The notes beneath the pieces were generated by a model. That model saw only the letters and a list, made by a program, of their open reading frames with translations. It did no database searches and was not told where the DNA came from. The position numbers and the translations under genes are program-made. A stretch of 64,000 nt of DNA from Hydrogenophaga sp. Lineage in GTDB: Bacteria; Pseudomonadota; Gammaproteobacteria; Burkholderiales; Burkholderiaceae_C. Location: the NCBI GenBank assembly GCA_020723845.1, contig DYIC01000001.1, positions 51,395 through 115,394 of the forward strand, given 5' to 3'. Shown here piece after piece: positions 1-64,000 of the stretch (position 1 is the first letter of the stretch; each line of letters begins with the position of its first letter).

Positions 1-602
1 TGTACTCGGGCACCACCTGCCCGTATTCGCACCGCTGCCGTTTCGTGCTGTTCGAAAAGGGCATGGACTTCGAAATCCGCGACGTGGACCTCTACAACAA
101 GCCGGAGGACATCGCGGTCATGAACCCGTATGGGCAGGTACCGATCCTGGTCGAGCGTGACCTGATCCTGTACGAGTCCAACATCATCAACGAGTACATC
201 GACGAGCGCTTTCCGCATCCCCAACTCATGCCGGGCGACCCGGTGGACCGCGCACGCGTGCGGCTGTTCCTGCTCAATTTCGAGAAGGAGCTGTTCACGC
301 ATGTCTCGGTGCTGGAACAGCGCACCCCGAAGCCGACGGACAAGCAGATCGAGAAGGCCAAGCTGCACATCCGCGACCGGCTGACGCAGCTCGCGCCCGT
401 GTTCCTGAAGAACAAGTTCATGCTGGGCGATCATTTCTCGATGCTGGACGTGGCCATCGCGCCGCTGCTGTGGCGGCTCGACCACTACGGTATCGAACTC
501 AACAAAAACGCGGCGCCGCTGCTCAAATACGCCGAGCGCATCTTCTCGCGCCCGGCCTACATCGAGGCGCTGACCCCGTCCGAAAAGGTCATGCGCAAGT
601 GA
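1..602 (+). CDS. sspA: Stringent starvation protein A (5' end cut off by window)
   Basis: GST-fold protein that binds RNA polymerase and modulates transcription under starvation. The reading frame is open from base 3 (Tyr-Ser-Gly-Thr-Thr-Cys-Pro-Tyr-Ser), matching the start of the thioredoxin-like N-terminal domain of SspA, so only a few N-terminal codons are missing. The NPYGQVPIL stretch and LYESNIINEYIDERFP are typical of SspA, followed by the all-alpha GST C-terminal domain. It has no glutathione-transferase role by family knowledge. The stop overlaps the sspB start by one base (TGATG), so sspA and sspB are probably translationally coupled. Confidence 0.95.
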   Translation, partial: YSGTTCPYSHRCRFVLFEKGMDFEIRDVDLYNKPEDIAVMNPYGQVPILVERDLILYESNIINEYIDERFPHPQLMPGDPVDRARVRLFLLNFEKELFTHVSVLEQRTPKPTDKQIEKAKLHIRDRLTQLAPVFLKNKFMLGDHFSMLDVAIAPLLWRLDHYGIELNKNAAPLLKYAERIFSRPAYIEALTPSEKVMRK

Positions 603-997
603 TGGACACCGACCTGCCCTCCACCCGCCCGTACCTGATCCGTGCCATGCACGAGTGGTGTACGGACGGCGGTTTTACGCCCTATATCGTGGTCGCCGTG
701 GACGAGCACGTGCAGGTGCCGCGCGAGTACGTGCGCGACGGCCAGATCGTGCTCAACGTTGGCTACGAGGCCACGGGCGGGCTGGTATTGGGCAACGACG
801 AGATTCGCTTCAAGGCCCGCTTCGGCGGCGTGGCGCGCGAGGTCGTGGTCCCTGTCGACCATGTGATCGCGATTTACGCGCGCGAAAACGGCCAGGGTAT
901 GGCATTTCCGGCACCCGAGCCCTCGGCGGCTGAGGACGATAGGGAGCCGCCGGTGCCCCCGAGCAGCAAGCGTCCGGCACTCAAGCGCATCAAGTGA
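602..997 (+). CDS. sspB: ClpXP protease specificity-enhancing factor SspB
   Basis: Adaptor that delivers ssrA-tagged peptides to ClpXP. The 131-residue product starts MDTDLPSTRPYLIRAMHEWC, has the SspB beta-barrel fold sequence (TPYIVVAVDEHVQVP, GQIVLNV, IRFKARFGG), then an Asp/Pro-rich linker and a C-terminal tail RPALKRIK, which is the ClpX-docking motif of the family. The start was chosen at the ATG that overlaps the sspA stop; a longer upstream in-frame extension would run through sspA and is not supported. Confidence 0.95.
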   Translation: MDTDLPSTRPYLIRAMHEWCTDGGFTPYIVVAVDEHVQVPREYVRDGQIVLNVGYEATGGLVLGNDEIRFKARFGGVAREVVVPVDHVIAIYARENGQGMAFPAPEPSAAEDDREPPVPPSSKRPALKRIK

Positions 998-1027
998 GGG
1001 CCCCGGCGGTGGGGCGGCACAAGGCAC

Positions 1028-1033
1028 TACAAT
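1028..1033 (+). promoter_or_regulatory. Candidate -10 box for tRNA-Thr
   Basis: TACAAT lies 52 bases upstream of the mature tRNA-Thr 5' end and just after the sspB stop. No convincing -35 hexamer is seen. A short 5' leader would be removed by RNase P. Confidence 0.45.
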
Positions 1034-1085
1034 AACGAACGCTGCGGGGCCATCGGCGTCATCGGTCCGGTCGTGCGTCCCCCGA

Positions 1086-1161
1086 GCCGCTTTAGCTCAG
1101 TTGGTAGAGCACCCGCCTTGTAAGCGGTAGGTCGTCTGTTCGAGTCAGACAAGCGGCACCA
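1086..1161 (+). tRNA. tRNA-Thr (anticodon TGT)
   Basis: A 76-nt cloverleaf with a 7-bp acceptor stem GCCGCTT/AAGCGGC, a D arm (AGCTCAGTTGGTAGAGC), the anticodon loop CTTGTAA with TGT at 1119-1121, a T arm containing TTCGAGTC, and an encoded CCA at 1159-1161. The top pair of the anticodon stem is a C-T mismatch. It should read ACA codons, and others ending in A or G by wobble. Confidence 0.96.
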
Positions 1162-1218
1162 GCGATGGCACCTTTGCTCACGGTGGCCACGAACGGCCCG
1201 CACTCCATCGCTACACCC

Positions 1219-1262
1219 TAAAAAACAAAAACCCCTTTCCGCACGACCGATACAGGAAAGGG
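1219..1262 (-). terminator. Rho-independent terminator of tRNA-Ser
   Basis: On the minus strand, an 8-bp stem (arms at 1255-1262 and 1233-1240) with a 14-nt loop is followed by an almost uninterrupted U tract (TTTTTGTTTTTT, complement of 1219-1231). It lies directly after the 3' end of tRNA-Ser. Confidence 0.85.
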
Positions 1263-1267
1263 TTGCG

Positions 1268-1360
1268 TGGCGGAGAGAGAGGGATTCGAACCCTCGATAC
1301 GGGGAAGACCCGTATACCGGATTTCGAGTCCGGCGCATTCGACCACTCTGCCATCTCTCC
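1268..1360 (-). tRNA. tRNA-Ser (anticodon CGA)
   Basis: A 93-nt class II tRNA on the minus strand. The acceptor stem is GGAGAGA/TCTCTCC with discriminator G and encoded CCA. It has the long variable arm expected for tRNA-Ser and the T loop GTTCGAATC. The anticodon CGA is the complement of 1324-1326, so it reads UCG codons, which are common in GC-rich genomes. Confidence 0.96.
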
Positions 1361-1378
1361 GCAGGCGTCAAGCCGGCT

Positions 1379-1384
1379 ATTGTA
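1379..1384 (-). promoter_or_regulatory. Candidate -10 box for tRNA-Ser
   Basis: TACAAT on the minus strand, in the 53-bp gap between the end of trpS and tRNA-Ser, 18 bases upstream of the mature tRNA end. It suggests that the tRNA has its own promoter rather than depending on read-through from trpS. The -35 element is not obvious. Confidence 0.5.
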
Positions 1385-1413
1385 GCAGGCTCGTCGGGGG
1401 TTCTGCGGTGAGC

Positions 1414-2706
1414 TCAGGTTTCGCGCAGCGCGGCCAGCGCTGCTTCGATACGCTGGGGGTCGGCCAACGCCTGCACCTGGTTGTGCAGGTCGGCGCAGGC
1501 GGCCCAACCCTCGGTTTTGAGGCGCGCCACGGCCTGACCGGCTGTCTTGGGCGAGTCGAAGCCCGCGCTGTGCAGCAGCACGTGTCCCTTGGCGTCCGTG
1601 AGCTTGAAATAAAAGCGCCCGTCGGCCTCGCGGTATTGTTTAAAGATGGGTGGCGCGCTTTTGCTCGTGCGGACGGTGTCGGCTGGCGGCTGAGCGAGCG
1701 CGTCCAGCGACCGCAGTCCGACGGCGGCGCGCAACCGGGCGGCAAAGGGGGTGGCTTGGGCACGGGCTTTGGCCGCCCCCGCGCGCAGGATGGCTTCGAC
1801 CCGCTGCGGGTCGGCCATGAGGGCGTCGTAGGTGGCGCGCATGGGCGCGATCTCGCGGTCGATGCGCTCGAACAGCCGCTCTTTGGCCTGGCTCCAGGCG
1901 ATGCCGGCGGCGAACTCGCGTGCAAAGACCGCCGTCTCCTCGGGTGTGGCAAAGGCCTGAAAGAGCTGGAATACGGCGGAGCCCTCCGTGTCCTTGGGTT
2001 CGCCTGGCACGCGCGAGTCGGTGACGATGCCCATGATGAGGCGACGCAACTGCTCGCGCGGCGCGAACAGCGGAATCACGTTGTCGTAGCTCTTGCTCAT
2101 CTTGCGCCCGTCCAGTCCGGGCAGGGTCGCCACCTGCTCGTCGATGACCGCTTCGGGCAGGGTGAAATGCTCGCCGTAGAGGTGGTTGAAGCTCGACGCC
2201 AGGTCGCGCGCCATTTCGATGTGCTGGATTTGGTCGCGTCCCACGGGCACCCGGTGGGCGTTGAACATCAGGATGTCGGCCGCCATCAGCACGGGGTACA
2301 TGAACAGCCCCATGGTCACGCCGTCGTCGGCGTCACGCCCGTCGGCCAGGTTTTTGTCCACCGCTGCCTTGTAGGCGTGGGCGCGGTTGAGCAGCCCCTT
2401 GCCGCAGACGCAGGCCAGCAGCCAGGTCAGTTCGGGGATTTCCGGGATGTCCGACTGCCGGTAGAAGGTCACGCGCTCGGGGTCGAGTCCGCAAGCGATC
2501 CAGGTGGCGGCGATCTCCAGCGTGGAGCGCTGCACGCGTGCGGGATCGTGGGTGGAGATGAGGGCGTGGTAGTCCGCCAGAAACAGGTAGCTGTCGATGC
2601 CGGGCTCGCGGCTGGCGCGCACGGTGGGGCGAATGGCGCCGACGTAATTGCCCAGGTGGGGGGTGCCGGAGGGTTTGATGCCGGTGAGGACGCGAACGGT
2701 GGTCAT
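1414..2706 (-). CDS. trpS: Tryptophan--tRNA ligase with C-terminal YegP-like extension
   Basis: Charges tRNA-Trp. Class I signatures are clear: the HIGH-type motif TPHLGNYVG (about residues 15-23) and KMSKS (202-206). The 430-residue protein is about 95 residues longer than the usual ~335-residue bacterial enzyme. The extra C-terminal part (about 354-402: FKQY, then GRFYFKL, GHVLLHSAGFDSP and a short helix) resembles the small DUF1508/YegP beta-strand module. I recall similar tails in other Burkholderiales TrpS proteins; the function is unknown. It is the last gene of the minus-strand group of PHP, YciO-type and site-2 protease genes. Confidence 0.95.
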   Translation of the reverse strand: MTTVRVLTGIKPSGTPHLGNYVGAIRPTVRASREPGIDSYLFLADYHALISTHDPARVQRSTLEIAATWIACGLDPERVTFYRQSDIPEIPELTWLLACVCGKGLLNRAHAYKAAVDKNLADGRDADDGVTMGLFMYPVLMAADILMFNAHRVPVGRDQIQHIEMARDLASSFNHLYGEHFTLPEAVIDEQVATLPGLDGRKMSKSYDNVIPLFAPREQLRRLIMGIVTDSRVPGEPKDTEGSAVFQLFQAFATPEETAVFAREFAAGIAWSQAKERLFERIDREIAPMRATYDALMADPQRVEAILRAGAAKARAQATPFAARLRAAVGLRSLDALAQPPADTVRTSKSAPPIFKQYREADGRFYFKLTDAKGHVLLHSAGFDSPKTAGQAVARLKTEGWAACADLHNQVQALADPQRIEAALAALRET

Positions 2707-2719
2707 GGGGCGGCAGGGT

Positions 2720-2749
2720 AGGGAGAAAAGCGGCGGTTTCAGGTCCGCC
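2720..2749 (-). terminator. Weak hairpin plus U run between site-2 protease and trpS
   Basis: On the minus strand, GGCGG (2745-2749) and CCGCC (2732-2736) enclose an 8-nt loop and are followed two bases later by TTTTCTC. The stem is only 5 bp, so this is at best a leaky terminator or attenuator before trpS. Confidence 0.3.
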
Positions 2750-2754
2750 TTCGG

Positions 2755-3423
2755 TCAAAACAGCAGCCAGCGCAACGGGGTGAGCAGCACTTCGATGGCC
2801 TGGGCGGTTAGCCGCATGAGGGGGCGCAGCCAAAGCGTGCTGACCACCCCGGTGAGCACGAGCGCCAGCACGATGAAAAAACCATAGGGCTCGACACGCG
2901 ACACGGCGATGGCCTGGCGCGTGGGCAGCAGGCCGACCAGGATGCGGCCGCCGTCCAGCGGAGGCAGCGGAAACAGGTTGAAGACGAACATCACGATGTT
3001 GACCAGCACGCCCGCACGCGCCATGCCATTGAAAAATGGCTCTTGCACGCCGCCCGCCACGAGCAGGTAGCCGAACGCCGCCCAGGCGATGGCCTGCGCC
3101 AGGTTGGCCCCGGGCCCGGCCAGCGCCACCCACACCATGTCGCGCTTGGGGTGGCGTAGGCGGCCAAAGTCGACCGGTACGGGCTTGGCATAGCCGAACA
3201 GAAAGGCCCCCGCCGTGGCAAAGTACAGCAACAGCGGCATGGCGATGGTGCCGATGGGGTCGATGTGCCGCAGGGGGTTGAGCGTGATGCGGCCGAGCCG
3301 CTCGGCGGTGGGGTCACCGAAGTACCGTGCCGCGTAGCCGTGCGCTGCCTCGTGCACGGTAATGGCGAACAAGACCGGCAGCGCGTAAATCGTGACGGTC
3401 TGGATGATGTGGGCGATGTCCAT
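2755..3423 (-). CDS. Site-2 protease family membrane metalloprotease
   Basis: Intramembrane zinc protease of the S2P/M50 family (222 residues, several hydrophobic segments). The zinc-binding HEAAH motif (HExxH) is in the first third, within ITVHEAAHGYAARYFGD. The second conserved motif, with the metal-binding Asp, is NLFPLPPLDGGR. No PDZ domain is present, so it belongs to the short S2P subgroup of unknown substrate. I chose the ATG of MDIAHIIQ; a longer in-frame start would add 23 non-conserved Arg/Pro-rich residues and collide with the neighbouring gene's end. A GACAAT hexamer ends 6 nt before this ATG. Confidence 0.88.
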   Translation of the reverse strand: MDIAHIIQTVTIYALPVLFAITVHEAAHGYAARYFGDPTAERLGRITLNPLRHIDPIGTIAMPLLLYFATAGAFLFGYAKPVPVDFGRLRHPKRDMVWVALAGPGANLAQAIAWAAFGYLLVAGGVQEPFFNGMARAGVLVNIVMFVFNLFPLPPLDGGRILVGLLPTRQAIAVSRVEPYGFFIVLALVLTGVVSTLWLRPLMRLTAQAIEVLLTPLRWLLF

Positions 3424-3457
3424 GGTGGGATTGTCGCAGGTGGGCCGGGGCGCCGCC

Positions 3458-4093
3458 TCACAGCCCCAACGTGGCCAGCGGACCACGGCCAACGCGCAGC
3501 ACCTCGGGGTCGCCGCCGGTGCTCATGGGTGTCAGATCGACGACGGTGGTGGGCTCCAACGGGCAGGAGCCAGCGTCGATGACGGCCGCCACCGCGTGCT
3601 GCAGCCGCTCGCGGATGGTGTGTGCGTCGTTGAGCGGGCCGTCGTCGCCCGGCAGCATGAGGGTGGTGCCCAGCAGCGGCGCGCCGTGCAGCGCCAGCAG
3701 CTCACTCAGCGCCCGGTGTGCGGGCACGCGCAGGCCGATGGTTTTGCGTTGCGGGTGGCTGACGCGGCGCGGTACTTCCTTACTCGCTTCCAGGATGAAG
3801 GTGTAGGGCCCCGGTGTGGCCGCCTTGAGCAGGCGGTACTGCCGATTGTCCACGCGCGCGTAGCTGGCCAGCTCCGACAGGTCGCGGCACAGCAGGGTCA
3901 GGTGGTGCCGTTCGTCGATGCCGCGGATGCGCCGCAGGCGCTCGACGGCGCCCTTATCGTCCAGGTGGCACACCAGCGCGTAGCAGGAGTCGGTCGGCAC
4001 CGCCAACACCGCGCCCGCGTGGAGCGCCTGCACCGCCTGGCGCAGCAGGCGCGGCTGCGGATTGTCGGGGTGGACCTCGAACAACTGGGCCAT
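3458..4093 (-). CDS. yciO: YciO-type protein, YrdC/Sua5 (threonylcarbamoyl-AMP synthase) superfamily
   Basis: A 211-residue YrdC-fold protein. The N-terminus (FEVHPDNPQPRLLRQAV, then PTDSCYAL) and the KTIGLRVP and TTLMLPG segments match the E. coli YciO subgroup better than TsaC, which makes the t6A precursor. YciO proteins share the ATP-binding fold, and their physiological role is less settled. Here yciO lies 6 bp downstream of the PHP-domain gene, the same pairing as yciV-yciO of E. coli, which strengthens the assignment. TsaC activity cannot be excluded from sequence alone. Confidence 0.88.
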   Translation of the reverse strand: MAQLFEVHPDNPQPRLLRQAVQALHAGAVLAVPTDSCYALVCHLDDKGAVERLRRIRGIDERHHLTLLCRDLSELASYARVDNRQYRLLKAATPGPYTFILEASKEVPRRVSHPQRKTIGLRVPAHRALSELLALHGAPLLGTTLMLPGDDGPLNDAHTIRERLQHAVAAVIDAGSCPLEPTTVVDLTPMSTGGDPEVLRVGRGPLATLGL

Positions 4094-4099
4094 GGTCGC

Positions 4100-4957
4100 T
4101 CAGTGCAGCACGCGGTGGGCCAGCAGCTCCCACACCGGGGTGAGCCGCCCGTCCAGATAGGGCAGCGCGCCCAGATCGGTGTGCGACTCGTCGGGGCTGT
4201 GGAAGTCGCTGCCGCGCGAAGCGGCCAGGTCGAACTCGCGCGCCATGTCGGCGTAGCGCACGATCTCGGCGCTGCTGTGGCTGCCGGTGACGACCTCGAC
4301 CGCACGGCCGCCGTGCGCCTTGAACTCGGCAAACAGCGCATACTCCTGCGTTGCATTGGCCCACGCGTAGCGCGCCGGGTGGGCGATCACGGCGACGCCG
4401 CCCGCGTCGGTGATCCAGCGCACCGCGTCGCCCAGGGTCGCCCAGCGGTGTTCGACGTAGCCAGGCTTGCCCTCGGTCAGAAAGCGCCGAAACACCTCGT
4501 GCGTGTCGTGGCACACGCCGGTCTCGACCAGGTAGCGCGCAAAATGGGTGCGCGAGATCAGCTCTGGGTTGCCGACGTATTTGAGGGCCCCATCGTAGGC
4601 ACCGCGGATGCCGACGGCGGCGAGCTGCTCGGCCATCTCTCGCGCGCGCCGCTCGCGCCCGCCGCGCGTGTGCGCCAACCCCGCGACGAGTTGCGCGTCG
4701 TCCGGGTCGATGCCCAGGCCCACGATGTGCACCGTCATCCCGGCGAAGGTGACCGAGATCTCGACGCCGCACAGATACGGCAGCCCCAGCGCCTGTGCGG
4801 CCGCTGCCGCCCGGTGTTGCCCGCCCACCTCGTCATGATCGGTCAGCGACCACAGCTCCACCCCGTTGCCGTGGGCGCGCGCGGCCAGCGCTTCGGGCGT
4901 GAGCGTGCCGTCCGAGACGATGGAGTGGCAGTGCAGGTCGGCGTTGACGATGCGCAT
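4100..4957 (-). CDS. rnm: PHP-domain phosphoesterase, RNase AM type (YciV)
   Basis: A 285-residue polymerase-and-histidinol-phosphatase domain protein. Metal-binding signatures are visible: DLHCHS near residue 7, TDHDE near 40, CGVEIS, GVAVIAHPAR, and the terminal GSDFHSPDES. This architecture matches E. coli YciV/RNase AM, a 5'-3' exoribonuclease that trims the 5' end of 5S and other rRNAs and hydrolyses 3',5'-bisphosphonucleotides. It is the first gene of the minus-strand group and is divergent from murJ with only 37 bp between the start codons. Confidence 0.88.
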   Translation of the reverse strand: MRIVNADLHCHSIVSDGTLTPEALAARAHGNGVELWSLTDHDEVGGQHRAAAAAQALGLPYLCGVEISVTFAGMTVHIVGLGIDPDDAQLVAGLAHTRGGRERRAREMAEQLAAVGIRGAYDGALKYVGNPELISRTHFARYLVETGVCHDTHEVFRRFLTEGKPGYVEHRWATLGDAVRWITDAGGVAVIAHPARYAWANATQEYALFAEFKAHGGRAVEVVTGSHSSAEIVRYADMAREFDLAASRGSDFHSPDESHTDLGALPYLDGRLTPVWELLAHRVLH

Positions 4958-4966
4958 GGCACGCCC

Positions 4967-4988
4967 ATTGTAGGCGCGCGGCTACACT
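4967..4988. promoter_or_regulatory. Back-to-back -10 boxes of rnm (minus) and murJ (plus)
   Basis: In the 37-bp gap between two divergent start codons, TACAAT on the minus strand (4967-4972) ends 9 nt before the rnm ATG, and TACACT on the plus strand (4983-4988) ends 6 nt before the murJ GTG. Neither start has a Shine-Dalgarno sequence. If both boxes are used, the murJ mRNA would be leaderless and the rnm leader only a few bases long. Confidence 0.5.
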
Positions 4989-4994
4989 CGCGCG

Positions 4995-6557
4995 GTGTCT
5001 CTGTTCAAATCCGCTTCCATCGTCTCGCTACTGACGTTGGCGTCGCGCATCACCGGCTTGGTGCGCGAGCTGCTGATTGCTGCCACGTTCGGCGCCAGCG
5101 TGCTCACCGACGCCTTCAACGTCGCGTTTCGCATTCCCAACCTGCTGCGGCGCCTGTTCGCGGAAGGGGCGTTTTCGCAGGCCTTCGTGCCGGTGCTGGC
5201 GGCGACGCGCGCCACCGACGGTGACGCCGCCACCCGGGAGCTGATCGACCGCGTGGCCACCGTGTTGTTAGCGGCGCTGCTGCTGACTTGTGTGGTGGGC
5301 GTGCTGGGCGCCCCGGTTCTGGTGTGGGCCATGGCAGCGGGTCTGCAGCAGCACCCGCGGGGCTTCGAGACCGCGGTGGCGCTGACGCGCTGGATGTTTC
5401 CCTACATCGGCTTTATGTCGCTGGTGGCGCTGAGTGCCGGCATCCTCAACACCTGGCGTCGCTACGCGATACCCGCGGCCACGCCGGTGCTGCTCAACCT
5501 GGCCATGATCGCCGCCGCGTGGTGGGGGGCGCCCGCGCTCGCACGTTGGGGGGTGGAGCCCATCTATGCGCTGGCCGGGGGCGTGATGCTGGGCGGGGTG
5601 TTGCAGTTGGGTGTGCAAATTCCGGCGCTGGCGCGGCTGGGGCTGCTGCCGCGCGTGCGCCTGTCGTGGGCGGACGTGCGCGCGGGCTGGCAGTATCCAG
5701 GCACGCGCCGGATACTCACGCTCATGGCGCCAGCGCTGCTGGGGGTGAGCGTGGCGCAGATTTCGCTGCTCATCAACACCCAGATCGCCTCGCACCTGGG
5801 GGCAGGCAGCGTGTCGTGGCTCACCTACGCCGACCGGCTGATGGAGTTTCCCACCGCCTTGCTGGGTGTGGCGCTGGGCGTGGTGCTGTTGCCGCAGTTG
5901 TCGGCGGCGCAGGCGGCGGGTGACGCGGATCGCTACAGCCAACTGCTCGACTGGGGGCTGCGCTGGGTGGTGCTGCTGGCCGTGCCCAGCGCGCTGGGGC
6001 TGCTGTTGTTTGCCCAGCCGCTGGTGGCGGTGCTCTACCACTACGGGGCCTTCACGGTGCACGATGTGCGCCAGACCGCGCTGGCGCTGACCGGCTACGG
6101 TGTGGGGCTGTTGGGGCTGATCGCGATCAAGGTGCTCGCCCCGGGGTTTTACGCGCGGCAAGACATCCGCACGCCGGTGCGCATCGCCATCGTGGTGCTG
6201 GTGTTCACCCAACTCATGAATGCGGTGTTGGTGCCGCGGCTGGCACACGCTGGCCTGGCGCTGGCCATCGGCATGGGCGCGCTGCTCAATGCAGGCTGGC
6301 TGCTGGTCGGTCTGGTGCGCCGGGGGGCGTATCACCCGCAGCCTGGGTGGGGGCGCTTCGGGGGACAGGTGCTGGCGGGCGCAGTGCTGTTGGCGGTGTA
6401 TCTGCTGTGGTTGGCGCAGGCATTCGATTGGACCGGCACATCCGCGCGTGCCCTGCGGGCGGGCGTGTTGGCCGCGGGGGTTGCCGGTGCGGCGGCGGTG
6501 TACTTCGGGGCCTTGGCGCTGGCGGGTTTGCCGCTGCGGCAATTTGTGCGAAAGTAG
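4995..6557 (+). CDS. murJ: Lipid II flippase MurJ
   Basis: Moves lipid II across the inner membrane for peptidoglycan synthesis. The 520-residue protein is almost entirely hydrophobic, consistent with the 14 helices of the MOP-superfamily MurJ/MviN group. The N-terminal signature (SRITGLVRELLIAATFGAS, then DAFNVAFRIPNLLRRLFAEGAFSQAFVP) is diagnostic. The start is a GTG, with TACACT ending only 6 nt upstream and no ribosome binding site. It is divergent from rnm and followed 4 bp later by the SirB1-type gene. Confidence 0.96.
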   Translation: MSLFKSASIVSLLTLASRITGLVRELLIAATFGASVLTDAFNVAFRIPNLLRRLFAEGAFSQAFVPVLAATRATDGDAATRELIDRVATVLLAALLLTCVVGVLGAPVLVWAMAAGLQQHPRGFETAVALTRWMFPYIGFMSLVALSAGILNTWRRYAIPAATPVLLNLAMIAAAWWGAPALARWGVEPIYALAGGVMLGGVLQLGVQIPALARLGLLPRVRLSWADVRAGWQYPGTRRILTLMAPALLGVSVAQISLLINTQIASHLGAGSVSWLTYADRLMEFPTALLGVALGVVLLPQLSAAQAAGDADRYSQLLDWGLRWVVLLAVPSALGLLLFAQPLVAVLYHYGAFTVHDVRQTALALTGYGVGLLGLIAIKVLAPGFYARQDIRTPVRIAIVVLVFTQLMNAVLVPRLAHAGLALAIGMGALLNAGWLLVGLVRRGAYHPQPGWGRFGGQVLAGAVLLAVYLLWLAQAFDWTGTSARALRAGVLAAGVAGAAAVYFGALALAGLPLRQFVRK

Positions 6558-6561
6558 TGCC

Positions 6562-7413
6562 ATGAACTGGGCTGCACGGGTGCCGTCGTCGCTGGACTAC
6601 TTTGCTGCGCTGGTGGCGCAGGACGAGGGCTTCCCGTTGCTGGAGGCCACCGCCGCCGTGGCGCTGGATGAGTACCCGGAGCTCGATATCCAGTCCGTGT
6701 TGGACGACGTGGACCGGATGCTCGAGCGGCTGCGCCGCCGCCTGCCGGCGGATGCGGGCCACCTGCACCGGCTGCGCGTGCTCAACCAGTACTTTTTTCA
6801 CGAATTGGGCTTTGGCGGCAACGTCAACGACTACTACGACCCCGAAAACAGCTACCTGCACACGGTGCTGCGCACGCGCCGCGGCATCCCCATCAGCCTG
6901 GCGGTGATTTGGCTCGAGCTGGCGCAGGGCATACGCCTGCGCGCGGCGGGCATCAATTTTCCCGGGCACTTTTTGGTCAAGGTCAACCTGCCGCAGGGGC
7001 AGGTCATCCTCGACCCGTTTACTGGCCAGTCACTCAGCCGCGAAGACTTGGCCGAGCGGCTGGAGCCGTACAAACGCCGCCATGGGCTGGTGGACGACTT
7101 CGACGTGCCGGTGGGCTTGTACCTGCAGGCGGCAGCGCCACGCGACATCGTGGCCCGCGTGCTGCGCAATCTGAAGGAAATCCACCACTCACAGGAGGAC
7201 TGGTTGCGCCTGATTGCGGTGCTCGATCGGCTGATCGTGCTGCGGCCCGACGCCTGGGCCGAGGTGCGCGACCGAGGCCTGGCCTGGGCCGAGCTGGGGC
7301 AGCCCCAGCGCGCGCTGCAAGACTTGGAAGCCTACCTGCCACACGCCGACGATCCGCTGGAGGCGCAGGCGATCGCTGACCGGGTGGCTGCGCTGCGGCG
7401 GGCGGGCGGGTAG
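6562..7413 (+). CDS. SirB1/UPF0162 (YchA-type) transglutaminase-like TPR protein
   Basis: A 283-residue protein of the SirB1 family. The N-terminal half has the transglutaminase-like core (VLRTRRGIPISLAVIWLELA, INFPGHFLVKV, DPFTGQ); the C-terminal part (about 190-280) is helical with tetratricopeptide character (LDRLIVLRPDAWAEVRDRGLAWAELGQ). The biochemical role of the family is unsettled. It starts four bases after murJ and probably shares its transcript. The gene is convergent with purM across a 22-bp gap that holds no evident terminator. Confidence 0.88.
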   Translation: MNWAARVPSSLDYFAALVAQDEGFPLLEATAAVALDEYPELDIQSVLDDVDRMLERLRRRLPADAGHLHRLRVLNQYFFHELGFGGNVNDYYDPENSYLHTVLRTRRGIPISLAVIWLELAQGIRLRAAGINFPGHFLVKVNLPQGQVILDPFTGQSLSREDLAERLEPYKRRHGLVDDFDVPVGLYLQAAAPRDIVARVLRNLKEIHHSQEDWLRLIAVLDRLIVLRPDAWAEVRDRGLAWAELGQPQRALQDLEAYLPHADDPLEAQAIADRVAALRRAGG

Positions 7414-7435
7414 GGCAGGGCCAGTTTGGGCTATC

Positions 7436-8467
7436 TTAGCCGACGACCACCGCGGCACCATCGCCGCGCGGGGCGATGGTGCCGATGCGGTAGACCGTCT
7501 CGCCTTGGGCGGCCAGCGTCGCCGCAGTGGCGTCGGCGTGCGTGGGGTCGACGATGACCACCATGCCGATGCCGTTGTTGAAGGTGCGGTTCATCTCGTG
7601 GTCGTCGATACCCGCGGTGCGCTGCAGCCACGCGAACAGCTCGGTCTGCGGCCAGCTGCCCTTGACCAGGTGCGCCGCCAGCCCGTCGGGCAGCACGCGC
7701 GGGATGTTTTCCAGCAGGCCGCCGCCGGTGATGTGCGCCAGCGCTTTGATGGGGTGCTGCTGGAGCGCGGCGAGCACGGGTTTGACGTACAGGCGGGTGG
7801 GCGCCATGATCGCCTCGCGGAACGGGCGCCCGTCCAGCGTGGTGGGCAGGTCGTGCCCCGCGCGTTCGATGCACTTGCGCACGAGGCTAAAGCCGTTGGA
7901 GTGCACGCCGCTGGAGGCCAGCCCCAGCACCACGTCGCCCGCGCAGACGTCGGCGCCGGTGAGGATGCGCGATTTTTCGACCACGCCGACGCAAAAGCCC
8001 GCCAGGTCGTACTCGCCCGGAGGGTACATGCCGGGCATCTCCGCCGTCTCGCCGCCGATGAGTGCGCAGCCTGATTCTTCGCAGCCGCGCGCGATGCCGC
8101 CCACGACCCGCGCCGCGGTGTCGACATCCAGTTTGCCGCAGGCGAAATAGTCGAGAAAGAACAGCGGCTCGGCGCCTTGCACCAGCACGTCGTTGACGCT
8201 CATGGCCACCAGGTCGATGCCGACGGTGTCGTGCATATTCCAGGCGAAGGCGAGCTTGAGTTTGGTGCCGACGCCGTCGGTGCCACTGACGAGTACCGGC
8301 TCACGGTAGCGCCGGGGAACCTCGAACAGGGCACCAAAGCCGCCGATGCCGGCCAGCACGCCATCGCGCAGGGTGCGTCGTGCCAGCGGTTTGATGCGCT
8401 CGACCAGCGCGTCCCCGGCATCGATGTCGACGCCGGCATCCTTGTAAGAAAGCGGTGTGGTGTTCAT
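7436..8467 (-). CDS. purM: Phosphoribosylformylglycinamidine cyclo-ligase (AIR synthetase)
   Basis: Fifth step of purine synthesis: ATP-dependent closure of FGAM to AIR. The 343-residue protein starts [19 protein letters not shown] and carries the PurM motifs [32 protein letters not shown] and [13 protein letters not shown] longer in-frame start exists but adds 28 residues with no family similarity. A TACAAT hexamer on the minus strand at 8489-8494 gives a plausible short leader. It is divergent from the PerM-family gene, the usual Burkholderiales arrangement. Confidence 0.97.
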
Positions 8468-8488
8468 GGGGTCGGTAGAATCCCCACG

Positions 8489-8494
8489 ATTGTA
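8489..8494 (-). promoter_or_regulatory. Candidate -10 box for purM
   Basis: TACAAT on the minus strand, 21 bases from the purM ATG. The -35 region is poor. No obvious PurR-like palindrome is seen in the 82-bp purM/PerM gap. Confidence 0.4.
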
Positions 8495-8549
8495 CGGGCG
8501 TCCCGACCCCCGGGGCCCGCAAGCGCGCTGTGCTGCTGCCACCCCTGCC

Positions 8550-9650
8550 ATGCTGACCGAATCTCAACGACACGCCCTGCTGTGGCTGGCGCTGGCCGTC
8601 GCCGCCTGGTGGGGCGTGTCGGTGCTGGCGCCGGTGCTGCTGCCATTCGTGGTGGCGGCGGTGCTGGCCTATGCCTTGCAGCCCGCGGTGGCGTGGCTGG
8701 CGGCGCACCGGGTGCCGCGCGCGCTGGGGGCGGGCCTGGCCATCGCGCTGCTGATGCTGCTGTTGCTGGCGGTGGCCTTCATCATCGTGCCCGTGGTCAG
8801 CCAGCAGTGGCCCCTGTTGCGCGAGCAGATTCCCGCGCTGCTGGAACGGCTCAATGCCTGGCTGGTGCCGCTGTTGCGGCGCCACGGGATCGATTTGTCG
8901 ATCGATGTCGATGGGGTGCGGGCCTTGTTGCGGCGCATGGTCAGCGGCCACGAGGATCAGTTGCTCGAGCACGTGCTGGCGTCGCTGCGCATCGGCGGCA
9001 GCGCGCTGCTAGCGCTGCTGGGCAACCTGGTGCTCATGCCGGTGGTGGCGTATTACTTGCTGTTGGATTGGGACGCGGTGGTGGCGCGCAGCGCCGCGCT
9101 GGTGCCGCCCGCGTGGCGATCTTCGGTGGGGCGTTTTTTGGCCGATGTGGACGCGGTGCTGGGCCAATATTTGCGGGGGCAACTGCTGGTCATGGGCATC
9201 ATGGCCGTGTTCTACGCGGCGGGGCTGTGGTTGGCGGGGCTGCAATTGGCGGTACCGATTGGGGTCTTCACCGGGTTGGCGATGTTCGTGCCCTACTTGG
9301 GCTACGGGATCGGCCTGGTGCTGGCGCTGCTGGCGGCGCTGCTGCAATTCCAGAGTCTGGGGGGCGTGTTGCTGGTGGTGGCGGTCTATGCAGTGGGGCA
9401 GGTGGTGGAGAGCTTCTTCCTGACCCCGCGTTTGGTGGGCGAGCGCATCGGCCTGCATCCGATCGCGGTCATCTTCGCCCTCATGGCGTTTGGGCACTTG
9501 TTCGGGTTCGTCGGCGTGTTGATCGCGTTGCCGGCTTCCGCCGTGTTGTTGGTGGCGGTGCGCCGGTTGCAAGTGCTGTATGTGCGCAGCCCGCTGTATC
9601 GCGAGCGGCGGGCAGCGGCGGGGGCCGGACGCGCGGGGCAGGAGGACTAA
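8550..9650 (+). CDS. AI-2E/PerM family membrane transporter
   Basis: A 366-residue integral membrane protein of the autoinducer-2 exporter-like (PF01594) family. It has two or three N-terminal helices, an amphipathic middle region with the family-typical helix ([18 protein letters not shown]), and the conserved C-terminal segments [16 protein letters not shown]-like [44 protein letters not shown] and [11 protein letters not shown]. Substrate cannot be inferred. It heads a PerM-hda-HAD-pcnB-folK operon; the hda start follows its stop by one base and the hda ribosome binding site lies inside this gene. Confidence 0.9.
9640..9645 (+). promoter_or_regulatory. hda ribosome binding site inside the PerM gene
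   Basis: A perfect AGGAGG, six bases before the hda GTG, overlaps the last codons of the PerM-family gene. It decides the GTG start of hda and couples the two genes. Confidence 0.7.
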
Positions 9651-9651
9651 A

Positions 9652-10338
9652 GTGGAGCAGCTCGTGCTCGACCTGGGATTGGCGCCCCAGCCGACGCTGG
9701 CCAATTTCGTGCCCGACGGCAACGAGTCCGCTTGGGAGTACCTGCGTGTGTGGCTGCAGGGTAGCCCCCGCTCGCCGCTGCCGCTGTACCTTTGGGGCCC
9801 CACTGGCAGCGGCAAGACCCATTTGTTGCGTGCCGTTGCGCTGGCGCTGCAGGCGCGTGGCGAGGCGGTAGGCTGGCTTGCACCCGACGTCCACGCGCCG
9901 GGGCCGTTCGACGAGCGCTGGTCGGCGGTGCTGTTCGACGACGTGCATCGGTACACGACCGAGCAGCAGGCGGCGGCGTTCAATTGGTTCGTCAACGCCC
10001 AGTCACCCGCCAGCGGCGGCCAGCGCGCCGTGCTGGCCAGCGGGGATCGCCCCCCGGCCGACCTGCCGCTGCGCGACGATCTGCGCAGCCGCCTGGGCTG
10101 GGGTCATGTCTTCCAACTGCAGCCGCTGGACGAGCGCGCCCGCCGTGCCGTGTTGCGTCGCGCGGCCGATGCGCGTGGCGTCGCGCTATCCGATGAGGTG
10201 ATCGATTTTCTGCTCAGCCGCTTCGCGCGTGACCTGTCCAGTTTGATGGCCTTGCTCGATCGCCTGGACGGCTACGCGCTGCGCACCCAGCGCGCCATCA
10301 CCATTCCACTGGTGCGCGCCATGCTCGCGACCGATTGA
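9652..10338 (+). CDS. hda: DnaA regulatory inactivator Hda
   Basis: AAA+ DnaA homologue (228 residues, no DNA-binding domain) that works with the beta clamp to stimulate DnaA-ATP hydrolysis and limit initiation. The N-terminus MEQLVLDLGLAPQPTLANFV contains the clamp-binding QLVLDL motif. It is followed by Walker A GPTGSGKT, a Walker B region (AVLFDDVHRYT) and a sensor/arginine-finger region. The start is a GTG with a strong AGGAGG at 9640-9645, six bases upstream. The stop overlaps the next ATG by one base. Confidence 0.93.
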   Translation: MEQLVLDLGLAPQPTLANFVPDGNESAWEYLRVWLQGSPRSPLPLYLWGPTGSGKTHLLRAVALALQARGEAVGWLAPDVHAPGPFDERWSAVLFDDVHRYTTEQQAAAFNWFVNAQSPASGGQRAVLASGDRPPADLPLRDDLRSRLGWGHVFQLQPLDERARRAVLRRAADARGVALSDEVIDFLLSRFARDLSSLMALLDRLDGYALRTQRAITIPLVRAMLATD

Positions 10339-11093
10339 TGTTGTCGATGTCGTCTGCTTCCTCCTCTGTTTCGCCTGTGGCAGCGCCGCCTGCTGCTTCC
10401 ACCTTGCGCGATGGGCGCATCGCCGTTGCGCTGTTCGACCTCGACCACACGTTGCTGCCGCTCGACTCCGACTATGCGTGGGGTGAGTTCACCACGCGCA
10501 TCGGCTGGACCGATCCGCAAGACTTCACGCGCCGCAACGATGCGTTCTTTGCCGACTACCAGGCGGGGCGGCTGGACGTGCATGCCTATGTGCGCTTTGC
10601 CACCGAGGCGGTGCGCCTGCGCGGGCCGCAGGCCGCGGCGCAGGCGCACGCGCGCTTCATGGCCGAGGTGATCGCGCCCGCCATCCGGCCCGAGGCGCGT
10701 GCCCTGGTTGCGGCCCACCGCGAGCGTGGCGAGCGCATCGCCATCGTCACCGCGACCAACGCCTTCGTCACGCGCCCAATCGCGCATGCGTTCGGGGTGG
10801 ATGCACTCATCGCCGTGGAGCTGGCGCGTGGGCCCGACGGCTGGATCACCGGCGAGATCGACGGCGTGCCCTCGTTTCGCGAGGGCAAGGTCACGCGCGT
10901 GGCGCAGTGGCTGGCGCAGCAGGGCTTGGGCTGGGACGACGTGCACGTGACGTTTTATTCGGACTCCACCAACGACCTGCCCCTGCTGGAGCGTGCCGAC
11001 GTCCCCGTGGCGACCAACCCCAGCGCGGGCTTGCGCGAGCTGGCGCGTGCGCGCGGCTGGCGCATCCTCGACCTCTTCGAACCCCACCCATGA
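10338..11093 (+). CDS. HAD-superfamily hydrolase, subfamily IB (SerB-like)
   Basis: A 251-residue HAD-IB phosphatase. Motif I is FDLDHTLLPLD (residues about 30-40, DxDxT), motif II is IVTATN, and motif III/IV are FREGKV and YSDSTNDLPLLE. The cap resembles SerB/phosphoserine-phosphatase-like proteins and the substrate is unknown. A Ser/Ala-rich stretch precedes the domain. The ATG overlaps the hda stop (TGATG), and its own stop overlaps the pcnB start (ATGA), so it is locked into this operon as in related Burkholderiales. Confidence 0.9.
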   Translation: MLSMSSASSSVSPVAAPPAASTLRDGRIAVALFDLDHTLLPLDSDYAWGEFTTRIGWTDPQDFTRRNDAFFADYQAGRLDVHAYVRFATEAVRLRGPQAAAQAHARFMAEVIAPAIRPEARALVAAHRERGERIAIVTATNAFVTRPIAHAFGVDALIAVELARGPDGWITGEIDGVPSFREGKVTRVAQWLAQQGLGWDDVHVTFYSDSTNDLPLLERADVPVATNPSAGLRELARARGWRILDLFEPHP

Positions 11094-12559
11094 TCAAGAC
11101 CCTGATCGACAAACTGCTCGACAAGACCGTGCGTCCGACGTTGCGCCGTTCGCGCTTTGGCAAGCGGCAGGACGTGCCGGCCACGGTGCATGGCATCGAC
11201 CCGTCGCTGGTCGACGGGCGCGCCATCGACGTCGTGCGCACGCTCAAGCGGGCCGGCTACGAGGCCTACATCGTCGGCGGCGCGGTGCGCGACTTGCTGC
11301 TGGGCCTGCGACCCAAGGATTTCGACGTCGCCACCAACGCCACGCCAGAACAGGTCAAGGCGCTGTTTCGGCGCGCCTTCATCATCGGGCGGCGCTTTCG
11401 CATCGTGCACGTGGTGTTTGGCCGCGGCCGCGAGCACGAGGTGATCGAGGTCTCGACCTTTCGCGCCTATCTGGATGCCAACGCCGCCGAGGCCGTGGCG
11501 GGCGACGAGCGCAGCCACAAGCGAGAGCTGGCCGGCGTGTCGCACGCGGTCGATGCCAGTGGCCGCGTGCTGCGCGACAACGTTTGGGGCCCGATCGAGC
11601 AGGATGCGGCGCGGCGCGATTTCACCATCAATGCCATGTACTACGACCCGGAGACCGAAACCGTGGTCGATTTCCACCACGGCATTCGCGACGCGCGCAA
11701 GCGCGTGCTGCGCATGATCGGCGACCCCGCGACCCGCTACCGCGAGGATCCGGTGCGCATCGTGCGCGCGGTGCGCTTCGCAGCCAAGCTCAGCCACCTG
11801 GGTTTCAAGCTCGATGAGAAAACCCGCGCGCCCATGCTGCCGTGCTTGCCGCTGCTGGCGGACGTGCCGCCGAGCCGATTGTTCGACGAGATGCTCAAGC
11901 TGCTGCAGACGGGGCACGCGATCGCCAGCATCGAGGCGCTGCGGGCCAACGGGCTGGCGCGCGGCATCTATCCGCTGCTGGACGTGGTGGTGGCGCGCGG
12001 CGACGAACCCTTCGTGCGCGCGGCGCTGCTGGACACCGACCGGCGGGTGGCCGAAGGCAAGCCCGTCGCGCCGAGCTTTTTGCTGGCGTGCGTGCTGTGG
12101 CAGGACGTGCGTGCCGCGTGGCAGCGCCGCTTGGGCGAGGGCGTGCCGACGTTCCCGGCGCTGGCGGAAGCGGTGGACGAGGTGTTCGAGTCGCGCATCG
12201 GCGACGTCTCCGGGCGCGGCAAGCTGGGCGCCGACATGCGCGAGATCTGGATGATGCAGCCGCGCTTCGACAAGCGCACGGGGCAAAGCCCCTTCACGCT
12301 GGTGGAGCAGCCGCGGTTTCGGGCGGGTTTTGACTTTTTGCGCCTGCGCGCTCAGGTGGGCGAGGTGGAGGAGGAGTTGGCCCACTGGTGGGAAACCTTC
12401 AGCCTGGCGGGCGAGGCAGTGCGGCGCGACATGATCGAGGCCATCCGGCTGGAGCAACAGCGCAGCAAAACCCCGGGCAAGCGCCCGCGGCGCCGCCGCA
12501 AACCCGCCGCCGGGGGCGGTAGCGCGGCAGAGGCAGCGGGGCCTGTCCCCGATGCGTGA
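11090..12559 (+). CDS. pcnB: Poly(A) polymerase I
   Basis: Adds poly(A) to RNA 3' ends to promote decay. The 489-residue class II nucleotidyltransferase carries IVGGAVRDLLLGLRPKDFDVAT with catalytic Asp residues, the RRFRIVHV region, RDFTINAMYYD and the RNA-binding RYREDPVRIVRAVRFAAKL. The C-terminus ends in an Arg/Lys-rich tail (KRPRRRRKP) typical of PcnB rather than a CCA-adding enzyme. It overlaps the HAD gene by four bases and folK by eight. Confidence 0.94.
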   Translation: MIKTLIDKLLDKTVRPTLRRSRFGKRQDVPATVHGIDPSLVDGRAIDVVRTLKRAGYEAYIVGGAVRDLLLGLRPKDFDVATNATPEQVKALFRRAFIIGRRFRIVHVVFGRGREHEVIEVSTFRAYLDANAAEAVAGDERSHKRELAGVSHAVDASGRVLRDNVWGPIEQDAARRDFTINAMYYDPETETVVDFHHGIRDARKRVLRMIGDPATRYREDPVRIVRAVRFAAKLSHLGFKLDEKTRAPMLPCLPLLADVPPSRLFDEMLKLLQTGHAIASIEALRANGLARGIYPLLDVVVARGDEPFVRAALLDTDRRVAEGKPVAPSFLLACVLWQDVRAAWQRRLGEGVPTFPALAEAVDEVFESRIGDVSGRGKLGADMREIWMMQPRFDKRTGQSPFTLVEQPRFRAGFDFLRLRAQVGEVEEELAHWWETFSLAGEAVRRDMIEAIRLEQQRSKTPGKRPRRRRKPAAGGGSAAEAAGPVPDA

Positions 12560-13040
12560 GGCGGTCACGGCCTACATCGGGGTCGGCGCCAACCTGGGCG
12601 AGCCGGAAGCGCAGGTGCGCACGGCGCTGCGCTGGCTCGACGAGCTGCCGCAGTCGCAGCGGGTAGCGGTCTCCAGCCTGTGGCGCACCGCGCCCTGGCA
12701 GGCCAGCGGCCCGGACTACTGCAATGCCGTCGCGGCCGTGTCGACGCGGTTGACGGCGCCGGACCTGCTGGCCGCACTGCAGGCGCTGGAAGCGCGCGCG
12801 GGTCGCGAGCGCCCATACCCCAATGCGCCGCGCACGCTCGACCTCGATCTGTTGCTCTACGGCCAGGCGCGTATCGCCTCGCCCGACTTGACCGTGCCGC
12901 ACCCGCGCCTGTGGGCGCGCGCGTTCGTGCTGGTGCCGCTGGCCGAGGTGGCGCCCGCGTTGGTGCCCGCACACGCCCTACAGGCGGTGGCGGGGCAGGG
13001 CATCGAGCGCTGGGCCTCGGGTGGGGCCTCAGGCGGCTAA
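12552..13040 (+). CDS. folK: 2-amino-4-hydroxy-6-hydroxymethyldihydropteridine pyrophosphokinase
   Basis: Transfers pyrophosphate to the pterin in folate synthesis. The 162-residue protein shows the HPPK signatures [10 protein letters not shown] near the N-terminus, [10 protein letters not shown], and [15 protein letters not shown], followed by the [21 protein letters not shown] segment. It overlaps the end of pcnB by eight bases. Its stop overlaps the convergent pdxH stop in the shared sequence CTAA. Confidence 0.95.
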
Positions 13041-13669
13041 GGGGCCAGCCGCTCGCGTACCCACCGCCCGTTGTCGAGCCGGTAGCGCAGCCGGTCGTGC
13101 AGGCGGCTCTTGCGGCCCTGCCAGAACTCCCAGGCGTCGGGCTTGAGCCGGTAGCCACCCCAGTGCGGCGGGCGTGGCGGGTTCAGTAGAAACTGCGCTG
13201 CGTACTTGGCCGCGTTGGCCACCAGCACCGCGCGGCTGTCGATGACTTGGCTTTGTGGGCTGGCCCAGGCGCCGATGCGGTGGTCCAGCGGGCGGCTGGC
13301 AAAGTAGGCGTCGCTTTCTTCGGGGGAGACCTTTTCCACCACGCCCTCGATGCGTACCACGCGCTCGAGCTCCACCCAGTGAAACTGCAGCGCGGCATAG
13401 GGGTTGCCGGCCAGTTCGCGCCCCTTGCGGCTGTCATAGTTGGTGTACCAGACGATGCCGCGCTCGTCGTAGCCTTTGATGAGCACGACGCGCGTGCTGG
13501 GGCGCAGGTCGCTGCCCACGGTGGCCAGTGTCATCGCGTTGGGCTCGGGCAGCTCGGCGCGGATGGCTTCGTGCAACCACTGCTCGAACTGCCGCAGCGG
13601 GTCGGCGTGCGAGGCGTCCTCGCTCAGCTCGGCTTTTTCGTAACTCTTGCGCAGCGCAGCGATATCCAT
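13037..13669 (-). CDS. pdxH: Pyridoxamine/pyridoxine 5'-phosphate oxidase
   Basis: FMN-dependent oxidase that completes pyridoxal phosphate synthesis. The 210-residue protein starts [17 protein letters not shown] and has the PdxH motifs [45 protein letters not shown], and the C-terminal [27 protein letters not shown] with substrate-binding Arg and His. A much longer in-frame start is rejected because the added part is low-complexity Arg/Ala/Pro. A CATACT hexamer ends 7 nt before the ATG. Confidence 0.96.
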
Positions 13670-13676
13670 GCCCGAG

Positions 13677-13721
13677 AGTATGGCACGCGGGCCTTGTGCC
13701 GCGCCGCGGTCGGGGGATAAT
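13677..13721. promoter_or_regulatory. Divergent -10 boxes of pdxH (minus) and yceD (plus)
   Basis: In the 59-bp gap, CATACT on the minus strand (13677-13682) ends 7 nt from the pdxH ATG, and GATAAT on the plus strand (13716-13721) ends 7 nt from the yceD ATG. TTGTGC at 13694-13699 gives a 16-bp spacing for the plus-strand box. Neither gene has a Shine-Dalgarno sequence, which suggests leaderless transcripts. Confidence 0.5.
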
Positions 13722-13728
13722 CGCGTCC

Positions 13729-14367
13729 ATGTCCATGCCCGCTTCCGACCCCGCCGACACCCGCCACGACTGGATCGACGTCGAGGCCTTGGCGCGCCGC
13801 GCCAAGCCGCTTGCGGGGCGTTTTGCACTGTCCCGGCTGCCGCGCCTGCTGCTCGACGCGCCCGGGCTGCCGGGCAGGGATCCCGCAGCGATCGACTGGC
13901 ACGTCCGCGCCGAGTGGCGCGATCCGCCGCCCGCGGTGACGGCGGCCGTGCGGGCATTGGCGGGCGGCCGGCGCGCGGCCGTGCCGCGTCAGCTCTGGCT
14001 GCACCTGCGCTTGGCAGGCGCAGTGCCACTGGTGTGTCAGCGTTGCCTGGAGCCGTACTGGCAGCCGCTCGCGGTGGATCGCTGGTTTCGCTTCGTGGCC
14101 GATGAGGCGACCGCCGAGGCCGAAGACGAGTCGTGCGAAGAAGACTTGCTGGTACTGGCGGGGACGCGCTACCCGTTGCGCGAGTTGGTGGAAGACGAGT
14201 TGCTGCTGGCAGCGCCGTTGGTGCCCATGCACGACGCCTGCCCGCACCCGATTGCCCTGACCAGCGGGGAGGTGCTGACGCCTGCCGCCGCAGACGGGGA
14301 CGAATCGGCCGAGGCGCGACGCCGTCCCTTCGAGGTGCTAGCCGCCCTCAAAGCGCGTCGGCCCTGA
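13729..14367 (+). CDS. yceD: DUF177 / YceD family protein
   Basis: A 212-residue DUF177 protein, a conserved partner of rpmF implicated in 23S rRNA maturation by work on plant and bacterial homologues. The family Cys pair is visible in [11 protein letters not shown], with a further Cys in HDACPHP. The acidic [12 protein letters not shown] and the [22 protein letters not shown] segment are characteristic. I chose the first ATG (MSMPASD); an ATG two codons later is equally possible. GATAAT ends 7 nt upstream. Next is rpmF, 82 bp downstream, with its own promoter. Confidence 0.9.
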
Positions 14368-14374
14368 GGGCGCG

Positions 14375-14404
14375 TTGCCCCGATGACGGGCGGCCGTCTA
14401 TAAT
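14375..14404 (+). promoter_or_regulatory. rpmF promoter
   Basis: TTGCCC (14375-14380) and a perfect TATAAT (14399-14404) are 18 bp apart, in the gap after yceD. It gives an mRNA leader of about 40 nt and an AGGAG-type site before rpmF. It probably drives the L32 and fatty-acid genes. Confidence 0.75.
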
Positions 14405-14449
14405 GCGGGGTTTTCCTAGACTATCCTTGTCTTTTTCCAGGAGCCGATC

Positions 14450-14632
14450 ATGGCCGTTCAGCAGAACAAAAAGTCGCCGTCCAAGCGCGGCATGCACCGC
14501 TCGCACAACGCGCTGTCGGTGCCTGGGATCGCCGTTGAGCCCACCACGGGCGAGACGCACCTGCGCCACCACATCAGCCCCAACGGCTTTTATCGCGGCC
14601 GTCAGGTGCTCAAGAACAAGTCCGAGGCTTGA
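14450..14632 (+). CDS. rpmF: 50S ribosomal protein L32
   Basis: A 60-residue basic protein: [20 protein letters not shown] at the start and [15 protein letters not shown] near the end match L32 of Burkholderiales. The zinc-binding Cys residues of some L32 variants are absent, so this is the Cys-free form. CCAGGAG precedes the ATG. It is followed by plsX, the conserved link between ribosome and lipid synthesis. Confidence 0.97.
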
Positions 14633-14716
14633 TTTCCGCGACGGTTCCCGTCACGCGGGTGACGGTCGCGCGCCGAGGTGGGCGCAGCGGGCCGCCCGCG
14701 CGCGCATGAAGCCACC

Positions 14717-15769
14717 GTGATCCGGATTGCCGTCGACTGCATGGGGGGCGACCACGGCCCCTCGGTGACCCTGCCGGCTTGTGCCGCGTTTCTTGCCAGC
14801 CATCCCGAGGCGCGCTTGCTCTTGGTGGGTCGGCCCGACGCGTTGTCGTCGCTGCCTGCCGGGCTCGACGCTGCCCGTTGCAGCGTGGTGCACGCCTCCG
14901 AGGTCGTGGCGATGGACGATCCGGTCGAGGTGGCCCTGCGCCGCAAGAAGGACTCGTCCATGCGCGTGGCGATCGCGCAGGTCAAGGACGGGGCGGCCGA
15001 TGCGGCTGTGTCTGCTGGCAACACGGGGGCGCTGATGGCGATTGCGCGCTACGTGCTCAAAACGCTCGATGGCATCGACCGACCCGCCATCGCGACCCAA
15101 ATGCCCAACGCGGCCGGTGGGGCGACCACCGTGCTGGACCTGGGGGCCAATGTCGATTGCACCGCCGAGCACCTGTTGCAGTTCGCGGTCATGGGCTCGG
15201 CGCTCGTGGCCGCCAGCGGTCGCGAGAACCCGACCGTGGGGCTGCTCAATATCGGCGAAGAGGTCATCAAGGGCAACGACGTCATCAAGCGCGCGGGGCA
15301 GTTGCTGCGCGAGGCCGCCGCGCGCGGTGACCTGAACTTCCACGGCAACGTCGAAGGCAACGACATTTTCAAAGGCACGGTCGACATCGTCGTCTGCGAC
15401 GGGTTCGTCGGCAACGTCGCGCTCAAGGCCAGCGAGGGGCTGGCCAGCATGATCAGCACCTTTTTGCGCGAGGAGTTTGCGCGCAGCGCGTATGCGCGGC
15501 TGGCGGCGCTGGTGGCGTGGCCGGTGCTGATGCGCTTCAAGCGCCGGGTCGATCATCGGCGCTACAACGGCGCGGCGCTGCTGGGCTTGCGCGGCCTGGT
15601 GTTCAAGAGCCACGGCTCGGCCGACGCGTTTGCGTTCGAGCAGGCGCTGCGGCGTGCGTATGATGCGGCCGACGCCCGATTGCTGGATCGTGTGCAGCGT
15701 CGCATCGCCCACGCGGCCCCGTTGATGGCGACGGCCGCGCACGGGGTCGAGGCCGGCCCGTTTACTTGA
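14717..15769 (+). CDS. plsX: Phosphate acyltransferase PlsX
   Basis: Makes acyl-phosphate from acyl-ACP for phospholipid synthesis. The 350-residue protein contains [16 protein letters not shown] at the N-terminus, [33 protein letters not shown] and [16 protein letters not shown] placed the start at the GTG of VIRIAVD, which fits the family N-terminus; the upstream in-frame sequence is not conserved. It lies 84 bp after rpmF and 40 bp before fabH. Confidence 0.95.
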
Positions 15770-15809
15770 GCAGGTCGTCCATGGTCTGTTGCCAACCACC
15801 GGAGCACCG

Positions 15810-16829
15810 ATGAGTCTGTACGCCCGCATCACTGGCACGGGCAGCCATTTGCCCCAGCGGCGCCTGACCAACCAGGACATGGCCGAGTGGCTCGCCCAGC
15901 GCGGGCTGCAGACGAGCGACGAGTGGATCGTCGAGCGCACGGGCATTCGCGCGCGCCACTTCGCCGCCGACGGTGAGATGGCGAGCGACTTGGCGCTGGC
16001 TGCCAGCCTGCGCGCCTTGCAGGCCGCGGGGCGCGAACCGCACGAGGTCGATCTGATCGTGCTGGCCACGTCCACTCCGGACATGGTGTTTCCGTCCACG
16101 GCCTCCATCCTGCAGCGCAAGCTGCACGAGGCCGCCAGCGCCCAGGGCGGGCGCGGGCCGATCGGTGCGCCCGCGTTCGACGTGCAGGCGGTGTGCACCG
16201 GTTTTATCTACGCGCTGACGGTGGCTGATGCGCTCATCCGTACCGGCACGGCACGCTGCGCGTTGGTGGTGGGGGCCGAGGTGTTTTCGCGTATCCTCGA
16301 CTTCGATGACCGCACGACCTGCGTGCTGTTTGGCGACGGCGCTGGCGCCGTGGTGCTGGAAGCCACCGAGCACGACGGCAGCGGCCCGGGCGTGCTGGCC
16401 ACCGACATCCACGCGGACGGTCGGCACACGGGCATCTTGTGTGTGCCCGGCGGGGTGGCCGGCGGGCAGGTGCTGGGTGAGCCGCTGCTGCGCATGGATG
16501 GGCAGGCGGTCTTCAAGCTGGCGGTGCATGTGCTGGAGGAGACGGCCCGCACCACGCTGGCCAAGGCGGGCAAGACCGAGGCCGACGTGGACTGGCTCAT
16601 CCCGCACCAGGCCAACATCCGCATCATGCAAAGCACGGCGCGCAAGCTGCGGCTGCCCATCGAGCGCGTGGTGGTCACGGTCGATCAGCACGGCAACACA
16701 TCGGCGGCCTCGATTCCGCTGGCGCTGGACCACGCGGTGCGCGCCGGCCGCATCCAGCCTGGCCAGCTGCTGCTGCTCGAAGGGGTCGGGGGCGGCTTTA
16801 CCTGGGGATCGGCCCTGGTGCGGGCATGA
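15810..16829 (+). CDS. fabH: Beta-ketoacyl-ACP synthase III
   Basis: Starts fatty-acid chains by condensing acetyl-CoA with malonyl-ACP. In the 339-residue protein the catalytic Cys is C129 (QAVCTGF), with the His in IPHQANIRI and the Asn in [11 protein letters not shown]. An insertion rich in Gly and Ala (about 107-120) before the active-site strand lengthens it relative to E. coli FabH. The start is the ATG of MSLYARITG, preceded by a GGAG; an earlier in-frame start adds seven residues without support. Confidence 0.96.
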
Positions 16830-16855
16830 GGCGACGAACGACTCTAGGAGACACG

Positions 16856-17809
16856 ATGACCGCATTTGCTTTCGTTTTTCCGGGGCAGGGCTCGCAATCG
16901 GTGGGCATGCTCGACGCCTGGGGTGATCACCCGGAGGTGCGCGCCACGTTGCAGGAAGCCAGCGACGCGCTGGGCGAGGACTTGGGCGCCCTGATCCATG
17001 AAGGCCCGAAGGAAGCCCTGGCGCTGACCACCAACACCCAGCCGGTGATGCTGGTGGCCGGGGTCGCCGCATGGCGGGTGTGGAAGGCCGAGGGCGGCGC
17101 CGACCCGATCGCGCTGGCCGGCCATTCGCTGGGTGAATACAGCGCGTTGGTGGCGGCCGGTGCCCTGACGCTGGCCGAAGCGGCGCCGCTGGTGCGCTTT
17201 CGCGCCCAGGCGATGCAGCAGGCCGTCCCCGTGGGTGCGGGGGCCATGGCCGCCATTCTGGGACTGGATGCCGATGCCGTGCGCACGGGCTGCGCGCAGG
17301 CACAAGCCGCCTTTGCCCCGGACAGCGGCGAGGTGGTGGAGGCCGTCAATTTCAACGATCCGGCGCAAACCGTCATCGCTGGCTCCAAGGCCGCGGTGGA
17401 CAAAGCGTGCGAGGTGCTCAAAGGCATGGGGGCCAAACGGGCGCTGCCACTGCCGGTGTCGGCGCCGTTTCACTCCAGCCTGATGCGGCCGGCCGCCGAG
17501 GCGTTGCGCGAGCGTTTGGCCAGCGTTCCCCTGCGGCCGCCTGCCATTCCCGTGGTCAACAACATCGACGTGGCGGTCGAGACCGAGCCCGATCGCATCC
17601 GCGACGCCTTGGTGCGCCAGGCCGCTGGCCCCGTGCGCTGGGTGGAGTGCGTGCAGGCGCTGCGCGCACGTGGCGCACAGGCGATCGTCGAGTGCGGGCC
17701 GGGCAAAGTGCTCATGGGGTTGACCAAACGCATCGCGCCCGACGTGGCCGCCGCCGCTCTGTACGATCCCGCCAGTTTGACCGACGTCAAGGCGATGCTG
17801 GCGCGTTGA
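16856..17809 (+). CDS. fabD: Malonyl-CoA--ACP transacylase
   Basis: Loads malonyl groups on ACP. In the 317-residue protein, FAFVFPGQGSQSVGML opens the domain, the nucleophile is in AGHSLGEYSAL, and the catalytic His is in PVSAPFHSSLM. TAGGAGA at 16845-16851 precedes the ATG of MTAFAF; a start ten residues upstream lacks a binding site. It stands in the canonical fabH-fabD-fabG order. Confidence 0.97.
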   Translation: MTAFAFVFPGQGSQSVGMLDAWGDHPEVRATLQEASDALGEDLGALIHEGPKEALALTTNTQPVMLVAGVAAWRVWKAEGGADPIALAGHSLGEYSALVAAGALTLAEAAPLVRFRAQAMQQAVPVGAGAMAAILGLDADAVRTGCAQAQAAFAPDSGEVVEAVNFNDPAQTVIAGSKAAVDKACEVLKGMGAKRALPLPVSAPFHSSLMRPAAEALRERLASVPLRPPAIPVVNNIDVAVETEPDRIRDALVRQAAGPVRWVECVQALRARGAQAIVECGPGKVLMGLTKRIAPDVAAAALYDPASLTDVKAMLAR

Positions 17810-17849
17810 CGCCAGTATCCCTTCCCGATATCCACAGGAGGAGCACCGC

Positions 17850-18924
<1,075 letters not shown>

Positions 18925-18930
18925 TCGCCC

Positions 18931-20175
18931 ATGAGCCGCCGCCGTGTCGTCGTGACCGGCCTCGGCTGCATCAGCCCCGTGGGGAACACGGTCGATGCCG
19001 CCTGGGCCAATCTGCTCGCGGGGCGATCGGGCATCGATCGCATCACCAAGTTCGATGCCAGCGCCTTTGCCTGCCAGATCGCCGGTGAAGTCAAGGACTT
19101 CGACCTCGAGTCCTACCTCCCGCCCAAAGAGGCGCGGACGATGGACACCTTCATCCATTACGGTATCGCTGCGGCGGCGCAGGCCGTGGCGGACGCAGGA
19201 TTGCCGGTGGGGGAGGCGCTGTCCGAAGACGAGGCGTGCCGCATCGGCTGCGTGATCGGCTCGGGCATCGGCGGCCTGCCCCTGATCGAGGCGACACACA
19301 CCGAGCTCACGAATCGAGGGCCGCGTCGCATCTCGCCGTTTTTCGTGCCCGCGTCCATCATCAACATGGTCTCGGGCCACGTCTCCATGCGCTACGGCTT
19401 CAAAGGGCCCAACTTGGCGGTGGTGACGGCGTGCACCACCGGCCTGCACTGCATCGGCGAAGCGGGGCGCATGATCGAATACGGCGACGCCGACGTGGTC
19501 ATCGCCGGTGGCACCGAGGCGACGGTCTCACCGCTGGGTATTGGCGGCTTTGCTGCCATGCGCGCGCTGTCGACCCGCAACGACGATCCGCAGGCCGCTT
19601 CACGCCCGTTCGACAAGGGGCGCGACGGCTTCGTGCTGGGCGAGGGGGCCGGGGTGATGGTGCTCGAATCCTACGAGCACGCCAAGGCACGCGGCGCGCG
19701 CATCTATGCCGAGCTCGCAGGCTATGGCATGAGCGCGGATGCCGGGCACATGACGGCGCCCAACATGGACGGCCCGCGCCGCGCCATGCTGGGCGCGTTG
19801 CGCAATGCGGGTCTGAATCCGGACCAAGTGGACTACCTCAACGCGCACGGTACCTCCACCCCGCTGGGCGACGTCAACGAAACCAACGCCATCAAGGCGG
19901 CGCTCGGCGATCACGCACGCCGCGTCGTGGTCAGCTCGACCAAATCCATGACCGGTCACCTGCTGGGCGGCGCGGGCGGGCTGGAGAGCGTCTTCACCGT
20001 GTTGGCCCTCTATCACCAGAAGATTCCGCCCACCATCAACCTGGTCGACCCCGACCCCGAGTGTGACCTAGACTACTGCGCCAACACCGCACGCGATGCG
20101 CGCATCGACGTGGCGCTGAAGAACAACTTCGGTTTTGGCGGCACCAACGGTACGCTGGTGTTCAAGCGCGTCTGA
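18931..20175 (+). CDS. fabF: Beta-ketoacyl-ACP synthase II
   Basis: Elongating condensing enzyme of fatty-acid synthesis. The 414-residue protein begins [19 protein letters not shown] and has the nucleophile C168 ([10 protein letters not shown]), the two catalytic His in [12 protein letters not shown] and [11 protein letters not shown], and the C-terminal [14 protein letters not shown]. Length and motifs are normal. The next small gene begins three bases after its stop. Confidence 0.97.
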
Positions 20176-20178
20176 CGC

Positions 20179-20688
20179 ATGGACGACGGCGACACCGTCG
20201 AGGTGCGCGTGCCCGTGCGCTCGCGCGGGCCAGAAGCGTGGATGAGCGGCGTCGGCGGGTCGCTGGCCGGGCTGGCCCTGGCGCTGTGGGCGGTGCAGCG
20301 CCCGGATTTGCCCGGCCCTTGGTGGCTGATGCTGGTTGGGACAGGGCTGTCGGCGATCTGGACGTCGTGGGTTTGGCGGCGTCCGCTGCAGGGGACATTG
20401 CTGTATCGCGCGCCGCCGGATGCGGGCCTCGGGGTGACGGGTGGGTGGTTTTGGATCAGCCCGGCGCGGCCGCACGGGGTGGCGCTGACGGCGCCGCGCG
20501 TGGCCATCGACACGCCGTACGCCGTGCTGATCGACGCGCGGACGCCCGATGGTTTGCGTCTGTGGCTGTGGTGTCGGCAGCGCGAGGCCTCCACCCCGGC
20601 CGACTGGCTGGCGCTGCGACGGGCGCTGGCTGCCGGCGCTGGCGAGGGGCGATCGGGTATATTCGGGCCCGCCACGCCCGCGCCATGA
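20179..20688 (+). CDS. Small membrane protein between fabF and rpoE, YgfX-like layout
   Basis: A 169-residue protein of no assigned function. It has a short polar N-terminus, two adjacent hydrophobic helices (about residues 22-41 and 46-62, with a WWLMLVGTGLSAIW turn), then a soluble tail rich in Trp/Leu beta-strands (LRLWLWCRQREASTPADWLALRRAL). Two helices plus a cytoplasmic tail with an RLxLW...WLALRRAL ending recall the YgfX/CptA layout, but similarity is too weak for a firm call. The stop overlaps the rpoE start (ATGA), so the two are translationally coupled. Confidence 0.75.
   Translation: MDDGDTVEVRVPVRSRGPEAWMSGVGGSLAGLALALWAVQRPDLPGPWWLMLVGTGLSAIWTSWVWRRPLQGTLLYRAPPDAGLGVTGGWFWISPARPHGVALTAPRVAIDTPYAVLIDARTPDGLRLWLWCRQREASTPADWLALRRALAAGAGEGRSGIFGPATPAP
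20658..20663 (+). promoter_or_regulatory. Candidate -10 box for rpoE
   Basis: TATATT 21 bases before the rpoE ATG, inside the end of the upstream gene. No GGAACTT-type sigma-E element is seen nearby, so autoregulation by sigma-E is not evident from this sequence. Confidence 0.35.
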
Positions 20689-21320
20689 AAGATGATCCGC
20701 CCCGCTCCCCTGATGCCGACGCCGCGCTTGTCCAGCGCGCGGTCGAGGGCGACCCGCGCGCGTTCGAGTTGCTGGTCATCAAATACCAGCGTCGCGTCGA
20801 GCGCCTGATCGCGCGCCTGGTGCGCGACAGCGACCTGGTGCAGGACCTGGCGCAGGAGACGTTCATCCGCGCCTACCGGGCGCTGGGCCAGTTTCGTGGC
20901 GACGCCAAGTTCTACACCTGGCTCTACCGCATCGCCGTCAACACCGCCAAGAAGGCGCTGCAGGAGCGCAAGCGCGACCCGGTGGTGACCATGAGCAGCC
21001 TGCACAACGGGGACGAGGGCGATGAAACTTCCAGCCTGGAACAGGAACTAAACGCCCAGGTGGCCGACACCGAGACGCCCGAAGCGGTGCTGGCGAGCAA
21101 GGAGATCGCCCAGGCCGTGCAGGCGGCGGTCGAGGCGCTGCCGACCGAGCTGGCCCAGGCGATCACCCTGCGCGAGATCGACGGCTTGAGTTACGAGGAG
21201 ATCGCGCAAGCGCTCGACTGTCCGATCGGAACGGTGCGTTCGCGCATCTTTCGCGCCCGAGAGGCGATTTCGGCGCGTATCAAGCCGATGCTGGAGCGGC
21301 AAAGCGGCAAACGTTGGTGA
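20685..21320 (+). CDS. rpoE: ECF sigma factor RpoE (sigma-24)
   Basis: Envelope-stress sigma factor. The 211-residue protein has sigma region 2 (ALVQRAVEGDPRAFELLV, DLVQDLAQETFIRAYRALGQFRGDAKFYTWLYRIAVNTAK in part) and region 4 (LPTELAQAITLREIDGLSYEEIAQALDCPIGTVRSRIFRAR in part). The DLAQETF and WLYRIAVN motifs are standard RpoE/AlgU. Its anti-sigma factor, RseB and a DegP-type protease follow in order. Confidence 0.96.
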   Translation: MKDDPPRSPDADAALVQRAVEGDPRAFELLVIKYQRRVERLIARLVRDSDLVQDLAQETFIRAYRALGQFRGDAKFYTWLYRIAVNTAKKALQERKRDPVVTMSSLHNGDEGDETSSLEQELNAQVADTETPEAVLASKEIAQAVQAAVEALPTELAQAITLREIDGLSYEEIAQALDCPIGTVRSRIFRAREAISARIKPMLERQSGKRW

Positions 21321-21351
21321 CATGTCAGGATAGCGTCACCCCACTGGATGA

Positions 21352-22017
21352 ATGACCATGAAGCCTGAAGTCTCTGCGAACGAGTGCCGTACGGACGACG
21401 CCAGCGCCACCCGTGGCGAGTGGCTGTCCGCGCTGTTCGATGGTGAATGCACGATGCCGCAGGTCGAGGCTCTGTTGACCCGAAGCGACGCGGCGGCTGA
21501 CCGCGCCACGTGGGATGCGTACCGTTGCATCGGCCAGGCGTTGCGGGCACAGGCCGCGGCGCACGGCGGGGCGGACCCGGCGTTCGTGCGTGCGGTGATG
21601 GCGCGCGTCGCGCACGAGACCGGCGAGACCTTGGTGGCGGCCTCGTCGGTATCTGAGGCGGCCACGCCGGGGGCTGTGTCCGCGCGGATGCCGGCCGCCA
21701 ACGACGCGGTGTTTCGCTGGAAGGTGGTGGCAGGCGTAGCCGCGGTGGCCGCCATCGTCGCGGTCGTGTGGGGTTCAGGGGCGCTGCCCGGTGCGCCCTC
21801 GGGTGGGGCGCAGTGGGCAGGGAGTACGCACAACAGTGCCCCGGCGCCCATCGTGGTGTCCGCGCCGGTGGTGCCCGCCAGCGCCAGCAGCGGCGTGGTC
21901 CGCGATCCCCAGATCGAGGAATGGATGGCCGCGCACCGCCAGTGGGGGGGCGCTTCGGCGCTGCAGACCAGCGCGGGTTTTCTGCGCGCGGCCAGCTATG
22001 ACGTGCCGGCGCGCTGA
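21352..22017 (+). CDS. rseA: Anti-sigma-E factor RseA (MucA type)
   Basis: Inner-membrane anti-sigma factor. The 221-residue protein has an N-terminal cytoplasmic anti-sigma domain (EWLSALFDGECTMPQVEALL, TWDAYRCIGQAL), a single transmembrane helix at about 123-141 (VVAGVAAVAAIVAVVW) and a periplasmic Ala/Ser/Pro-rich tail. By family knowledge it is degraded stepwise by DegS/RseP-type proteases. Two ATGs two codons apart could serve as start. It lies 31 bp after rpoE. Confidence 0.9.
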   Translation: MTMKPEVSANECRTDDASATRGEWLSALFDGECTMPQVEALLTRSDAAADRATWDAYRCIGQALRAQAAAHGGADPAFVRAVMARVAHETGETLVAASSVSEAATPGAVSARMPAANDAVFRWKVVAGVAAVAAIVAVVWGSGALPGAPSGGAQWAGSTHNSAPAPIVVSAPVVPASASSGVVRDPQIEEWMAAHRQWGGASALQTSAGFLRAASYDVPAR

Positions 22018-22035
22018 CACCCTGGCCCCCAAGCG

Positions 22036-23055
22036 ATGATGCACGAGTCGATCGCCCTCGACCCTCTCCGCCGGCGCTGGGCGCGGCGCGTCGGGACCGT
22101 GCTCCTGGGTTTGGTCGTGTGGACGGCGGCTGCACCATCGATGGGGCGCGACGCGGCAGAGCCGCCGCGCGACATTCAAGGATGGATCGCCCGTCTGCAC
22201 GAGGCCACGCGCAACCGTGCTTACAGTGGCACTTATGTGGTCACGCGCGGCAGCGAGATCGCCAGCGCCCGCATCGCCCACGTCTGCGATGGGCGCCAGC
22301 AAATCGAGCGTATCGAGGCGCTCAGCGGCCCCGCGCGGGTGACGTGGCGCCGCGACGACGAGGTGATGACGCTGATGCCGGAGCGCCAATGGGCCGTGCG
22401 CGACCGCCGCGAGCTGCTGCGCCTGTTTCCGGGGCCGCTGAAGGTGCCGGGTATCGATGTGGCCGATTTTTATCGCGCCGAGCTGCGCGGCAGCGAGCGC
22501 CTGGCCGGCTTCGACGCGTGGGTGGTGGAGTTTTTGCCCAGGGACGCCCTGCGCTATGGCTACCGCATCTGGTCCGAGAAGCGCACGGGGCTTGCGCTCA
22601 AGCTCCAAACCCTCGATGGTGGCGCGCAGGTGTTGGAGCAGGTGGCGTTCACCGAACTGCAGATCGACGCGCCCCTGCGGCTGGACGTGTTGGCGCGCCA
22701 GATGGAGGACACGCGCGGCTACCACATCGAGCGGCCGACGTTGCGCAAAACCACGCTCGAAGCCGAGGGCTGGCGCCTGGGGGCGGAGGTGCCAGGCTTT
22801 CGGCCGGTGACGTGCTGGCAGCGGGTCGAGGAGTCGAATCGACCGAGGTCCCCGCTGCAGTGCGTGTTCTCGGATGGTTTGGCGTCGGTGTCGTTGTTTT
22901 TCCCCGCGGGCGATGGCACGTCTGTCAACCAGGTGCGGGCGGGGGCAACGCACATGCTGTCGCGGCGCGTGGCGGGTCAGCTCGTCGTTGCCCTCGGTGA
23001 AGTGCCTCCGCAGACCCTGGAGCGATTTCTGGCTACGCTGGAGCGTAGCCGGTGA
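22036..23055 (+). CDS. rseB: Sigma-E regulatory protein RseB (MucB)
   Basis: Periplasmic protein that binds RseA and senses mislocalised lipoprotein or LPS signals. The 339-residue product has an N-terminal signal (LLGLVVWTAAAPSMG), then the MucB/RseB domain with IQGWIARLHEATRNRAYSGTYV-type opening and RIAHVCDGRQQIERIEALSG, and the smaller C-terminal domain (about 225-335) with a pair of Cys (VTCWQRV, LQCVFSD) that could form a disulfide. It begins 18 bp after rseA. Confidence 0.93.
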   Translation: MMHESIALDPLRRRWARRVGTVLLGLVVWTAAAPSMGRDAAEPPRDIQGWIARLHEATRNRAYSGTYVVTRGSEIASARIAHVCDGRQQIERIEALSGPARVTWRRDDEVMTLMPERQWAVRDRRELLRLFPGPLKVPGIDVADFYRAELRGSERLAGFDAWVVEFLPRDALRYGYRIWSEKRTGLALKLQTLDGGAQVLEQVAFTELQIDAPLRLDVLARQMEDTRGYHIERPTLRKTTLEAEGWRLGAEVPGFRPVTCWQRVEESNRPRSPLQCVFSDGLASVSLFFPAGDGTSVNQVRAGATHMLSRRVAGQLVVALGEVPPQTLERFLATLERSR

Positions 23056-23087
23056 GTGTGTTTCGACAAGACCAAGGATAGGACATC

Positions 23088-24617
23088 ATGGACATGCGTG
23101 AACCTTCTGCCGTGACGGCCGCGTCGCCGCGTCGCCGCTCGGCCGTTTGGGCCGCCGTCTCGCTGCTGGCGGCGGTGGCCTTGGTGTGGGGCGCCAGCCA
23201 GCACGGCGTGGGCGCGCAGACCGCACCCCGCAGCGCTGCGGCAGCCAGTGCATCGGCAACGCCGGGCGACGCGCCGCGCTTGACTGGTCTGCCCGACTTC
23301 ACCGTGCTGGTGGACGAGGTGGGCCCATCGGTCGTCAATATTCGCACCATCGAGCGCGTGCAGCGCGAGCCCGATGCCGGCGGGCCCGACGAAGACATGC
23401 GCGAGTTCTTCCGTCGCTTTGGCATCCCGCTGCCGCCGGGCGCGTTTCCGCGCTCGCCCCAGCGTCCTGGGCCTGGCGGCCCCCAGGAGCGCCAGCGCGG
23501 CGTGGGCTCGGGCTTCGTCTATGGCGCAGACGGCTACATCATGACCAACGCCCACGTGGTCGACGGGGCTGACGAGGTGATCGTGACGCTGCCGGACAAG
23601 CGCGAATTCAAGGCGCGCGTCGTGGGGGCCGACAAACGCACCGATGTGGCCTTGGTCAAGATCGACGCCACCGGTCTCAAGCCGGTGCGCATCGGCGACG
23701 TCGAGCGGCTGCGCGTGGGCGAATGGGTCATGGCCATCGGCTCGCCGTTCGGGCTGGACAATACGGTCACCGCGGGCATCGTCAGCGCCAAGCAGCGCGA
23801 GACGGGCGACTTTTTGCCGTTCATCCAGACCGACGTGGCCATCAACCCCGGCAACTCCGGCGGGCCGCTCATCAACATGCGCGGCGAGGTGGTGGGTATC
23901 AACAGCCAGATCTACTCTCGCTCGGGCGGCTTCATGGGGATCAGCTTCGCCATCCCGATCGACGAGGCGGTGCGCGTGGCCGAGCAGCTCAAGGCCACGG
24001 GCAAGGTCACGCGCGGGCGCATCGGCGTGGCGATCGAGCCGGTGGACAAAGAGGTGGCGGAGGCGCTGGGCCTGCCGCGTGCCGGTGGCGCGCTCGTGCG
24101 CGGGGTGGAGGACGGCTCGCCCGCAGCCAAGGCGGGGATCGAGCCGGGCGACATCATCCTGCGCTTCGATGGTCGGCCCATTGAAAAATCGACCGATTTA
24201 CCGCGCATCGTCGGCAACACCAAGCCGGGCACGCGCGCCACGGTCGAGCTCTGGCGGCGTGGCGCCACCAAGACCGTCACCGTGACCGTGGGCACGTTCG
24301 AAGAAGAAACCGCCGCCGCGCCCGCCGACAAGCCGCAGGCCGCCAAGGCTGGGCCGCTCGGGCTGACGGTGCGCGAGCTGACCGCTGCCGAGCGGCGCGA
24401 GCTCAAGCTCAGCGGTGGCGTGCGCGTCGACGAGGTGGCGGGCCCGTCCGCAGCCGCCGGTGTGCGCCCGGGCGATGTGATCGTGGGTGTGGGCAATCAG
24501 GAGGTCTCGGGCGTGCGCGAGTTCGAGCGCGCCGTCGCCGACTGGCCCAAGGGGCGGCCCCTGGGCCTGCTGATCCGGCGTGGCGATTGGGCCCAATGGG
24601 TGCTGGTGCGTCCCTGA
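23088..24617 (+). CDS. Periplasmic serine protease DegQ/MucD (HtrA family)
   Basis: Quality-control protease/chaperone of the periplasm. The 509-residue protein has an N-terminal hydrophobic segment (about 17-37), a trypsin-like domain with the triad His (TNAHVVDG), Asp (RTDVALVKI) and Ser (NPGNSGGPLIN), and two PDZ domains (about 305-395 and 420-505). A low-complexity Ala/Lys linker near 405-420 separates them. Its place after rpoE-rseA-rseB is that of MucD. AGGA precedes the ATG; a second ATG is two codons in. Confidence 0.94.
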   Translation: MDMREPSAVTAASPRRRSAVWAAVSLLAAVALVWGASQHGVGAQTAPRSAAAASASATPGDAPRLTGLPDFTVLVDEVGPSVVNIRTIERVQREPDAGGPDEDMREFFRRFGIPLPPGAFPRSPQRPGPGGPQERQRGVGSGFVYGADGYIMTNAHVVDGADEVIVTLPDKREFKARVVGADKRTDVALVKIDATGLKPVRIGDVERLRVGEWVMAIGSPFGLDNTVTAGIVSAKQRETGDFLPFIQTDVAINPGNSGGPLINMRGEVVGINSQIYSRSGGFMGISFAIPIDEAVRVAEQLKATGKVTRGRIGVAIEPVDKEVAEALGLPRAGGALVRGVEDGSPAAKAGIEPGDIILRFDGRPIEKSTDLPRIVGNTKPGTRATVELWRRGATKTVTVTVGTFEEETAAAPADKPQAAKAGPLGLTVRELTAAERRELKLSGGVRVDEVAGPSAAAGVRPGDVIVGVGNQEVSGVREFERAVADWPKGRPLGLLIRRGDWAQWVLVRP

Positions 24618-24647
24618 CGGGTGGCGGCGTGCGCGTGCCGCACCGCC

Positions 24648-24653
24648 TACAAT
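24648..24653 (+). promoter_or_regulatory. Candidate -10 box for lepA
   Basis: TACAAT 57 bases before the lepA ATG, in the degQ-lepA gap. Transcription from it would begin near 24660 and must pass the hairpin at 24672-24702. Confidence 0.5.
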
Positions 24654-24671
24654 CGGGGGTTTGATTTGATC

Positions 24672-24702
24672 GGGCGCGCTGCTGGTGGAGCGCGCCCTTT
24701 TT
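24672..24702 (+). terminator. Intrinsic terminator hairpin in the lepA leader
   Basis: A perfect 9-bp GC-rich stem (GGGCGCGCT at 24672-24680, AGCGCGCCC at 24689-24697) with an 8-nt loop is followed immediately by five T. It has all the features of a Rho-independent terminator. It could end the degQ transcript, but it also lies downstream of the TACAAT box and ends eight bases before the lepA ATG, so it could attenuate lepA. Confidence 0.75.
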
Positions 24703-24710
24703 CTGTCGCC

Positions 24711-26525
24711 ATGAAGCACATCCGCAACTTTTCCATCATCGCGCACATCGACCACGGCAAGAGCACGCTGGCCGACCGGCTGATCGCGCGCTGCGGGGGC
24801 TTGAGCGAGCGCGAGATGACCGAGCAGGTGCTCGACTCCATGGAGCTCGAGAAAGAGCGCGGCATCACCATCAAGGCCCAGACCGCCGCGCTGCAATACA
24901 CCGCGCGCGACGGGCAGGTGTACAACCTCAACCTCATCGACACGCCCGGCCACGTGGACTTTTCCTACGAGGTGAGCCGATCCCTGTCGGCCTGCGAGGG
25001 GGCGCTGCTGGTGGTGGACGCGAGCCAGGGGGTGGAAGCGCAGACGGTGGCCAACTGCTACACCGCGCTCGACCTGGGTGTGGAAGTGCTGCCGGTGCTC
25101 AACAAGATGGACTTGCCGCAGGCCGACCCCGACCGTGCCAAGCAAGAAATCGAGGACGTGATCGGCATCGACGCCTCGGAGGCGATCCCCTGCTCGGCCA
25201 AAACCGGCATGGGCATCGACGATATCCTGGAGGCGGTGGTGGCCAAGATCCCGCCGCCGCGCGGCAACCCCGATGGTCCGCTGCGTGCGATGATCATCGA
25301 CTCGTGGTTCGATAACTATGTGGGCGTGGTGATGCTGGTGCGCGTGGTGGACGGGTGCCTCAACCGTGGCGACCGCATCCGCCTGATGGCCACGGGCGCG
25401 CAGTACCAGTGCGAAAAGCTCGGCGTGTTCACGCCCGCCAACCAGCCGCGCGACCGCTTGCAGGCCGGCGAGGTGGGTTATGTGATCGCGGGCATCAAGG
25501 AGCTCAAGTCCGCCAAGGTGGGCGACACCATCACCTCATTCAAGGCCGCCAGCGGCGCCAACCTGACGGCCGCCACCGAGCCGCTGCCAGGTTTCAAGGA
25601 AGTGCAGCCCCAGGTGTTCGCGGGCCTGTACCCCACCGAGGCGAGCGAGTACGACCAACTGCGCGACGCGCTGGAGAAGCTTCAGCTCAACGACGCCTCG
25701 CTGCACTTCGAGCCCGAGGTGTCGCAGGCGCTGGGCTTTGGCTTTCGCTGCGGCTTTTTGGGCCTGCTGCACATGGAGATCGTGCAGGAGCGCCTCGAGC
25801 GCGAGTTCGACCAGGACCTCATCACCACGGCGCCGAGCGTCGTGTACCAGGTGGTCAAAGGCGACGGCGAGGTGCTGATGGTGGAAAACCCCTCGCGCAT
25901 GCCGGAGCCGAGCAAGATCCAGGAGATCCGCGAGCCCATCGTCACCGTGCACATCTACCTGCCGCAGGACTATGTGGGCCCGGTCATGACGTTGTGCAAT
26001 GGCAAGCGGGGGGTACAGCTCAACATGGCCTACCACGGCAAGCAGGTGATGCTGACCTATGACCTGCCGCTGGCCGAGATCGTGCTGGACTTCTTCGACA
26101 AGCTCAAGTCGGTCAGCCGCGGCTATGCGTCGATGGACTACGAGTTCAAGGAATACCGCCCGTCCGACGTGGTCAAGGTTGACATCTTGCTCAACGGCGA
26201 GAAGGTCGACGCGCTGTCGATGATCGTGCATCGCAGCCAGGCGCAGTCGCGCGCGCGGGCGGTGGTGTCCAAGATGCGCGAGATCATCAGCCGTCAGCAG
26301 TTCGACGTGGCCATCCAGGCGGCCATCGGGGCGCAAATCATCGCGCGCGAGACGGTCAAGGCGCTGCGCAAGAACGTGCTGGCCAAGTGCTACGGTGGCG
26401 ACATCACGCGCAAGCGCAAGCTGCTGGAAAAACAAAAGGCGGGCAAGAAGCGCATGAAGCAGATCGGCACGGTCGAAGTCCCGCAGGAGGCGTTCCTCGC
26501 CATCCTGCAGGTGGAGGAGTCATGA
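24711..26525 (+). CDS. lepA: Elongation factor 4 (LepA)
   Basis: Translational GTPase acting on the ribosome. The 604-residue protein has G1 [10 protein letters not shown]2 with RGITIKAQ, G3 [13 protein letters not shown]4 NKMDLPQAD, domains II and III, and the LepA-specific C-terminal domain ending in [17 protein letters not shown]. The start is the ATG of [12 protein letters not shown]; no Shine-Dalgarno sequence is visible, and the terminator-like hairpin ends eight bases upstream. The lepB ATG overlaps its stop. Confidence 0.97.
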
Positions 26526-27502
26526 ACGACCAGACCATGGGCACGCTGACCGGGGTCGTGCTGGGTGCTTTCGTCGGCTATGGGGTGGCGTGGTACCTCG
26601 GGGCCATCGACGGCAATTTTTCGCTGCTGCTGCTGCTGGCAGTCGTGGTGACGGGCGTGTATTGGGCGGCCGAGCGCTGGGTCTTTTTGCCCCGGCGACG
26701 CGCGGCGGCTGAGCGCGCCGTGGCCGACGCCCAGCGCCGCCAGCAGGAGCTGGCGCGCCAGGGCATCCCCGCCGAGCCGACCGACCTGCAGGCACTGCAC
26801 CAAAAGCTGATGGCGCAGCCCTGGTGGCTGGACTGGACCGCGGGGCTGTTCCCGGTCATCCTGGCGGTGTTCCTGCTGCGCTCGTTTCTGTACGAGCCGT
26901 TCAAAATCCCGTCCGGCTCGATGATTCCTACGCTGCACGTCGGCGACCTGATTCTGGTCAACAAGTACCACTACGGCGTGCGCTTGCCGGTGGTGCACAC
27001 CAAGGTCATCGACAACCACGAACCGCAACGTGGCGATGTCATCGTTTTTCGCTACCCGCCGCAGCCGAGCCTGGACTACATCAAGCGCGTCGTCGGCCTG
27101 CCCGGCGACGAGGTGGCGTACCTGAACAAGCAGCTCTTCATCAATGGGCAGGCGGTGCCGCGCCAGCCCACCGACGATTTTTACGACGCCGAGGCGATGC
27201 GCTACCGCAAGCAGTTCATCGAGGAGATCGGTGGGCGGCGGGTGCGCACCCTGATCGACGACGAGCGACCGGCGTTCATCCCCGCGGTGGTCGATTTTCC
27301 GGGCCGCGAAGCGTGTCGATACACGGTCGAAGGTGTGACCTGCCGTGTGCCGGCGGGGCACTACTTCGTGATGGGCGACAACCGCGACAACTCGCTCGAT
27401 TCGCGCTACTGGGGTTTCGTGCCCGAGCGCAACATCGTCGGCAAGGCAGTGCTCGTGTGGATGAACTTCCGCGACCTGAGCCGCATCGGCCGTTTCGAAT
27501 GA
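26522..27502 (+). CDS. lepB: Signal peptidase I
   Basis: Cleaves Sec and Tat signal peptides at the periplasmic face. The 326-residue protein has two transmembrane segments (about 10-26 and 34-50), then the catalytic domain with the Ser in [11 protein letters not shown], the Lys in [12 protein letters not shown], and the box E motif [21 protein letters not shown] at 26513-26519 and the ATGA overlap with lepA set the start. The lepA-lepB pairing is classical. Confidence 0.96.
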
Positions 27503-27523
27503 CGCCTGAGCGTGGTTTGCCGC

Positions 27524-27529
27524 TATCAT
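27524..27529 (+). promoter_or_regulatory. Candidate -10 box upstream of the DUF4845 gene
   Basis: TATCAT 14 bases before one in-frame ATG (27544) and 50 before the preferred start (27580). It suggests an internal promoter within the lepA-nagZ run. Confidence 0.3.
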
Positions 27530-27579
27530 GGCCCCAGGCCGCCATGGCGGCGGCCCACGACGATCCGGGGGTGGTGCAG

Positions 27580-27918
27580 ATGCGACAACGTGGCGTGACC
27601 GTGTTCGGGATGCTCTTCGTCGGCGTGGTCGTCGCCGTGTGTCTGGTGCTGGCGGCCAAGATCGTGCCCGCGGTGACCGAATACCTGGCAATCCAGAGAG
27701 CCGTCAACCGGGCCGCCCAGAGTGGCACCACGGTGGGTGAAATCCGCAGCGCCTTCGAGCGCGCCCGCACCGCCGACTACTTCGAAGCCGTCACGGGCAA
27801 GGATCTCGAGATCAGCAAGGACGGCGAACGCATCGTGGTCGAGTTCGCCTACGACAAGGAAATCCACCTGGCGGGCCCGGCGTATCTGCTGCTCAAGTTC
27901 CGCGGCCGTAATCAGTGA
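27580..27918 (+). CDS. DUF4845 family single-pass membrane protein
   Basis: A 112-residue protein of the DUF4845 family, which is regularly found between lepB and rnc in betaproteobacteria; function unknown. It starts MRQRGVTVFGMLFVGVVVA, which looks like a type IV pilin-like or simple signal-anchor N-terminus, followed by a periplasmic alpha/beta domain (DYFEAVTGKDLEI, EFAYDKEIHLAGPAYLLLKF). In-frame ATGs at 27499 (overlapping the lepB stop as ATGA) and 27544 are alternatives. I favour 27580 because the family begins at RQRG and GGGGTGG lies upstream. Confidence 0.8.
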   Translation: MRQRGVTVFGMLFVGVVVAVCLVLAAKIVPAVTEYLAIQRAVNRAAQSGTTVGEIRSAFERARTADYFEAVTGKDLEISKDGERIVVEFAYDKEIHLAGPAYLLLKFRGRNQ

Positions 27919-27921
27919 TCC

Positions 27922-28626
27922 ATGGCTGATCCCCTGTCCCCTGGGCTGGAGGCCCTGCAGAGGCGCCTCGGTCACCGTTTTCGCGACCCGGGTTTGCTGC
28001 TGCGCTCGCTGACGCACCGCAGCTATGGCGCCGATCATTACGAGCGACTGGAGTTTCTCGGCGATGCGGTGCTCGGCTTGGCCGTCTCGACGCTGCTGGT
28101 CGAGCGGCTGCCGCAGCAGCCCGAGGGCGAGCTCTCGCGCCTGCGCGCCAGCCTGGTGTGCCAGGATGCACTGCATCGCATTGCGCTCGACCTGGGGCTG
28201 CCGCCGTTGCTGCGCCTGGGCGAGGGTGAGCAGCGCTCGGGTGGGCGCGAGCGCGCATCCATCCTGGCCGACGCCGTCGAGGCCTTGCTGGGCGCGCTGT
28301 ATCTGGATGCGGGATACGAGGTGGCGCAGGCCGTGGCGCGTCGTTGGTACGAGGGGCTCGAACTGCGCCCGGGGCAGGGCAAGGATGCCAAGACCGCGCT
28401 GCAGGAGTGGCTGCAGGCGCGCCGCCGCCCCCTGCCGACATATGAGGTGGTGGCCATCCACGGCGAAGCGCATGCCCAAACCTTCGAGGTCGCGTGTCGG
28501 GTCGAGGGGGCTGGGCCCACGGTCGGGCGGGGGCCATCGCGTCGCGCCGCCGAGCAAGCCGCTGCCGCGCATATGCTCGAACTCCTGCAAACGGGCGGCA
28601 CGAGCCGCCGCGCCCCTACGCCATGA
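27922..28626 (+). CDS. rnc: Ribonuclease III
   Basis: Double-strand-specific endoribonuclease for rRNA and mRNA processing. In the 234-residue protein, the signature [13 protein letters not shown] (about 40-52) and the second acidic site [13 protein letters not shown] mark the catalytic domain. A double-stranded RNA-binding domain follows (about 150-225: [35 protein letters not shown]). It starts three bases after the DUF4845 stop and overlaps the era start by four bases, the conserved rnc-era pairing. Confidence 0.97.
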
Positions 28627-29564
28627 CCATGCTGCCTGCCGAGTCGTCTGCTGCGCCTTCCCCGTCTGCGCCCGCGCCGTCGTCGGCGCAGCGTTGTGGT
28701 TTCATCGCCATCGTGGGCAAGCCCAATGTCGGCAAGTCGACCTTGCTCAATGCCCTGGTGGGCCAAAAAATCAGCATCACCTCGCGCAAGGCGCAAACCA
28801 CCCGGCACCGCATCACGGGCATTCGCACCGAGGGCGCGACCCAATTCCTGTTCGTGGATACCCCCGGCTTTCAAACCCGGCATGCCAGCGCCCTCAACCG
28901 CGCGCTCAACAAGGCCGTGCTGGGTGCGGTGACCGACGTCGATCTGGTACTGTTCGTGGTGGAGGCGGGCCGCTTCGACCTGGCCGACGCCAAGGTGCTG
29001 GCCCTGCTGCCGCCCGGGGTGCCGGTGATCCTGGTGGCCAACAAGCTCGACCGCGTGCACCGCCGCGTCGAGATCGCGCCCTGGCTGCGCAGCATGCAGG
29101 AGCGCCACCCGTTTGCCGAGTTCTTTCCGATGTCGGCCAAGCAGCGTCGCGACGTGCAGCGCCTGCTGGCGCTGTGCGAGCGCTACCTGCCCGAGCAGCC
29201 CTGGCTGTACGAGGCTGACGACCTGACCGACCGCAGCGAGCGCTTTTTGGCCGGCGAGCTGGTGCGCGAGAAGCTGTTTCGCCTCACGGGCGATGAGCTG
29301 CCCTACACCTCCACCGTGGTCGTCGATCGCTTCGAGCAAGAAGGCGAGCTGCGCCGCATCGCTGCCACCATCATCGTCGAGCGCGAAAGCCACAAGGGCA
29401 TGGTGATTGGCGAGGGTGGCGAGCGGCTCAAGCGCATCGGCACCGAAGCGCGGCAGGAGCTGGAGCGCCAGTGGGGCGGCAAGGTGTACCTGGAACTCTG
29501 GGTCAAGGTGCGCTCCGGCTGGTCGGACGACGAAGCGCGGGTGCGCGCCTACGGCTACGAGTGA
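28623..29564 (+). CDS. era: GTPase Era
   Basis: Essential GTPase for 16S rRNA maturation and 30S assembly. The 313-residue protein has a Ser/Ala/Pro-rich N-terminal extension of about 25 residues, then G1 [10 protein letters not shown]2 around TRHRITG, G3 DTPGF, G4 NKLD, and a C-terminal KH domain with the RNA-binding [15 protein letters not shown]. The ATG overlaps the rnc stop (ATGA). Confidence 0.96.
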
Positions 29565-29565
29565 C

Positions 29566-30360
29566 GTGGGATCGCGGCCGCGCGCGCGGGTGCACGACGA
29601 GCCCGCCTTCGTCCTGCATCGGCACGACTGGAGCGAGTCCAGCCTGATCCTGGAGCTGCTCAGCCGCCACCATGGGCGCGTGGCCCTGGTGGCCAAGGGG
29701 GTCAAACGCCCCACGTCGCAGTTTCGGGCCGTGCTGCTGCCGCTGCAGCCGCTGCGCGTGGATTGGTCCGGCGACGCCGAGGTGCGCACCCTCAAGGCTG
29801 CTCATTACGCTGGCGGACACGTCATGCCCGCGGGTGACGCGCTGTTGGCGGGCTACTACCTGAACGAGCTGCTGCTGCGCCTGATGGTACGCGACGACCC
29901 GCACCCGGTGCTGTTCGACCACTACGCGCGCGCGGTGTGCGCGCTGGCCCTGGGCGATGACGCCGCGGTGGTGTTGCGCGCGTTCGAGTTGTTGCTGCTG
30001 CGCACCTTGGGGTGGCTGCCCGATTTGGCGCGCGACGGCCTGCGGCTGCTGCCGCTGGAGCCGGCGCAGCCGTGCCGGCTCTCGCCGCACGCCGGCTTGC
30101 AGCCCGCCGCTGGTGAGTCGGCCGACACCTTGCCCGCCGCCGCGTGGACCGCTTTGCAGGCCGCGCTGGACGGCCCTGACCCGTGGGCAGCGCTGTGCAC
30201 GCAGGCGCCGCTGCTGGCCACTGCCGCGCTGCGCACGGGGCTCGCCGGCCTGCTGCACTACCATAGCGGGGTCGCGTCGTTTCGTACCCGTGAGCTGATG
30301 CGGGCCGTGCGCCGCATCGCCCCCCGTCCGTTGCCGCCCACGAGCGAGCCCACACCATGA
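29566..30360 (+). CDS. recO: DNA repair protein RecO
   Basis: RecFOR mediator that helps load RecA on SSB-coated DNA. The 264-residue protein has an N-terminal OB-like domain (PAFVLHRHDWSESSLILELLSRHHGRVALVAKGVKRP in part) and a helical C-terminal domain. No Cys4 zinc finger is present, as in many betaproteobacterial RecO proteins. I used the GTG one base after the era stop; a second in-frame GTG at 29590 (VHDEPAF) is also possible. Its stop overlaps the pdxJ start (ATGA). Confidence 0.92.
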   Translation: MGSRPRARVHDEPAFVLHRHDWSESSLILELLSRHHGRVALVAKGVKRPTSQFRAVLLPLQPLRVDWSGDAEVRTLKAAHYAGGHVMPAGDALLAGYYLNELLLRLMVRDDPHPVLFDHYARAVCALALGDDAAVVLRAFELLLLRTLGWLPDLARDGLRLLPLEPAQPCRLSPHAGLQPAAGESADTLPAAAWTALQAALDGPDPWAALCTQAPLLATAALRTGLAGLLHYHSGVASFRTRELMRAVRRIAPRPLPPTSEPTP

Positions 30361-31148
30361 GTCCAGGTCTGCCATCCGCGCCCGTACGCACCGCGCTGTC
30401 CGTCAACGTCAACAAGGTCGCCCTGTTGCGCAACAGCCGGCATTTGGGCATTCCCAGCGTCACGCGGGCCGCCACGCTGTGCCTGCAGGCCGGGGCCGAC
30501 GGCATCACCATCCACCCCCGACCGGACGAGCGCCACATCCGCTGGCACGATGTGTTCGATCTGGGGCACCTGATGCAGGCCTGGCCGCAGCGCGAGTTCA
30601 ACATCGAGGGCAACCCGTTCCACAACCTGCTCGACGTGGCGCGCGAGCTGGTGCAGCAAGGCCTGCCGTTGCATCAACTGACCTTCGTGCCCGACGCGAT
30701 GGACCAGTTCACCAGCGACCATGGCTGGCGTTTTCCGGACGACGCCGAGCGCCTGCGTCCGGTCATCGAGCAGGCGCACGCGCTGGGCGCTCGCGTCAGT
30801 CTTTTCATGGACCCTGTGCCCGAGCAAATGGCCGCGGCGCGGGCGGTGGGGGCGGACCGCGTCGAGCTCTACACCGAACCCTACGCCGCTGCTTGGCCTG
30901 ACCCGGCGGCGCGCGCGGTGCAGCTGCAGCGCTACCGCGCCGCGGCCGAGGCGGCGCACGTCGTCGGGCTCGCCGTCAACGCTGGCCACGACCTCAACCG
31001 CGACAACTTGACTGACTTTTTGCGCGCCGTCCCGGGTGTGGCAGAGGTCTCCATCGGCCACGCCTTGATCGCCGACGCGCTCGAGCTCGGCTACACGGCC
31101 ACGGTCCAGGTGTACCAGCGCTGCATCGACGCGGCGCACGCGCCATGA
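30357..31148 (+). CDS. pdxJ: Pyridoxine 5'-phosphate synthase
   Basis: Condenses 1-deoxyxylulose 5-phosphate with aminoacetone phosphate to form pyridoxine phosphate. The 263-residue TIM-barrel protein shows [53 protein letters not shown] and [14 protein letters not shown]. With pdxH it makes two B6 genes in the window. It overlaps both recO and acpS by four bases. Confidence 0.96.
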
Positions 31149-31540
31149 TCGTCGGCATTGGCACCGACCTGTGCGATGTGCGCCGCATCGCCGCGGCCTT
31201 GGAGCGCCATGGCGAGCGCTTTGCGCGCCGGGTGCTGGCCGACGGCGAGCTGGCCACCTGGCACGAGCGGCGCCAGCGCTGGCCCGAGCGCGGTGTGCGT
31301 TTCGTGGCCACGCGTTTTTCGGCCAAGGAGGCGTTCGCCAAAGCCGTCGGCCTGGGCCTGCGCGCCCCCATGACCTGGCGCGACTGCGAGGTCATCCACC
31401 TGCCCGGCGGGCGTCCCGCCTTCCGGCTGCACGGACCGCTGCAGCAGTGGTTCGAGGCGCGGCGCTGGCGCGCGCACCTGAGCCTGACCGACGAATCCGA
31501 CCATGCCGCCAGCTTTGTGGTGGTGGAGCAAGACCCATGA
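31145..31540 (+). CDS. acpS: Holo-ACP synthase
   Basis: Transfers phosphopantetheine from CoA to AcpP. The 131-residue protein starts [15 protein letters not shown], with magnesium-binding Asp in GTDLCD and the Glu/Lys of [14 protein letters not shown]. The ATGA overlap with pdxJ reproduces the classical pdxJ-acpS pair; it also overlaps nagZ by four bases. Confidence 0.96.
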
Positions 31541-32622
31541 CCCTGCATGCCCCCTTGATCATCGACATCGCCGGTACCCGGCTGACCCAGGCCGACCGTG
31601 CCCGGCTGAGCCACCCGCTGGTCGGTGGCGTGATTCTGTTTGCCCGCAACTGGCGCGACCGCACCCAACTGCAGGCCCTGTGCCGCCAAATCAAGCGTGT
31701 GCGCAAGGATCTGCTCATCTGCGTTGACCACGAGGGCGGGCGCGTGCAGCGCTTTCGCAGTGACGGCTTTACCCACCTGCCGCCGATGCGCGAGTTCGGC
31801 CGCTTGTGGCGCGAGGCGCCCGAGGCGCGCGCAGGGGAAGCCGCGCTGATCGCGTGCAATGCCGCCACGGCGGCGGGCTACGTGTTGGCAGCCGAGCTGC
31901 GCGCCTGTGGCGTGGACCTGAGCTTTGCCCCGGTGCTGGACCTGGACCATGGCCGCAGCGACGTGATCGGCGACCGCGCGTTCGACGCCGATGCGCGCGT
32001 GGTGACGCTGCTCGCGCAAGCGCTGATGCACGGCATGCGGTTGGCGGGCATGGCCCACTGCGGCAAACATTTTCCGGGCCACGGCTGGGCCGAGGCCGAT
32101 TCGCACGTCGAGCTGCCCATCGACGACCGGCCGCTGGAAGCGATCCTGGACGACGACGCCGCGCCGTACGGGTGGCTCAGCGCATCGCTGGCCGCCGTGA
32201 TGCCGGCGCACGTGGTCTATCCGCGGGTGGACGATGGCCCCGCCGGTTTTTCGCGTCGCTGGCTGCGCGACATCCTGCGCGAGCGGCTGGGCTTTACCGG
32301 CGCCATCTTCAGCGACGATCTGTCCATGGCCGCTGCCCGCCAATGGCGGGGGCAGTCGCTGACGTACACCGAAGCCGCACTGGCGGCGCTGGAGGCTGGC
32401 TGCGACCTGGTGCTGCTGTGCAACCAGAGCACGCAAGCGGGCGGCGTGGCGATCGACGACCTGATCGAAGGCCTCAGCCGCGCGGTATACGAGGAGCGCT
32501 GGCTGCCCGACGAGACGGCCGAGGTGCGCCGCCGCGCGTTGCTGCCCAACGGGCCGGCGCTCGATTGGGATGCGCTCATGGCCGATGCGCGTTACCAGCA
32601 CGCGCTGGAGTGCTTGCCCTGA
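31537..32622 (+). CDS. nagZ: Beta-N-acetylhexosaminidase NagZ
   Basis: Cytoplasmic family 3 glycoside hydrolase that removes GlcNAc from anhydromuropeptides during cell-wall recycling. The 361-residue protein contains [11 protein letters not shown], the general acid/base loop [14 protein letters not shown], and the nucleophile Asp in [10 protein letters not shown]. AmpD, the next enzyme in the pathway, is encoded at 50382-50999. This is the last gene of the co-directional block that began with yceD. Confidence 0.95.
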
Positions 32623-32649
32623 GCCGCTTCGGGGTGGCTGGCCAGCCGC

Positions 32650-32655
32650 TACACT
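32650..32655 (+). promoter_or_regulatory. Candidate -10 box upstream of puuD
   Basis: TACACT about 130 bases before the puuD start, in the 162-bp gap after nagZ. The intervening GC-rich leader can fold into a hairpin (32682-32714, GGCG-A-CGCC-T-CGG pairing across a 5-nt loop). No U run follows it, so it is not an intrinsic terminator. Confidence 0.35.
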
Positions 32656-32784
32656 AACACGGTTGGTCGCAGCGGCGCAGCGGCGACGCCTCGGGGGTAC
32701 CGGGGCGTGACGCCGCAGGTCGCGGCCTGGGGCCCCCACAGCGCCCGCGGTGGTGGGGGTCGCACCACGTGCGCCACCGGGCGC

Positions 32785-34008
32785 ATGGAGCGTGCCGTGG
32801 ATGCCTATCTTCTGGACTGGGCCAACCTGTTGTTGCGTTGGTTGCATGTGGTGGCGGCCATCGCCTGGATCGGGTCGTCGTTTTACTTCGTGTTTCTGGA
32901 CAGCAGCCTGACGCCGCCCGCGGACGAGCGCCTGCGGCGAGATGGCGCGACCGGTGAGCTGTGGGCGGTGCACGGGGGAGGGTTTTATCACCCCGTCAAG
33001 TACGCCGTCGCGCCGCCCCGCCTGCCCGAGCGGTTGCACTGGTTTTACTGGGAGAGCTACACCACCTGGCTCAGCGGTTTTGCGTTGCTGGCGGTGTCGT
33101 ACCTGTGGCAGGCCGACATCTATCTGGTGGACGCGCGGGTGTACGCGTGGCCCGCGGCGTGGATGGCGGGCGCGGCGGCGATCGCGTTCCTGGTCGTGTT
33201 TTGGTTGCTGTACGACGCCATCTGCCGCTGGTGGGGTCAGACGCCTGGTGGCGACCGTAAAGTCGGGCTGGCGGTGGCGCTGCTGGTGGTGCTGGCCACG
33301 TGGCTGGCGTGCCAGTGGTTTGCGGGGCGTGCGGCGTTTTTGATCATTGGCGCGATGCTGGCCACCGCGATGAGCGCCAATGTGCTGTTTTGGATCATCC
33401 CCGGCCAGCGCAAGGTGGTGGCGGCGCTGCAGGCGGGGCAGACCCCGGATCCGCGCCATGGCCAGCGCGGCAAACAGCGCAGCGTGCACAACACCTACTT
33501 CACGCTGCCCGTGGTGCTGGCGATGCTGAGCAACCACTACGGCTTTCTGACCGGGCACGAGGCCAACTGGCTCGCCCTGCTGGGCTTGATGGCGGGGGGT
33601 GCGGCCATCCGGCAGTTTTTCGTGGCCCGACATGGGTACCGGCTTGGCCGCTGCGCGCACCCCTGGCCGTACGCAGCGGTGGGGGTGGCGCTGGTCGGGG
33701 CCGTCATCGTCGGGATACGCCCGGCGGCGCCGCAGGCGGGCGCGGCAGGCGACACGCCCGTCCCCCACGTAGAGCCGGCCCAGGTGTTGGCCGTGGTGCA
33801 GCAGCGCTGTGTGCCGTGTCACGGCGAGGCGCTGGCCTCCAAGGGCGTGCGGCTCGACAGCGCGCCGGCCCTGGCGCAGCACGCGCCAGCGGTGTATCAG
33901 CAGGTCGTGGTTACGCGGCAGATGCCGATCAATAACGCCACGGGTTTGACCGAGGCGGAGCGGGCGTTGATCGCCGCCTGGTGGCGCGCGGGGGCACCGG
34001 TTCCCTGA
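32785..34008 (+). CDS. puuD: Membrane-bound urate hydroxylase with C-terminal cytochrome c domain
   Basis: Converts urate to 5-hydroxyisourate and passes electrons to the respiratory chain through a heme c. The 407-residue protein has about eight transmembrane helices (starting LLLRWLHVVAAIAWIGSSFYFVFLD), conserved HGGGFYHPVKY and HWFYWESYTTWLSG segments, and a C-terminal cytochrome c domain with the heme motif CVPCH near residue 338 and a distal Met in RQMPINNATG. The start is the ATG of MERAVDAYLLDW; a GTG four codons later is possible. No other urate-pathway gene is adjacent. Confidence 0.9.
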   Translation: MERAVDAYLLDWANLLLRWLHVVAAIAWIGSSFYFVFLDSSLTPPADERLRRDGATGELWAVHGGGFYHPVKYAVAPPRLPERLHWFYWESYTTWLSGFALLAVSYLWQADIYLVDARVYAWPAAWMAGAAAIAFLVVFWLLYDAICRWWGQTPGGDRKVGLAVALLVVLATWLACQWFAGRAAFLIIGAMLATAMSANVLFWIIPGQRKVVAALQAGQTPDPRHGQRGKQRSVHNTYFTLPVVLAMLSNHYGFLTGHEANWLALLGLMAGGAAIRQFFVARHGYRLGRCAHPWPYAAVGVALVGAVIVGIRPAAPQAGAAGDTPVPHVEPAQVLAVVQQRCVPCHGEALASKGVRLDSAPALAQHAPAVYQQVVVTRQMPINNATGLTEAERALIAAWWRAGAPVP

Positions 34009-34017
34009 CCAGGCGGG

Positions 34018-35664
34018 TCAGTCCTCGACGGTCTTGACGTCCATCACGCGCAGGCTGACGCCGCCGGCCTGGCGCGCCGCCTTGTCGCCGATGACGGGCT
34101 TGTTGGCGTAGGACTGGTAGCGGGTGCGCAGCGGCTGAATCGCCTGTGCCAGTTCTGCTGCATCATCGATGCGCGCTTCGTAGCGCTTGAGCACGCCCCA
34201 GGCCGACTCGATGATTTTGGCGTTGCAGGTGACACGCCCCTGCTCGAGGAGTTCGAGCACCGCGGCGCGCGGGTTGCCCGCCAGGCTTTGGCGCATGGCG
34301 TGCTCGATGATGCTCAGCACCTCGGTGTGCAGACTGGACAGCCGCTCGGCGTACGGCGGGTGGGCGTTGGCGGCCTGAGCCAGCAGCGCCGTCAGCGCCT
34401 TGGAGGTACAAAAACGCCGTCCGAGCACGGTCAGTCGCTCTTGCACCTCGTCGATCTGGATCGCGCGCTGCGCCACATACGCCAGCAGCGTCGTCAGGTT
34501 GCACGCCGCCTCGAAGTCGAAGTCCTCGTCGGTGATCGTGGCCATCATGGCGCGCAACTGTTGCAGCACGCGGGCCACTTGGGCGTCGTGCAGCAGCAGC
34601 GCGATTTCGAGCACCTCGGCCAGTCGGCGCAGGCGCTGCGACTGCGGGTGGCGCTCCACCATGCGCAGGGCATCATCCCAGTAGCGCTGCAAGCCCTTGC
34701 GGTCGCCCGCCTCGAAACGCATGAATCCCAACAGCACCAGCGACTGAGCGTCGAACATCTTGGAGTCCAGCCCCAGTCGCACCGAGCGCGCCAGCAGCTC
34801 CTCGGCCAGCGCGGTTTGGCCGCAGTAATGCGCCAGCATGCCATGCCGCTGCAGCCGGCTGATGGAGGCGGGCGTCAGGTCGGTGGCCATTTTGTAGACG
34901 GCCAGTGCGGCGTCGAAGTTGCCCAGCTCGATCTGCGCCCGGCCCATGACGTCGTAGGCGTCGGCGTAACCGGGGTCGTCGTCGATCAGGCTTTGCAGGG
35001 TTTGGCTGGCGCGCTGTGGCTGTCCGGCTTCGAGCTGCGCGCGCGCCACACCCAGGCGTGCCCAGGGCAAGGCCTTGGCCTCGACGACGGCTTCGTACAG
35101 GCGCTGAGCCTCGTCGTAACGCTCCAGTCGCAGCAGCAGTTCGGCGCCGACCCGGGCCGCGTACAGCCAGTAGTCGGCGCGCTCGCGAAAGCGCTGCAGG
35201 CACAGCTCGGCCGCACGCTCGAAATCGCGTTTTTCGACCGCCTCGAAAATGTCTTTGAGCACCGCTTTGCGGTGGCGCGCCTGCCCGATGCGCTGGGCGA
35301 GTTGGTTGGCGGTGAAGGGCTTGAGCAGGTACGAGTCGAGGGCGGATTCGGCGGCTTCGGCCACTTTCGAGTACGACGCCTCGGACGTGACCATGATGAA
35401 GACGGTGGCAAAGGGCAGCAGCCCCGCACGACGAAGGTCATCGAGCAGGGCTTGCCCGGTGCCGCTGTCGTTGGGAAAGTGCTGCTCGCACACCACCACG
35501 TCGAAGGTGCGAAATTCGAGCTGGCGGCGCGCATCCGCGATGCGCGGGCTTTGCGCGACGGTGCGCGCGCCCATGTCGCGCAGCTGTGACACCAGGATCG
35601 AGCGCGAGGTGGGATTGCCGTCGATGACGAGTGCCGTGGCGCCGTAGAGATCCATCGGGCTCAT
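34018..35664 (-). CDS. Receiver-like/TPR protein 1 with Glu at the phosphoacceptor position
   Basis: A 548-residue protein with an N-terminal receiver-like domain (about 9-130) and a long helical TPR-type array (about 135-400: LYEAVVEAKALPWARLGVARAQLEAGQ, DDPGYADAYDVMGRAQIELGNF in part). In the receiver the usual phosphoacceptor Asp, four residues before the Pro of the FP motif, is Glu60 (VVVCEQHFP). The conserved Thr93 and Lys115 (SYLLKPF) remain, but only one Asp of the acidic pair (Asp15). It may be a fixed-state pseudo-receiver. It is paralogous to the adjacent upstream protein and overlaps its stop (ATGA); it is last in a pilB-pilC operon. Confidence 0.85.
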   Translation of the reverse strand: MSPMDLYGATALVIDGNPTSRSILVSQLRDMGARTVAQSPRIADARRQLEFRTFDVVVCEQHFPNDSGTGQALLDDLRRAGLLPFATVFIMVTSEASYSKVAEAAESALDSYLLKPFTANQLAQRIGQARHRKAVLKDIFEAVEKRDFERAAELCLQRFRERADYWLYAARVGAELLLRLERYDEAQRLYEAVVEAKALPWARLGVARAQLEAGQPQRASQTLQSLIDDDPGYADAYDVMGRAQIELGNFDAALAVYKMATDLTPASISRLQRHGMLAHYCGQTALAEELLARSVRLGLDSKMFDAQSLVLLGFMRFEAGDRKGLQRYWDDALRMVERHPQSQRLRRLAEVLEIALLLHDAQVARVLQQLRAMMATITDEDFDFEAACNLTTLLAYVAQRAIQIDEVQERLTVLGRRFCTSKALTALLAQAANAHPPYAERLSSLHTEVLSIIEHAMRQSLAGNPRAAVLELLEQGRVTCNAKIIESAWGVLKRYEARIDDAAELAQAIQPLRTRYQSYANKPVIGDKAARQAGGVSLRVMDVKTVED

Positions 35665-37358
35665 GCCGCCACATTATCGACCCGCACTGGCGCTGGCGCG
35701 CGATCCATCGGGCCCAGATGCACGCCACCCGAGGGGCGCAGGCGCGGGTCGCCCAGCGCCGGCCGGTTGCGGGCGGTGCCATAGCCCTGGCGCAGCGCCT
35801 GCACGCGCTGTTGCCAGCGTTCGGGGTTGGGCATGTCACGCTGGTAACGCTGCAGCACCAGCCAGGCCGACTCGACGGCGCGTGCGTTGAGCGTGTCTTG
35901 TGCGAGTGTGCACAGCTCGGCCAGTGCCAGCACCGGCTCGCCGTCGTGGGCGCGGCGCAGCGCTTGTTCGATGCGCTGCACCATCGTGGTCTCGCATTCG
36001 CGCAGGCGCTGCGCGTAGCGGGTGTGGTGGCTGGCGGCGCTGGCCAGCAGTTCGCCCATCGCCTTGGAGGTGGCAAAGCGCACCCCCAGCCGCTCCACCA
36101 GCGCGTCGTGTTCCGGCGTGTAGCCCTGGTGCGCCAGCGCCGCCAGCGCGGCGAGCAGGTTGCACGCCGCCTCCATATCGAAGTCGGGCGTGCCCACACC
36201 GGGCGCCATCGCGGTCAGCTCGGTCGCCACCCGTGTTCGGCGCTCCTCGTCCGGGGTGGGCAGGGCCTGCGCCAGCAGATCGACGAGGGCGACGAAACGC
36301 TGCAGCCGGTTGTCGTCGGGATAGCCGCGCGCGCGCTTGGCAAGCTCGGCCTGGTGGCGCTCCAGTTCGGCCGCGTCGTGCCGCTCGAACGCCGCGATGG
36401 CCAGCAACACCAGGCTCTCGGCGTCGAACATCTTGGAGTCCAGTCCCAGGTAGGTGGCGCGCTGCAGCAGCTCGACGGCCTTGTCGCGGTTGCCGAGAAA
36501 AAATGCCAGCATTCCCAGCCGCTGCTGGCGGCCGATCGCCATCGGCGTCGCCTCCAGCGCCCGCTGCAGGCTGTCGAGCGCATCGTCGAAGCGGCCCAGC
36601 TCCATCTGGGCGCGACCCAGCACGTCGTAGGCATCCGGGTAGTCGGGCGCGACTTCGATCAGTTGGCGCAGTGTCTCCAGCGCCGCCGAGGGCGCGCCGC
36701 TGTCGAGCTGGCAACGTGCCACCCCCAGCAACGCCCAAGGCTGGGCTTGCGCATCCCAGATCGACTGGAACAACGCCTGCGCCTGCCCGAAGCGCCCCAG
36801 CCGCAGCATGATCTCGGCCCCCCAGCGGGCCGCCGACAGCCACTGGGGGCCCTGGGTGGCAACGCGCTCCAGGCAGCGCTCGATCGCATCGTCGTAGCGG
36901 CGCTCCTCGAGCGCGCGGTAGATTTCCCACAGCGCCGCCTTGCGCCGCTGGGCCTGCTCGATGCGGTCGTACAGCGTGGCGGCCGAGTAGGGGCGCACGA
37001 TATAGCTGTCCACCGAGGATTCGGCGGCTTCGACCACCTTGAGATAGGTGGCCTCGTCGGTGATCAGGATGAACACGGTGCCATACGGCAGCAGGCCCGA
37101 GCGGCGCAGATCGTCGAGCAGCTCCTGTCCGGAGCCACCGCGCGGGAAGGTGTCGGCGCACACCACCAGGTCGAACGGGTGGCGCTCGATTTCGCGCCGC
37201 GCATCGGCAATGCGCCCGGTCTGGCTGATGGAGGTGAAGCCAAAGCTGCGCAGCTGGCCCGCCAGCGTCATGCGCGTGGTCGGGTTGGCATCGACGACCA
37301 GTGCCGCGTTGCGCCGCAGGTCTGCCGGCAGGGGGGCGCCGGATCCGGCTGCGGACAT
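35661..37358 (-). CDS. Receiver-like/TPR protein 2 with Ala at the phosphoacceptor position
   Basis: A 565-residue paralogue of the next gene: receiver-like domain (about 18-138) plus TPR-type repeats (about 140-420) and a shared LGLDSKMFDA-ESLVLL stretch. The phosphoacceptor position is Ala68 (VVCADTFP), with an Asp one residue later; the conserved Lys is Arg122 (SYIVRPY), while Thr100 is kept. Thus normal phosphotransfer chemistry is doubtful. The start follows the pilC stop by two bases, so co-translation with the pilus platform protein is likely. Function unknown; a scaffold or pilus regulator is an inference from context. Confidence 0.85.
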   Translation of the reverse strand: MSAAGSGAPLPADLRRNAALVVDANPTTRMTLAGQLRSFGFTSISQTGRIADARREIERHPFDLVVCADTFPRGGSGQELLDDLRRSGLLPYGTVFILITDEATYLKVVEAAESSVDSYIVRPYSAATLYDRIEQAQRRKAALWEIYRALEERRYDDAIERCLERVATQGPQWLSAARWGAEIMLRLGRFGQAQALFQSIWDAQAQPWALLGVARCQLDSGAPSAALETLRQLIEVAPDYPDAYDVLGRAQMELGRFDDALDSLQRALEATPMAIGRQQRLGMLAFFLGNRDKAVELLQRATYLGLDSKMFDAESLVLLAIAAFERHDAAELERHQAELAKRARGYPDDNRLQRFVALVDLLAQALPTPDEERRTRVATELTAMAPGVGTPDFDMEAACNLLAALAALAHQGYTPEHDALVERLGVRFATSKAMGELLASAASHHTRYAQRLRECETTMVQRIEQALRRAHDGEPVLALAELCTLAQDTLNARAVESAWLVLQRYQRDMPNPERWQQRVQALRQGYGTARNRPALGDPRLRPSGGVHLGPMDRAPAPVRVDNVAA

Positions 37359-37360
37359 GG

Positions 37361-38575
37361 TCAGACCACCGCGCCCAGCTTGAAGATCGGCAGGTACATC
37401 GCGACCACGATGCCGCCGATGATGGTGCCCAGAATGACGATGATGACGGGCTCCATGAGGCTCGACAGGCCAGCGACCATGTCATCGACTTCCTGCTCGT
37501 AAAAGTCGGCCGCCTTGCCCAGCATGTGGTCCAGCGAGCCCGACTCCTCGCCGATGGCGCACATTTGCAGCACCATCGAGGGGAAGATGCCAGCGTTGGT
37601 CATGGCCTGCGTCAGCGAGGTGCCGGTGGCGACCTCTTGCTGGATCTTGGCGGTGGCATCGGCATACACCGAATTGCCGGCGGCGCCGCCCACCGAATCG
37701 AGCGCCTCGACCAGCGGCACGCCGGCGGCGAACATCGTGGACAGCGTGCGCGTCCAGCGCGCGACGACGGATTTTTCGATCAGCTGGCCGAAGATGGGCA
37801 CGCGCAACAGCAGCCGGTCCATGAAACGCTGAACCCGTTCGTCGCGCTTCCAGGCCTGGAAGAAGAAGTACAACCCGCCACCCAGTGCCCCGAAGATGAG
37901 CCACCAGTACGCGACGAAAAATTCGCTGATCGCGATCACCGCCAGCGTCGGTGCCGGCAGATCGGCGCCGAAGGAGGTGAACACCTCCTTGAACGCCGGT
38001 ACCACGAAGATCATGATCACCGACACGACGATGAAGGCCACCACCATGACCGCGGTCGGGTACATCAGGGCGGACTTGACCTTGCTCTTGATCGCCTCGG
38101 TCTTTTCCAGGTACGTCGACAGCCGATCCAGGATATCTTCCAGGATCCCGGCCGCCTCGCCCGCTTCGACCAGGTTGCAATAGAGCGAGTTGAAGTACGC
38201 CGGGTGTTTGCGAAACGCCGCGCTGAGTGAGGTGCCGGTCTCGACGTCAGAGCGAATGTCGTACAGCAGTCGGGCCACGCTCGGGTTGGGGTTGCCGCGT
38301 CCGACGATGTCGAAGGCCTGCAACAGTGGCACGCCCGCCTTCATCATGGTGGCGAGCTGGCGTGTGAAGATGGCGATGTCCTTGGGGCGGATGCGCTTGG
38401 CCGAGGCGAGCCGGCGCTTCTTGACCTTTTGCACCAGGATGCCCTGGCGCCGCAGTTGCGCCTGCACCTGGGCCTCGCCGGCCGCGCGCAGCTCGCCCTT
38501 GACCGTCTTGCCGTTGCGGTCCTTGCCTTCCCACTCGTAGACGTATTCTTTGATGGTCGGGGCTGTCGTGGCCAT
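37361..38575 (-). CDS. pilC: Type IV pilus inner-membrane platform protein PilC
   Basis: Platform on which the pilus motor acts. The 404-residue protein has two T2SSF repeats (about 70-193 and 273-395): FTRQLATMMKAGVPLLQAFDIV versus WTRTLSTMFAAGVPLVEALDSVGG (in part), and three transmembrane segments. The N-terminal YVYEWEGKDRNGKTVKGEL is the family leader. It follows pilB by 51 bp. In many relatives pilD and coaE come next; here two receiver-like/TPR genes do. Confidence 0.95.
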   Translation of the reverse strand: MATTAPTIKEYVYEWEGKDRNGKTVKGELRAAGEAQVQAQLRRQGILVQKVKKRRLASAKRIRPKDIAIFTRQLATMMKAGVPLLQAFDIVGRGNPNPSVARLLYDIRSDVETGTSLSAAFRKHPAYFNSLYCNLVEAGEAAGILEDILDRLSTYLEKTEAIKSKVKSALMYPTAVMVVAFIVVSVIMIFVVPAFKEVFTSFGADLPAPTLAVIAISEFFVAYWWLIFGALGGGLYFFFQAWKRDERVQRFMDRLLLRVPIFGQLIEKSVVARWTRTLSTMFAAGVPLVEALDSVGGAAGNSVYADATAKIQQEVATGTSLTQAMTNAGIFPSMVLQMCAIGEESGSLDHMLGKAADFYEQEVDDMVAGLSSLMEPVIIVILGTIIGGIVVAMYLPIFKLGAVV

Positions 38576-38626
38576 GGGTGCTCCGCTGCGGTTCGGGACG
38601 ATGGGGCGTGCCGGGCGATGATTCGG

Positions 38627-40354
38627 TCAGTCGTTGGTCACCGCCAGAACCTCCTCCAGTGACGTGATGCCCATCTTAACCTTGCGCAGCCCACTTTCGC
38701 GCAGGGTGCGCACGCCTTCGGCGCGTGCCTGGGCGGCAATCTCCAGCGCGCTGGCGCCGCGCAGGATCAGCTGCTGGATGGCTTCGGTCACGGGCATGAC
38801 CTGGTAGATGCCGACCCGGCCCTTGTAGCCTTCGTGGCAGGCCGGGCAGCCCACGGGGCGGTACGGTTGCCATTGGCCGTCCAGGTCCTCGGGCCGAAAG
38901 CCCGCGTCCAGCAGCGCACGCTCGGGAATGTCATGGTGCGGCACTTTGCACTTGGGGCACAACCGCCGCGCGAGGCGCTGCGCCGTGATCAGGTTGATGC
39001 TGGAGGCGATGTTGAACGGCGCCACCCCCATGTTGAGCAAGCGCGTGAGGGTGGAGGGCGCATCGTTGGTGTGCAGCGTGGATAACACCAGGTGGCCGGT
39101 CTGCGCCGCCTTGATCGCGATGTCGGCGGTTTCCAGGTCACGAATCTCGCCCACCATGATGATGTCGGGGTCCTGACGCAGAAACGCCCGCAGCGCAGCG
39201 GCAAAGGTCAGCCCCGCCTTTTCGTTGACGTTGACCTGGTTGACGCCCGGCAGGTTGATCTCGGCCGGGTCCTCGGCCGTGGAGATGTTGACCCCGGGCT
39301 GATTGAGCAGATTCAGGCAGGTGTAGAGCGAGACGGTCTTGCCCGACCCCGTGGGGCCGGTGACGAGCACCATGCCATAGGGCCGGTTGATGGCTTCCAG
39401 CAGCTTGGCCTTTTCGTCGGGTTCGTAGCCCAGCGCGTCGATACCCATCTGGGCGCTGCTCGGATCCAGGATGCGGATCACCACTTTCTCGCCGAACAGC
39501 GTGGGCAGGGTGCTGACGCGAAAGTCGATCACCTTGTCGGGGCCGACCTTGAGCTTCATGCGCCCGTCCTGCGGCACGCGCTTTTCGGCAATGTCGAGCT
39601 TGGAGATGACCTTGATGCGCGACGCGAGCTTGTCCTTGATCGCCACCGGGGGAGAGGCGACCTCGCGCAGCTCGCCGTCGATGCGAAAACGCACGCGGTA
39701 CTGGTGTTCGTAGGGCTCGAAATGCAGGTCCGAGGCACGCATCGTGTAGGCGTCGAGCAGCATTTTTTGCAAAAACCGCACGATGGGCGCGTCCTCCACC
39801 TCGGCCGACACCTTGTCGGCGGGCTCGTCCGAGGTCATTTCGATACCGTCGGCCGCGAAGTCGAACGTCTGGCCGACGATCTGGTCGATCACCTGCTGGG
39901 CACTCGCGGTGAAGGATTCGACCAGCTTGCCCAGCTTGTCGACCTCTGCGATGATCCAGTCGACGCTGAGCTGGGTTTCGAACTTGATTTTTTCTGCCGC
40001 CTGCAAGTCCGACGGATCCGCCGTGGCCACCGACAGCCGGTTACCGCGCCGCCCCAGGGGCACGACGCGGTACTGCTGGCAGGTTTTGGGGTCGAGCAAT
40101 CCGTGGGGCAGGCGCTGCGGGTCGACGGCGTCGAGGTCGATCAGCGGCGCGGCAAAAGCCACCGACATCACGTGCGCCAAGTCACGCGGCGACACCGACT
40201 GGCTGCCGATGAGTTCGGTGATGAAGCCGGTCTGGCGCGCCTGGGCCTGGGCGTAGAGTGTCTCGGCCTGGCGCTGCGTGAGCACGCCCGCGCCGATCAG
40301 GGCGCGCGCCAGCCCCGGTAGGGCCATCGTGGCGACGCTGTCGTCATCGGTCAT
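38627..40354 (-). CDS. pilB: Type IV pilus assembly ATPase PilB
   Basis: Hexameric extension motor of type IV pili. The 575-residue protein has an N-terminal MshEN-type domain, Walker [13 protein letters not shown], an Asp box (SDLHFEPYE), Walker B region [16 protein letters not shown], the His box STLHTND, and a C-terminal tetracysteine zinc site (CPKC and [10 protein letters not shown]). It is divergent from accB. The pilus operon here is pilB-pilC plus two receiver-like/TPR genes; no pilin or prepilin peptidase is in the window. Confidence 0.96.
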
Positions 40355-40392
40355 CGGGGGTTCCTGTGGGCGACGGTGGACAAGGGCTCGTG

Positions 40393-40398
40393 TATATT
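40393..40398 (+). promoter_or_regulatory. Candidate -10 box for accB
   Basis: TATATT directly preceded by TG, about 65 bases before the accB ATG, in the 109-bp pilB/accB divergent gap. A perfect small hairpin (CCGCGA/TCGCGG, 40410-40424) lies in the leader. No good -35 is visible. Confidence 0.4.
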
Positions 40399-40463
40399 TC
40401 GCGCTCTTTCCGCGATGTTCGCGGCACGATCAACGCATGTTGGGTGCATCATACGGAGTCACC

Positions 40464-40934
40464 ATGGATCTTCGCAAACTCAAGACGCTCATCGACCTGG
40501 TCTCGGAGTCGAACGTCTCCGAACTCGAGATCACGGAAGCCGAAGGCAAGGTCCGCATCGTCAAGGCGGCTCCCGCAGCACCCATGATGGTGCCTGCCCC
40601 CGCCCCGGCCCAGGCCGTGCCAGCCGCGCCCATCACCCTCACGGCGCCCGCGCCCTCGCCAGTGCCGCCGGCGGCGTCGGCCGCGCCGGCGCAGATCGAG
40701 GGACACGTCATCAAATCGCCCATGGTCGGAACCTTCTATCGTGCACCCAGCCCGGGGGCCAAGCCCTTCGTGGAAGTGGGCCAGGCGGTCAAGGAAGGCG
40801 AGCCGGTGTGCATCATCGAAGCCATGAAGATTCTCAACGAAATCGAGGCCGATCGTGCAGGTGTCATCAAGGAAATTCTGGTCGAGAACGGCCAAGCCGT
40901 CGAGTACGGCCAGCCCCTCTTCGTCCTCGAGTGA
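40464..40934 (+). CDS. accB: Biotin carboxyl carrier protein of acetyl-CoA carboxylase
   Basis: Carries the biotin that is carboxylated by AccC. The 156-residue protein has an N-terminal helix ([22 protein letters not shown]), an Ala/Pro-rich linker (about 38-78) and the biotinyl domain with the modified Lys in [16 protein letters not shown] and the thumb-like [18 protein letters not shown] precedes the ATG. accC follows after 10 bp. The aroQ gene often found upstream in relatives is not here. Confidence 0.97.
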
Positions 40935-40944
40935 GGGCGCGGGC

Positions 40945-42283
<1,339 letters not shown>

Positions 42284-42297
<14 letters not shown>

Positions 42298-43222
42298 CGC
42301 CGCCCCCGCCCCCGCCGCGCGCTGGCACGAACTGGTGCTGCAGGTGCCCGAAGCCCAGGTGGAAGCCGTCTGCGACGCGCTGGAGGCGCTCGATGCGCTG
42401 AGCGTGGCGGTGGAAGATGCCGACGCCCACACCCCCGCCGAGCGCGCGCTGTTTGGCGAGCCGGGTCTGCCGCCACCGGCGGCGGGTTGGCAGCGCTCGC
42501 AGGTGGTGGCGCTGTTCGACACCGAAGCCCAGGCACGCGAGGCGGCCGGGCTGTTGGCGGTGCAGGACTTCATGGCCGACGCGGCCGTGGTCGGCGTGCG
42601 CCCGGTGGCCGATACCGACTGGGTGTGTCTGACCCAGTCACAGTTCGAGCCGGTGGCCATCACGCCCGACTTTTGGATCGTGCCGACGTGGCACGAGCCG
42701 CCAGCGGCAGCGCGCACCGTGCTGCGGCTGGACCCGGGCCTGGCGTTCGGCACCGGCACCCACCCCACCACGCGCATGTGTCTGCGCTGGATCGCGGCGC
42801 ATCCGCCGCGCGGACGGCGCGTGCTGGACTATGGCTGCGGCTCGGGCATCTTGGCGATGGCGGCAGCGCGGTTTGGCGCGCAGGCGGTGGATGCGGTCGA
42901 TATCGACCCCGCGGCCGTGGAAGCCACCCAGCGCAACGCTGCCGCCAATGGTGTGCGGCTGTCGGCCGGGTTGCCCGAGCGGGCGCAAGGCACCTACGAC
43001 GTGGTGCTGGCCAACATCCTGGCCACGCCGTTGAAGGTGCTCGCGCCGCTGCTGTGTGCGCACGTCGCACCGGGCGGGCACCTGGTGTTGGCCGGCATCC
43101 TGGAGCGCCAGGCCGAGGAGCTGCGCGCGGCCTACGCGCCGTGGCTGGCGTTGCAGGTGCAGGAGGCGGACGAGGGTTGGATCCTGATGACGGCACAGCG
43201 TCTGGGGGCAACGCCGCCATAA
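42284..43222 (+). CDS. prmA: Ribosomal protein L11 methyltransferase
   Basis: SAM-dependent trimethylation of L11. The 312-residue protein has an N-terminal L11-recognition domain ([20 protein letters not shown]) and a methyltransferase domain with [15 protein letters not shown], motif [31 protein letters not shown] and the NPPY-like LANILATPL. The start is a GTG inside the end of accC, the only suitable initiator for the conserved N-terminus. Confidence 0.95.
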
Positions 43223-43223
43223 T
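43218..43223 (+). promoter_or_regulatory. Candidate -10 box for the zinc-ribbon/DUF3426 gene
   Basis: CATAAT overlaps the prmA stop and ends 7 nt before the next ATG, too close for a normal leader and Shine-Dalgarno sequence. The -35 region is poor. Confidence 0.35.
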
Positions 43224-43230
43224 CCGGGGC

Positions 43231-44112
43231 ATGAGCTTCATTACCCGCTGCCCCTCGTGTGGAACGGCCTTCAAGGTCGTGGCGGATCAGCTCAAAATCG
43301 CCGATGGCTGGGTGCGCTGCGGGCGGTGCCAGCACGTATTCGATGCCACGCTGGATCTGGAGCCGGCCTCCGTGCCGCTGCCGACCGAGGCGCCGCGCCC
43401 GGCGACGCCAGATCCCCCACCCCCCCCGCCTTCCTCGTCCCCCGAGGTGGCGGCCCCCGATGTCGCCGACGCTCACGACACGGCGCGCCCCCCGACCGAA
43501 GATTGCCCGTCGCAGCCCCCTGACGAGTCGCCACCGGGATCCCTGCCCGAGGCCGCGCCGCCGAGCGTGCCCTTGTCAGACGGGTCGTTGCCGGACTGGT
43601 CGTTCGTGCGGCAGGCGCGCCGTCGGGCGTTCTGGCGCCGGCCGTGGGTGCGGGCGACGCTGATACTTGCAGCGCTGGGGTTGACGGCATCGCTTTTGGG
43701 CCAAGCGGTATGGCACTGGCGGGACACGCTGGCGGCGCGTTACCCCGAATCGCGGCCCGGGCTGCAGGTGTTTTGCGAAGTGCTCGGATGCACCATCGCG
43801 CCGCCCCGGCGGCCACAGGACGTGGTCATCGAAGGGTCGGTGCTGCTGCGCCGCGCGCCCGACCGCTACAGCTTCCATCTGGTGGTGCGCAACCATGCCG
43901 ACATCGAGATCGCCGCGCCGGCGCTGGAGCTGACGTTGACCGATGCCCAGGATCGGGTCTTGGTGCGCCGGGTGTGGCTGCCGGCCGAATGGCCGCAGCC
44001 GCGGGCCACGCTGGCACCGGGGCAGGAGTGGCCGCTGCAGTTCGAGTTGGCGTTCGATCACCCGAAGGCGGCCCGCATGGCGGGCTACCGGGCAGTCTTG
44101 TTCTATCCCTGA
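43231..44112 (+). CDS. Zinc-ribbon and DUF3426 domain membrane protein
   Basis: A 293-residue protein of unknown function. It begins with an MJ0042-type zinc ribbon with two CxxC pairs (TRCPSCGTAF and VRCGRCQHVFDA), followed by a long Pro/Ala/Ser-rich linker (about 48-115). Next come a single transmembrane helix (about 137-156, RATLILAALGLTASLLGQAV) and a C-terminal DUF3426 domain (about 165-293) that is probably periplasmic with a Cys pair (FCEVLGC). Its position after prmA is conserved in Burkholderiales. Confidence 0.9.
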   Translation: MSFITRCPSCGTAFKVVADQLKIADGWVRCGRCQHVFDATLDLEPASVPLPTEAPRPATPDPPPPPPSSSPEVAAPDVADAHDTARPPTEDCPSQPPDESPPGSLPEAAPPSVPLSDGSLPDWSFVRQARRRAFWRRPWVRATLILAALGLTASLLGQAVWHWRDTLAARYPESRPGLQVFCEVLGCTIAPPRRPQDVVIEGSVLLRRAPDRYSFHLVVRNHADIEIAAPALELTLTDAQDRVLVRRVWLPAEWPQPRATLAPGQEWPLQFELAFDHPKAARMAGYRAVLFYP

Positions 44113-44142
44113 CCCGTTCGGGTCTCCTCACGAGTCTTTTTC

Positions 44143-45030
44143 ATGACCATCCTCGTTTGCGGTTCCCTGGCCTTCGACACCATCATGGACTTCGAAGGCC
44201 GTTTTGCCGACCACATCCTGCCGGACCAGCTGCACATCCTGAACGTGTCGTTTTTGGTGCCGGCGTTGCGGCGCGAGTACGGCGGCTGCGCGGGCAACAT
44301 CGCTTACGGCTTGCGGCAGCTGGGGGCGGCGGTGCGGCCCGTGGCCACGCTGGGTGCCGACGGCCAGCCCTATCTGGCACGCCTGCAGGCCATGGGGGTG
44401 GACGTGTCGGCGCTGCGGGTCACGCCCGAGCATTTCACCGCCCAGGCGATGATCATGACGGATCGGGACAACAACCAGATCACGGCGTTTCATCCCGGAG
44501 CGATGGCGCTGGCGCACCACAACCCGATCGCAGAGACGGCCGGCGTGTCGATCGCCATCCTGTCTCCCGACGGCAAGCAGGCCACCTGGACGCACGCCGA
44601 GCAGCTGCACGCGGCGGGCGTGCCGTTCGTCTTCGATCCCGGGCAGGGGCTACCGATGTTCGACGGCGCCGAACTGCGACAGTTGGTCGAGTGGGCCGAT
44701 TGGGCCGCGCTCAATGACTACGAGGCCCGACTGCTGTGCGATCGCACGGGCCTGTCGCTGGCTGCCCTGTCACAGCGGTTGCGGGCGCTGGTGGTGACGC
44801 TCGGGGAGCACGGCTGCGACGTCTGGCAAGATGGCCAGTGCACGCGCGTGGCCGGCGAGCGCGCCAGCGCCATCGTCGATCCGACCGGCTGCGGCGATGC
44901 CTTCCGGGCCGCCCTGCTGTACGGGCTGGCGCACGGCTGGGGTGTCGAGCAGGCCGCGCGACTGGGCAACCGCATGGGCGCGGCCAAGATCGCCACCCAA
45001 GGCGGGCAGAACTACCGTTTCAGCCTCTGA
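44143..45030 (+). CDS. PfkB-family carbohydrate/nucleoside kinase
   Basis: A 295-residue ribokinase-fold kinase. It contains YGGCAGNIAYGLRQLG (substrate-lid region of PfkB proteins) and the C-terminal signature DPTGCGDAFRAALLYGL with the catalytic Asp (a DTxGAGD variant with Cys). The N-terminus MTILVCGSLAFDTIMDFEGRF is like the putative adenosine-kinase subgroup of proteobacteria. The sugar or nucleoside substrate cannot be fixed from sequence. It is convergent with the H1-like gene across 54 bp. Confidence 0.88.
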   Translation: MTILVCGSLAFDTIMDFEGRFADHILPDQLHILNVSFLVPALRREYGGCAGNIAYGLRQLGAAVRPVATLGADGQPYLARLQAMGVDVSALRVTPEHFTAQAMIMTDRDNNQITAFHPGAMALAHHNPIAETAGVSIAILSPDGKQATWTHAEQLHAAGVPFVFDPGQGLPMFDGAELRQLVEWADWAALNDYEARLLCDRTGLSLAALSQRLRALVVTLGEHGCDVWQDGQCTRVAGERASAIVDPTGCGDAFRAALLYGLAHGWGVEQAARLGNRMGAAKIATQGGQNYRFSL

Positions 45031-45084
45031 GCCCAAGGGGCCACGCACCCCGCCACGCGGCAGGGAAGCGCAAGGCACCCGCAC

Positions 45085-45813
45085 TCAGGGCCGTGGACCG
45101 GTCGGGAACGGCCACGCCGCCTTGGGGTTGAGCTTGGTTTGGGCGCTGGGCGCGGCAGCGGCCTCGGCCTTGCCTTTGGACTTGGCCTTGGCGCCAGCGG
45201 ATTCGCCTTTGGCGGCTTTGTCCGGTTTGCCTGCCTTGGCGGTTTTTTTCGCCTTCGGCACCTCGTCCTTCGAGGCCGTCGCCTTTGAGGCTTTGACCAC
45301 TTTCTCGGCCTTGACGGCCGGTGCGGCGCTCGGGGTGGCCGTCTTCGCGCCCGATGTCTTTTTCGCCGGTGCTTTCACCGCCGTCTTTTCGGTCGTTTTT
45401 TCGGCCGCCTTTTTCGCCGGGGCGCTGGCCGCGGTGGACGTCGACTTCGCTGCGGTCGTCTTGCCGCTCGCGCTGGCGGCTGCGCTCGTTTTAGCCGCAG
45501 GTCTCTTGGTCGTGGGCTTCTGGGCGGTCGCCGCGGGCTCGGCGGTCACCGCGGCGGCCTTTTTCTTGGGCGCGGCTTTCTTGGCCGGCGCGGAAGCGCT
45601 GGCTGCCGTGGGGGCTGCGGTCTTGCTCGTCGCCTTGGGTGTGGCTTTGGATGACGCCTTGGTGGCCGCTTTGGAGGGCGCGGGTTCGGCGCCCGCCGCA
45701 GCCGTGGCGGGCGCTTTCTTGGCCGTCACCTTCTGGGTTGTCGGCGCAGCGGCGGCCGTCTTTTTCTTCGCGGACTCGGTGGCCGCGGCGGCGGCCTTCT
45801 TCGCGGTTGCCAT
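45085..45813 (-). CDS. Histone H1-like Lys/Ala-rich DNA-binding protein
   Basis: A 242-residue low-complexity protein made mostly of Ala, Lys, Thr, Ser and Pro in AKKAA/AAKTT-like degenerate repeats, like the C-terminal tail of eukaryotic H1 and bacterial proteins such as BpH1 or AlgP. It ends in a non-repetitive LNPKAAWPFPTG motif. It probably binds DNA non-specifically as a nucleoid protein. The length is expected to vary between strains because of the repeats. GCAGGAGA precedes the ATG. It lies 73 bp downstream of nrdB, a conserved Burkholderiales neighbourhood. Confidence 0.88.
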   Translation of the reverse strand: MATAKKAAAAATESAKKKTAAAAPTTQKVTAKKAPATAAAGAEPAPSKAATKASSKATPKATSKTAAPTAASASAPAKKAAPKKKAAAVTAEPAATAQKPTTKRPAAKTSAAASASGKTTAAKSTSTAASAPAKKAAEKTTEKTAVKAPAKKTSGAKTATPSAAPAVKAEKVVKASKATASKDEVPKAKKTAKAGKPDKAAKGESAGAKAKSKGKAEAAAAPSAQTKLNPKAAWPFPTGPRP

Positions 45814-45886
45814 GGGGGGTCTCCTGCTTGAGGTTGGCGGGTGGGGAAAACGGTGACGGCCGCGCGACCCAGGCGTTGGCGGGGGA

Positions 45887-47140
45887 TCAGTCCCAGGACA
45901 GGGCGCCGCCGGACTGGTACTCGATCACGCGCGTCTCGAAGAAATTGCGCTCCTTCTTCAGGTCGATCATCTCGCTCATCCACGGGAAGGGGTTTTCCTC
46001 GTTCGGGAAGAGCGGGTCGAGGCCGATTTGCGTGGCGCGCCGATTGGCGATGTAGCGCAGATAGCCCTTGAACATGCTGGCGTTGAGCCCGAGCACGCCG
46101 CGCGGCATCGTATCCTCGGCGTAGCGGTATTCCAGGTCCACTGCGGTCAGAAACAGCTCCTTGATCTCCTGCTTGAACTCGGGCGTCCACAGGTGGGGAT
46201 TTTCGAGCTTGAGCTGGTTGATCATGTCGATGCCGAAGTTGCAGTGCATCGACTCGTCGCGCAGGATGTACTGGTACTGCTCGGCCGCGCCGGTCATTTT
46301 GTTTTGCCGGCCCAGTGCCAGGATTTGGGTGAAGCCGACGTAGAAGAACAGCCCCTCCATCAGGCAGGCGAAGACGATCAGGCTCTTGAGCAGTTTCTGG
46401 TCGTTTTCGGGCGTGCCGGTGCGGAAGTTGGGGTCCATGATCGCGTCGATGAACGGGATCAAAAACTCATCCTTGTCCCGAATCGACGGGATCTCGTGGT
46501 AGGCGTTGAAGATTTCGCCCTCGTCCAGCCCCAGCGACTCGACGATGTACTGGTAGGCGTGGGTGTGGATCGCCTCTTCGAAGGCCTGCCGCAGCAAAAA
46601 CTGCCGGCACTCCGGTGCGGTGATGTGGCGATACGTGCCCAGCACGATGTTGTTGGCTGCGAGCGAATCGGCCGTGACGAAAAAGCCCAGGTTGCGCTTG
46701 ACGATGCGGCGTTCGTCCTCGGTCAGGCCGTTGGGGTCTTTCCACAGCGCGATGTCGCGTGACATGTTGATTTCCTGCGGCATCCAGTGGTTGGCGCAGG
46801 TGGCGAGGTATTTCTCCCACGCCCATTTGTATTTGAACGGCACGAGCTGGTTGACGTCGGTCTGGCCGTTGATGATGCGCTTGTCGGCCACGTTGACGCG
46901 GCGGTATTGGGTGCCCGGCTGCGCCGACGCTGGCGAAACGGCAGTGGCCGCGGCAGGAGGATGCGCGCCGATCGTGGCGCTGACCGGCGACACATAGTCG
47001 AAACCCGCGACGGTCTGCGCAGGGCGTGCACCAAACACGGGCTGGGCCGCCACCGACGGCCGGTGCGTTGGAGCGGCATCGGGCGCTGGACGTGCCGGTT
47101 GGGGGGCAGCGGTGGGGGTGTGGTCTTCCCAAGTCAACAT
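45887..47140 (-). CDS. nrdB: Ribonucleoside-diphosphate reductase subunit beta (class I)
   Basis: Radical-generating subunit of ribonucleotide reductase. The 417-residue protein has an unusual Ala/Pro-rich N-terminal extension of about 75 residues before the R2 core ([20 protein letters not shown]). Metal ligands appear as Asp158 (TADSLAANN), Glu189 and His192 (EEAIHTHAY). Tyr196 sits at the radical position, seven residues after Glu189, so this looks like a Tyr-radical enzyme and not the Phe variant of class Ic. A separate promoter lies just upstream; no NrdR box is seen there. Confidence 0.95.
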
Positions 47141-47160
47141 GGTGGTGTCCGATTCGGTGA

Positions 47161-47189
47161 ATTATTGAAAAATCTCGTCGAAATGACAA
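47161..47189 (-). promoter_or_regulatory. Candidate nrdB promoter
   Basis: On the minus strand TTGTCA (47184-47189) and AATAAT (47161-47166) are 17 bp apart, 20 bases before the nrdB ATG. nrdB can therefore be transcribed independently of nrdA. Confidence 0.6.
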
Positions 47190-47223
47190 GGGTTTGACGG
47201 GGCGTTGCGACTTTTGCGGGGGC

Positions 47224-47256
47224 TTGATGCCCCGGACTGTGGCGCCGGGGCATCAA
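47224..47256. repeat. Perfect inverted repeat between nrdA and nrdB
   Basis: A 12-bp perfect stem (TTGATGCCCCGG at 47224-47235, CCGGGGCATCAA at 47245-47256) with a 9-nt loop, in the 155-bp gap between nrdA and nrdB. No U run follows on the minus strand, so it is not a standard intrinsic terminator. It could protect the nrdA mRNA 3' end or dampen read-through. Confidence 0.7.
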
Positions 47257-47295
47257 TCGGGTCATCCGCACGGGTGTCGTGGGCGCTGGCTCTCG

Positions 47296-50199
<2,904 letters not shown>

Positions 50200-50240
50200 G
50201 GAGCCTCGCTGAGGGTGATGTCCACAGGGACGACGGCGAA

Positions 50241-50311
50241 ACACTAGATCTAGTGTCCGTCGTTGAGAAAAAACACTACCGCTAGTGTAGCGGGCATGGC
50301 GGGCGGGACAA
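50241..50311 (-). promoter_or_regulatory. nrdA promoter with tandem NrdR boxes
   Basis: Two palindromes match the NrdR box consensus: ACACTAGATCTAGTGT (50241-50256, perfect) and ACACTACCGCTAGTGT (50273-50288). Their starts are 32 bp apart, about three helical turns. On the minus strand TTGTCC (50306-50311) and TACACT (50284-50289) are 16 bp apart, so the -10 box overlaps the upstream NrdR box. By family knowledge, ATP-cone repressor NrdR would bind both boxes and block transcription when dATP is high. Confidence 0.88.
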
Positions 50312-50381
50312 GAGGCCAGGCGCGAAAATTTTTCAATCTCGACGCCCCGCCGATATCCTCGGGTTGCCCCGGAGGGGACGA

Positions 50382-50999
50382 CTAGCGCGGCATGGGGGCC
50401 GCGCCTGCGGTGCTGGCAAAGGCGTGCGCGGGCCAGCCGGTCAGCGCGATCAGGCGTGCCCAGTCGAAGCCGGGGCCCGGGTCACGCTTGCGGCCCGGGG
50501 CGATGTGTTCGTGGCCCGCCACCGCGCACAAGGTGGGCCAGCGCGCGCGCAAGGTATGGCACAGCTCGGCCAGTGCGTCGTACTGTGCGGGTTCGAAGGT
50601 GTCGCCTTCCAACCCCTCCAGCTCCACACCAATGGAAAAATCGTTGCAGTTGGCCCGCCCCTGCCACTGCGACACGCCGGCGTGCCAGGCGCGGCGCTCG
50701 CAGGCGACGAATTGCACGAGCTCGCCGTCGCGCCGGATCAGGAAGTGGCTGGACACCTCCAGCCCGCGGATGCGCTGAAAGTAGGGGTGCGCCTCCCAGT
50801 CAAGCGTGCCGGTGAAGAGCTGCTCGATCGCGGCGCCGCCGTATTCGCCGGGCGGCAGGCTGATCGAGTGCACGACGATCAAATCGAGCGACGCGCCGGG
50901 CGGGCGCGGGCCGTGGTGCGGCGACGGCACCCAGCGTGCCTGGGCCAGCCACGTGCCCTCGGTGGGGGCGGGGTGGTCGGGGGGTGCGAGAGGGATCAT
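50382..50999 (-). CDS. ampD: 1,6-anhydro-N-acetylmuramyl-L-alanine amidase AmpD
   Basis: Cytoplasmic zinc amidase that cleaves the peptide from anhydromuropeptides in cell-wall recycling. The 205-residue protein has the zinc ligands in LIVVHSISLPPG and the C-terminal VAGHEHIAPGRKRDPGPGFDW, plus VSSHFLIRRDGELVQFV. It is downstream of ilvA by 60 bp and on the same strand. The partner enzyme NagZ is also in this window. No LysR-type AmpR regulator is adjacent. Confidence 0.95.
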   Translation of the reverse strand: MIPLAPPDHPAPTEGTWLAQARWVPSPHHGPRPPGASLDLIVVHSISLPPGEYGGAAIEQLFTGTLDWEAHPYFQRIRGLEVSSHFLIRRDGELVQFVACERRAWHAGVSQWQGRANCNDFSIGVELEGLEGDTFEPAQYDALAELCHTLRARWPTLCAVAGHEHIAPGRKRDPGPGFDWARLIALTGWPAHAFASTAGAAPMPR

Positions 51000-51059
51000 G
51001 CACTCCTCGGGGCGGATCAGCGCACCAGTTGGTTGAGCTGGAACGAGTTGGGAGTGGAA

Positions 51060-52655
51060 TCACCCGCGCAAAAACAACCGGTACACGGGATTGTCGGTTT
51101 CTTCGACGTAGGGGTAGCCCAGTTCGCGCAGGAAGCGCTGGAATGCCTTGTCGTCCTTTGGGGGCACCTGCAGGCCGACCAGGATGCGGCCGTAGTCGGC
51201 GCCCTGGTTGCGGTAGTGGAACAGGCTGATGTTCCAGCTCGGGCGCATGAGGGTGAGAAACTTCAGCAACGCGCCGGGCCGTTCGGGAAAGACGAAGCGC
51301 AGCAGCCGCTCGTCCTGCGCCAGCGGCGAGTGACCGCCGACCATGTGCCGGATGTGCTCTTGCGCCAGGTCGTCGTGGGTGAGGTCCAGCGTCGCAAAGC
51401 CGTGCTTTTCGAAGGCCGCCGCGATCTTGGCGCTCTCGCCCCGGCCGTGCGTGGTCAGGCCCACGAAGACGTGGGCCTGCTGCGCGTCATGGATGCGGTA
51501 GTTGAACTCGGTGACGTTACGCGGCCCGCCGGGCAGGCTGCCGATGGCCTGCAAAAAGCGCAAAAAGCTGCCGCGTTCCTCGGGAATGGTGACGGCAAAC
51601 AGCGCCTCGCGCTCTTCGCCGACCTCAGCGCGTTCGGCCACGAAGCGCAGGCGGTCGAAATTCATGTTGGCGCCGCACAGGATGGCGGCGTACGTCTCAC
51701 CCCGCGTCTTGTGCTGGGCGACGTATTTTTTGATCGCTGCCACCGCCATCGCGCCCGCAGGCTCGACGATGCTGCGCGTGTCGACGAACACGTCCTTGAT
51801 GGCGGCGCACACTTCGTCGGTGTCGACGGTGACATAGTCATCGACCAGTTCCCGTGCGATGCGAAAGGTCTCCTCACCCACGAGCTTGACCGCGGTGCCG
51901 TCGGAAAACAGCCCGACTTCATCCAGCTGCACCCGTTGGCCCGCGCGCACCGAGCGCAGCATGGCGTCGGAGTCGCTCATTTGCACGCCGATGACGCGGA
52001 TGTCGGGTCGCACCGCCTTGAAGAAGTTGACCACGCCCGCGATCAGGCCGCCGCCGCCGATGGCGACGAACACGGCATCGAGCCGGTTCGACCCCAGGCC
52101 CTGCAGTTGGCGCAGCATTTCCATGGCGATGGTGCCCTGGCCAGCGATGACGTCCGGGTCGTCGAAGGGGTGCACGAAGGTCAGCCCCTGCGCTTGGGCC
52201 AGCGCGGTGGCGTGCTGGGCCGCGTCGGAGTAACTGTCGCCGTGCAGCACCACATCGCCACCGAGCGCGCGCACGGCGTCGATCTTGACCTGTGGCGTGG
52301 TGGTGGGCATGACGATGACGGCGCGCGCGCCCAGCTTGTGCGCGCCCAGCGCCACCCCTTGCGCATGGTTGCCAGCCGAGGCGCAGATGACGCCGCGCTG
52401 CAACTCCTCGGGCGACAGGTGCGCCAGCTTGTTGTAGGCGCCGCGCAACTTGAAGCTAAAGACCGGCTGCTGGTCCTCGCGCTTGAGCAGCACCTTGTTG
52501 TGCAGGCGGCGGCTGAGATGGCGCGCGGGCTCCAGCGGTGTCTCGCGCGCCACGTCGTATACGCGCGCGGTGACGATCTTTTTCAGATAGTCGGCCGGGG
52601 TCAATTCGGTGGCCGAGCCTAGAGCAGGGTGAGATGGAGGGGCTTTGGCGGGCAT
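51060..52655 (-). CDS. ilvA: Threonine ammonia-lyase, biosynthetic
   Basis: PLP enzyme that converts threonine to 2-oxobutyrate, the first step to isoleucine. The 531-residue protein has the PLP Lys in VFSFKLRGAYNK, the Ser/Gly loop ASAGNHAQGVA, the phosphate loop AIGGGGLIAGV, and two C-terminal ACT-like domains (about 360-440 and 450-531: ERGSFLRFLQAIG, ERPGALLKFLTLM) for isoleucine feedback. The start is the ATG of MPAKAPPS; an upstream in-frame extension would run through the terminator-like hairpin. A strong promoter and terminator lie upstream. Confidence 0.95.
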   Translation of the reverse strand: MPAKAPPSHPALGSATELTPADYLKKIVTARVYDVARETPLEPARHLSRRLHNKVLLKREDQQPVFSFKLRGAYNKLAHLSPEELQRGVICASAGNHAQGVALGAHKLGARAVIVMPTTTPQVKIDAVRALGGDVVLHGDSYSDAAQHATALAQAQGLTFVHPFDDPDVIAGQGTIAMEMLRQLQGLGSNRLDAVFVAIGGGGLIAGVVNFFKAVRPDIRVIGVQMSDSDAMLRSVRAGQRVQLDEVGLFSDGTAVKLVGEETFRIARELVDDYVTVDTDEVCAAIKDVFVDTRSIVEPAGAMAVAAIKKYVAQHKTRGETYAAILCGANMNFDRLRFVAERAEVGEEREALFAVTIPEERGSFLRFLQAIGSLPGGPRNVTEFNYRIHDAQQAHVFVGLTTHGRGESAKIAAAFEKHGFATLDLTHDDLAQEHIRHMVGGHSPLAQDERLLRFVFPERPGALLKFLTLMRPSWNISLFHYRNQGADYGRILVGLQVPPKDDKAFQRFLRELGYPYVEETDNPVYRLFLRG

Positions 52656-52721
52656 GACGATGACGTGAGCGTTGCGTCTATCATAAGGTGCCGTCGGCGC
52701 TGCGGCCCGCCGCCGGTGTTC

Positions 52722-52752
52722 AAAAAAAAGCCCAGGCGCGATGCCTGGGCTT
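52722..52752 (-). terminator. Perfect Rho-independent terminator upstream of ilvA
   Basis: A 10-bp perfect stem (arms 52743-52752 and 52728-52737) with a 5-nt loop is followed on the minus strand by a run of eight T (complement of 52722-52729). No coding gene ends just before it on this strand; the upstream neighbour on this strand, coq7, ends at 53380 and OsmC lies between on the other strand. Confidence 0.9.
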
Positions 52753-52817
52753 GGAACCACCCATAGAGGGCAGAGGAGACAACCGTTGGAGGCTGAGCGC
52801 TTTTCGCGTCGCCCACG
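52722..52817 (-). ncRNA. Candidate small RNA or leader RNA upstream of ilvA
   Basis: A strong minus-strand promoter (52824-52851) would start transcription near 52817, and a perfect intrinsic terminator ends it at 52722, giving an RNA of about 95 nt. The 3' end lies 67 nt before the ilvA ATG. The RNA contains two pyrimidine-rich CCUCC/CUCCUC segments that could be single-stranded and able to pair with Shine-Dalgarno sequences. A short ORF of 14 codons (ATG GGT GGT...) overlaps the terminator, but it has no run of Ile, Leu, Val or Thr codons. Whether it is an sRNA or an ilvA attenuator is not decided by sequence. Confidence 0.55.
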
Positions 52818-52823
52818 CCCTCT

Positions 52824-52851
52824 ATTATAGCTGGCTGATATTGCGGTGCAA
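52824..52851 (-). promoter_or_regulatory. Strong promoter upstream of the candidate RNA and ilvA
   Basis: On the minus strand TTGCAC (52846-52851) and a perfect TATAAT (52824-52829) are separated by 16 bp. It is among the best sigma-70 matches in the window. Confidence 0.75.
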
Positions 52852-52900
52852 CATTTTTGGCGTCACGAGGCGGTGCTCGTGTCGTTCTGGAGACAGTCGT

Positions 52901-53353
52901 ATGGAATGCTCGGTGACCTGGACCGGCGCCCTGGGTGCCGGCTCGAACATGGGTTTCGTGGCCGCGACGGGCAGCGGGCACGTGGTGGCGATGGACGGCG
53001 CGGTCGACCCCGCCCAGCCGCAGACCAGTGGCGCCAATCTGGCCCCACGCCCGATGGAGCTGGTGCTGGCAGGCACGGGTGGCTGCACCGCCTATGACGT
53101 GGTGCTGATCCTGCGCCGGGGCCGCCACGACGTGCGCGGCTGCCAGGTGCAGCTCAAGGCCGAACGCGCCGAGACCGACCCCAAAGTGTTCACCGCCATC
53201 CACATGCACTTCGTGGTGCACGGCAAGGGCGTGCCGGCCACTGCGGTGGAGCGCGCCATCGCGCTGAGTCACGAAAAATACTGCTCGGCCAGCATCATGC
53301 TGGGCAAAACGGCCGCCATCACCACCAGCTACGAGGTGGTCGACGTCGCTTGA
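52901..53353 (+). CDS. OsmC/Ohr family protein
   Basis: A 150-residue OsmC-fold protein, probably a thiol-dependent peroxidase or related detoxification protein. The two family Cys residues appear in GTGGCTAYDVVLIL and SHEKYCSASIMLG, with the Arg/Glu region expected to lie near the strands. It resembles the YhfA-like OsmC branch more than Ohr. TGGAGACAG precedes the ATG of MECSVTWTG. It is divergent from ilvA and convergent with coq7. Confidence 0.9.
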   Translation: MECSVTWTGALGAGSNMGFVAATGSGHVVAMDGAVDPAQPQTSGANLAPRPMELVLAGTGGCTAYDVVLILRRGRHDVRGCQVQLKAERAETDPKVFTAIHMHFVVHGKGVPATAVERAIALSHEKYCSASIMLGKTAAITTSYEVVDVA

Positions 53354-53379
53354 CGGGCAGCGGTGCCAGAGCGCCGGCG

Positions 53380-54045
53380 TCAGATCCGGTGCGCGACCGT
53401 GGTCATGACTTTGGCGGCGGCGCGCATGACCCATTTGACGGGGGCCGGCAACTCGACCCCGCCGGCCTGCTGCGCCTCGCGTGCGTGGCGGACTTCGTCC
53501 GCTTTCATCTGCGCCACGATGGCGCGTGAGGCCTGGTCGGGCACGGGCAGGCGCTCCAGGTGGCCGTCCAAGTGAGCCTCGACCTGGCGCTCGGTCTCCA
53601 CCACGAAGCCCAGGCTGATGCCGCGCCCAGCCAGCCCGGCACCCAGGCCGATGGCGAGCGCCCCGGCATACCACAGCGGGCACAGCAGCGAGCGGCGGTC
53701 GCCCAGTTCGTCCAGCCGCTGCTGACACCACGCCAGGTGGTCGGTTTCGTCCTGCGCGGCAGCCTCCAGATGGCGGGCGGTGCGCTCGCGCGTGCGGGCG
53801 TCGCCCGGTCCCAAGCGCGCGGCCAGCGCCTGGCCGGTGTAGAGTGCCTGGGCGCAGATCTCGCCGACGTGGTTGACGCGCATGAGCGCCCCCGACAAGC
53901 GCCGCTCCTCGGGCGACAGTGGCGCCGCCTCGCTACGTTGCCCCGACGCGGCACCCGGTGTGGGGCGTGCCGCGTGGTGCGGGGCCAGCAGCGTACGCAG
54001 CGCGTTGTCCGCGGTGATGAGCAAGGCGTCGGTCACGGTCGTCAT
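53380..54045 (-). CDS. coq7: 2-polyprenyl-3-methyl-6-methoxy-1,4-benzoquinone monooxygenase (Coq7)
   Basis: Di-iron hydroxylase of ubiquinone synthesis. The 221-residue protein has the ferritin-like ligand motifs: [15 protein letters not shown] (Glu), [15 protein letters not shown] (ExxH), a Glu in [12 protein letters not shown], and [12 protein letters not shown] (ExxH). The start is the ATG of MTTVTDALL; an in-frame ATG nine codons upstream is less likely. It sits 23 bp downstream of the copper cluster, probably by chance. Confidence 0.93.
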
Positions 54046-54068
54046 GGCAAGCATGCTAGCCCAAACCG

Positions 54069-54794
54069 TCATGGCGCGGGTTTGATCTCGGTCACGACAT
54101 ACGCGCCCTGGTGTTTCTGGGCGCGAAAGCGCACTTTCATTCCCACTTGCAGGCCTTGCAGCATACTCGGGTCACGCACCTGAAAGGCCATGGTCATGGG
54201 CGGCATATCCAACTCGGCGATCTCGCCATGGCGCAGCGTGATCTTGCCCGCGCTCGGGTCGAGGCGACGCACCTCGCCGTCGGCCCAACCGGGCTCCGCC
54301 CCCGGTGTGGCAGCGGTCGGCGCCTGTGTCTGGTGGTAGCTGGCATAGACCCGGGTAGTGCCGTCGCGCTGCACCAGCAATACATCGTACGGGTCGCGGC
54401 GGCCACCGTACTCGGGGCCGTCCATGCCGGGGCTGCCGACCGGCATGCGCGGCACGGCCAGCCCCAGCGCCGCCGGACGCTCGCGCAACAGCCGTTGGAT
54501 GTCACTGGCGGGCACGTGGCCCTCGATCACATAGCCCCCCACGCGTGCGGTATGGCACGAACCCAGCGCCTGGGGCATGCCGAGCCGCTGGCGTGCGGCG
54601 GTGTTGCCCACGTCGTGCGCCCGTACCCGAAACCCGTGCGCTTGCAGGTGGCGAATCCAGTCGTTGCAGCAGCCGCAGTTGGGGTCTTTCCACACCTCCA
54701 CCTGCGGGGCTTCGGGCGCTTGTGCCAGCGCCAACCCCGCGGCGCTGGCGGCGATCCAGCCTGCACTCAGTCTGAGACAGTCGCGTCGTTTCAT
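54069..54794 (-). CDS. DUF411 protein fused to a CusF-type copper-binding domain
   Basis: A 241-residue exported protein with two parts. An N-terminal signal ([20 protein letters not shown], Tat-like) leads to a DUF411 domain (about 30-125: [20 protein letters not shown] with a Cys-Gly-Cys-Cys motif, and [18 protein letters not shown]). After a linker comes a CusF-like OB domain (about 172-239) with His in [18 protein letters not shown]. Relative to CusF, the Met pair is kept and the Cu-capping Trp is replaced by Met. It probably binds Cu(I) in the periplasm. It overlaps the cupredoxin stop (ATGA). Confidence 0.82.
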
Positions 54795-55321
54795 CGCGTG
54801 TTCCCCTTCTGCGCGGGTTCGACCCGGATACGTCCGACCATGCCGGCCTCGAAATGGCCCGGTATCAGGCAGGCGAACTCGAAGTCACCGGGGCGGTTGA
54901 AATGCCACACGATCTCGCCCGTCTGGCCCGGGGCCACGTGTGCCATGTACGGTTCGTCGTGTTCCATGCCCGGGTGTTTTTTCATGAGTTCGGCGTGGGC
55001 GGCGAGTTCCTCGGGCGTGCCGATGACGATTTCGTGCAGGACGCGGCCACGGTTGACCGCGCGCAGCCGCACCGTCTCGCCCTCGCGCACGGTCAGCCGG
55101 TCGGGGGTGAAGCGCATGTCGTCGCTCATGCGGATCTCGATGGTGCGGCTGACGCGGGCCGGATCGCCAGCGATACCCCAGGGCTTTTGCTCGGCTAGCA
55201 TGGCGGCGCGCGCGGGGGCACCATGGCTGCCGTGGTGGCCCTGGGGGCCGTGGGCGGCGGCGTTCAAGGGCAGCCAAGCGGCCAGCGCCAGTGCCGCCAG
55301 ACGTTCAATGGTGATGACCAT
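54791..55321 (-). CDS. Exported cupredoxin-like copper protein
   Basis: A 176-residue periplasmic blue-copper-type protein. A signal peptide (ERLAALALAAWLPLNAAAHG) is followed by a His-rich stretch (HGPQGHHGSHG) and a cupredoxin fold from about residue 60. Type-1-like ligands are His in GRVLHEIVIG and Cys-His-Met in FEFACLIPGHFEAGM. This resembles the plastocyanin/azurin-like proteins that accompany CopA oxidases. It overlaps the multicopper oxidase stop by 17 bases. Confidence 0.88.
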   Translation of the reverse strand: MVITIERLAALALAAWLPLNAAAHGPQGHHGSHGAPARAAMLAEQKPWGIAGDPARVSRTIEIRMSDDMRFTPDRLTVREGETVRLRAVNRGRVLHEIVIGTPEELAAHAELMKKHPGMEHDEPYMAHVAPGQTGEIVWHFNRPGDFEFACLIPGHFEAGMVGRIRVEPAQKGNTR

Positions 55322-56708
55322 GGTGAGCTCCTTGGGGTTTGCGGGCGTCGTAGGGGGCAGCGGCGGGCGCGGGCTGCGGCGACCGCGCGTCGGCCGGGGC
55401 AGCCACGTTGGCAGCGGGCCGGGCTTGGGTGCCGGGCGGCTGTCGGTACCAGCCCGGGTCCCGGTAGTCGCCGGGTGCCAGGTCGCGCCGCACCTTCAGG
55501 GTGGTGAACATGCCGCCCATCTCGATCGGGCCATAGGGGCCGCGGCCCGTCATCATGGGGGCGGTGTTGTCGGGCAGCGGCATTTCCATCTCGCCCATGT
55601 CGGCCATGCCGCGCTCGCCCATGACCATGTAGTCGGGCACCAGCCGCTGCAGGCGGTGCACCAGCCCGCGGTGGTCGACACCGATCATGGTGGGCACGCC
55701 ATGCCCCATCGGGCCCATGGTATGGTGGCTCTTGTGGCAATGCATGGCCCAGTCGCCTTCCTCGTCGGCGATGAATTCGATCTGCCGCATCTGCCCCACC
55801 GCGATGTCCACCGTGACCTCGGGCCAGCGCGATTCGGGCCGCGTGGGACCGCCGTCCGTGCCGGTGACCTCGAACTCGATGCCGTGGATGTGGATGGGGT
55901 GGTTGGTCATGGTGAGGTTGCCGACGCGTACCCGCACCCGCTCGCCCAGGCGCGCCACCAGCGGGTCGATGCCGGGGAAGACGCGGCTGTTCCAGGCCCA
56001 AATGTTGAAGTCGAGCATGGTGTTGACGTTGGGCGTGCGCGCTCCGGGCGTGACGTCGAAGGCGTTGAGCAAGAAGCAGTAGTCGCGATCGACGTCGGCG
56101 ATCCAGGGGTGTCGGCCCTTGGGGTGGGTGACCCAAAAGCCCATCATGCCCATGGCCATCTGCACCATCTCGTCGGCATGGGGGTGGTACATGAAGGTGC
56201 CGGGGCGGCGGGCGACGAATTCGTAGACGAATGTCTGGCCCGGCGGAATTTGCGGCTGGTTGAGGCCGCCCACCCCGTCCATACCGTTGGGCAGGCGCTG
56301 TCCGTGCCAGTGAATGGTGGTGTGCTCGGGCAGTCGGTTGGTGACGTAGATGCGCACCCGGTCACCCTCGACCACCTCGATGGTGGGGCCGGGGCTGCTG
56401 CCGTTGTAGCCCCACAGGTTGACCGAAAAGCCGGGGGCGAATTCGCGCACCACGGGCTCGGCCACCAGGTGGAACTCCTTGACCCCGTCCTTCATGCGAA
56501 ACGGCAGCGTCCAGCCGTTGAGGGTGACGACGGGCCGGTAGGGTCGACCGGCGCCAGTCACGCCCGGCGGCGTCCATGGCGCGGCGGTGTCCGTGCTCGT
56601 GCGGATGACGGGCTCGGGCAGACCCGCCAGCGCGTGGCGGCCCACCGCGGCGCTGGCCACCGCGGCGGTGCCCACCAGCGCTTGAGTGAAAAAACGACGT
56701 CGTTGCAT
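55305..56708 (-). CDS. Multicopper oxidase, CopA/CueO-like, Tat-exported
   Basis: Periplasmic oxidase that probably oxidises Cu(I) or sequesters copper. The 467-residue protein has a Tat signal (QRRRFFTQALVG), three cupredoxin domains, and the copper motifs HWHG, YHPHADE, HPIHIHG and HCHKSHHTMG (type 1 Cys-His pathway). A Met-rich segment (MVMGERGMADMGEMEMPL) lies near residue 375 and the C-terminus is HHGHHH; both are likely copper-binding. It follows the TolC-like gene by two bases. Confidence 0.93.
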   Translation of the reverse strand: MQRRRFFTQALVGTAAVASAAVGRHALAGLPEPVIRTSTDTAAPWTPPGVTGAGRPYRPVVTLNGWTLPFRMKDGVKEFHLVAEPVVREFAPGFSVNLWGYNGSSPGPTIEVVEGDRVRIYVTNRLPEHTTIHWHGQRLPNGMDGVGGLNQPQIPPGQTFVYEFVARRPGTFMYHPHADEMVQMAMGMMGFWVTHPKGRHPWIADVDRDYCFLLNAFDVTPGARTPNVNTMLDFNIWAWNSRVFPGIDPLVARLGERVRVRVGNLTMTNHPIHIHGIEFEVTGTDGGPTRPESRWPEVTVDIAVGQMRQIEFIADEEGDWAMHCHKSHHTMGPMGHGVPTMIGVDHRGLVHRLQRLVPDYMVMGERGMADMGEMEMPLPDNTAPMMTGRGPYGPIEMGGMFTTLKVRRDLAPGDYRDPGWYRQPPGTQARPAANVAAPADARSPQPAPAAAPYDARKPQGAHHGHHH

Positions 56709-56710
56709 GA

Positions 56711-58015
56711 TCAGTGTCCTTTCGCGGCGGGGGTGGCGGCGTCACCGACGGGGCCGTCGGCGCGCGGTGTGTAGGGCAGGGCGGCCAGCACCGCTTGCAA
56801 GTCCAGCCAGGCCAGCCAGGCATCGCGCGCGGCGGCCACGCTGGCTTGTTGGGTGGCCAAGCGCTCGCGCGTGGCCGCCAGCAAATCCCAGGTGCTGGCC
56901 AGCATTCCGTTGACGCGCAGCAGGGTTTCGTCTTCGAGCGCTTGGGCCAGCGGGAGCAGGCGCTGCTGGGTCTGCTGCCAGCGCTGCGTCTGGTGGTGCG
57001 CTGCAGCGAGCGCCAGCTCGAGATCGGTGTCGAGCTGTTGCGCCCGCTGCGCTTGCGCTTGCTGGGCGAGCAGTGCTTCTCCCCACGCGTGGGGCCAGCG
57101 GCGCGTGGGCGGATCGCGGTCGGCCAGCGCGGCGTCGAGGTTAGCGCGGGTCGCATCGGCCAGCGCGCGCTCGATGAGCGCCCAGGTGGCCGGCGCCAGC
57201 GCGGCCCGCGTCCGCTCGGCGTCTTGTCGCACCTGCTCCCATGCCGGGTCGTGGTCGCGCTGTTGGGTGGCCAACTGGGGGCGCTGCCCCTCGTCGGGGG
57301 GCGCAGGGGGGGCGGGCAAGGTCAGGGGCAAGCGTTGCGCCAGCGCCGTGGGTGGGTCGGCCAACCCCAGCCGCTGGCGCAGCCGAAGCAGTGCCTGTTG
57401 CTCGCGCCAGCGTGCCTGCTGCAGACGTGCCTGCACGTTCTCTAGCACCAGCGCCTCGCGCTGCAGGCGCTCGGCGCTGAAGTGGCCCACCTGGTGCATG
57501 CGCCGAGCCAGCTCGTGGCCGATGTCGGCCGCCTCGGCCATCCGTTCGGCCAGGCGGCTTTGCTCACGCGCCGCCACGGCGTCGATCCAGGCCGTTTGCG
57601 CCGCCAGCGCCACGCGGGTGGCGGCTTGGGCGCGCTGGCGCCGCTCGCGCTCGCTGAAGGTGGGCATGAGCAGCCAGGCGGCATCGGCGCGCAGGGCATG
57701 CTGGACGGCGGCGTCCAGGGTCAGCGGATCCCGCGGCGGTTCGTCGTCGGCCGGCGCACCGGTCCAGCCCTGGGCCTGTTCCCAGCGCAGCAGGTCTGCA
57801 TGCCCGCGCGGGAACGCGCCCACCGTGTCGTTGGCGGCACGCCAGGCGGCGGCCGGATCAGCAGTGGGCAAAGGGGCCGCAGCCGCTGTGTGTGGGGTGT
57901 CGGGCACCCGGTCTGATTTGGGGGCCAGGTGGCTGTGGACTTGGGCATGGGCGGTCGGCAGCCAAGCCAGGGCCAACAGGCCCAGCAGGCGCCAGCCCAT
58001 CGGGGGGTACGGCAT
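56711..58015 (-). CDS. TolC-family outer-membrane efflux protein
   Basis: A 434-residue exported helical protein of the outer-membrane efflux (OEP) family. It has a signal peptide (WRLLGLLALAWLPTAHAQ) and two long coiled-coil repeats (about 125-225 and 260-400) rich in Ala/Gln/Arg, typical of TolC/CusC. No lipobox Cys is seen. The RND pump and adaptor (CusA/CusB) that usually go with it are absent from the cluster. AGGAGA precedes the ATG. The MCO gene begins two bases after its stop. Confidence 0.85.
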   Translation of the reverse strand: MPYPPMGWRLLGLLALAWLPTAHAQVHSHLAPKSDRVPDTPHTAAAAPLPTADPAAAWRAANDTVGAFPRGHADLLRWEQAQGWTGAPADDEPPRDPLTLDAAVQHALRADAAWLLMPTFSERERRQRAQAATRVALAAQTAWIDAVAAREQSRLAERMAEAADIGHELARRMHQVGHFSAERLQREALVLENVQARLQQARWREQQALLRLRQRLGLADPPTALAQRLPLTLPAPPAPPDEGQRPQLATQQRDHDPAWEQVRQDAERTRAALAPATWALIERALADATRANLDAALADRDPPTRRWPHAWGEALLAQQAQAQRAQQLDTDLELALAAAHHQTQRWQQTQQRLLPLAQALEDETLLRVNGMLASTWDLLAATRERLATQQASVAAARDAWLAWLDLQAVLAALPYTPRADGPVGDAATPAAKGH

Positions 58016-58086
58016 GATGGTCGATCTCCTGAAAAAACCTCAGAACGCACGGCAGCCCGTAGGCGGCCGAGACGGTGCAGCGGTGT

Positions 58087-58497
58087 TCAGGCGATCGGGG
58101 GCTTGCGCGGCGGTGCCGGAAGGAGGGTGGGGGGCAGGGGCACCTGGGTCAGCGCCCAGTGGTGCTTGATGCTGTCGGACGCCCGGGCCGGGTGAGACAG
58201 GACCAGCCGCGGGTTGTGACAGACGTCACACACAGCGCACGCGGCATGGCCTGCAGCTGCCCACGGGTCACAGCCCGCGTGTGTGCCTGCGGATGGCTGC
58301 ACGGAGGCGTCCTCAGGGGCGCCGTGAAGCGATCCATGATCGGCGTGAGAAGGGCCATGCGCTGGCGCCAGTGCCATGCTGGCGGCGACGTACCCGGCCG
58401 ACGCGTCAGCGGCGCACGGCTGCAGCGGCATGGTGCCCGCCGCCCACAAGCGCCAGGGCAGCAGTACCAGCAAGCACCAAAGCATCCATCGCCGCAT
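58087..58497 (-). CDS. Exported His/Cys-rich protein heading the copper cluster
   Basis: A 136-residue protein without a recognised family. An N-terminal signal (MRRWMLWCLLVLLPWRLWAA) is followed by a His-rich region (APAHGPSHADHGSLHG) and a Cys cluster (GCDPW, ACAVCDVCHNP), then a Pro-rich tail. Layout and composition suggest a secreted metal-binding protein, perhaps related to DUF2946-type copper proteins. It is first in the same-strand copper cluster, 71 bp ahead of the TolC-like gene. Confidence 0.65.
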   Translation of the reverse strand: MRRWMLWCLLVLLPWRLWAAGTMPLQPCAADASAGYVAASMALAPAHGPSHADHGSLHGAPEDASVQPSAGTHAGCDPWAAAGHAACAVCDVCHNPRLVLSHPARASDSIKHHWALTQVPLPPTLLPAPPRKPPIA

Positions 58498-58504
58498 GAA
58501 TGCG

Positions 58505-58510
58505 ATGATA
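58505..58510 (-). promoter_or_regulatory. Candidate -10 box of the copper cluster
   Basis: TATCAT on the minus strand ends 7 nt before the ATG of the His/Cys-rich protein. No CueR or CopR-type dyad is evident in the 45-bp gap to the MFS remnant. Confidence 0.35.
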
Positions 58511-58542
58511 GCGGGCTTTCGGATGTCCGGGGGGCGACGAGT

Positions 58543-59055
58543 TCATTCGGCGCGGCGCGGCCGCTGCGGTCCGCCGGGCGGCAGCGCGAGCGTGGCCAGC
58601 GCCGCTGCGACGAATAGTGCGCCCAGCCAGGACAAGCGTTCGAAGCCGACGACGGCCAGCGCGGCACCGCCGATGGCCGAACCCAGCGCCGTGCCGATAT
58701 AGACCATGGAGGCATTCACGCTCAGCAACAACGGGGCTTGTGTGAAGGCCAGCTCTGCCAGGCGGGATTGCTGCGGCGTCATGAGCCCGAAGCCGCACAC
58801 CGTCCACACGGCAAACACGGCCGCCGTCCACGCCAGGTGGCCGGCCGTCCATGGCACGGCCACCATGACCAGCGACAGGATGCCCAGCAGCAGCGCGATC
58901 GTGCGCCGCGGGCCCAGGTAGCCCGACATGCCAAAGGCGCCCGTGCCGATGACGAAATTGCACGCCGCAAACCACCACAGCAGCCCGGGCAGCGTGCGGG
59001 GATCATCCGGATCGGGGGTACTAGCGGCGGTGGTGGAGGAGGAGGGACGGCTCAT
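58543..59055 (-). pseudogene. C-terminal fragment of an MFS transporter
   Basis: A 170-residue ORF with about five hydrophobic helices (LLWWFAACNFVIGTGAF, TIALLLGILSLVMVAVPW, WTAAVFAVWTVCGFGLM, SMVYIGTALGSAIGGAALAVVGF, LGALFVAAALATLALPP). The order and the RLAELAFTQAPLLLSVNASMVYIG segment match the second half of a ~400-residue MFS drug/sugar exporter. The first six helices are missing, and only 124 bp separate its start from acuI. It is probably a decayed gene; a functional half-transporter is unlikely. Confidence 0.65.
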
Positions 59056-59178
59056 CTACCCGCATGGTAGGCCACCCCTGCCAGGCTGGGGTGGTACGCA
59101 GGTGACGCGGGGGCATTCGCCCCGCCACCGTCGATGTGCCACAATGCCCCAGGATCGTGTCATGGAGTGGCTGCTGCC

Positions 59179-60174
59179 ATGTTCAAAGCCCTGCTGATCG
59201 ACAAAACCGACGCTGGTTATGGCTGTACGCTGGCCGAGTTGCCCGAGGAGCGCCTACCGCCGGGCGATGTGACGGTGCGCGTGTCGCACTCGACGCTCAA
59301 CTACAAGGACGCGCTGGCGATCACTGGACGCGCGCCAGTGGTGCGGCAGTTTCCGATGGTGCCCGGCATCGATCTGGCCGGAACGGTGGAGGCGAGTGAC
59401 GACCCGCGCTTCGCACCCGGCGACGCGGTGTTGCTCAATGGCTGGGGCGTGGGCGAGGTGCACTGGGGCGGTCTGGCACAGCGCGCGCGCGTCAAGGCCA
59501 ATTGGTTGCAGCCCTTGCCCGCGGGACTGTCGGCGGCCGAGGCGATGGCGATCGGCACTGCCGGCTACACCGCCATGCTGTGTGTGATGGCGCTGCAGGC
59601 GCACTGGCAGGCACAGGGCGTGACGCCCGGCAGCGGTGACGTGTTGGTCACCGGCGCCGGTGGTGGCGTGGGTAGCGTGGCCATCGCGCTGCTGGCGCGT
59701 GCCGGGCACCGGGTGGTGGCCTCCACCGGTCGGCCCCATGAGGCGGATTACCTGCACGCGCTCGGCGCGGCCGACGTCATCGATCGCGCCCAGCTTTCCG
59801 CGCCGGGCAAGCCGTTGCAGAAGGAGCGCTGGATCGGCGTCGTCGATGCGGTGGGCAGCCACACGTTGGCCAACGCCTGTGCCAGCACGCGCTATGGGGG
59901 TGCGGTGGCGGCGTGCGGGCTCGCGCAGGGCATGGACTTTCCGGCGACGGTGGCGCCCTTCATTCTGCGCGGGGTCACGCTCTACGGCATCGACAGCGTC
60001 ATGGCGCCGATGGCGCGGCGCCGCGAGGCATGGTCGCGGCTGGCGGCGGAGTTGGATCGGGCGGTGCTGGCGCGCATGACGCAGACCATTGGACTCGCCG
60101 ACGCCATCGGCGCCGCGCACGACGTGCTCGCTGGCCGGGTGCGGGGACGGCTGCGGGTCGACGTCAACGCGTGA
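59179..60174 (+). CDS. acuI: MDR-family oxidoreductase, acrylyl-CoA reductase (AcuI/YhdH) type
   Basis: Zinc-free medium-chain dehydrogenase that reduces acrylyl-CoA to propionyl-CoA with NADPH. The 331-residue protein starts MFKALLIDKTDAGY and has STLNYKDALAITG, FPMVPGIDLAGTVE, GWGVGEVHWGGLAQRAR and the dinucleotide-binding VTGAGGGVGSVAIALLA, all typical of AcuI/YhdH. An in-frame start 15 codons upstream is less likely. Its end overlaps the convergent DUF2189 gene by 11 bases. Confidence 0.92.
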   Translation: MFKALLIDKTDAGYGCTLAELPEERLPPGDVTVRVSHSTLNYKDALAITGRAPVVRQFPMVPGIDLAGTVEASDDPRFAPGDAVLLNGWGVGEVHWGGLAQRARVKANWLQPLPAGLSAAEAMAIGTAGYTAMLCVMALQAHWQAQGVTPGSGDVLVTGAGGGVGSVAIALLARAGHRVVASTGRPHEADYLHALGAADVIDRAQLSAPGKPLQKERWIGVVDAVGSHTLANACASTRYGGAVAACGLAQGMDFPATVAPFILRGVTLYGIDSVMAPMARRREAWSRLAAELDRAVLARMTQTIGLADAIGAAHDVLAGRVRGRLRVDVNA

Positions 60175-61033
60175 CGGAGGCCGCCGCCGGTCCGGCGCCT
60201 TCGGCCACGGTGGCAGGCGGCGGTACGATGTGCCGGTAGGCGTGCCAAGTGGCGTGGCCCAGCACGGGCCCCACCACCAACAGCCCCAAAAAGGCGGGCA
60301 GCATCGCCAGCGCGCACAGCAGCGTGATCAGCGCGCCCCACAGCAGCATCACCCCCGGGTTTTGCAGGCAGGCCCGAAAGCTCGTGAGGGCGGCCGAGAC
60401 GGCGTCGGTCTGCCGGTCCAGGATCATGGGGATCGAGATCGCGCTGCTGACGAAGATCAGACCGGCAAAGATCGCCCCGACGATCACATAGGTGATCAGA
60501 AACTCCAGGTTGTCCAGACTCACCAGCGCGGCCAGCATGTTTTCGTTCGAGGGCATGCTGTTCATCGTGACCGCAAAAACCACCAGCGAGGCGCGGCCCC
60601 AGAGCATTTCCAGGATCAACAGCACACCGGCGAAAATGGCCATGGTCGACAGCGTCGGACGCCAGGCCACGAGGGACGCGCGCAGCGATGGTTGCCGCCC
60701 CTGCTCCAGCGCCCGGCTGGCGTCATAGAGCCCCAGCGCCAGAAACGGCCCCAGCAGCAAAAACCCGGCGCTGAGCGCCAGTACGTAAGCGGGGGCATGC
60801 TGAAACACCTGCCACAGCGCCTGTCCCATGAGGGCGAAACACGCCCCGTAGAAAAGTCCAATACGCGGGCAGCGCCGAAAATCGCGCCACCCGAGCGCCA
60901 GCCAGCGCAGCGGGTCGCTGGGCCGCAGCGACGCCAGCGGCAGCGAAAAGACCGACTCGCGTGGGGCAGTGGCCTCGGTCGACGACGACGACGTCTCGGG
61001 CGTCGCGTCAGATTCGGGGTGCGTGACGGCCAT
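60164..61033 (-). CDS. DUF2189 family multi-pass membrane protein
   Basis: A 289-residue membrane protein of unknown function. A Ser/Thr-rich cytoplasmic N-terminus (about 1-30) leads to PLRWLALGWRDFRRCPRIGLFYG, the DUF2189 entry motif. At least five hydrophobic segments follow (FALMGQALWQ, YVLALSAGFLLLGPFLALGLYDASRALEQG, STMAIFAGVLLILEMLW, ITYVIVGAIFAGLIFVSSAI, VMLLWGALITLLCALAMLPAFLGLLVVGPVLGHATWHAYRHIV in part). The terminal HATWHAYRHIV is also typical of the family. The gene faces acuI and is divergent from the 2OG-Fe gene. Confidence 0.85.
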   Translation of the reverse strand: MAVTHPESDATPETSSSSTEATAPRESVFSLPLASLRPSDPLRWLALGWRDFRRCPRIGLFYGACFALMGQALWQVFQHAPAYVLALSAGFLLLGPFLALGLYDASRALEQGRQPSLRASLVAWRPTLSTMAIFAGVLLILEMLWGRASLVVFAVTMNSMPSNENMLAALVSLDNLEFLITYVIVGAIFAGLIFVSSAISIPMILDRQTDAVSAALTSFRACLQNPGVMLLWGALITLLCALAMLPAFLGLLVVGPVLGHATWHAYRHIVPPPATVAEGAGPAAASVTR

Positions 61034-61141
61034 CGGGTCCCTCCAAGCAAACCAACAGTTGATTTTTGTCAACCGGAAACGATAGGCCAGCGCGGCTGCG
61101 GCGTCCATAGCGTTTACCCGCATGTCGGCGGTGTGGGCGGC

Positions 61142-61147
61142 TACACT
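61142..61147 (+). promoter_or_regulatory. Candidate -10 box for the 2OG-Fe oxygenase gene
   Basis: TACACT ends 9 nt before the ATG, with no Shine-Dalgarno sequence between. No good -35 is seen at normal spacing. Confidence 0.35.
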
Positions 61148-61156
61148 TGCGCCACC

Positions 61157-61897
61157 ATGACCGTTCAATTCCCGCCCCCCGCCGTTGCTGCCGATGCGCT
61201 CGATACCACGCTGGCCCGCCAAGGCTATGCAGTGCTGGATGCGGCGGCCGTGCGGGCGTGGCTGGGGCTGGAGGCGGCCGCGCTGGCGGCGCTACAGCCG
61301 GCTTGGGACGACTTGCCCCCCGACCGCTACTTGAAAGACGGGGGGCGCTATCGGCGCCGTCGGCACGGCTGCTATGTGGTGGATGGCGAGCGCGTACAGC
61401 GAATGCCCGAGCGCGCGCACTACCAGCCTGTGGAATACAACGCCCTGCACGGGGGGATGTACCGCTGGTTTGCGCCGCTGACCGATGTGCTGACGGCGCA
61501 GCCCGCGTGGACGCGTCTGTTGCAGCGCACGGGAGAGGTCGCCTCGCGACTGCGCGGGGCGCAGCCCTGGTACGTCGAGGCGCACCCGTTTCGCATCGAC
61601 ACCACGGGGGGCATTGGTCGTCCCACGCCCGAAGGGGCGCACCGCGATGGGGTCGATCTGGTGGCCGTCTTTCTGGTGGCGCGCGAGCGCATCAAGGGGG
61701 GCGAGAGCCGCGTCTTCGAGGCCGACGGCCCCAATGGTCAGCGCTTCACCCTCACCGAGCCGTGGTCGGTACTGCTGCTCGACGATGCGCGCGTCATCCA
61801 TGAGACCACGCCCATCCAGCCCGTCACCGAGGGCGAGGTGGGCTGGCGCGATACCCTGGTGTTGACCTACCGGGCAAGTGGGTTTTTGGGCGATTGA
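61157..61897 (+). CDS. 2-oxoglutarate/Fe(II) dioxygenase family protein (PF10014-like)
   Basis: A 246-residue protein resembling the 2OG-Fe_Oxy_2 family, which includes L-isoleucine hydroxylase. The HxD iron pair is in EGAHRDGVDLVAVFL (about residue 157) and the distal His in DDARVIHETTPI (about 215), with a 2-oxoglutarate-binding Arg expected in the RDTLVLTYRA region. The N-terminal RYRRRRHGCYVV segment is also typical. Substrate is unknown; free amino acid hydroxylation is a guess from the family. It stands alone between a DUF2189 and a Bug gene. Confidence 0.82.
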   Translation: MTVQFPPPAVAADALDTTLARQGYAVLDAAAVRAWLGLEAAALAALQPAWDDLPPDRYLKDGGRYRRRRHGCYVVDGERVQRMPERAHYQPVEYNALHGGMYRWFAPLTDVLTAQPAWTRLLQRTGEVASRLRGAQPWYVEAHPFRIDTTGGIGRPTPEGAHRDGVDLVAVFLVARERIKGGESRVFEADGPNGQRFTLTEPWSVLLLDDARVIHETTPIQPVTEGEVGWRDTLVLTYRASGFLGD

Positions 61898-61924
61898 CGC
61901 GCGCAGCGCGCGGGCGGTACGCCG

Positions 61925-62914
61925 TCACTGGGGCTGAAAGCCGCTGTCGCGAATGATGCGCGCCCATACCTCGGTGTAGGCGCGCTCGCGCTGGGCGAGT
62001 TGCTCGCCGCTCATGAATCCCACCGCCAACCCCATGGCGGTCAGCCGATCGCGCACCGTGGGCTGGGCCAGCGCCTTGGCCAGGGCGGCGCTGATCGGCT
62101 CCAGTGCCGCGCGCGGTGTGCCGGCGGGTGCGAACAGGCCGTAGTAGGGCACTTCTTCGAAGCCGGTGATGCCCAGCTCGGCCAGCGTGGGCACCTCGGG
62201 CAACAGCGCTTGGCGCGTGCGGCCCATCACGGCGACCACATGCAGCTTGCCCGCTTTGTGGTTTTCGATGAAGTCAGGGATCGAGCCCACCCCTGCGGGA
62301 ATCTGGTTGCCCAGCATGTCGGCCATCATCGGCGCGCTGCCGCGGTACGGCACGGCCACGAGGTCGAGCTGCTCGCGCCGCGCCAGCGACTGCACCAGGA
62401 ACTGCGGCACCGACGCCGGTGCCGGAATGCCCACGTTGGCGCGCCCACCCTGCTGGCGCACCCAGGCGATGAAGTCCCGATAGCTGCGCGCGGGCGTGGC
62501 GCCAGAGACCGCCAGCGCGTTGACGAACGTGGCAAAGCCTGCCACTGCGACGAAATCTTTGGCCGGATCGAACCCCGGGTTGCGCAGCACCTGCGGCAGG
62601 ATGGAAATCGTGTGGTCGTGCGTCAGAAACAGCGTGCTGCCATCGGGGGCCGCGGCCTTGAGGGCCTGGGCGGCGATCTGCCCGCCGGCACCCGCGCGGT
62701 TTTCCACCACCACCGGCACACCCAGCGCCTCGCGCAGGGGCTCGGCCAGCAGGCGGGCAATGGCATCCGTGCCGCCGCCGGGCGGAAAGCCCACCAGCAG
62801 TTTGACCGTGCGGCTGTCGGCCCAGACGGGCGCGGCGGGGGTTGCCAGCCCCACGGTGGCACCGGCCAAGGCGGCGCCCAGCAGGTGGCGGCGTGTGAAT
62901 CGGGACGCAGTCAT
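61925..62914 (-). CDS. Tripartite tricarboxylate transporter (Bug) substrate-binding protein
   Basis: A 329-residue periplasmic binding protein of the TctC/Bug family. A Tat signal (FTRRHLLGAALAG) leads to KLLVGFPPGGGTDAIAR, the family N-terminal ligand loop, then VVVENRAGAGGQIAAQALK, VGIPAPASVPQFL, VPYRGSAPMMADML and LAELGITGFEEVPYYGLFAPAGTP. GGAGGATCACC precedes the ATG on the minus strand. No TctA/TctB membrane genes are adjacent; orphan Bug proteins are common in Burkholderiales. Ligand unknown. Confidence 0.93.
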   Translation of the reverse strand: MTASRFTRRHLLGAALAGATVGLATPAAPVWADSRTVKLLVGFPPGGGTDAIARLLAEPLREALGVPVVVENRAGAGGQIAAQALKAAAPDGSTLFLTHDHTISILPQVLRNPGFDPAKDFVAVAGFATFVNALAVSGATPARSYRDFIAWVRQQGGRANVGIPAPASVPQFLVQSLARREQLDLVAVPYRGSAPMMADMLGNQIPAGVGSIPDFIENHKAGKLHVVAVMGRTRQALLPEVPTLAELGITGFEEVPYYGLFAPAGTPRAALEPISAALAKALAQPTVRDRLTAMGLAVGFMSGEQLAQRERAYTEVWARIIRDSGFQPQ

Positions 62915-62968
62915 CGGTGATCCTCCAAGCGACACCCGAGATGGTAACGCCGTGCGGCGCCGCTGGTC

Positions 62969-62974
62969 GATAAT
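62969..62974 (+). promoter_or_regulatory. Candidate -10 box for tatD
   Basis: GATAAT ends 10 nt before the tatD ATG, in the 70-bp divergent gap with the Bug gene. No Shine-Dalgarno sequence is present. Confidence 0.4.
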
Positions 62975-62984
62975 CGTGCGTACG

Positions 62985-63845
62985 ATGTGGATCGACACCC
63001 ACTGCCATCTAGACGCCCCCGAGTTCGGGCCGGATGCCCCGGCCGTGCGGGCGCAGGCGCGTGCGGCTGGCGTGGCGTGCTGTGTGCTGCCAGCGGTACA
63101 GGTGGCCAATTTCGCCACGGTGCGCGCGCTGGCGCACGCGTGGGGCGACGTGTATGCGCTGGGCATCCACCCGCTTTACGTGCCGCAGGCCAACGACGAT
63201 GACCTGGAGCGTCTCGCGCAAGCCCTGCGAGACTGGCGTGACGACCCGCAACTGGTGGCGGTGGGCGAGATTGGACTGGACTACTTCGAACCTGCCCTGT
63301 GCACCCCCGAGATGCGGACGCGTCAGCGGTATTTTTATCGCGCCCAGCTGCGGCTGGCGCAGCAGGCAGGTTTGCCCGTGATTCTGCACGTGCGCCGCGC
63401 GGTGGACGACGTGCTGGCCGGGCTGCGCGAGCAAGCCCGCGCGGGCCGGCGCTTGAGCGGTGGCATCGCGCATGCGTTCAACGGCAGCCTGGCGCAGGCG
63501 CAGGCCATGCAGGCCCTGGGGCTGCGCATCGGGGTGGGCGGGGCCGTGACGTTCGACACCGCGCGGCGGCTGCGCGCGTTGGCCAGCACCGCGCCGCTGG
63601 ATGCGCTGGTGCTGGAGACCGACGCGCCCGACATCCCACCGCAGTGGCTGTACGTGCCGGCGGCCGAGCGGGCCGCGGGGCGGCCCCAGGGGCGCAACAC
63701 CCCCGCCGAGTTGCCGCGCATCGGCGCCGTCTTGGCCCAGCTGCGCGGGCTGATGTCCGGCGAGCTGGCCCAGGCCACCACCGCCAATGCCTGCGCGGCG
63801 CTGCCGCGCCTGGCGGCGTGGTTGGCGCGGGAGGGCTGGGCATGA
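62985..63845 (+). CDS. TatD family metal-dependent DNase/hydrolase
   Basis: A 286-residue TIM-barrel hydrolase. Metal ligands are in WIDTHCHLD (HxH), VAVGEIGLDYF (Glu), PVILHVRRA (His), GGIAHAFNGS (His) and LVLETDAPD (Asp). TatD proteins are 3'-5' exonucleases or DNases implicated in DNA repair. The start is the ATG of MWIDTHCH, since the metal motif begins at residue 3. The stop overlaps the next ATG (ATGA). Confidence 0.93.
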   Translation: MWIDTHCHLDAPEFGPDAPAVRAQARAAGVACCVLPAVQVANFATVRALAHAWGDVYALGIHPLYVPQANDDDLERLAQALRDWRDDPQLVAVGEIGLDYFEPALCTPEMRTRQRYFYRAQLRLAQQAGLPVILHVRRAVDDVLAGLREQARAGRRLSGGIAHAFNGSLAQAQAMQALGLRIGVGGAVTFDTARRLRALASTAPLDALVLETDAPDIPPQWLYVPAAERAAGRPQGRNTPAELPRIGAVLAQLRGLMSGELAQATTANACAALPRLAAWLAREGWA

Positions 63846-64000
63846 TCGCGGGCGGCACCCGTTTGCAGGGCCTGCCCCCCGTCTTGGATCCCCGCACCCG
63901 ACTGGTGGTGCTGGGGAGCTTTCCCGGCGCGGCGTCGCTGCGTGCGCAGCAGTACTACGCCCACCCGCACAACCAGTTCTGGACGATTCTGGGCGCCTTG
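63842..64000 (+). CDS. DNA-deoxyinosine glycosylase (3' end cut off by window)
   Basis: The first 53 codons of a uracil-DNA-glycosylase superfamily protein. LVVLGSFPGAASL followed by QYYAHPHNQFWTIL is the N-terminal signature of the hypoxanthine-DNA glycosylase (HDG, family 6) group. It would remove deaminated adenine from DNA. It overlaps the tatD stop by four bases, so the two repair-linked genes are probably co-translated. The rest lies outside the window. Confidence 0.85.
   Translation, partial: MIAGGTRLQGLPPVLDPRTRLVVLGSFPGAASLRAQQYYAHPHNQFWTILGAL

Follow-up and report, generated by a model that had tools for sequence, protein, structure and literature searches.

Two tandem receiver-TPR proteins lacking the phosphoacceptor aspartate behind pilB and pilC in Tepidimonas: possible adaptors of the pilus motor

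The window, i.e., the whole 64,000-nucleotide stretch of DNA analysed here, carries on its reverse strand an operon whose first gene is pilB (38627..40354), encoding the type IVa pilus extension ATPase. It is followed on the same strand by pilC (37361..38575), encoding the inner-membrane platform protein of the pilus. Both genes had been identified from the letters alone, and the profile searches bear this out: TIGR02538 matched PilB with 822.8 bits (cut-off 675.65) and PF00482 matched PilC with 227.7 bits (cut-off 25.2). Next on the reverse strand are RT2 (35661..37358; 565 aa) and RT1 (34018..35664; 548 aa). According to the open reading frames, Pfam and the structural models, each encodes a REC-TPR protein with an N-terminal receiver (residues ~18-142 in RT2, ~10-135 in RT1) and a helical TPR array (residues ~144-526 and ~137-515, respectively). 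The ATG of RT2 begins 2 bp past the pilC stop codon, and the RT2 stop and the RT1 start share the sequence ATGA. The sequence-only reading had described the two as adjacent related proteins placed after pilC with a 2-bp gap and a 4-bp overlap; the reading frames, Pfam and the alignment of the paralogues agree with this.

RT1 and RT2 share 47% identity across 546 aligned columns (E 2e-149), so their likeness is not due to chance. The receiver family PF00072 matches the two proteins with 50.2 and 37.9 bits against a curated cut-off of 30.2, and TPR families (TPR_19 and others) match both in the C-terminal part. The remaining Pfam matches belong to TPR-like or helical families only, nearly all of them below the cut-offs, with no HTH or enzyme domain. 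In the AlphaFold models of both proteins the TPR part forms a helical array, and residues 2-135 of the RT1 model superpose on CheY with a Z score of 19.5 and an rmsd of 2.2 over 129 residues. Among the matches listed by Foldseek, most were eukaryotic or designed TPR proteins. No full-length REC-TPR protein was present among the best 60 of 108 sequence matches in the PDB, which were separate CheY or TPR/repeat chains.

Alignment with CheY and structure prediction, both proposed in the sequence-only reading and run here, place the phosphoacceptor position (CheY D57) at Glu60 of RT1 (codon 35485..35487, reverse strand) and Ala68 of RT2 (codon 37155..37157, reverse strand), as that reading had claimed. 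The conserved switch Lys (CheY K109) corresponds to Lys115 in RT1 (35320..35322, reverse strand), where it is kept, and to Arg122 in RT2 (36993..36995, reverse strand); the CheY alignment supports the earlier assignment here as well. In the models, the beta-3 strand spans residues 56-60 of RT1 and 64-68 of RT2, with Glu60 and Ala68 as its last residues, so Asp69 of RT2 lies just past the strand. Asp69, which the earlier reading had named as a residue that might occupy the site and overturn its claim, is Gly in one congener (L044) and was ruled out as the phosphosite. The second residue of the acidic pocket, CheY D13, is also missing from both proteins, being replaced by Gly16 in RT1 and Ala24 in RT2. 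Compared with the canonical set of DD, D, T and K, the pocket reads D-G, E, T, K in RT1 and D-A, A, T, R in RT2 and is thus incomplete in both. As judged from the alignment and the models, RT1 and RT2 are pseudo-receivers, with a receiver fold and no phosphoacceptor Asp.

Tepidimonas is a hot-water bacterium, and the states of the two phosphosites are fixed within this genus. Glu occupies the position in 10/10 RT1 rows, and Gly, Ser or Ala, together with Arg for Lys, in 10/10 RT2 rows; Lys is kept in all ten RT1 rows. This count leaves out the duplicate copies L039-L048 and hence also L047 (G066). The question raised earlier, whether the Glu and Ala states are conserved, is answered positively for RT1; for RT2 it is the acid-less state, rather than Ala itself, that persists across the genus. 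Such constancy rules out an accident of one strain. T87 and Y106 are kept in 20/20 Tepidimonas rows, in which the first acidic residue is Asp, once Glu and once unreadable. Both genes are under purifying selection (median dN/dS of 0.19 and 0.28), with the receiver more constrained than the TPR part. In 10/10 Tepidimonas RT1 rows the second residue past the Lys is Phe; a Phe at this place relative to the CheY Lys is reported to favour the inactive form (PMC12632262), which argues against an RT1 receiver biased to the 'on' state.

The retained first acidic residue, Thr and Tyr, and the Lys of RT1, could suggest that the receivers are regulated by some other modification, such as methylation of the Glu in RT1, or phosphorylation in RT2 of Asp69 or of the N-terminal Asp that is still present. 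For receivers without the Asp, modification of a Glu has been considered in the literature (PMC4395418). We consider this explanation very improbable in view of the placement and variability of Asp69, the loss of the second pocket acid in both proteins and the Arg substituted for Lys in RT2.

The arrangement of the genes is likewise stable in Tepidimonas. Gene order and tight spacing are identical in the window and all eight congener loci reaching pilC. In 9/9 sequences examined, a possible RT2 start (ATG or GTG) is located at -4 or +2 relative to the pilC stop, and the RT2/RT1 overlap of -4 is found in 8/9. As the genes overlap or nearly touch, RT1 and RT2 are probably made in step with PilB and PilC. 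The place taken by the pair is occupied differently in relatives: a CoaE P-loop motif was found close behind pilC in 9/14 fetched stretches of relatives holding both pilB and pilC, in line with the earlier statement that pilD-coaE stands here in many of them. Two of the five remaining stretches (L205, L211) end at a contig edge just behind pilC. In the window's own genome, pilD and coaE are located on another contig.

The link to pilBC was seen in one genus only. Among the 164 stretches searched (Burkholderiales), pilC was found near a REC-TPR gene in Tepidimonas only, and the notion that the whole family is dedicated to pili was rejected for this reason. Weak PilB-like matches (32-37% identity), with no PilC, occur in L109, L110 and L175 at distances of ~2.8, 5.4 and 7.5 kb to the REC-TPR gene and were left uncounted. 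The expectation that the pair always accompanies pilB-pilC therefore holds within Tepidimonas and fails outside it, where no pilC was found nearby and where Curvibacter delicatus (G024) carries a Glu-type gene with no PilB over the curated cut-off. In same-family genomes, no significant association between carriage of the gene and PilB was seen (35/37 vs 43/52, p 0.11).

These observations raise the possibility that the function of the pair is unrelated to pili and shared with relatives elsewhere in the family, and that the genes landed behind pilBC when pilD-coaE moved, the operon providing only a promoter. Other family members lie behind dnaJ (in part of the family the gene follows grpE-dnaK-dnaJ), beside aspS or elsewhere; the products of these neighbours are putative, having been named from their sequences. 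In two genomes (G066, G082) an RT2-type gene stands apart from pilBC, and this, like the restriction to Tepidimonas and the case of Curvibacter delicatus, speaks for such an unrelated function. The same order and tight spacing in the window and eight congener loci, however, go beyond what a chance landing needs, although the demands of expression alone could hold them in place. We regard this alternative as rather unlikely.

The wider family was examined in one alignment of 180 family rows and CheY, from which identical core sequences had been removed and in which some genomes are still present twice. The tree comprised 104 rows; short, near-identical and duplicate Tepidimonas rows were left out. 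The family profile also reaches proteins of Vibrio, Photobacterium and Aeromonas at 118-180 bits, mainly over the receiver and the first repeats. REC-TPR is a described class of response regulators, termed 'VieB-like' (PMC2222644). RT1 and RT2 are a branch of this class, VieB being matched by description, and the protein type is not new. Homologues with a normal phosphoacceptor Asp exist in the family. The proposal of fixed-state pseudo-receivers, against which orthologues with a normal Asp were to count, is affected by them in part. Judged from the sequences, Glu seems to be derived from an older Asp state.

In the Asp-type relatives the REC-TPR gene may be adjoined by a gene for a small sensorless histidine kinase with invariant H, K and N of the HDxKN box and conserved N, DxG and GLG boxes. 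Among the rows with context in the Burkholderiales set, this neighbour accompanies 22/48 Asp rows vs 0/115 Asp-less rows; in other orders of the class (19 rows) the values are 6/14 vs 0/5. When contig context was required, leaving 18 rows out of the count table, the kinase was found beside 19/45 Asp and 0/115 non-Asp rows (p 1e-12), the rows being related and some genomes counted twice. On independent pairs, with too few informative events, the median p was 1. A profile of the kinase was run against 149 related genomes: all 24 matches above 110 bits lay beside a REC-TPR match, among them 12/12 that had played no part in building the profile, and the next match, at 89 bits, was to a longer frame. 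At 1e-20 the profile matched nothing in the genome of the window or in those of ten congeners. The Comamonadaceae branch is without the kinase alongside, with one exception seen. This branch looks like a kinase-free orphan in which Asp was replaced by Glu, followed by duplication. Loss of the second acid before that of the Asp fits the Burkholderiales, as an acid at CheY position 13 is present in 0/111 non-Asp rows (one a gap; some genomes twice). Other orders of the class run counter to this, 4/5 Asp-less rows keeping the acid. In the 149 genomes the kinase was seen nowhere but next to REC-TPR genes, and it could form an undescribed two-component pair with them; no paper on it was found in the open-licence literature.

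The pair might also act in the manner of VieB, by binding a sensor or hybrid kinase (e.g., a ChpA-like one or a c-di-GMP regulator) and inhibiting its phosphorelay. RT2 would then be a constitutive inhibitor and RT1 a weaker competitor, and pili would be affected indirectly. A precedent is given in the available text of PMC4352251: VieB, the one experimentally studied REC-TPR protein found here, blocks VieS, and its D62A form inhibits like the wild type, while D62E inhibits less and still binds. In one genome (G214, L250) the neighbours of a REC-TPR gene are a REC-EAL gene and a divergent hybrid kinase that carries an Hpt domain. An open frame of 1885 codons in the window's genome, with receiver matches at two places, is taken here as a putative ChpA. 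Against this, no kinase or EAL gene was recognised by eye among the neighbours in the window, and the sensorless-kinase profile had no match on the Tepidimonas stretches. Action of this kind appears unlikely to us. By analogy with VieB, the labels 'one on, one off' given to the pair earlier may have to be reversed.

The explanation that we tentatively favour, as quite possible and short of probable, is that RT1 and RT2 are phosphorylation-independent adaptors derived from kinase-coupled VieB-like regulators and recruited to the pilus motor. Phosphorylation of the receiver, probably by the neighbouring sensorless kinase, would in the ancestral type have changed the binding by the TPR superhelix. 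In the Comamonadaceae branch, loss of the second metal-binding Asp would have been followed by exchange of the phosphoacceptor for Glu, with the switch Thr, Tyr and Lys kept. RT1 would have stayed fixed in the Glu state, with Glu60 as a putative phosphate mimic; the duplicate, RT2, would have lost the acidic side chain and replaced Lys with Arg. Behind pilB-pilC, both would probably be co-translated, and so produced together, with the extension ATPase and the platform protein. Their TPR arrays may contact PilB, PilC or some partner at the base of the pilus and determine the amount of pilus extension. Control would be exerted by the amount, the RT1:RT2 ratio and the location of the proteins and not by phosphate. 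A stricter version makes them a dedicated extension-motor pair, i.e., a duplicated REC-TPR switch frozen in opposite conformations whose members compete for one PilB/PilC site and whose ratio sets the output; we hold it to be improbable.

Pseudo-receivers are common. The REC-TPR family offers a ready series of natural states: the kinase-coupled Asp type, the orphan Asp type without the second pocket acid, the Glu type of many genera and the acid-less duplicate. With this series, the question of whether Glu means 'on' becomes answerable by comparing natural proteins, beyond the use of mutants. A 2025 review (PMC12632262) describes the way in which bacterial pseudo-receivers are switched as a mystery.

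One close comparison is with the kinase-paired REC-TPR proteins of the Burkholderiales and other orders, which are mostly ~540-560 aa long and match the family profile as RT1 and RT2 do. Unlike RT1 and RT2, they are kinase-coupled, have Asp and Lys intact and, on the Burkholderiales stretches, lack pilC nearby. Among Asp-less receivers, Glu is the commonest substitution for Asp (PMC4395418), and Arg for Lys is also common (PMC4395418, PMC12632262); the same exchanges are seen in RT1 and RT2. The earlier suggestion of an undescribed system is weakened on both counts, the class and the Glu substitution being already described. The words 'TPR' and 'tetratricopeptide' are absent from the main text of both of these papers, and nothing in the accessible parts of either was found to mention tandem proteins of a pilus operon that are fixed in two different states. 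In the open-licence literature, no paper was found under the name 'REC-TPR' or joining PilB and Comamonadaceae with such proteins. The available text of PMC5552955, a paper that names Tepidimonas, mentions pili only in a reference title on Acidovorax, and that of PMC12282931, on TPR proteins and c-di-GMP in Vibrio vulnificus, does not contain the word 'receiver'.

VieB shares the receiver and TPR architecture of RT1 and RT2, and its laboratory mutants D62A and D62E resemble the natural states of RT2 (Ala/Gly/Ser) and RT1 (Glu), respectively. The comparison is by description, not by sequence: VieB has retained the Asp and is encoded in the vieSAB operon (PMC4352251), whereas RT1 and RT2 have neither the Asp nor the second acidic residue and form a tandem pair behind pilBC. 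In Myxococcus xanthus, the pseudo-receiver protein FrzS and the TPR protein SgmX are described as promoting PilB localisation and pilus formation (PMC11580455), the phosphosite of FrzS being Ala (PMC4395418). There, the pseudo-receiver is carried by a coiled-coil protein and the TPRs (14 repeats) by SgmX, under the GTPase MglA. RT1 and RT2, likened to this system by description and known here from gene order, combine receiver and TPR in one chain, and do so twice. If functional, their pilus link would be a second use of pseudo-receivers and TPRs on the extension motor besides FrzS/SgmX.

In the window, pilB (38627-40354; product scoring above the curated type IV-A PilB cut-off), pilC (37361-38575; a T2SSF-family protein), RT2 (35661-37358) and RT1 (34018-35664) follow one another on the minus strand. 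RT2 and RT1 encode paralogous proteins of a receiver domain with TPRs (REC-TPR), which are 47% identical over 546 columns. The order pilB-pilC-RT2-RT1 was identical in all eight loci of the congeneric Tepidimonas that reach pilC. In a ninth congener (G005), the locus is broken across two contigs, one carrying pilB and the start of RT2 and the other the remaining RT2 and RT1; the tenth (G004, 73% complete) gave a weak match only. A possible RT2 start (ATG or GTG) precedes the pilC stop by 4 bp or follows it by 2 bp in all nine sequences (the window and eight others), and in eight of the nine RT1 can start within a 4-bp overlap with RT2. The next gene after RT1 (32707-34008) is convergent to it and membrane-protein-like, its product being presumably PuuD-like. 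A relative of this gene also adjoins an RT gene in two other genomes (G050 and G066), and it may therefore mark an older location of the RT gene.

A CoaE motif was present behind pilC in 9 of 14 fetched pilBC-bearing stretches of relatives, and two of the five without the motif stop at a contig end right there; this fits the usual order pilB-pilC-pilD-coaE. In the window's own genome, a 2.27-Mb assembly of 118 contigs, pilD and coaE are together on another contig (C36, L216:5263-7994), apart from pilBC. The sequence-only reading had stated that pilD-coaE takes the place of the RT genes in many relatives, and on these grounds it was right.

Active-site residues were read at CheY positions 12, 13, 57, 87, 106 and 109 (D, D, D, T, Y and K in CheY). 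Alignment to CheY gave D, G, E, T, Y and K for RT1 and D, A, A, T, Y and R for RT2. In AlphaFold models built on alignments of 46 and 41 sequences (mean pLDDT 86.0 and 86.9), strand beta-3 has Glu60 of RT1 and Ala68 of RT2 as its last residue, and the RT1 receiver superimposes on CheY with Z 19.5 and rmsd 2.2 over 129 aligned residues; the helix-4 region is poorly predicted in both (residues 97-107 and 105-115, pLDDT < 50). Across Tepidimonas the phosphosite (CheY D57) is Glu in 10 of 10 RT1 rows and Gly, Ser or Ala (6, 3 and 1) in the ten RT2 rows. The pair of pseudo-receivers proposed earlier is real and conserved, and phosphorylation at the normal site has very likely been lost in both proteins. 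The switch Thr and Tyr are retained in all 20 rows. Median dN/dS over 36 pairwise comparisons was 0.19 for RT1, 0.28 for RT2 and 0.10 for pilC as whole genes, being lower in the receivers (0.13 and 0.17) than in the TPR parts (0.21 and 0.31). The receivers are therefore being maintained rather than decaying.

The same reading had suggested that one receiver could be locked 'on' and the other 'off'. Lys at the CheY K109 position accompanies Glu in 10 of 10 RT1 rows and in 84 of 86 other Glu rows, and it is Arg in 10 of 10 RT2 rows, which is consistent with such a division. Phe two places past the Lys in every RT1 row (10/10) argues against a strong 'on' bias. According to PMC4395418 and PMC12632262, Glu is the commonest residue in Asp-less receivers, Arg is common at the Lys site, and substitutions at the Asp position leave activity unaltered in some cases. 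In the form of a competing pair, the 'one on, one off' scheme is an improbable guess.

The REC-TPR family extends widely. RT2 was matched at E 1e-80 or better in 37 of 89 same-family (or same-genus) genomes among 149 relatives searched, and more distant full-length REC-TPR relatives are present in other families of the order. PilC was found on 16 of 164 stretches examined, all Tepidimonas (eight genomes, each represented twice). Some family members carry the REC-TPR gene behind what we take, by eye from sequence, to be grpE-dnaK-dnaJ. PilB exceeded the cut-off in 35 of 37 same-family genomes with the REC-TPR gene versus 43 of 52 without it (Fisher p 0.11). The two gene-bearing genomes without such a PilB are G024 (Curvibacter delicatus, 100% complete), which has a Glu-type REC-TPR gene (L053), and G050 (80% complete). 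A direct pilus role of RT1 and RT2 in Tepidimonas is plausible, and we hold it tentatively. The phosphosite is Glu in 68 and Asp in one (Macromonas bipunctata) of 69 named non-Tepidimonas rows (71 loci, two dropped before alignment), a Glu share biased towards close kin because the named loci are the best 80 of 411 RT1 matches. In Vibrio campbellii, a REC-TPR-like gene (L120:6001-7646) is divided between two reading frames, of 215 and 329 aa.

A 104-row tree, made by a quick method and weak at its deep forks, contains at least eight changes between Asp and non-Asp. Tepidimonas RT2 forms a clade with G066 and G082 (support 100) and RT1 groups with a Serpentinimonas record (support 80), from which the duplication seems to predate the genus. 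A 47-row clade (support 98; 33 Glu, 12 RT2-type, one Ala and one Asp) is nested within a 59-row clade (support 97), where the second acid of the pocket (CheY D13) is gone in every readable row, with or without Asp. The single Asp belongs to Macromonas (L184:9001-10632), also without the second acid; this row groups with the RT2 clade (support 94), which makes its Asp possibly a reversal unless Macromonas is misplaced. In other orders of the class, the phosphosite of five REC-TPR copies (L262, L263, L264, L266 and L268) is Ser, Gly or Ala. The second acid is retained in four of them, and the Asp loss there therefore followed another order of steps.

In more distant families, a gene of 203-279 codons adjoins the REC-TPR gene (L084:7748-8413, L101:8388-9080, L256:150-866 and others), sharing its strand in all 15 clustered cases and overlapping it by 4 bp in eight. 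A HATPase_c domain (three products tested), an HDxKN box with invariant H, K and N, and conserved N, DxG and GLG boxes (13 aligned) identify it as a predicted histidine kinase without a sensor part. Its profile scored above 110 bits in 24 of the 149 relatives, at places all less than 1 kb from a REC-TPR match (24/24), including the 12 kinases absent from profile building (12/12); the next match had 89 bits, and matches under this gap lie in frames of at least 441 codons. The profile search at 1e-20 found no such kinase in the window's genome and ten congeners, and a search with a single sequence yielded just three weak matches in the window's genome, in longer frames.

Among the rows examined, only Asp-bearing receivers have the kinase as a neighbour. 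In the Burkholderiales set these are 22 of 48 Asp rows versus 0 of 115 others, and 19 rows representing other orders of the class gave 6 of 14 versus 0 of 5. With contig context required, 19 Asp rows have the kinase and 26 lack it, versus 0 and 115 for non-Asp rows (p 1e-12), the rows being non-independent, with some genomes present twice, and an independent-pairs test being unable to reach significance. It is likely that the REC-TPR ancestor was coupled to a kinase. In G042 (L068:7381-11277), REC-TPR, kinase and REC-TPR stand in tandem, the first copy intact and the last, of the Comamonadaceae branch, retaining Asp and having lost the second acid; we read this as a picture of a step preceding kinase loss. 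The interest of the family lies in its natural series from a switch to a fixed form.

The sensorless kinase and REC-TPR protein are possibly an undescribed two-component pair of Burkholderiales and other orders of the class. The protein type itself is more ordinary than the sequence-only reading had hoped, and 'VieB-like' is a recognised class (PMC2222644). VieB of Vibrio cholerae combines a receiver with a TPR domain and inhibits its own kinase VieS; D62A inhibits as the wild type does, and D62E is weaker yet still binds (PMC4352251). A VieSAB-like locus occurs in G214, a genome from another order (L250:4218-11310), where REC-TPR and REC-EAL genes are adjacent and divergent from a hybrid kinase with SBP_bac_3, HisKA, HATPase, REC and Hpt domains. 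In Myxococcus, the pseudo-receiver protein FrzS helps to recruit SgmX, a TPR protein that brings about polar localisation of PilB (PMC11580455).
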